Of a stretch of DNA of 20,249 nt, positions 1 to 20,249 are shown piece after piece (the first letter of the stretch is position 1; every line of letters begins with the position of its first letter). The stretch spans positions 1-20,249 of the IMG/VR virus record IMGVR_UViG_3300038856_000055; one strand, 5' to 3'. This DNA comes from a virus. The translations under genes and the position numbers were made by a program. The notes under the pieces were generated by a model. The model ran no database searches, was not told where the DNA came from, and saw only the letters and a list, made by a program, of their open reading frames with translations.

Positions 1-2
1 GC

Positions 3-368
3 TTCATGCTAGACGGTCATGCTAGGGTTGAGGAACTGCTGACAAAAGATGATAGCGCCCTGATTCCGGTTATCGAGGTAGACATCACAGCCGATGAAGC
101 CAAGTTATTCCTTGCCTCATTCGATTGGATAACCCAACTTGCTATCTATGACACCGACGCAACCGATGCCCTCCTGCAATCTGTGAACACCGATGACGAA
201 CGCTTGCAGGCGATGTTGGCGGGGATGGCAGAGGACATGGGGATTATCCCGCCGGACTTTATGCCTGTTGATATGAGCGAACAACCCCGACTTGACCAAT
301 TAGAACCGAAGATGGTTACTTGCCCATGCTGTGGTGAAACCTTTGATTTGCGTGATGTCGAAAGTTAA
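3..368 (+). CDS. ParB-like domain protein, C-terminal part (5' truncated)
   Basis: The reading frame is open from the window edge, so the first ATG at position 6 is probably internal. The visible start reads F-MLDGHARVEELL, which fits the DGHxR motif of ParB/Srx-like domains found in partition proteins and in phage proteins linked to DNA modification. An acidic alpha-helical stretch follows. The C-terminus has CPCCGETFDL (C106, C108, C109 counted from the first visible Met), half of a zinc ribbon. The 3' end overlaps the mom-like gene by 14 nt, implying translational coupling. In phages this domain often sits beside DNA methylases or modifiers, so a role in targeting or regulating DNA modification is inferred rather than shown. 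A ParB-type nuclease or partition role cannot be excluded because the N-terminal part is missing. Confidence 0.65.
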   Translation, partial: FMLDGHARVEELLTKDDSALIPVIEVDITADEAKLFLASFDWITQLAIYDTDATDALLQSVNTDDERLQAMLAGMAEDMGIIPPDFMPVDMSEQPRLDQLEPKMVTCPCCGETFDLRDVES

Positions 369-978
369 ATTATTGGTTGCCCCCTGTAGCCATCAGGCAG
401 CAAAGTATGCTGTTGAGAAGTGGCATTACAGTGGTTCTATGCCTACTCCACCGGTTGTTAAGTTCGGTGTATGGGAGAACAACAAGTACATCGGTTGCAT
501 CCTATTTAGTCGGGGTGGCAACAGTAATCTACTAAAGCCTTTCCAATTAGAGCAAACACAAGGTTGCGAGTTAACCCGCATTGCGCTCAGTAACCATGTG
601 ACATCAGTAACTAAAATCATGGCGATTGCGATTAAGACATTATCAAAAGTAACGCCCTCACTGCGTTTGATTATTAGTTATGCCGACCCGAACGAAGGTC
701 ACACAGGTGTAATTTATCAGGCTGGCAACTGGATTTATTCAGGTGCTACAAGTGCTGACATTCGTTATGTGGATAAGAATGGGCGCGAATGGCATAGCCG
801 CCAAGTGTCCCGTACTGGCGTGAAACGCCAGTACGGGGAGTATCGCGCCGTCCCGAAACATGAAGACTGTGAGCAGATACCATTACTTGGCAAACATCGC
901 TATCTCTATCCACTCGATAAGGCGATGCGTAAGCAGATAGCACCGCTTGCGAAGCCGTATCCAAAGAAAACAGAATAA
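355..978 (+). CDS. mom: Mom-family adenine methylcarbamoylation protein (DNA modification)
   Basis: This 207-residue protein resembles the phage Mu Mom family, GNAT-fold enzymes that convert adenine in phage DNA to N6-methylcarbamoyl-adenine and so protect it from restriction. Family-like segments are WHYS (23-26), KFGVWEN (36-42), FSRGGNSNL (51-59), CELTRIAL (71-78), the long conserved block from SYADPNEGH through YQAGNWIYSG (108-130), and the C-terminal HRYLYPLDKAMRK...LAKPYPK (181-204). The length is close to that of Mu Mom. I chose the ATG at 355 because conserved sequence starts there and it overlaps the upstream stop. A GTG at 331 would add eight residues. Codons 152-161 lie in a perfect hairpin (separate entry). 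Recognition is by recall of family motifs, not by a search. The enzyme should act on phage DNA in the host cytoplasm. Confidence 0.78.
   Translation: MSKVKLLVAPCSHQAAKYAVEKWHYSGSMPTPPVVKFGVWENNKYIGCILFSRGGNSNLLKPFQLEQTQGCELTRIALSNHVTSVTKIMAIAIKTLSKVTPSLRLIISYADPNEGHTGVIYQAGNWIYSGATSADIRYVDKNGREWHSRQVSRTGVKRQYGEYRAVPKHEDCEQIPLLGKHRYLYPLDKAMRKQIAPLAKPYPKKTE
809..837 (+). other. Perfect 13-bp inverted repeat (hairpin) inside the mom-like gene
   Basis: CCCGTACTGGCGT (809-821) and ACGCCAGTACGGG (825-837) are exact reverse complements separated by GAA. A G.U pair (808/838) could extend the stem. No T-run follows, so it is not an intrinsic terminator. It encodes residues 152-161 of the Mom-like protein. 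Possible roles are an mRNA structure or a protein-binding site; none is demonstrated. Confidence 0.8.
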
Positions 979-982
979 CCAT

Positions 983-1056
983 GCGGCTATGGTGTACGAT
1001 GGTAGCACGTTGGCATCCCATGTCAGAAGCAGAGGTTCAATTCCTACTTAGCCGCT
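983..1056 (+). tRNA. tRNA-Gly (anticodon CCC), with a bulged base in the T stem
   Basis: A full cloverleaf can be drawn. The 7-bp acceptor is perfect (GCGGCTA 983-989 with TAGCCGC 1049-1055), with discriminator T1056 as is usual for bacterial tRNA-Gly. The D arm is GTGT/GCAC with loop ACGATGGTA. The anticodon stem is TTGGC/GTCAG (two G.U pairs) with loop ATCCCAT, giving CCC at 1017-1019. The T loop is TTCAATT, with stem AGAGG pairing to CCTACT if A1046 is bulged. No CCA is encoded. The extra base in the T arm is unusual and may mark decay. The product would read GGG glycine codons. A 36-residue ORF from 981 overlaps it and is not called. Confidence 0.72.
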
Positions 1057-1116
1057 TATTACAAGCACACAAGCAAACCAATGAAAGCTAGATAGCAGAT
1101 GGCACGCCCTACGAAG

Positions 1117-1145
1117 TTGACACTATACGGATTACACACTATTAA
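1117..1145 (+). promoter_or_regulatory. Possible sigma70-type promoter before the terminase genes
   Basis: TTGACA (1117-1122), a 17-bp spacer and TATTAA (1140-1145) match a -35/-10 pair. The -10 abuts the terminase small-subunit ATG, so transcription would start inside the gene if this ATG is real. The same bases also belong to a 16-codon ORF (1099-1149). The match may be chance. Confidence 0.25.
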
Positions 1146-1517
1146 ATGAGTAGCAAATACACGGCGGAGCAAGTCGCAAGCGCGTTAACTGAATCACAGG
1201 GTATGGTAACAAACGCTGCCCGTCGCTTGGGTTGCACACGCAAAACGGTTTACAATTACATCGAGAAATATGTCACAGTTCGGGAAGCATTAGACGACGC
1301 CCGCGAGTCACTTGGAGACCGTATCGAGGCGACTTTGTTATCAGAGGCATTCGGTAACTCGAAAGAAAACAAAGACCCGAATATTACCGCTTTGATATTC
1401 CTTGCCAAAACCCACCCGGCTATGCGTAAACGCGGGTACGCAGAGCGCACCGAAGTCACGGGCGCGGACGGTGGCGCGATTATCTTTAAAAGCGCACAAT
1501 CGCTAGACGATGTATGA
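1146..1517 (+). CDS. terS: Terminase small subunit (HTH DNA-binding)
   Basis: This 123-residue protein has an N-terminal helix-turn-helix, roughly residues 5-40 (TAEQVASALTESQG, AARRLGCTRKTVYNYIEKY), typical of small terminase subunits that recognise the packaging site. The C-terminal part contains MRKRGYAERTEVTGADGG (100-117), a pattern I associate with phage small terminases. It lies directly upstream of the large subunit and overlaps it in ATGA, as expected for a terminase pair. No clear Shine-Dalgarno precedes the ATG. A 16-codon ORF starting MARPTKLT ends in ATGA overlap at this start (1099-1149), so translation may be coupled or the true N-terminus may differ. A small HTH regulator is the alternative, but position favours terminase. 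Confidence 0.8.
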   Translation: MSSKYTAEQVASALTESQGMVTNAARRLGCTRKTVYNYIEKYVTVREALDDARESLGDRIEATLLSEAFGNSKENKDPNITALIFLAKTHPAMRKRGYAERTEVTGADGGAIIFKSAQSLDDV

Positions 1518-2836
1518 TTCTAGCCTACGATAGATTGCAAGGCGCACCGAAGCTATACGGTGGCGCTGACAAGTTCTGGAAGTACAAGGGGCAAGAGGTG
1601 ATATTATCCGGCCCTTACGAAACCGGAAAAACGTATGCTGCCCTGCTCAAACTTCATGCAGTCTTAGTCAAGTATCCGAACGCCCGCGCCTTCATTACAC
1701 GGCAAACCTATAAGAGCCTGCTATCGACTGCGATTGTGACCTACGAAAACAAGGTATTACCGACACATCCCGATAGCCCGCACTCCCCTATTCGCAAGTA
1801 TGGCAAAAGCAAGCCGGAATTCTATGAGTATCCCAACGGGTCTAATTTGCTGGTGGTCGGTATGGATAACCCTGACAAGATTCTATCCGGCGAATTCGAT
1901 TTTGGATACGTGAATCAAGCCGAAGAAATCACACTTGACGCATGGGAGAAACTCGTCGGTCGTTGCACCGGACGCGCCGGCAACGCACCGTATACGCAGG
2001 TCATGGGGGATTGCAACCCAGCGCACCCGCAACACTGGATTCTACACCGTGCGCCGCTGGAACTCTTTGAGCAATTGCACCAGCATAACCCATCCTTGTA
2101 TGACCAACAGAAGCAAGAGTGGACAACGCAGGGCAAGAAAACCATTGCTATCTTGAGCAGCCTCACAGGGATACGCAAGGAGCGCGGCTTCAAAGGTAAA
2201 TGGGTAGCGGCTGAGGGCGTGGTTTACGAGTACCTGCAAGACACACACCGCATCAAACGCGAGGATGCACCGGAAATCGTTAGCTGGTACCTTGCAATCG
2301 ACTTCGGATATACCAATCCTTTTGTGTGCCAATTGTGGGGCGTGGACAGAGATGGGCGCTTGTACCTATGGCAAGAAATCTACATGACCAAGCGCACCGT
2401 GAACGCGCATATTCCCGACATCAAGAAAATGATTGAAGGCAAGCAGATAACCGCTATCATCGCAGACCACGACGCCGAAGATCGAGCCACCCTACACGAA
2501 GCCGGATTGCATACGATAGCCGCGAAAAAAGATATTCGCGTCGGCATTCAGGCAGTCGAGGAACGGCTTAACGTGCAAGGTGATGGCAAGCCTAGATTGT
2601 ATATCACTGAGGGCGCGTGCATCGAGGCAGACCGTGACTTATATCGCGAGTACCCCGGCGACTTGCACCCATGCAGCACCGAGCATGAGTTCCCGGTATA
2701 TGCGTGGCCGCCGAGCAAAGATGGTAAAGCGGATAAGGAAGTGCCGTTGGATTTAAACAATCACGGCATGGACGCGCTACGCTATATCGTTATGCACCTT
2801 GAAAACCTACCATCCTTTACATTCCATTGGACTTAA
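1514..2836 (+). CDS. terL: Terminase large subunit (packaging ATPase/nuclease)
   Basis: This is the motor that pumps phage DNA into the prohead and cuts it. At 440 residues it is near normal length. Walker A is GPYETGKT (33-40). The Walker B region is FGYVNQAEE (130-138), with catalytic glutamate expected at 137 or 138. A coupling-like motif follows around GDCNPAHP (165-172). The RNase H-like nuclease domain begins near AIDFGYTNPF (261-270, D263), continues with IIADHDAED (315-323), and ends with NHGMDALRYIV (416-426, D420). These give the expected acidic cluster. It begins in ATGA overlap with the small subunit, and its stop abuts the portal ATG. The call is firm; the packaging type (cos or pac) cannot be told here. 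Confidence 0.95.
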   Translation: MILAYDRLQGAPKLYGGADKFWKYKGQEVILSGPYETGKTYAALLKLHAVLVKYPNARAFITRQTYKSLLSTAIVTYENKVLPTHPDSPHSPIRKYGKSKPEFYEYPNGSNLLVVGMDNPDKILSGEFDFGYVNQAEEITLDAWEKLVGRCTGRAGNAPYTQVMGDCNPAHPQHWILHRAPLELFEQLHQHNPSLYDQQKQEWTTQGKKTIAILSSLTGIRKERGFKGKWVAAEGVVYEYLQDTHRIKREDAPEIVSWYLAIDFGYTNPFVCQLWGVDRDGRLYLWQEIYMTKRTVNAHIPDIKKMIEGKQITAIIADHDAEDRATLHEAGLHTIAAKKDIRVGIQAVEERLNVQGDGKPRLYITEGACIEADRDLYREYPGDLHPCSTEHEFPVYAWPPSKDGKADKEVPLDLNNHGMDALRYIVMHLENLPSFTFHWT

Positions 2837-5125
2837 ATGGCATTCTTACGCAATCTATTTTCCCGAAAAACCGAAACCAAAGCGCAACCCGCATCGCGTT
2901 CTGCTGACCCGTTAGCATTCTATCTCAACGGCAACGGCAAACTTAGCACGCTGAAATCGAATGGCTTGATTGATACCAATTACATGCGGACGGTGGGTTT
3001 ATCGCATCTATATCATAATGCGGAGATGTATGCGAAGGCGGCGATTGCATCCGTGTGGGCTGCGAACTGTATCAACCTGCGGGCGGATACAATGGCGCGG
3101 CTAGATTTCCATGTCCGGCATAAGTACACGAAAGATATTATCCCGGAGCATCCGTTTACGATTGCGTTGGATAACTCAGAGCGCAATATTATGAGGCTCT
3201 TTGAAAAGCGCCTGCTGACATTCGGGGAAGTCTTTATTAAGCCACTCAGTAGCGATTACCAGCGACCCGGCGCACTGTGGGCATTGAATAACCTTGATGT
3301 TGATGTCGATACATCACGCGGCTATATTGATGGGTTCTGGTATACACCGAACGGCGTAAGCCAGACACACTATTACAAGCCACGCGGCAAAGGTGGCGGA
3401 CGCTTCAAGGAAATCGCTTATATCCATACCGATAATGATTTCGATGATTTCAGAGGGCTATCGAAGTTTGAACACGTTCTCTTAGAAATCCATATAGACC
3501 GTGACATCTCGCGCACCACAGCAGCCTTTTATCAGAACGATGCCCGTCCCGGCTTACTCTTGATCCCCGATGGCACACCGACACCGGATCAGATGGAACA
3601 ATTCGTTGCGAGCTGGAATATGCAATTCAAGGGGCCAAGCAAGTCCGGGCGTACTGGTTTCGCACCAACCATCTTAAAAGATGTCAAGGAATTCCAACGC
3701 CCGCCAACGGTTGATGACGTGGAGTTACGCGAAAGCGTGCGCCGTGAAATCTGCGCGGCGTTCAAAGTCCCGCTATCGATGGCGGGCGCATGGGACGATG
3801 CGACCTATCAGAGCTTGCCGGAGCAACGCCAATTCTTTTACGAAGAAACGATTATTCCAGCAGCCGAACAGAATGCCCGCGACCTGACGAAGCACGTTCT
3901 CCCCTTCTTTGATAGCAACACAGATCACGAAATCTATTTCGATGCAACCAGCATTCTCGCTCTGGTCGAGAACGTGGTTGAGAAAACCGATGTTGTGATC
4001 AAGAAGGTGCAAGCGGGTTTGTCAACCGTCAACGAGGGACGCGAAGCACTGGATATGGATAAAATCAAAGGTGGCGATATTTTCATCATGCAGTCGGGTT
4101 GGATACCCGTCCCGCAGGATGAGTTATCAACCTTTGAAGCCCCGAACACGGCGCAACCCTATCCTGAGCCTCCTGCCCCACCGCAGTTACCAGAGGGGCA
4201 ACCCGCGCAACAACTCACGCGCACGGTGTATCTCACGCCACCGGAAACGGAACACAAACACGATCACACGCATGGCCACAGCACCTTCGTACCGGATACC
4301 GATGTCATTGAAACCATCGAAGTCAAGACAGTACACGGGGAAGCCTTAGACGAGATCGGGCAATGGCGCAAGTTCCATAAGAACGGCACAGCGCAGAAGC
4401 GCGACTTCACAGCGTACATGATACGTGATGACATCGCCGCCGCGTTACGCGAGAACCTTGACGCCGCCGGACAAGATATGGACGCGATTAAGGCCGCGTT
4501 TGATATTGCTGAGATTGCCAGCGCGATTAAAGCGATTGAGGCCGTGCGTTCTAACTTTGAATTGGAAGTAAAAACCCTCATTGACGGCGCACGATTGGGA
4601 ACACTCAAGCGGATTGATTTTACAAACCGCTTGAAGAGCGTTATCCGCACACTAGGCGGCGATGCGTTCCGCGCAGGCTTAACCGATGGCGGAGTGATTA
4701 CAAATAAAGGTGAAGAGTTGAATACTGAGGATGCCGCCGTATTTGAAAGTATGGTCACGGAGCAATCCAGCTACGTGGTTGGCTTATCGGCTGCTGTTTA
4801 CAAAGAAAAACTATCCGACGCGCAGATTCAATTGAAGCCGCGCCAATGGTGGGGAAAGTCGATGCAACCGTTCTATGATAGCGGGCTATTGTCTGCCAAC
4901 CGCAACGGCATGGTGGAGATTGTCGGCACGATTGATAAGAACAGTTGCAACACCTGCAAGGCACTCGTCGGGCAACGACACCGCCGCCGGAGTATCATGG
5001 CGGCGGGCTTGATGCCCCCGTACGGGAGCGCGATACAATGTAGTGACGGTGGCTTATGTAAGCACCGTGCCATCAGTACCAATAGCCGCCCACGCGGGCG
5101 CTTATCCCGAGTGCCTAGAAAATGA
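2837..5125 (+). CDS. Portal protein fused to MuF-like head morphogenesis domain
   Basis: Residues 1 to about 425 look like an HK97-type portal, the dodecameric DNA-entry ring at one capsid vertex. Portal-like features are the AAIASVWAANCINLRADTMA helix near 69-87, the FGEVFIKP stretch (129-136) and the IHTDNDFDDFRGLSKFE block (196-212). A proline-rich linker (436-456) and a histidine-rich run HKHDHTHGH (473-481) follow. Residues 505-540 (EIGQWRKFHKN...RDFTAYMIRDD) resemble C-terminal extensions of some phage portals. The end (about 697-750) carries TIDKNSCNTCKALVGQRH and GLMPPYGSAIQCSDGGLC, a Cys/His-bearing pattern typical of MuF-like minor head proteins. At 762 residues it is much longer than a plain portal, so one gene replaces the usual portal plus MuF pair. 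The start abuts the terminase stop. Confidence 0.88.
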   Translation: MAFLRNLFSRKTETKAQPASRSADPLAFYLNGNGKLSTLKSNGLIDTNYMRTVGLSHLYHNAEMYAKAAIASVWAANCINLRADTMARLDFHVRHKYTKDIIPEHPFTIALDNSERNIMRLFEKRLLTFGEVFIKPLSSDYQRPGALWALNNLDVDVDTSRGYIDGFWYTPNGVSQTHYYKPRGKGGGRFKEIAYIHTDNDFDDFRGLSKFEHVLLEIHIDRDISRTTAAFYQNDARPGLLLIPDGTPTPDQMEQFVASWNMQFKGPSKSGRTGFAPTILKDVKEFQRPPTVDDVELRESVRREICAAFKVPLSMAGAWDDATYQSLPEQRQFFYEETIIPAAEQNARDLTKHVLPFFDSNTDHEIYFDATSILALVENVVEKTDVVIKKVQAGLSTVNEGREALDMDKIKGGDIFIMQSGWIPVPQDELSTFEAPNTAQPYPEPPAPPQLPEGQPAQQLTRTVYLTPPETEHKHDHTHGHSTFVPDTDVIETIEVKTVHGEALDEIGQWRKFHKNGTAQKRDFTAYMIRDDIAAALRENLDAAGQDMDAIKAAFDIAEIASAIKAIEAVRSNFELEVKTLIDGARLGTLKRIDFTNRLKSVIRTLGGDAFRAGLTDGGVITNKGEELNTEDAAVFESMVTEQSSYVVGLSAAVYKEKLSDAQIQLKPRQWWGKSMQPFYDSGLLSANRNGMVEIVGTIDKNSCNTCKALVGQRHRRRSIMAAGLMPPYGSAIQCSDGGLCKHRAISTNSRPRGRLSRVPRK

Positions 5126-5637
5126 TGACCCCGAAAGCAACCTCTGATAACAAAGGGGTTGATCAGCTTACACGCTTTCTAAAAGTTCATAATCAATCCG
5201 CGCTAGACTTAGCCGAAGAAACCTTCCAGGAGTTGCGTCCGCGCAATCTGGATGAGTTCCGGCGGAGTCCCCGCGTGCGGAGTTACCCGGCGGATTATCC
5301 CGGTGGGCAGTTGCCATTCGATACCCTGAAACAACAACGCTGGTACTGGGCAAACATCGGCAAGCCGTACACGCGCACCGGACGCATGACAAAGAGCTTA
5401 GAGCAAACGATAGACCGGAGCGGGAAAGCGGTCACGATTACCGCGTCCTACCCTACTGCCTCAACAAAGTATGTCTTAGGCAATATCTTAGGCGAGACCG
5501 TGCAACCGTATCAGCAACGCTTTCATGCGGCTACGGGATGGGAACTGGCTGCCCCGAAGCTTGAGCGCCATGCTGAGCATTACTATGAAACCTATGTACG
5601 CCGTTACGCGGCATTTGTTGCCTTTAGTTTTGGATAA
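5122..5637 (+). CDS. Putative HK97 gp10-like neck/tail or minor head protein
   Basis: This 171-residue protein overlaps the portal end by 4 nt. The middle has KQQRWYWANIGKPYTRTGRM followed by TKSLEQTI, and further on AVTITASYPTASTKYVLG. The pattern 'pYxRTGrLxxS..., beta-strand, tight turn near the end' is common in HK97 gp10-like and similar phage neck proteins. The N-terminal 30 residues are polar helix. I recognise the pattern but not a specific family, so the product is tentative. Its place straight after the portal would also suit a minor head protein. Confidence 0.5.
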   Translation: MMTPKATSDNKGVDQLTRFLKVHNQSALDLAEETFQELRPRNLDEFRRSPRVRSYPADYPGGQLPFDTLKQQRWYWANIGKPYTRTGRMTKSLEQTIDRSGKAVTITASYPTASTKYVLGNILGETVQPYQQRFHAATGWELAAPKLERHAEHYYETYVRRYAAFVAFSFG

Positions 5638-5646
5638 GAGGGTACG

Positions 5647-5949
5647 ATGAAACCACTGCATAAATCACTGATCACCTTACTTGATAGTATCCAGGAGCAA
5701 ATACTACCGCTAACAGATAGCGGCGTGCATGTTCAATTAGGTGTAGATAGCGGTAATTTGAGTATCAATATGATGCTTACAAAATACAGTATTCTCACGT
5801 CTGTTTGGGTTGATGACGACGATGATTTAGAAAACCCGCAGGTCTTGATTGACTTTTGTGTTAATCATTTTAAATCAGAACTACCCCGTATTCAAAGCTT
5901 TATTAAAAGTCAATCCGATCATGTATGTGATATGAGTGATAAATCATGA
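5647..5949 (+). CDS. Hypothetical protein, 100 residues
   Basis: I do not recognise this protein. It has an AGGG Shine-Dalgarno about 6 nt before the ATG and overlaps the next gene in ATGA, so it is likely translated. The N-terminal half is a helix followed by beta-like stretches (VHVQLGVDS, LSINMMLTKYSILTSVWV). A run of five aspartates sits at residues 57-61. The C-terminal half is helical (VLIDFCVNHFKSELPRIQSF). There is no signal peptide or membrane segment. Its DNA looks more AT-rich than that of its neighbours. It sits between the gp10-like gene and the capsid gene, so a small accessory head factor or a late insertion is possible. Confidence 0.6.
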   Translation: MKPLHKSLITLLDSIQEQILPLTDSGVHVQLGVDSGNLSINMMLTKYSILTSVWVDDDDDLENPQVLIDFCVNHFKSELPRIQSFIKSQSDHVCDMSDKS

Positions 5950-8270
5950 CAACCGATGAAATAACAACGTTAACAACCGATGAAATAACAACGTTAACCC
6001 CCGACGCGATAACAACGTATGATTGGGGCAACAACCCAACCGAATACTACGCAGGCGGCGCGATCAAAGCCCTCAAAAAAGCGGGTGACATCGGCGGCTA
6101 CCTCGTCAATTGGGGCAGCCCGAGCCAACGCGACGCGGCGGGCGAATGGTTTACGCCGGATACCGAGTTCCATCTTGAATACTACACAACGCGCCCTGTC
6201 CTCTTGCATCATGGTTTAGGGGAAGCGGGTAGCGTCAAGATCGGTGAAATCTACGATCTGCAAAAAGATGATCGCGGGATATACGCCCGTGCCAAATTAT
6301 ATTTAGACCACCCCGACCCGCAAATTCGCTATTGGGCAACCGAAGCATACAACCATGTCAAACGTGATAAGTTGTTTTGGTCAAGCGGGAGTAGTGGTCA
6401 TTTATTAGATAAAACATCCGACGGCGAGATTACAAAATGGGGCTTAATTGAGGGAACACTCACCCCGAATCCTGCCGAAAAAGTCCGCACCAAAGTGGAC
6501 GCCTTAAAATTTGAATGTCAGCAGTTTTTTGGTGATCGTACCGCCACGCCTAAAGAGCAACCCGCTAAAGAGGACAGCGTTACAGAGACTAAAACGACTG
6601 ATAGAAGTTTTGTCCTACCGCAAGCAATGAAACATAGACCAAAGGGTTTAAAGATGATTGATAATACAACCATCCAAGCCTTACTCGAAAGCGGGTTGAA
6701 TGCCGAGCAAGTACTCGGTGTAATCGGCGTACTTGGTGACGCTGGTGAAGCCCCTGCCGACGATGGCATGATGGCCGACGATAACATGGATGACGACGAC
6801 GAAGAAGTCATGCAAGATGACGAGTACCGGAGTGCTGAACCCCCTGTGGGCAAAAGCGCCGGTAGCCGTAAAGCCCCTGCACCGAAGCAAGATGTATCGA
6901 CACAGCTTCTTAAAGTGCAAGTAGCAAACCTGCAAAAAGAACTCAAGTCGATACAACGCGCACCCGCTACCGAAACCGTAGCTGGGCGCACGAGTCCGAA
7001 TCGGCAGGTGAAATTCAACCACCGTATTTCCAACAAATACGACAACATGAGCGCCGAAGACATGGGCTTCTTAAAGACCGTGATGGACGCCGCGATGCAA
7101 ATTCAGGGCAAGGGAAACAAGTGGATTCCACAAGATGAGGTTTCCTTTTACAAGTCTCTGAGTAGTAAGGTTGGGGATCAGAAGATTAAGATTAGTGAAG
7201 CGGCAAGTCGCGCTCTCGCTATTAAATCCGGTGATGCCACCAAAGATGACGAATTGAACTATAGCACGCAAGCCAGCTATGGTGACGAATTTGTGCCCGA
7301 ATTGTGGTCAAGCAATCTATGGCGGACACCACGCCTTGAAAATCCTGTGTTTGCAAATAGCACGGTGATTGAGATGCCGTCAAATCCGTATAGGCTTCCG
7401 ATTGAGGGTAGCGACCCCACCGTATTCGCAGTGGGCGAAACCCAAAATGAAACCGCACTGAATCTCGATAGCGGAAACTCTCCGATCCCCGATAGCAAAA
7501 TCGGTACAGTTAACACAACCATGACCGCCGCTAAACTGGCGTTACGGGTTATGTTAGCTGAGGAGCTCAATGAGGATAGCATTATCCCTGTTGTGCAACT
7601 CTGGCGTGAGCAGGCGGTGCGCGAAATGGAAGATGCCCGCGACGCTGTGATTTTGAGTGCCGATGCGTCCGCGACCTCAGCCAACATCAACTACGACGGC
7701 GCGAGTGCAACAACTTCTGTCGCCGCCGTCTCGCGCTTTCTATATGGTGGTGGTGATGGCTACTTACACGTTCCGCTTATCGAGGCAGCAACGCAAGCCG
7801 TGAACATGCAAAATGTCTCCCCTACGCTAACAAAAATCCGCGAAGCACGCGGCAAGTTAGACCGTGACATCTTCCAGAAACGCAATGAACTCGTGTACTA
7901 CTGCGATCCCGAAACCTTGCTAAAACTTGAAAGCCTTGACGAGGCGATTGTCACATCAATTAATGGTGTTGGCTCAACCTACGAAGGCCGCGAAGTAAAA
8001 GCGATTGACGGCATTCCGGTGTTCCCGACTGCGGAAATGGGACTGGCGACAAGTACAGGCGTTGTAAGCGCAACCGCAAGCAACAATGATCGCGGGCGCT
8101 TGCTTCTGGTTCACAAGCCATCATGGTACGTGGGCTTCCGGCGTCAAATGCGCGTGACCTTCGATTATTTGCATCAGTATGATGCTCATATGTTGGTGGT
8201 TACCATGCGGATGGCACTCGTTAAACGTTCGAGCGATACGGTGTCTTTGCTGTATAACATCGCTGTATAG
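5946..8270 (+). CDS. Prohead protease-scaffold-major capsid fusion polyprotein (HK97 type)
   Basis: One 774-codon frame holds three parts normally encoded by separate genes. Residues about 33-195 resemble HK97-family (U35) prohead protease: DIGGYLVNWGSPSQRDAAGE (48-67), LLHHG (86-90, likely catalytic His) and WSSGSSGHL (145-153, likely catalytic Ser), then GLIEGTLTPNPAE (166-178). Residues 237-345 are scaffold-like, with an acidic run around 268-292 and a coiled-coil-like stretch near 316-336. Residues about 370-774 are an HK97-fold major capsid protein, including LRVMLAEELNEDS and a C-terminal R-rich end with VTFDYLHQYDAHM. No stop or frameshift interrupts the frame. The 5' end carries a 24-nt tandem repeat, and a good internal start exists at codon 237. 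Maturation would require self-cleavage. Confidence 0.9.
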   Translation: MTTDEITTLTTDEITTLTPDAITTYDWGNNPTEYYAGGAIKALKKAGDIGGYLVNWGSPSQRDAAGEWFTPDTEFHLEYYTTRPVLLHHGLGEAGSVKIGEIYDLQKDDRGIYARAKLYLDHPDPQIRYWATEAYNHVKRDKLFWSSGSSGHLLDKTSDGEITKWGLIEGTLTPNPAEKVRTKVDALKFECQQFFGDRTATPKEQPAKEDSVTETKTTDRSFVLPQAMKHRPKGLKMIDNTTIQALLESGLNAEQVLGVIGVLGDAGEAPADDGMMADDNMDDDDEEVMQDDEYRSAEPPVGKSAGSRKAPAPKQDVSTQLLKVQVANLQKELKSIQRAPATETVAGRTSPNRQVKFNHRISNKYDNMSAEDMGFLKTVMDAAMQIQGKGNKWIPQDEVSFYKSLSSKVGDQKIKISEAASRALAIKSGDATKDDELNYSTQASYGDEFVPELWSSNLWRTPRLENPVFANSTVIEMPSNPYRLPIEGSDPTVFAVGETQNETALNLDSGNSPIPDSKIGTVNTTMTAAKLALRVMLAEELNEDSIIPVVQLWREQAVREMEDARDAVILSADASATSANINYDGASATTSVAAVSRFLYGGGDGYLHVPLIEAATQAVNMQNVSPTLTKIREARGKLDRDIFQKRNELVYYCDPETLLKLESLDEAIVTSINGVGSTYEGREVKAIDGIPVFPTAEMGLATSTGVVSATASNNDRGRLLLVHKPSWYVGFRRQMRVTFDYLHQYDAHMLVVTMRMALVKRSSDTVSLLYNIAV
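5949..6020 (+). repeat. 24-nt tandem repeat at the 5' end of the protease-capsid gene
   Basis: Two identical 24-nt units (5949-5972 and 5973-5996) are followed by a diverged third (5997-6020). They encode TDEITTLT-like units (TTDEITTL, TTDEITTL, TPDAITTY). The repeat stays in frame and lies before the protease domain, so copy number could vary without breaking the enzyme. Confidence 0.9.
6641..6656 (+). promoter_or_regulatory. Possible internal ribosome binding site and start (scaffold-capsid)
   Basis: AAAGGG at 6641-6646 lies 7 nt before an in-frame ATG at 6654 (Met237 of the fusion gene), exactly at the junction of the protease and scaffold-like parts. Initiation here would give a 538-residue scaffold-capsid protein without the protease, allowing more capsid than protease. 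This is a sequence-based inference only. Confidence 0.45.
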
Positions 8271-8281
8271 GGGGTGTTGAT

Positions 8282-8701
8282 ATGGTACAAGGCTATAAAG
8301 GTTCACGTAAAATTGTAGAGACGTTCCCATTTGTTGGTGCGAACTTGACCAACGTTGGCGGCACGCTTACCTTTCCCGGCACACTCGGTAGCACCTCGTT
8401 TTGGTTGCACCGGCGCGGCTCGGTAATCGGGTTTAGCGGGTCACTCAACGCGGCAATGACCACTGGTACACTGACGTTTCAACCTGTGATCAACGGATCA
8501 CTCGCGCCCGTATTCTCCGATGCGCGTTTTCATGTCAGCTCGCAAGCCAATTATCAAACATTGGATGCGAACACCGATAACTACATCTTCACAGCCGGAC
8601 AGTCACTCGGTTTATCGTATACCAGTAGTGATACGGTAGCACCACTGACAGTCGATGGTATCTTTATCATCGAAGTTCTGTTGGAAGAAGCACACTACTA
8701 A
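8282..8701 (+). CDS. Hypothetical virion-associated beta-rich protein, 139 residues
   Basis: A strong GGGGGTG Shine-Dalgarno precedes the ATG just after the capsid stop. The sequence is rich in Thr, Ser, Gly and short alternating hydrophobic stretches (GTLTFPGTLGSTSFWL, GTLTFQPVING, GLSYTSSDTVAPLTVDGIF), suggesting an all-beta domain. There is no signal peptide or membrane segment. Its position right after the capsid is where decoration, head-fibre or glycan-accepting virion proteins are often encoded, so a capsid-surface role is inferred. It begins MVQ, like the next gene, but I see no clear homology between the two. Confidence 0.6.
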   Translation: MVQGYKGSRKIVETFPFVGANLTNVGGTLTFPGTLGSTSFWLHRRGSVIGFSGSLNAAMTTGTLTFQPVINGSLAPVFSDARFHVSSQANYQTLDANTDNYIFTAGQSLGLSYTSSDTVAPLTVDGIFIIEVLLEEAHY

Positions 8702-8711
8702 GCAAGTGGAC

Positions 8712-8732
8712 AGGGCGGCTTTTTCCCGCCCT
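8712..8732 (+). other. Short GC-rich hairpin between two small virion genes
   Basis: AGGGCGG (8712-8718) and CCGCCCT (8726-8732) form a 7-bp stem with a 7-nt T-rich loop. No T-run follows the stem, so it is a weak terminator candidate. It may pause transcription or protect the upstream message for the abundant capsid genes. Confidence 0.4.
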
Positions 8733-8751
8733 CCCCTACTAAGGATAAACT

Positions 8752-9123
8752 ATGGTACAAATCTCAGGTTTTCGTCCGGGACTCATACACGGGACAATTA
8801 CCGCAACGGGTACACTATCGAGTGAGCTAGACTTTAGCGATTGGTCACCGGGCGGATTAATCACTGATAGCAATGTGACCGGGACACTATCTTTTATGGT
8901 GAGTGCGTACGGGGATAATGACTACGATACATTAGGGAATCCGTTGGCGAATTATGTTGATCTCCGCAATGGCAACAACTCAACGCTGACATTTGATGCA
9001 CCCGGTAGCGGGTATGCTGTGAGTGGTGACGAGATCGTTCAAGCCCTCGCACCGTATCGCTATGTGCGAATCAAGATGTCCACCGCGCAATCCGTCGGCG
9101 CACGTTTCTATATCCCGGTGTAG
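8752..9123 (+). CDS. Hypothetical virion-associated beta-rich protein, 123 residues
   Basis: AAGGA lies 6 nt before the ATG. The protein looks all-beta: ITATGTLSSELDFSDWSPG, VTGTLSFMVSAYGDN, STLTFDAPG, then IVQALAPYRYVRIKMSTAQS and a beta end ARFYIPV. The last part recalls the final strands of jelly-roll carbohydrate-binding or phage adaptor domains, but I do not recognise a specific family. No membrane segment or signal is present. It sits between a capsid-linked gene and the first glycosyltransferase, making it a candidate glycan acceptor or capsid decoration protein by position only. Confidence 0.55.
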   Translation: MVQISGFRPGLIHGTITATGTLSSELDFSDWSPGGLITDSNVTGTLSFMVSAYGDNDYDTLGNPLANYVDLRNGNNSTLTFDAPGSGYAVSGDEIVQALAPYRYVRIKMSTAQSVGARFYIPV

Positions 9124-9126
9124 TCG

Positions 9127-10287
9127 ATGAAACTATTATGGGCAAGCAACTATAGTTCACAGTCCGGCTATGCGCTGCAATCGCGCTTATTCGTGCCGCG
9201 TATCAAACAATCCGGTCACGATGTCGTTGTCTTCGAGTTATCCAATGGCTCGCGCCTCCCGTCCCTGCGCGACAATATCAAAATCCTACCGACGGGCTTA
9301 GACCCGCTGGGTGGCGATATGATGCACGCGCACTATGAACGCGAGAACGCTCATGCGGTCATTACTCTGATCGATGCGTGGGGGATGAACACGGGTGTTA
9401 TGGAAAACCTAAATTGGTTTCCGTATGCTCCGGTTGATACCTACCCGGTAGCCCCTGCGGTAGCTCATGCGGTCAGTCACGCGAAGGCGGTGATTGCGAT
9501 GTCACGGTATGGTGAAAAGCAATTCAAATCAATCGGTATGGACACGGTTTATATGCCCCACGCGATTGACCCGACCATCTGGAAACCCGGCGACAAGCAA
9601 CGCGCCCGCAACACAGCCAAAGTTAGTCCAAATACCTTCATGGTATCGTTTGTCGGCGTGAATGATAGCGTACCATCCCGCAAAGGGATTCCGGAATTGC
9701 TAATGGCGTGGCAAATCTTTAGTGCCGCACACCCGGATAGCCTGCTCTATATGCACACGACCAAACGCGGACGCTTGGCACTCGGCAATACCAGCGGGGT
9801 CGATATTAGCCAACTTATCAAGCAATTCGAGATTGATCCCGCTACGGTAAAGTTTGCTGACGAATACCAGCTTGCGACAGGCATCCCGTCAAGCGTCATG
9901 GCAACCATCGCACAAGCGGCAGATGTCCTGATTCTACCGACACGCGGCGAGGGCTTCGGCTTACCCGTACTCGAATACGCGGCAGTCGGCACGCCTGCGA
10001 TCGTGACCAATTTCGCCGCCAGTCCTGAACTCTGCTTCGATGGCTGGTTACTGGAATACGAACCGGAATGGTCATGGCAGAATGCCCTCGTGGCGAAGCC
10101 GGGCATTGCTTCTATTGTTGAGCAACTCGAAGCCGCCTATGCTGACAAAGATAACCCGCGTCGGGCGCAGAATTGTATCGCGGGCGCACGGGCGTATCAT
10201 ATTGATCATGTGTTTGCAACGTATACGAAACCCGCACTTGATAGAATCGCGGAATATGTTCTCGATAACGTGAAAGTCGGTGCGTAA
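9127..10287 (+). CDS. GT-B glycosyltransferase, family 4 type
   Basis: This is the first gene of the carbohydrate block. At 386 residues it is the usual size for a GT4 enzyme, which transfers a sugar from a nucleotide donor with retention. The N-terminal Rossmann half starts MKLLWASNYSSQSGYALQ, with the short Gly-containing acceptor loop. The domain junction carries MPHAIDPTIWKPG (143-155). The donor half has VSFVGVND (173-180) and GEGFGLPVLE, giving the EX7E motif E275/E283, then VGTPAIVTNFAASPE. No membrane helix or signal is visible, so it should be cytosolic. No strong Shine-Dalgarno is seen and the start is 3 nt after the previous stop. Donor and acceptor are unknown. Confidence 0.88.
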   Translation: MKLLWASNYSSQSGYALQSRLFVPRIKQSGHDVVVFELSNGSRLPSLRDNIKILPTGLDPLGGDMMHAHYERENAHAVITLIDAWGMNTGVMENLNWFPYAPVDTYPVAPAVAHAVSHAKAVIAMSRYGEKQFKSIGMDTVYMPHAIDPTIWKPGDKQRARNTAKVSPNTFMVSFVGVNDSVPSRKGIPELLMAWQIFSAAHPDSLLYMHTTKRGRLALGNTSGVDISQLIKQFEIDPATVKFADEYQLATGIPSSVMATIAQAADVLILPTRGEGFGLPVLEYAAVGTPAIVTNFAASPELCFDGWLLEYEPEWSWQNALVAKPGIASIVEQLEAAYADKDNPRRAQNCIAGARAYHIDHVFATYTKPALDRIAEYVLDNVKVGA

Positions 10288-10310
10288 GGGGTGTTAATGC
10301 CCTGTGACTA

Positions 10311-10319
10311 TGGTATAAT
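10311..10319 (+). promoter_or_regulatory. Extended -10 promoter ahead of the tRNA-Leu-like gene
   Basis: TGGTATAAT is a TGn plus consensus TATAAT extended -10 element. Seven bases after it is position 10326, the inferred first base of the tRNA. The -35 region is weak (TGTTAA at 10292-10297), which extended -10 promoters tolerate. It could also drive the membrane protein and glycosyltransferases downstream. Confidence 0.65.
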
Positions 10320-10325
10320 ACAGGT

Positions 10326-10420
10326 AGGCATGTGGCGAAAATGGCAGACGCGAACAGTAGAAGCTGTTTGGTGATAATCTTGAAGGAGACACCGTGTAGG
10401 TTCGAATCCTACCATGCCCA
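10326..10420 (+). tRNA. tRNA-Leu-like gene, long variable arm, 6-nt anticodon loop
   Basis: The T arm is perfect: GTAGG-TTCGAAT-CCTAC (10396-10412). Acceptor bases GGCATG (10327-10332) pair with CATGCC (10413-10418), leaving a first-pair mismatch A10326/C10419. TGGCG...ATGGCAGACGC is the D arm typical of bacterial tRNA-Leu. The variable arm is long, closed by GGTG/CACC (10370-10373/10390-10393). The best anticodon stem is AACAG/CTGTT (10353-10357/10364-10368), which leaves only six loop bases (TAGAAG), so the anticodon is not clear. It may be a decayed or non-canonical tRNA. No CCA is encoded; A10420 would be the discriminator. Confidence 0.72.
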
Positions 10421-10448
10421 TTCAGGTAGTGCAGATAAAGGACGTATC

Positions 10449-10610
10449 ATGACAACCCGTACTCGTAATATTCTAATCAGTATCAGCATTCTTGTTCTCC
10501 TGCTTCTCATTGGTATCTGGGTGGCGCAAGGTGTGATGGAAGCTACGTCAAACATTGACATCGCACTGACTGAAACCATACTCACGCGCACAGCGATTGC
10601 AGGTGATTAA
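10449..10610 (+). CDS. Small single-pass membrane protein, 53 residues
   Basis: The protein is MTTRTRN, then a strongly hydrophobic stretch of about 23 residues (ILISISILVLLLLIGIWVAQ...), then a polar Thr-rich tail of about 25 residues. The positive N-terminus suggests the N-in, C-out orientation. AAAGGA lies about 10 nt before the ATG at 10449. An upstream in-frame start at 10332 would run through the tRNA and is rejected. The stop overlaps the next glycosyltransferase start (TAATG), so the two are probably co-translated. I do not recognise a family. It could anchor the transferases at the membrane, or be a small holin-like or superinfection factor; none of these is shown. Confidence 0.6.
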   Translation: MTTRTRNILISISILVLLLLIGIWVAQGVMEATSNIDIALTETILTRTAIAGD

Positions 10611-11581
10611 TGAGAATTTGCGTCCTATCCGATTGTGTCTTCCCGACACCGACACCGGACGGTCACGGCTTGGGTCTGATGACCTGGCAGGTTGCCGAAG
10701 GGCTTAAAGGGCGGGGGCATGATGTAACATTGGTTGCCAAAGTCGGCAGTCAGTTTAGCGGGGCGCTGGTGGAAGTCGATGCAAACGGTTATCAAGGCGA
10801 AGCCCTACTCGCCCGCGATGCCATGCGCTTACACCGCAGTTATCCGTTTGATGTATTCTTAGATAACGGACACTTGCACGAACTCGCCCGCTTGTTCCCA
10901 CAGCTTCCGGTTGTGAATGTTTACCATGATGTCTATCAAGATTACGCCCGTTGTGCGGTTCTGTTATCGCACGGACAGCAAGCCGCGATGCCACCCGCAT
11001 TCGAGCAAGCACGGATTATCCCGAATGCGTTGAACCCGGATGCGTTCGTGCCATTGTACGAACATTACGAAAACCCATTTGTGTTATTCATGGGTGCGCT
11101 ATCCGAAATCAAGCAACCATTGTTAGCGATTGAAGCCTGTGCGTATATGGGACTTAATCTTGTATTGGCAGGCGGCGGGATTATCGGGCGCTTCCCAAGT
11201 GGCGGACGCGAAAACGTGGATGTTGTCGGGGCAGTTAGCGGCGCAACCAAGCGCAGCCTGCTACGGAATGCGCGGGTCTTTTTGCAACTCGGCTTGATGG
11301 AAAGCTTCGGTCTGACCACATTGGAAGCCGGGTTATCCGGGACACCTGTTGTCGGCTACCCCACTGGTGGCACGTCTGACATTATCAAGTATGGTGCGAA
11401 CGGTGTCTTTGTCCCGATGGGCGGCAACATGGTAAAAGCGGTTGCGGATGCAATAGACCGTGCATGGGATATGAACCGAGAACACGTCCGTGCTACAACG
11501 GCATCCATCTGTGATGTTGATCAGCAGATTACACGGTATGAAATCGCATTGGCTAATGCAATGGAGGGTAAGTGGTGGTAA
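10610..11581 (+). CDS. GT-B glycosyltransferase, family 4 type
   Basis: This 323-residue protein is somewhat short for GT4. The N-terminus MRICVLSDCVFPTPTPDGHG has the Gly-containing loop of GT-B enzymes, followed by QVAEGLKGRGHDVTLVAK. The hinge contains IIPNALNPDAF (136-146). The donor half has FVLFMGALSEIKQP (157-170) and ESFGLTTLEAGLSGTPVV, giving EX7E E231/E239, then YPTGGTSDII. No membrane segment is visible. The start TAATG overlaps the membrane-protein stop, and the next gene starts within its last codons. Substrates are unknown; donors would come from host pools because no nucleotide-sugar genes are present here. Confidence 0.87.
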   Translation: MRICVLSDCVFPTPTPDGHGLGLMTWQVAEGLKGRGHDVTLVAKVGSQFSGALVEVDANGYQGEALLARDAMRLHRSYPFDVFLDNGHLHELARLFPQLPVVNVYHDVYQDYARCAVLLSHGQQAAMPPAFEQARIIPNALNPDAFVPLYEHYENPFVLFMGALSEIKQPLLAIEACAYMGLNLVLAGGGIIGRFPSGGRENVDVVGAVSGATKRSLLRNARVFLQLGLMESFGLTTLEAGLSGTPVVGYPTGGTSDIIKYGANGVFVPMGGNMVKAVADAIDRAWDMNREHVRATTASICDVDQQITRYEIALANAMEGKWW

Positions 11582-12570
11582 CACTCTGGTTTAGTTATTC
11601 CCTACCCGATTACATTACCCTTGATAGTCCTGAGCCGCGCCGTAGCCCGTATCATCACGCATGGCACACAGGGAACATGCTCCGGCAAAAAGCGCAGGAA
11701 CACGGGTGGGATTTCAAGTATGTGAATCTCGATAGCACCGATCCTGTAACCATCGGGGAAGATGACATTTGCATCTATCACGCATGGTTTGATGACGGTT
11801 GCTTTAGTCAACAGGTTACGCACCAATCATGCAAAGCGAAAATCATTCTGCAGCCATTCACATTAAAAATGGTTGGCAATGAAGCCCTGGCGAGCTTACA
11901 TGAGCAATGGGGCGCGGCAGACCGTTTACTCCTGAACACCGGACGCTATTGGTGGGATGCAATAGACGGTAGCGAGTATGCACAATACAAATCGAAAGCG
12001 GTGCGACTGGATAACGTTTGCAATCCTGACCTGCATCCATTCAGTAAGCGCACATGGAACGAACCCGGCAAGCGGGCGTTTCTCTGCATTGGTTACGATA
12101 ACCCGATTAAAGGATTAGATCAGGTGGCGTTACTTGCCCGCACTACCGGAATCAAGTTGCTGCATTGCGGCACGGTTGCCCCGAATTTCTGGGACCACGT
12201 CCCGCATGTGCATAGCATGAACGGCATGGAATTTACACCGTCTACGATTGAATGGGTTTGTGATCGCTTCGATGCTTTTCTGACAATGGGGCGCTTTGAT
12301 GCCAACCCGACAACCTTGAATGAAACGGCGTGCTGGGGTTTACTCCCGTGTTGCACCGAGCAGTCTGGCTACTATGGCGGCGAGCCATTTATTGAATTGA
12401 AACTTGATGATCTCGCTTACAATATGGATGTCATCGACTGGATACAACGCGCACCGAGTATCGAGTTAGCGACGCGGCAAGCGCAAATCCGGCAGACGAT
12501 ACTTGATGAGTACACGATTGAGGCGCGACTGGATTTAATTTGGGATACGATTGCAGAGGTGGTATTGTGA
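11572..12570 (+). CDS. GT-B-like glycosyltransferase, divergent
   Basis: GGAGGG (11563-11568) stands before two adjacent GTG codons at 11572 and 11575, either of which may start the gene within the end of the upstream gene. The 332-residue protein has an N-terminal half with few known motifs and a C-terminal half resembling the donor domain of GT-B enzymes. That half includes RAFLCIGYDNPIKGLDQVALL (168-188) and RFDANPTTLNETACWGLLPCC (241-261), the latter where the EX7E region of GT4 enzymes would be. Here E251 is present, but the first glutamate is replaced by an FDANPT stretch. It may be a diverged or inactive transferase. The call rests on position and fold-like features. Confidence 0.6.
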   Translation: MVVTLWFSYSLPDYITLDSPEPRRSPYHHAWHTGNMLRQKAQEHGWDFKYVNLDSTDPVTIGEDDICIYHAWFDDGCFSQQVTHQSCKAKIILQPFTLKMVGNEALASLHEQWGAADRLLLNTGRYWWDAIDGSEYAQYKSKAVRLDNVCNPDLHPFSKRTWNEPGKRAFLCIGYDNPIKGLDQVALLARTTGIKLLHCGTVAPNFWDHVPHVHSMNGMEFTPSTIEWVCDRFDAFLTMGRFDANPTTLNETACWGLLPCCTEQSGYYGGEPFIELKLDDLAYNMDVIDWIQRAPSIELATRQAQIRQTILDEYTIEARLDLIWDTIAEVVL

Positions 12571-13490
12571 CCATTCTCATTGATGACGCGATCTTTCGCC
12601 TGCAAGCGCATGGGGGTATTAGTACCCTATGGCGCAAGCTTCTTCCTTACCTGCAACCATTGCTCCAGGATATAGAATGCCCGACAACATACTTAAGCAC
12701 CTATTACGCCGTGCCGCCCGCTTCCCTGCGCTCTATAAGCGTCGTATACGATTGTATCGCAGAGCATTATCCCGCGATCGGCGCACAGCACCCCGACGCC
12801 ACCAAGAAACGCGCCGCCATCGCCGCCGCCGACGGGGTGGTCACGATCTCGGAGTGGACAGCTACCGACGTGCGCGGATTAACCGATAAGCCTGTATTCG
12901 TTGCCCATTGCGGCACGGACATCCAACGCGCAAGCCCGGCACAAGTCGCGGCGTTCAAAGCCCGCTACGGTATCGAGAAACCGTATGTTCTGATTGTCGG
13001 CCGGCGGGGGTTGTATAAGAATGTGGGTGTCATCTATCAAGCGTGGCGCTTTTTTAACGCACAAGATAACTATCAAGTGCTGGCTATTGGGGGCGAAGAT
13101 CGCACGATAGCCGATAACCAATTTGCACAGCAGTATCATTGGCAACACGCCCACTTAGACGATAGCGATCTCGCAAGTGCCTACACCGGCGCGGCTATGG
13201 TTGTGTACCCGTCCTTATTTGAGGGCTTCGGTCTGCCTGTGCTGGAAGCAATGGCTTGCGGAACACCTGTTGTCTGTGGCGAACGCAGTGCCATCCCGGA
13301 ATTCGCAGAGGATAGCCCGTATTACGCCAATGTATTTCTACCCTTATCAGTCGCTGACGCTATGAATCAGGCGTTGCAACCAGATTTCGAGAGACAGCAA
13401 ACCGCTATGCACCGCGCCCAACTGTACACATGGGAACGGATGGCACAGCATATGAGCCAAGCAATTAAGGATATACCACATGATGAGTGA
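12567..13490 (+). CDS. GT-B glycosyltransferase, family 4 type
   Basis: I start at GTG 12567, preceded by GAGGT 6 nt upstream and overlapping the previous stop; a farther ATG at 12540 would add nine residues without a good site. The 307-residue protein has the N-terminal AHGGIST loop (14-20) seen in mannosyl/rhamnosyl-type GT4 enzymes. It continues with VVYDCIAEHYP (59-69), VVTISEWTATDV (91-102) and the hinge VFVAHCGTDI (110-119). In the donor half are YVLIVGRRGLYKNV (140-153) and FEGFGLPVLEAMACGTPVV, with EX7E E219/E227. It is cytosolic by sequence. It sits mid-operon among other transferases, so it likely adds one sugar in the same glycan. Confidence 0.88.
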   Translation: MTILIDDAIFRLQAHGGISTLWRKLLPYLQPLLQDIECPTTYLSTYYAVPPASLRSISVVYDCIAEHYPAIGAQHPDATKKRAAIAAADGVVTISEWTATDVRGLTDKPVFVAHCGTDIQRASPAQVAAFKARYGIEKPYVLIVGRRGLYKNVGVIYQAWRFFNAQDNYQVLAIGGEDRTIADNQFAQQYHWQHAHLDDSDLASAYTGAAMVVYPSLFEGFGLPVLEAMACGTPVVCGERSAIPEFAEDSPYYANVFLPLSVADAMNQALQPDFERQQTAMHRAQLYTWERMAQHMSQAIKDIPHDE

Positions 13491-14199
13491 CCCAATTTTT
13501 GTAAGCTCCCCGACCGATGTTCGCAAGGGGGACAAGGCATTAAACGCATTAGAGCAAACCAACGATACCCGCTTCGAGACAGATGACGGCGTTCTCAAGG
13601 TAGATGATGACCGCTACGCTATCGCGCAAGCCTATGAACGCTATTCATGGTTGACGCATAATATCAACATGGCCACTGACCGCAACGAATTCCACCGGGA
13701 TATGCTAGGTGGCTATGCGGCATTGCCTGATAACTTAGGTAAGTACCTCGAGCTCGGGTGCGGTGTATTCACAAATACGCGCTTCATTCTGCCTGAGCAT
13801 CCGGCGGAGAAAGTTTACCTGCTTGACCCGTTGATCAAAGATTTCGTAAGCGATCACCCGAATTGCACGTATGCAGACGGCACGCTTGTAGGTCACGATG
13901 TTGAATTCGTAGATAAGCGAATTGAGGATTGGAACACGCGCCAGAAATTTGATTGCATCGTCATGATTAATGTGATCCCGCACTGTCAGGATGCTCTCGC
14001 AATCCTTGATTTCATCCGTAAGCACATCAAAAAAGGTGGCTATGTGGTCTTAGGCGAATTCCCGCGTGAACATAGCGCCGCCACGCATTACGACGCCGGA
14101 CACCCGCTAGCTTTGAAAGCGCATATCCTTGAGGACTTCTTGAGCGAGTTTGAGGAAGTCTATCGCAACGGGTGGTATTTCATCGGGCAGGCTACATGA
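13480..14199 (+). CDS. Class I SAM-dependent methyltransferase
   Basis: This 239-residue protein has the Rossmann-fold methyltransferase signature. Motif I is YLELGCGVFTNT (89-100), an acidic residue follows at VYLLDP (112-117, D116), and the motif IV region is FDCIVMINVIPHC (157-169). KKGGYVVLGEFPRE (184-197) follows as motif V/VI-like. AAGGA lies 8 nt before the ATG, and the gene overlaps its neighbour upstream. Set among glycosyltransferases, it most likely O-methylates a sugar of the glycan, as methyltransferases in bacterial polysaccharide clusters do. A DNA or protein target cannot be ruled out, though it lacks DNA-methylase motifs such as DPPY. The first 60 residues are not part of the core fold. 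Confidence 0.82.
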   Translation: MMSDPIFVSSPTDVRKGDKALNALEQTNDTRFETDDGVLKVDDDRYAIAQAYERYSWLTHNINMATDRNEFHRDMLGGYAALPDNLGKYLELGCGVFTNTRFILPEHPAEKVYLLDPLIKDFVSDHPNCTYADGTLVGHDVEFVDKRIEDWNTRQKFDCIVMINVIPHCQDALAILDFIRKHIKKGGYVVLGEFPREHSAATHYDAGHPLALKAHILEDFLSEFEEVYRNGWYFIGQAT

Positions 14200-14975
14200 G
14201 CCACTACCCATCCCGCCATCATCCGATTTACATGCTCCAGGACGCCCTACACGCGCAATCTGTTGGCGCTGTATTCCATCGGGATACAACATCGGCGGGT
14301 ATGTGGTCACTTGAGATTGATGGCCGTCTGGTGGTCTGGTGCATTGACATCCGTTGGCAACATGAACGCGACGCGCACGAGATGGATATACGCGGTTTAC
14401 AAGATAACGGGGCGCTGATTTGTTGCGCTCAGAAACAAGACGCGGCGCACTTCGGTGGCAAATGGCTACCGTTAGCGGTCACACCGGGCTACGCGCCACC
14501 GGAGCAACCTGTTACTAAGCTAACTGATGTCGCGTTTGTAGGCTATATACGGGATAAAGAACGCGAACAAATGTTACTCGATATTAATTCTAAATTCAGT
14601 CTATCCTCCGTGCAGGGGCAATTCGGCGCGGATGCTGTGAGTAACTACCATCAGGCGCGGCTCGGCGTGAATGTGCCGACGCGCTACGGACACCCGCAAG
14701 CGTATGACAGCGCGAACATGCGCTTATTTGAAGTCATGGCAACCGAAACACCTGTTGTTACCCCGCGTGCGGAGTACCTAGCAGACTTAGGGTTAGTAAA
14801 TGAGCATAATTGTTTTATGTACGATAGCCCGCAGGATTTGCTAGACGTAATCGAGAAAGCTTTATCAGGTCGGTATGATTTAGACGGTATCGGCGAGGAA
14901 GCATCTTATCTATGCAACGAGCGCCATACCTATACCCACCGTGCAACACAAGTTATGGAGTGGTTGGATGAGTGA
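14196..14975 (+). CDS. CgeB-like glycosyltransferase (GT-B, group 1_2 type)
   Basis: The start at 14196 overlaps the methyltransferase stop in ATGA; an extension to 14172 lies inside that gene and is rejected. The 259-residue protein has DVAFVGYIRDKEREQML (111-127). Further on is SNYHQARLGVNVPTRYGHPQAYDSANMRLFEVMATETPVVTP (149-190), split by motifs typical of the CgeB/DUF3880-linked glycosyltransferase group: YxxARxxVN, the R-x-FEVMA segment and xTPVVTPR. The N-terminal half is shortened relative to full GT-B enzymes. No membrane segment is present. Acceptor and donor are unknown. It is the fifth GT-B-type enzyme in the block. Confidence 0.8.
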   Translation: MSHYPSRHHPIYMLQDALHAQSVGAVFHRDTTSAGMWSLEIDGRLVVWCIDIRWQHERDAHEMDIRGLQDNGALICCAQKQDAAHFGGKWLPLAVTPGYAPPEQPVTKLTDVAFVGYIRDKEREQMLLDINSKFSLSSVQGQFGADAVSNYHQARLGVNVPTRYGHPQAYDSANMRLFEVMATETPVVTPRAEYLADLGLVNEHNCFMYDSPQDLLDVIEKALSGRYDLDGIGEEASYLCNERHTYTHRATQVMEWLDE

Positions 14976-15045
14976 TTTAAAACACACTTTCAGAAATGCG
15001 CGACGCGACAGCATCCAAGCCTACAAAAAGGTACGCAATGGTTAG
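14968..15045 (+). CDS. Possible 25-residue basic peptide
   Basis: A 26-codon ORF (MSDLKHTFRNARRDSIQAYK...) starts inside the end of the CgeB-like gene and ends 8 nt inside the sulfotransferase gene. Both junctions overlap in the way other genes in this operon do. The peptide is helical-looking and basic. It may serve only to carry ribosomes to the sulfotransferase start, or be a chance ORF. No homology is recognised. Confidence 0.3.
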   Translation: MSDLKHTFRNARRDSIQAYKKVRNG

Positions 15046-15697
15046 CCAACTCGCGTTCTTGCATATCCCAAAAACGGGCGGGCGTACCATGATTGAACTG
15101 TGTCGCTATTTCTTTCGCCCTGATCAATGCGACGTGGTGGAAACCCTATCCCGTCCCTATCAGAATGATGCGGCGAGATTTGTCCATAGCCACTTTCCCT
15201 ACGATTGCTTACCACCAACGGATACCCGTTTGACATTTACGCTATTACGAGAACCCGGCGCACGGATTGCAAGCTATTATCAGATGTGCCTAAAATCGCG
15301 TCCTGAACATTGGAATGCCTATGGGACATTCTGGCAAGGCGGTAAGCCGATGCACATTCTCGATTTTGCGAGTAATAAAATCGGGATGACTGACCAAGTA
15401 GATAACGCAATGGTACGGCAACTCCATAGTTATAAGGCGTTGGTTAGTCCCAAGCCTGTTACCGAAGCCATGACACAAACCGCTATACAAAATCTACAAA
15501 CGTTGATGGTCGGGTTTCAAGATGATTACGATAGTTTTGTGGATCGGCTATGTGATGTGATGACGTGGCAGAAGCCGCGCTATACCAGTAACAATCAATC
15601 GTATCCGTACACGGTAGATGAGAACATTCTCAAAGAAATACGCGGGATAAATAAGTGGGATTGTATGCTCTATAAATGGGCAAAAAGGAACTTATGA
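15038..15697 (+). CDS. Sulfotransferase (PAPS-dependent)
   Basis: This 219-residue protein transfers a sulfate group from PAPS, most likely to a sugar hydroxyl. The 5'-phosphosulfate loop is AFLHIPKTGGRTM (6-18), with K12 and T17 in the expected places. The 3'-phosphate binding segment is TLLREPGARIASYY (68-81), with R71 and S79. SHFPYD (51-56) matches the HxHxPY region of the Sulfotransfer_2 group. I start at ATG 15038, with AAAAGG 6 nt upstream, because the fold begins there; the longer frame from 14996 adds an unconserved stretch. No transmembrane anchor is present, unlike most eukaryotic carbohydrate sulfotransferases. It lies between two glycosyltransferase genes and overlaps the next in ATGA, supporting a role in decorating the same glycan. 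Confidence 0.88.
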   Translation: MVSQLAFLHIPKTGGRTMIELCRYFFRPDQCDVVETLSRPYQNDAARFVHSHFPYDCLPPTDTRLTFTLLREPGARIASYYQMCLKSRPEHWNAYGTFWQGGKPMHILDFASNKIGMTDQVDNAMVRQLHSYKALVSPKPVTEAMTQTAIQNLQTLMVGFQDDYDSFVDRLCDVMTWQKPRYTSNNQSYPYTVDENILKEIRGINKWDCMLYKWAKRNL

Positions 15698-16455
15698 GAG
15701 TTAGTGCGATTGTTTCCACCTACAACAGCGAACGCTTTTTCAAAGGGTGTATAGACGACCTGCTGAACCAGACACTCTGGCAACAAGGCGACCTTGAAAT
15801 CGTTGTCATCAATGCGGGTAGTACGCAAGGTGAATTGTTCCTGATTAAAGAGTACTTGCGGCAAGGCATCCCGATCACGGTGATTACCACAATGCGCGAG
15901 CCGTTGTATGTCTCATGGAATCGAGGCATACGGATTGCAAGCGGTGAGTATATTACCAACGCCAACACCGATGATCGCCACGCGCCCGATGCGTATGAGA
16001 AACAAGCGGCGTATTTAGACGCGCACCCCACCGTCGGGCTTGTGTACGCTGATGCTTATGTCACAACAACACCCAATGCGACATGGGATAGCGACTATGA
16101 TTTATGCGACGAACCACCCTATCAGGAAGGGGTGCTTCAATGGCCTGAATATAACGCGCTAGATTTATTACGACATTGCTACATGGGGCAAGCCCCGATG
16201 TGGCGACGTGACCTGCACACGCAAGCGGGCTTATTCGATGAAAGCTTTATCATTGCCGGCGACTATGAGATGTGGTTACGGTTAGCCGTTTGCGGGATTC
16301 AGATGGCGAAGTTACACGATATTTTAGGCTTATTCTATTGGCATCCGTCACAGCTCGGACGGGACAACCAGCAACATAGCGCATACGAAAGTAGACGCGC
16401 AATCTTGAGGCATAAATTAGCAATCGAGGCACAATGGCAACCCTCACCAACCTAG
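15694..16455 (+). CDS. GT-A glycosyltransferase, family 2
   Basis: This inverting family 2 transferase has 253 residues. It starts MRVSAIVSTYNSERFFKGCI, the classic nucleotide-binding beginning. NAGSTQG (40-46) stands where DGSTD usually lies. SWNRGIRIASGEYITNANTDDR (74-95) contains the DXD-like TDD (92-94), and AGDYEMWLRLAV (188-199) matches the ED-W-xR acceptor-side motif. I start at 15694, with AAAAAGGA just upstream and ATGA overlap with the sulfotransferase stop. There is no membrane segment, so it is cytosolic rather than a polyprenol-linked GT2. Its 3' end overlaps the connector gene by 22 nt, tying the glycan block to the structural genes. Confidence 0.9.
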   Translation: MRVSAIVSTYNSERFFKGCIDDLLNQTLWQQGDLEIVVINAGSTQGELFLIKEYLRQGIPITVITTMREPLYVSWNRGIRIASGEYITNANTDDRHAPDAYEKQAAYLDAHPTVGLVYADAYVTTTPNATWDSDYDLCDEPPYQEGVLQWPEYNALDLLRHCYMGQAPMWRRDLHTQAGLFDESFIIAGDYEMWLRLAVCGIQMAKLHDILGLFYWHPSQLGRDNQQHSAYESRRAILRHKLAIEAQWQPSPT

Positions 16456-17042
16456 ATGACGTTAAGCGCACGCTGGCACTCGGTACAAATACCAACGGCA
16501 CGCTGGTCTTCGATAAACATTTAGATGACACCCTAATCACTGAGCATATTCAACAAGCCAGTGATTTTTTTATTCTCAAAACAGGGAATAACTATTATGG
16601 CACACAAGGCACGCTAGTCCTCGATGTTGCTGAACCGTATGTCTGCGGACGGAAACTCTATTTTGTTGACGATGTATTCCGTAGCATCACCCGCATTGAA
16701 AACGACGGACAAGGAACGCTCACAAGTGCTGATTGGGTGACAATCCCGCGCAACAGTACGCCGTATTGGGGCGTGCAATTGAAATCAAAATCATGGGCGT
16801 ATGACGATACACGCTTGGGTGCAATCAAAGTCATCGGGGCATTGGGCGAAAACGCCGACGGGCAACCGTCGCCCCGTGTGCATCTTGCCGTGACACAGCT
16901 TGCTTCATGGTTATACCAGACCCGTGATACACGCGGCTCGATTCAATTAGGGGCGCAAAGTAGCCGGACAAGCAATACGGATATTCCGAATCTCGTCTGG
17001 GATGCAATTGACAACGAGCGAAGGTTTAGAATACATGGCTAG
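16434..17042 (+). CDS. Head-tail connector (gp6-like) protein
   Basis: This 202-residue protein begins MATLTNLDDVKRTLAL, the N-terminal helix pattern of gp6-like connector proteins that close the portal after packaging. The first part includes DDTLITEHIQQASDFFILKTGN, a long helix, and a beta-rich middle (GTLVLDVAEPYVCG, KLYFVDDVFRSITRI). The C-terminal helix (RVHLAVTQLASWLYQTRDT) is also typical. GAGG lies upstream of the ATG inside the glycosyltransferase 3' end. It restarts the morphogenesis order interrupted by the glycan block. Assignment is by pattern and position. Confidence 0.7.
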   Translation: MATLTNLDDVKRTLALGTNTNGTLVFDKHLDDTLITEHIQQASDFFILKTGNNYYGTQGTLVLDVAEPYVCGRKLYFVDDVFRSITRIENDGQGTLTSADWVTIPRNSTPYWGVQLKSKSWAYDDTRLGAIKVIGALGENADGQPSPRVHLAVTQLASWLYQTRDTRGSIQLGAQSSRTSNTDIPNLVWDAIDNERRFRIHG

Positions 17043-17556
17043 TTTAACAGTCTCTCAAGTATCTGCCCGCTTCGCAACCATGTGGGCGAATTTCTCCAAT
17101 GACGACAACGGCTTACGTATTGAAAACGCCTTCCCTGCGATCCCGCGCATCCTGAACGCCGCGCTGTTGCCTGCTGTGATTCCGTTTCCAGGTAATGGGG
17201 TCTATACCCGTGATCGCTACGGGGAAGCAATCATTGGTGAAACTCGGAGTTATCGCTGTGTGCTGTACGTGAGTAGCGCCACAATGGGCAATATCCAGAC
17301 CGGGCAAACCGATGTTGAGGGTTACTTTACGCCGGTACGCAATTATTTCGCCGCCCGTCCCGGCATGGAAGATGATACAGAAAGCGCCCCGAAAACTGTG
17401 GTGGCGAAACTCGATATTCTAAACGACGAAGGTTACATTATGGCAGAATACCCGATTGGGATTAACGACACCGGACAATTTACACTCGGATTATTTCACG
17501 CCATTGCATTTAATTTTGAAGTTCATACGTTCGATACAGTCACCTATAAGGATTAA
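17035..17556 (+). CDS. Putative tail completion/terminator protein
   Basis: This 173-residue protein starts at ATG 17035, with GAAGG about 10 nt upstream and overlapping the connector stop; an upstream in-frame start at 17002 lies inside the connector and is not preferred. It has alternating helix and strand (LTVSQVSARFATMWANFS, RSYRCVLYVSSATMG, DVEGYFTPVRNYFAARP). The C-terminus is beta-rich, with FNFEVHTFDTVTYKD. This fits tail terminator proteins, which sit between connector and major tail genes in siphoviruses. I do not recognise a named family, so the role is inferred from the gene order. Confidence 0.55.
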   Translation: MASLTVSQVSARFATMWANFSNDDNGLRIENAFPAIPRILNAALLPAVIPFPGNGVYTRDRYGEAIIGETRSYRCVLYVSSATMGNIQTGQTDVEGYFTPVRNYFAARPGMEDDTESAPKTVVAKLDILNDEGYIMAEYPIGINDTGQFTLGLFHAIAFNFEVHTFDTVTYKD

Positions 17557-17561
17557 CAAAC

Positions 17562-18401
17562 ATGAGTAAAACCAAAAGTGCAGGTGTAGGGCTACGGTAC
17601 GGGGCGATTTATCCCCTGTACGATGGCTTACCCACCCCTAATGATAGCCAAGCAACCCCTGTTAATGGGACGTTGGTCGAGGGGATTAAAACCGTGACGG
17701 TCACAGACCCGCAACCGCGTAACATTACGCACTTCGGGGATGACCGCGCCTATATGCAAGACCAGCTGCCCTCCACAGAAAGCGGGTCGTTTACATTTAC
17801 CGCTTCTAAAACCAATATGGATTTAGATGCTATGATCGAAGGCGGGAAAATCCGCACGATCAATAGCAATAAATTCCGGGCGGGCAACACCGATAACAAA
17901 GGCGACGAGCCACAGGTTTTGATTGTGGAATACCGCCAGGCGTTAGATGCTGATTTGAACAGCGCAACATTTGGTAAGTTGCGGCAATGGGAAGGGCGCG
18001 TGTATCCCTCTGTCCGTATCAGTAAGCAAACCCCCTCGCACGAAGCAGAGAATACCGACATCACCTATAATGCAACCCCGACACAGGTAAAATTCACGGC
18101 ATGGAATGAGCAATTCACAGAAGCCAACTGGGGGAATACCGAAGCGGAGTATATTGAATTTGTCACCGACTATCAACCGCGTTTTAATTTCTGGCGCGGG
18201 GATGGCACGATTACCGCGTTTCAGACTTCGCACCCGCCGCAATCCAGTACGAACTTAACGGTGTGGGTGGATGGTACGCAAACAACACCGAGCGCAGTCA
18301 ATGTCAGCAGCACAAACCCGGCATTCACACTGGGTAGTGCAGCGGGATTGGATGTTCTCGTGGCAGCGTTGATTGAAACCGATGAACCGGGTGATAGCTA
18401 A
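17562..18401 (+). CDS. Major tail (tube) protein
   Basis: AAGGA lies 9 nt before the ATG. The 279-residue product is beta-rich, with VEGIKTVTVTDPQPRNITHFGD (39-60), SGSFTFTASKTN (74-85) and GRVYPSVRISKQ (145-156). It has the length and layout of siphovirus tail tube proteins. The last 70 residues (from about 210) form a separate beta-like domain with GTITAFQTSHPPQSSTNLTV, resembling the Ig-like C-terminal additions common on tail tubes. The gene lies just before the frameshifted chaperone, as in lambda (V before G/T). It would be the most abundant tail protein. Confidence 0.8.
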   Translation: MSKTKSAGVGLRYGAIYPLYDGLPTPNDSQATPVNGTLVEGIKTVTVTDPQPRNITHFGDDRAYMQDQLPSTESGSFTFTASKTNMDLDAMIEGGKIRTINSNKFRAGNTDNKGDEPQVLIVEYRQALDADLNSATFGKLRQWEGRVYPSVRISKQTPSHEAENTDITYNATPTQVKFTAWNEQFTEANWGNTEAEYIEFVTDYQPRFNFWRGDGTITAFQTSHPPQSSTNLTVWVDGTQTTPSAVNVSSTNPAFTLGSAAGLDVLVAALIETDEPGDS

Positions 18402-18889
18402 TGCCTGTTATCGAGTATAAAGGGGTACTAAAAATCACTGTGGGGATGGTCAACCGCGCCGCACAGATTGACTTGTTCACCGTATTCCAAGAAAGCGAGT
18501 GGCAGGGGGAAGATATTCAAGCTATGGATAACCTGCGCTTTGTTCAGCGCATCATGGCTACCGATGCGATGGTCGCCGCCATTGCAACTCGTAAAATCGA
18601 AGTCTGCAAAAAAGGCAAATGGGTTGCCTTGGAAGACGGGCAGACCCACACCATTATTCTTCCCGATGGTGATGAGTTAGATATTGCCTACCCTCCGACC
18701 TATGAGCAGATAAATCATGTACCGAAAGATTTAGGAGATGAGTGGGTTAAAGCCGCCGTTGAACGCAACGGGTCTTTCAGTGCCAATATGAACCTTTTTT
18801 TATCAGTCAGCGTGGGGAGTGGGATGACGAACAGCGTGGCCGCGTCCGGCGAACCGCCATCCTTGACGCCACCCGAACCGACTACGTAG
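18401..18889 (+). CDS. Tail assembly chaperone, short (gpG-like) product
   Basis: This 162-residue product of the zero frame starts in TAATG overlap with the major tail gene. It lies between the major tail and tape measure genes, where lambda gene G lies. Helical stretches such as LFTVFQESEWQGEDIQAMDN and FVQRIMATDAMVAAIATRKI fill the N-terminal part. The slippery site sits at codons 132-134, and the last 28 codons after it are low-complexity (Ser, Pro, Thr-rich), as expected for a zero-frame tail beyond a frameshift point. The protein should coat the tape measure protein during tail assembly and be absent from the virion. Confidence 0.8.
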   Translation: MPVIEYKGVLKITVGMVNRAAQIDLFTVFQESEWQGEDIQAMDNLRFVQRIMATDAMVAAIATRKIEVCKKGKWVALEDGQTHTIILPDGDELDIAYPPTYEQINHVPKDLGDEWVKAAVERNGSFSANMNLFLSVSVGSGMTNSVAASGEPPSLTPPEPTT

Positions 18890-19086
18890 ACGATAACCAG
18901 TGGACAGTGACCTACCCCGAACCCATCACGCGCTGGATCGCGGATATGGTGGAGTTATTCCAATTCCACAAACTCCCTCATGAAATCTTAGATTGCGAAC
19001 GGGTGTACCCCGGCTTACTTGATGATATTGCAACTCAACTTGGCTATAGAGCCTACATGAAACGAGAACTAGACGACGATGCCTAA
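18401..19086 (+). CDS. Tail assembly chaperone, -1 frameshift (gpGT-like) product
   Basis: Ribosomes that slip back one base at T TTT TTA (18796-18802) continue in a frame that is open for 94 more codons. It begins ISQRGEWDDEQRGR and runs to a TAA at 19084-19086, for about 228 residues in total. This second frame explains 18890-19078, which no other ORF covers, and contains a credible helical domain (ITRWIADMVELFQFHKLPHE, YPGLLDDIATQLGYRAYM). Its end overlaps the tape measure start by 8 nt. Lambda makes gpGT the same way. Efficiency cannot be told from sequence. Confidence 0.85.
18796..18802 (+). other. -1 ribosomal frameshift slippery site T TTT TTA
   Basis: Read in the zero frame, TTT and TTA occupy the P and A sites and both can re-pair as TTT after a -1 slip, matching X XXY YYZ. 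It is the same heptamer as in HIV-1 gag-pol, unlike lambda's G GGA AAG. The -1 frame opens directly into the second half of the tail chaperone. Confidence 0.88.
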
Positions 19087-20249
19087 TACCGACATTCGCA
19101 CGCTCGTGTCGATTGAAACCGACGATAGCGGCGTGAAAACCGCACAAAAACAACTAAAAAATATCATCAAGCAACAAGCTGAGTTAACTGACGCATTTAA
19201 GCGGGGTGAGAAAACCGCCGCGCAATTTAACGATGAGTTGCGCGACCTCCAAAAGCAAGAGAAAACCCTTGCGGATGCAATTGAAAAAGCAACAGGCGCA
19301 CTCGCCGACCAACGCGCCGAAGCGGTACGCGGCGCAAAGGAAGCGCGTAAGTTAGCCGACGCGCAAGCCGAATCCGCCCGTGTTGCCGAAGCCAATAGCG
19401 CACAGGGGCGCTTTGATAAAACCTCGCAAGGGGTTGCGCTAGCCGGTGATGTTGAAAGTAATCTGCGTACCGTTGGTGGTGCTGTCGGGGCGTTCGGTGG
19501 TGCAGGGATTGAATCAGGTGTTGGTAAAGTATCTGAGTTATTCGCTGTGGTGGAAGCTGTGCCACGCTTGAAAGAAGCGGCGTCGGGCTTACCCGGTGTG
19601 ATTAACAACGCCGCAAGTGCACTTGGTACAAGTAGCGCCGGATTTATCGGTGCGTTGGGCATCGGTGCGATAGCGATCGCAGCGATCAGCATTGCATGGA
19701 AGAAATTCATTGACGATGCGAAGAAACAAGCCGAAGAACTAAATGCTGTTATTAATACACGCCGCGATGTCGCACAAGATATTGCGGGTGGTTTGACATC
19801 GGGTGAAGCGGCAGCGCGACAGGAAGAAATTAACGCGGCACGAGAAGCCGAGCAGAAATTACTTGACGATCTCAAACAATCTTACGATGATAATATTAGT
19901 AGTCAGAATGCCCTATTCGAGGGGGTGCTGCGACTAACCCCGCAGGAACAAGCACTCGCCGATCAAATCAAACAAAGCGAAGCCGGTGTTGCCGCGTATA
20001 AAATCGAAAGCGAGCTCCTGAATGCAGCACTCGAGGATGGCGCACTTGCCGCCAACGATGCGGCACAAGCTGAAATGGAACTCGCTCAGGCACGCACGCA
20101 AGCTATTTTGGAAAGCGGACAACAAGCCGCTGAACTCGAAGCGCAACGGCGGCGCTTTGATGACTCCACCAAAGAACAAATAGACACCGAAATCGAAAGC
20201 ATTGATGACCAGATTGCCACACAGCAAGCTTACCTAGATACATTGATAG
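19079..20249 (+). CDS. Tail tape measure protein, N-terminal 390 residues (3' truncated)
   Basis: The frame opens at ATG 19079, overlapping the gpGT stop, and stays open to the window end. The protein sets tail length and passes into the host at infection. The visible part is alanine-, glutamine- and glutamate-rich and almost wholly helical. A coiled-coil region spans about 15-110, a Gly-rich stretch is at 130-150, and a hydrophobic helix AGFIGALGIGAIAIAAIS lies at 187-204. A second coiled coil spans about 215-390. This pattern and the place right after the chaperone are characteristic. The rest lies outside the window. Antisense frames over it are shadows. Confidence 0.9.
   Translation, partial: MPNTDIRTLVSIETDDSGVKTAQKQLKNIIKQQAELTDAFKRGEKTAAQFNDELRDLQKQEKTLADAIEKATGALADQRAEAVRGAKEARKLADAQAESARVAEANSAQGRFDKTSQGVALAGDVESNLRTVGGAVGAFGGAGIESGVGKVSELFAVVEAVPRLKEAASGLPGVINNAASALGTSSAGFIGALGIGAIAIAAISIAWKKFIDDAKKQAEELNAVINTRRDVAQDIAGGLTSGEAAARQEEINAAREAEQKLLDDLKQSYDDNISSQNALFEGVLRLTPQEQALADQIKQSEAGVAAYKIESELLNAALEDGALAANDAAQAEMELAQARTQAILESGQQAAELEAQRRRFDDSTKEQIDTEIESIDDQIATQQAYLDTLI

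Follow-up and report, generated by a model that had tools for sequence, protein, structure and literature searches.

Organization of the fusion gene and its surroundings

The window analysed here, an entire virus record of 20,249 bases, carries a gene of 774 codons in which a protease, a scaffold-like region and a capsid domain follow one another with no stop inside the frame (Table 1), as the earlier note had proposed. The stop codon of an upstream 100-aa frame overlaps the ATG of the fusion gene (ATGA, 5946–5949), and with the genes for terminase and portal upstream, the fusion gene sits within an ordinary head module. A Mom-like DNA modification protein (331–978; PF25680, E 7e-48; phrog_1384, E 1e-51) adjoins the terminase genes. 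About eight carbohydrate-active genes in succession (9127–16455) come after the small genes that follow the capsid gene; five have glycosyltransferase Pfam matches, and the others comprise a methyltransferase gene, a sulfotransferase-like gene and a gene for a 332-aa protein that gave no match. Their products possibly decorate the virion or the host surface.

Table 1. Features of the fusion gene and the adjoining head module (positions are those of the window)
Feature	Position	Strand	Basis or remark
Terminase small and large subunits, portal (head packaging)	1146..5125	+	Upstream of the fusion gene
Protease-scaffold-capsid fusion gene	5946..8270	+	774 aa, 85.2 kDa
Prohead protease domain, S78-like, residues 38–179	6057..6482	+	AlphaFold with alignment, conserved columns, profile match
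His89 codon, likely catalytic histidine	6210..6212	+	Invariant, 35/35 fused proteases
Ser146-Ser147 codons, likely catalytic serine	6381..6386	+	Ser146 34/35, Ser147 31/35
Low-confidence linker, residues 180–236	6483..6653	+	Predicted structure; probably disordered
AAAGGG, Shine-Dalgarno-like	6641..6646	+	7 nt before internal ATG, -4.5 kcal/mol
Scaffold-like region, residues 237–439	6654..7262	+	Helices, acidic stretch, long helix
Putative scaffold-capsid gene nested in the same frame, starting at M237	6654..8270	+	538 aa, 58.7 kDa; junction start shared by relatives
HK97-fold major capsid domain, residues 440–774	7263..8267	+	Profiles and structural matches

Domains of the fusion protein

Structure prediction gave a pLDDT of 35 without an alignment and of 67 with an alignment of 36 sequences, the protease and capsid domains then being confident; AlphaFold with the alignment folds residues 38–179 at a pLDDT of about 90. 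A Pfam search with the window protein alone returned no match, whereas PF04586 is matched by 6 of the 36 aligned members, among them a fused relative (L067) that shows Peptidase_S78 (1e-11) and Phage_capsid (1.2e-7) in a single frame. The window protein aligns to its relatives (E 3e-12 to L009), and in a profile-profile comparison the protease of its family gives a match of 95.8% with a group of proteases of S78 type. The two motifs previously picked out as protease signatures, LLHHG and SSGSSGH, lie at residues 86–90 and 146–152, and the putative active-site residues fall in conserved columns of the 35 fused genes aligned. The domain is probably S78-like on these comparisons, with His89 and Ser146 as likely catalytic residues.

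The middle of the protein (residues 180–440) is predicted to be disordered and helical and is acidic. Helices are predicted at residues 240–264, and the acidic stretch at ∼265–315 (pI 4.05) leads into a long predicted helix of 22 residues at 315–336, in agreement with the acidic, coiled-coil linker described earlier. Position, composition and predicted helices together suggest that residues 237–439 may act as a scaffold. The capsid fold claimed for the C-terminal part is confirmed there by matches to TIGR01554 (E 9.4e-8, above the curated cut-off) and to phrog_10 'major head protein' (E 4.5e-7), as well as by the capsids of T5, HK97 and GTA, which match residues ∼460–774 with Z of 14–17 over 220–264 residues (Foldseek/VIA). 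When the whole model was searched against solved structures, the match list was filled by capsids.

Fused and split relatives

Relatives were reached by way of the terminase, then of L009-type fusions and then of the capsid. A tblastn search of the window protein against the phage collection gave no match, a peptide-pattern scan of viral contigs found no relatives, and scans of genome contigs likewise found none. The resulting set comprises 35 distinct fused genes including that of the window, with no pair above 85% identity, and in addition L081 (fused frame 3684–6071). An artefact of assembly or sequencing, or two genes in reality, had to be considered since the window is one contig only and more distant relatives have split genes; we give this reading negligible weight, as 35 other distinct contigs, from many different records, are fused at the same domain border. 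The fusion is therefore no artefact, and these contigs rule out a hidden frameshift as well.

The fused state is common to the nearest relatives (L061–L066), which have no stop or frameshift between the domains, whereas the more distant L014, L070, L072, L073 and L075 encode protease and capsid in separate genes; the break that the earlier note had named as contrary evidence is thus confined to the distant relatives. Fused and split genes are interspersed in the tree of capsids, where three changes are needed and at least two are forced. Fusion or fission was thus repeated, and, given the split modules of the distant relatives, both probably occurred. Two close split relatives, L014 (15090–15160) and L075 (4550–4610), are distinguished by a single base immediately ahead of the capsid ATG (CTACCATGAG and CTACCAATGAG, respectively), and as a result their protease and capsid genes overlap in different frames. 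Changes of one base at the protease/capsid border could thus join the two genes or separate them.

Two further arrangements were seen. In Salinibacter phage 5_12 (L060, 2027–4831) the same protease domain occupies residues 668–814 of a 951-aa frame that lies upstream of a separate 1383-base gene, which is another kind of fusion. In IMGVR_UViG_3300038379_000537 (L009/L022 and L024) the fused gene crosses the contig ends; these overlap by ∼120 bases with one mismatch, and the record is therefore probably circular.

A conserved candidate in-frame start at the protease/scaffold border

Nearly all of the fused genes examined carry, at the border between protease and scaffold, a Shine-Dalgarno-like motif with an in-frame ATG downstream of it, as exemplified by ACAGGAGTAAAGAAA-ATG (L034), AATAAGGAGTTTACA-ATG (L041) and AACGGAGGTATTGAG-ATG (L057). 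We scored such sites by the energy of the duplex with the anti-Shine-Dalgarno sequence. Across the 35 genes the best junction site has a mean of -7.28 kcal/mol, as compared with -4.23 ± 0.24 kcal/mol for equal numbers of the genes' own other in-frame ATGs (z -12.9), and a junction site of -5 kcal/mol or below is present in 34 of the 35 genes as opposed to 13% of 387 other internal ATGs. When, with no selection for signal, each gene is represented by the first ATG that lies 15 or more codons beyond the protease, 26 of 35 genes still have a site at or below -5 kcal/mol against the baseline of 13% (p 4e-16, a value that serves only as a guide because the genes are related). Averaged over 47 genes, the junction window ranks at the 5th percentile among the windows of the linker; the ATG was picked as the best of a few, a choice that would by itself give about the 25th.

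The same signature is found outside this family. Among fusions of an S78 protease with a gpT-like capsid, a separate lineage known from isolated phages, 12 genes average -6.8 against -3.6 ± 0.49 kcal/mol (0 of 20,000 draws), and a junction site is also present in three ClpP-type fusions (Gifsy-2, D14L and mEp043); in Gifsy-2 and its kin another site, equally strong or stronger, occurs within the protease part. The split relatives L014, L075 and L070 begin their capsid gene at the equivalent position, and this gene has its own Shine-Dalgarno. The motif overlies differing peptides (KE, QE, GV, GG and EG) in two unrelated capsid lineages, and its codon phases are distributed 31, 15 and 1, so that mainly two of the three are used. 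Shuffling synonymous codons with the protein fixed gave a Fisher p of 0.04, with 2 of 35 genes individually significant, which is a weak test because the motif is written in the codons of linker residues (Lys-Glu, Gly-Val) that the shuffle holds fixed. As a control we scored phage lambda, where the recorded Nu3 start (5132) reaches -6.9 kcal/mol and a downstream in-frame ATG of gene C (L096, 5342) is best at -9.7 kcal/mol; the score finds scaffold starts without showing which of them operates.

In the window gene a Shine-Dalgarno-like site is lacking at M228, which is the first ATG downstream of the protease, and the candidate start is M237, which in the predicted structure follows the disordered linker and precedes the first helix of the scaffold. 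Its site is stronger than that of the fusion gene's own start (-2.3 kcal/mol) and than those of 11 of the 18 window genes whose starts were scored, and ranks 4 of the 20 in-frame ATGs scored. Since this is a moderate site, the proposed nested start in the window gene rests mainly on homology.

Weighing of alternative readings

Taken together, the domain assignments and the junction start make it quite probable that a tailed virus here carries an S78-like maturation protease, a scaffold (delta) and an HK97-fold capsid in one tripartite head gene, and that this gene yields two co-terminal proteins, a rare full-length one and a commoner scaffold-capsid one. Initiation at 5946 would give a minor protease-scaffold-capsid protein of 85.2 kDa, and initiation at the internal ATG at 6654 (M237) a scaffold-capsid protein of 58.7 kDa that would form the bulk of the shell. 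The small number of full-length copies would join the assembly by way of their capsid parts and so carry the protease into the procapsid, there to release itself by cleavage and remove the scaffold. Use of the internal start, the ratio of the products and the cleavages are steps that we infer, and we hold the two-product step with fair confidence. The expectation of equal amounts of protease and capsid, which the earlier note had tied to translation of the whole frame, is probably wrong, as an in-frame ribosome-binding site and ATG are conserved at the protease/scaffold border; with two products, the puzzle posed by a one-to-one ratio would not arise.

Alternatively, only the full-length fusion is made, each subunit carries its own protease, and self-cleavage once the shell has assembled produces protease, scaffold and capsid in equal amounts, in which case the junction motif would be a by-product of a linker rich in Lys, Glu and Gly. 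The frame is indeed continuous, the shuffle ties much of the motif strength to the amino acids, and the window's own site is moderate. Such a by-product does not account well for a motif that is spaced like a ribosome-binding site ahead of the junction ATG (mean at the 5th percentile in 47 genes) and recurs over different peptides in two unrelated capsid lineages; it may also be argued that several hundred 16-kDa proteases per shell would take up much of the inner space. We regard this alternative as unlikely. Still less probable, to our minds improbable outright, is that the internal start is a disused relic of a recent gene fusion. The mixture of split and fused genes on the capsid tree and the corresponding position of the capsid start in split relatives would fit a relic, but the site persists across fused proteins that are only ∼17–25% identical, a divergence over which an unused motif should have decayed.

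Relation to known head genes

The architecture of protease, scaffold and capsid is not new, and the window gene is a new, distant case of it; the shared frame claimed by the earlier note stands, and the layout is not unusual, several phage groups having been published or annotated with it. In Gifsy-2, a Salmonella phage, a protease, a middle region and an HK97-fold capsid are reportedly joined in one gene, the fused frame of which has 696 codons. 'Tripartite capsid gene' is the term in the title of Effantin et al. 2010, as cited in PMC8814770. Gifsy-2 resembles the window gene in its one-frame tripartite layout and in a strong Shine-Dalgarno-ATG at the protease/scaffold junction, but its protease is ClpP-like rather than S78-like and its capsid comes from a different family. 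Pseudomonas phage MD8 (gp5) and MD8-like phages also have a single protease-scaffold-capsid gene, with protease and capsid of other families (lambda protease and Mu capsid by HHpred), according to the part of PMC8508860 that deals with them; section 2.5 of that paper, on MD8, does not mention an internal start. In isolated phages, Stenotrophomonas S1 gp8, Shewanella 1/44 and Rhodobacter RcBaka gp10, like the window gene, link an S78-type protease to a capsid through a linker with a Shine-Dalgarno-ATG, although the capsid is of another family (gpT-like); PHROG 4523, which holds such S78-gpT-like fusions, is annotated 'major head and protease protein'. Capsid-protease fusions have been called common in siphoviruses with small genomes (PMC9671004), and one has been noted in the actinophage ScienceWizSam of Arthrobacter (PMC9753647). 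The literature searched, the reach of which did not extend to the Gifsy-2 paper, yielded no mention of a conserved internal start in fusions of this kind.

Lambda C/Nu3 and herpesvirus UL26/UL26.5 each pair a long, protease-bearing protein with a short, scaffold-bearing one in a common frame and with a common end. The lambda C/Nu3 overlap is cited in PMC8508860. An in-frame border start with a ribosome-binding site, as in lambda C/Nu3, is found across the present family and, with moderate strength, in the window. In both of these known systems the capsid is a separate gene, whereas in the window it would be part of both products; moreover, UL26.5 has its own promoter, whereas the internal start of the window gene would be translational.

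Fused protease-capsid genes are widespread, and how the phages that carry them avoid a protease on every subunit is an obvious question, to which a conserved internal start would be a concrete answer. With slightly less assurance than for the window gene itself, we think it probable that such fusion genes are generally two-product genes, in which an internal border start, kept in at least three separate protease-capsid pairings, would yield scaffold-capsid in excess and the protease would be a minor, built-in passenger of the shell. If true, the principle of lambda C/Nu3 and UL26/UL26.5 would extend to genes of which the capsid is a part, and current annotations of fused genes would miss their probable main product.
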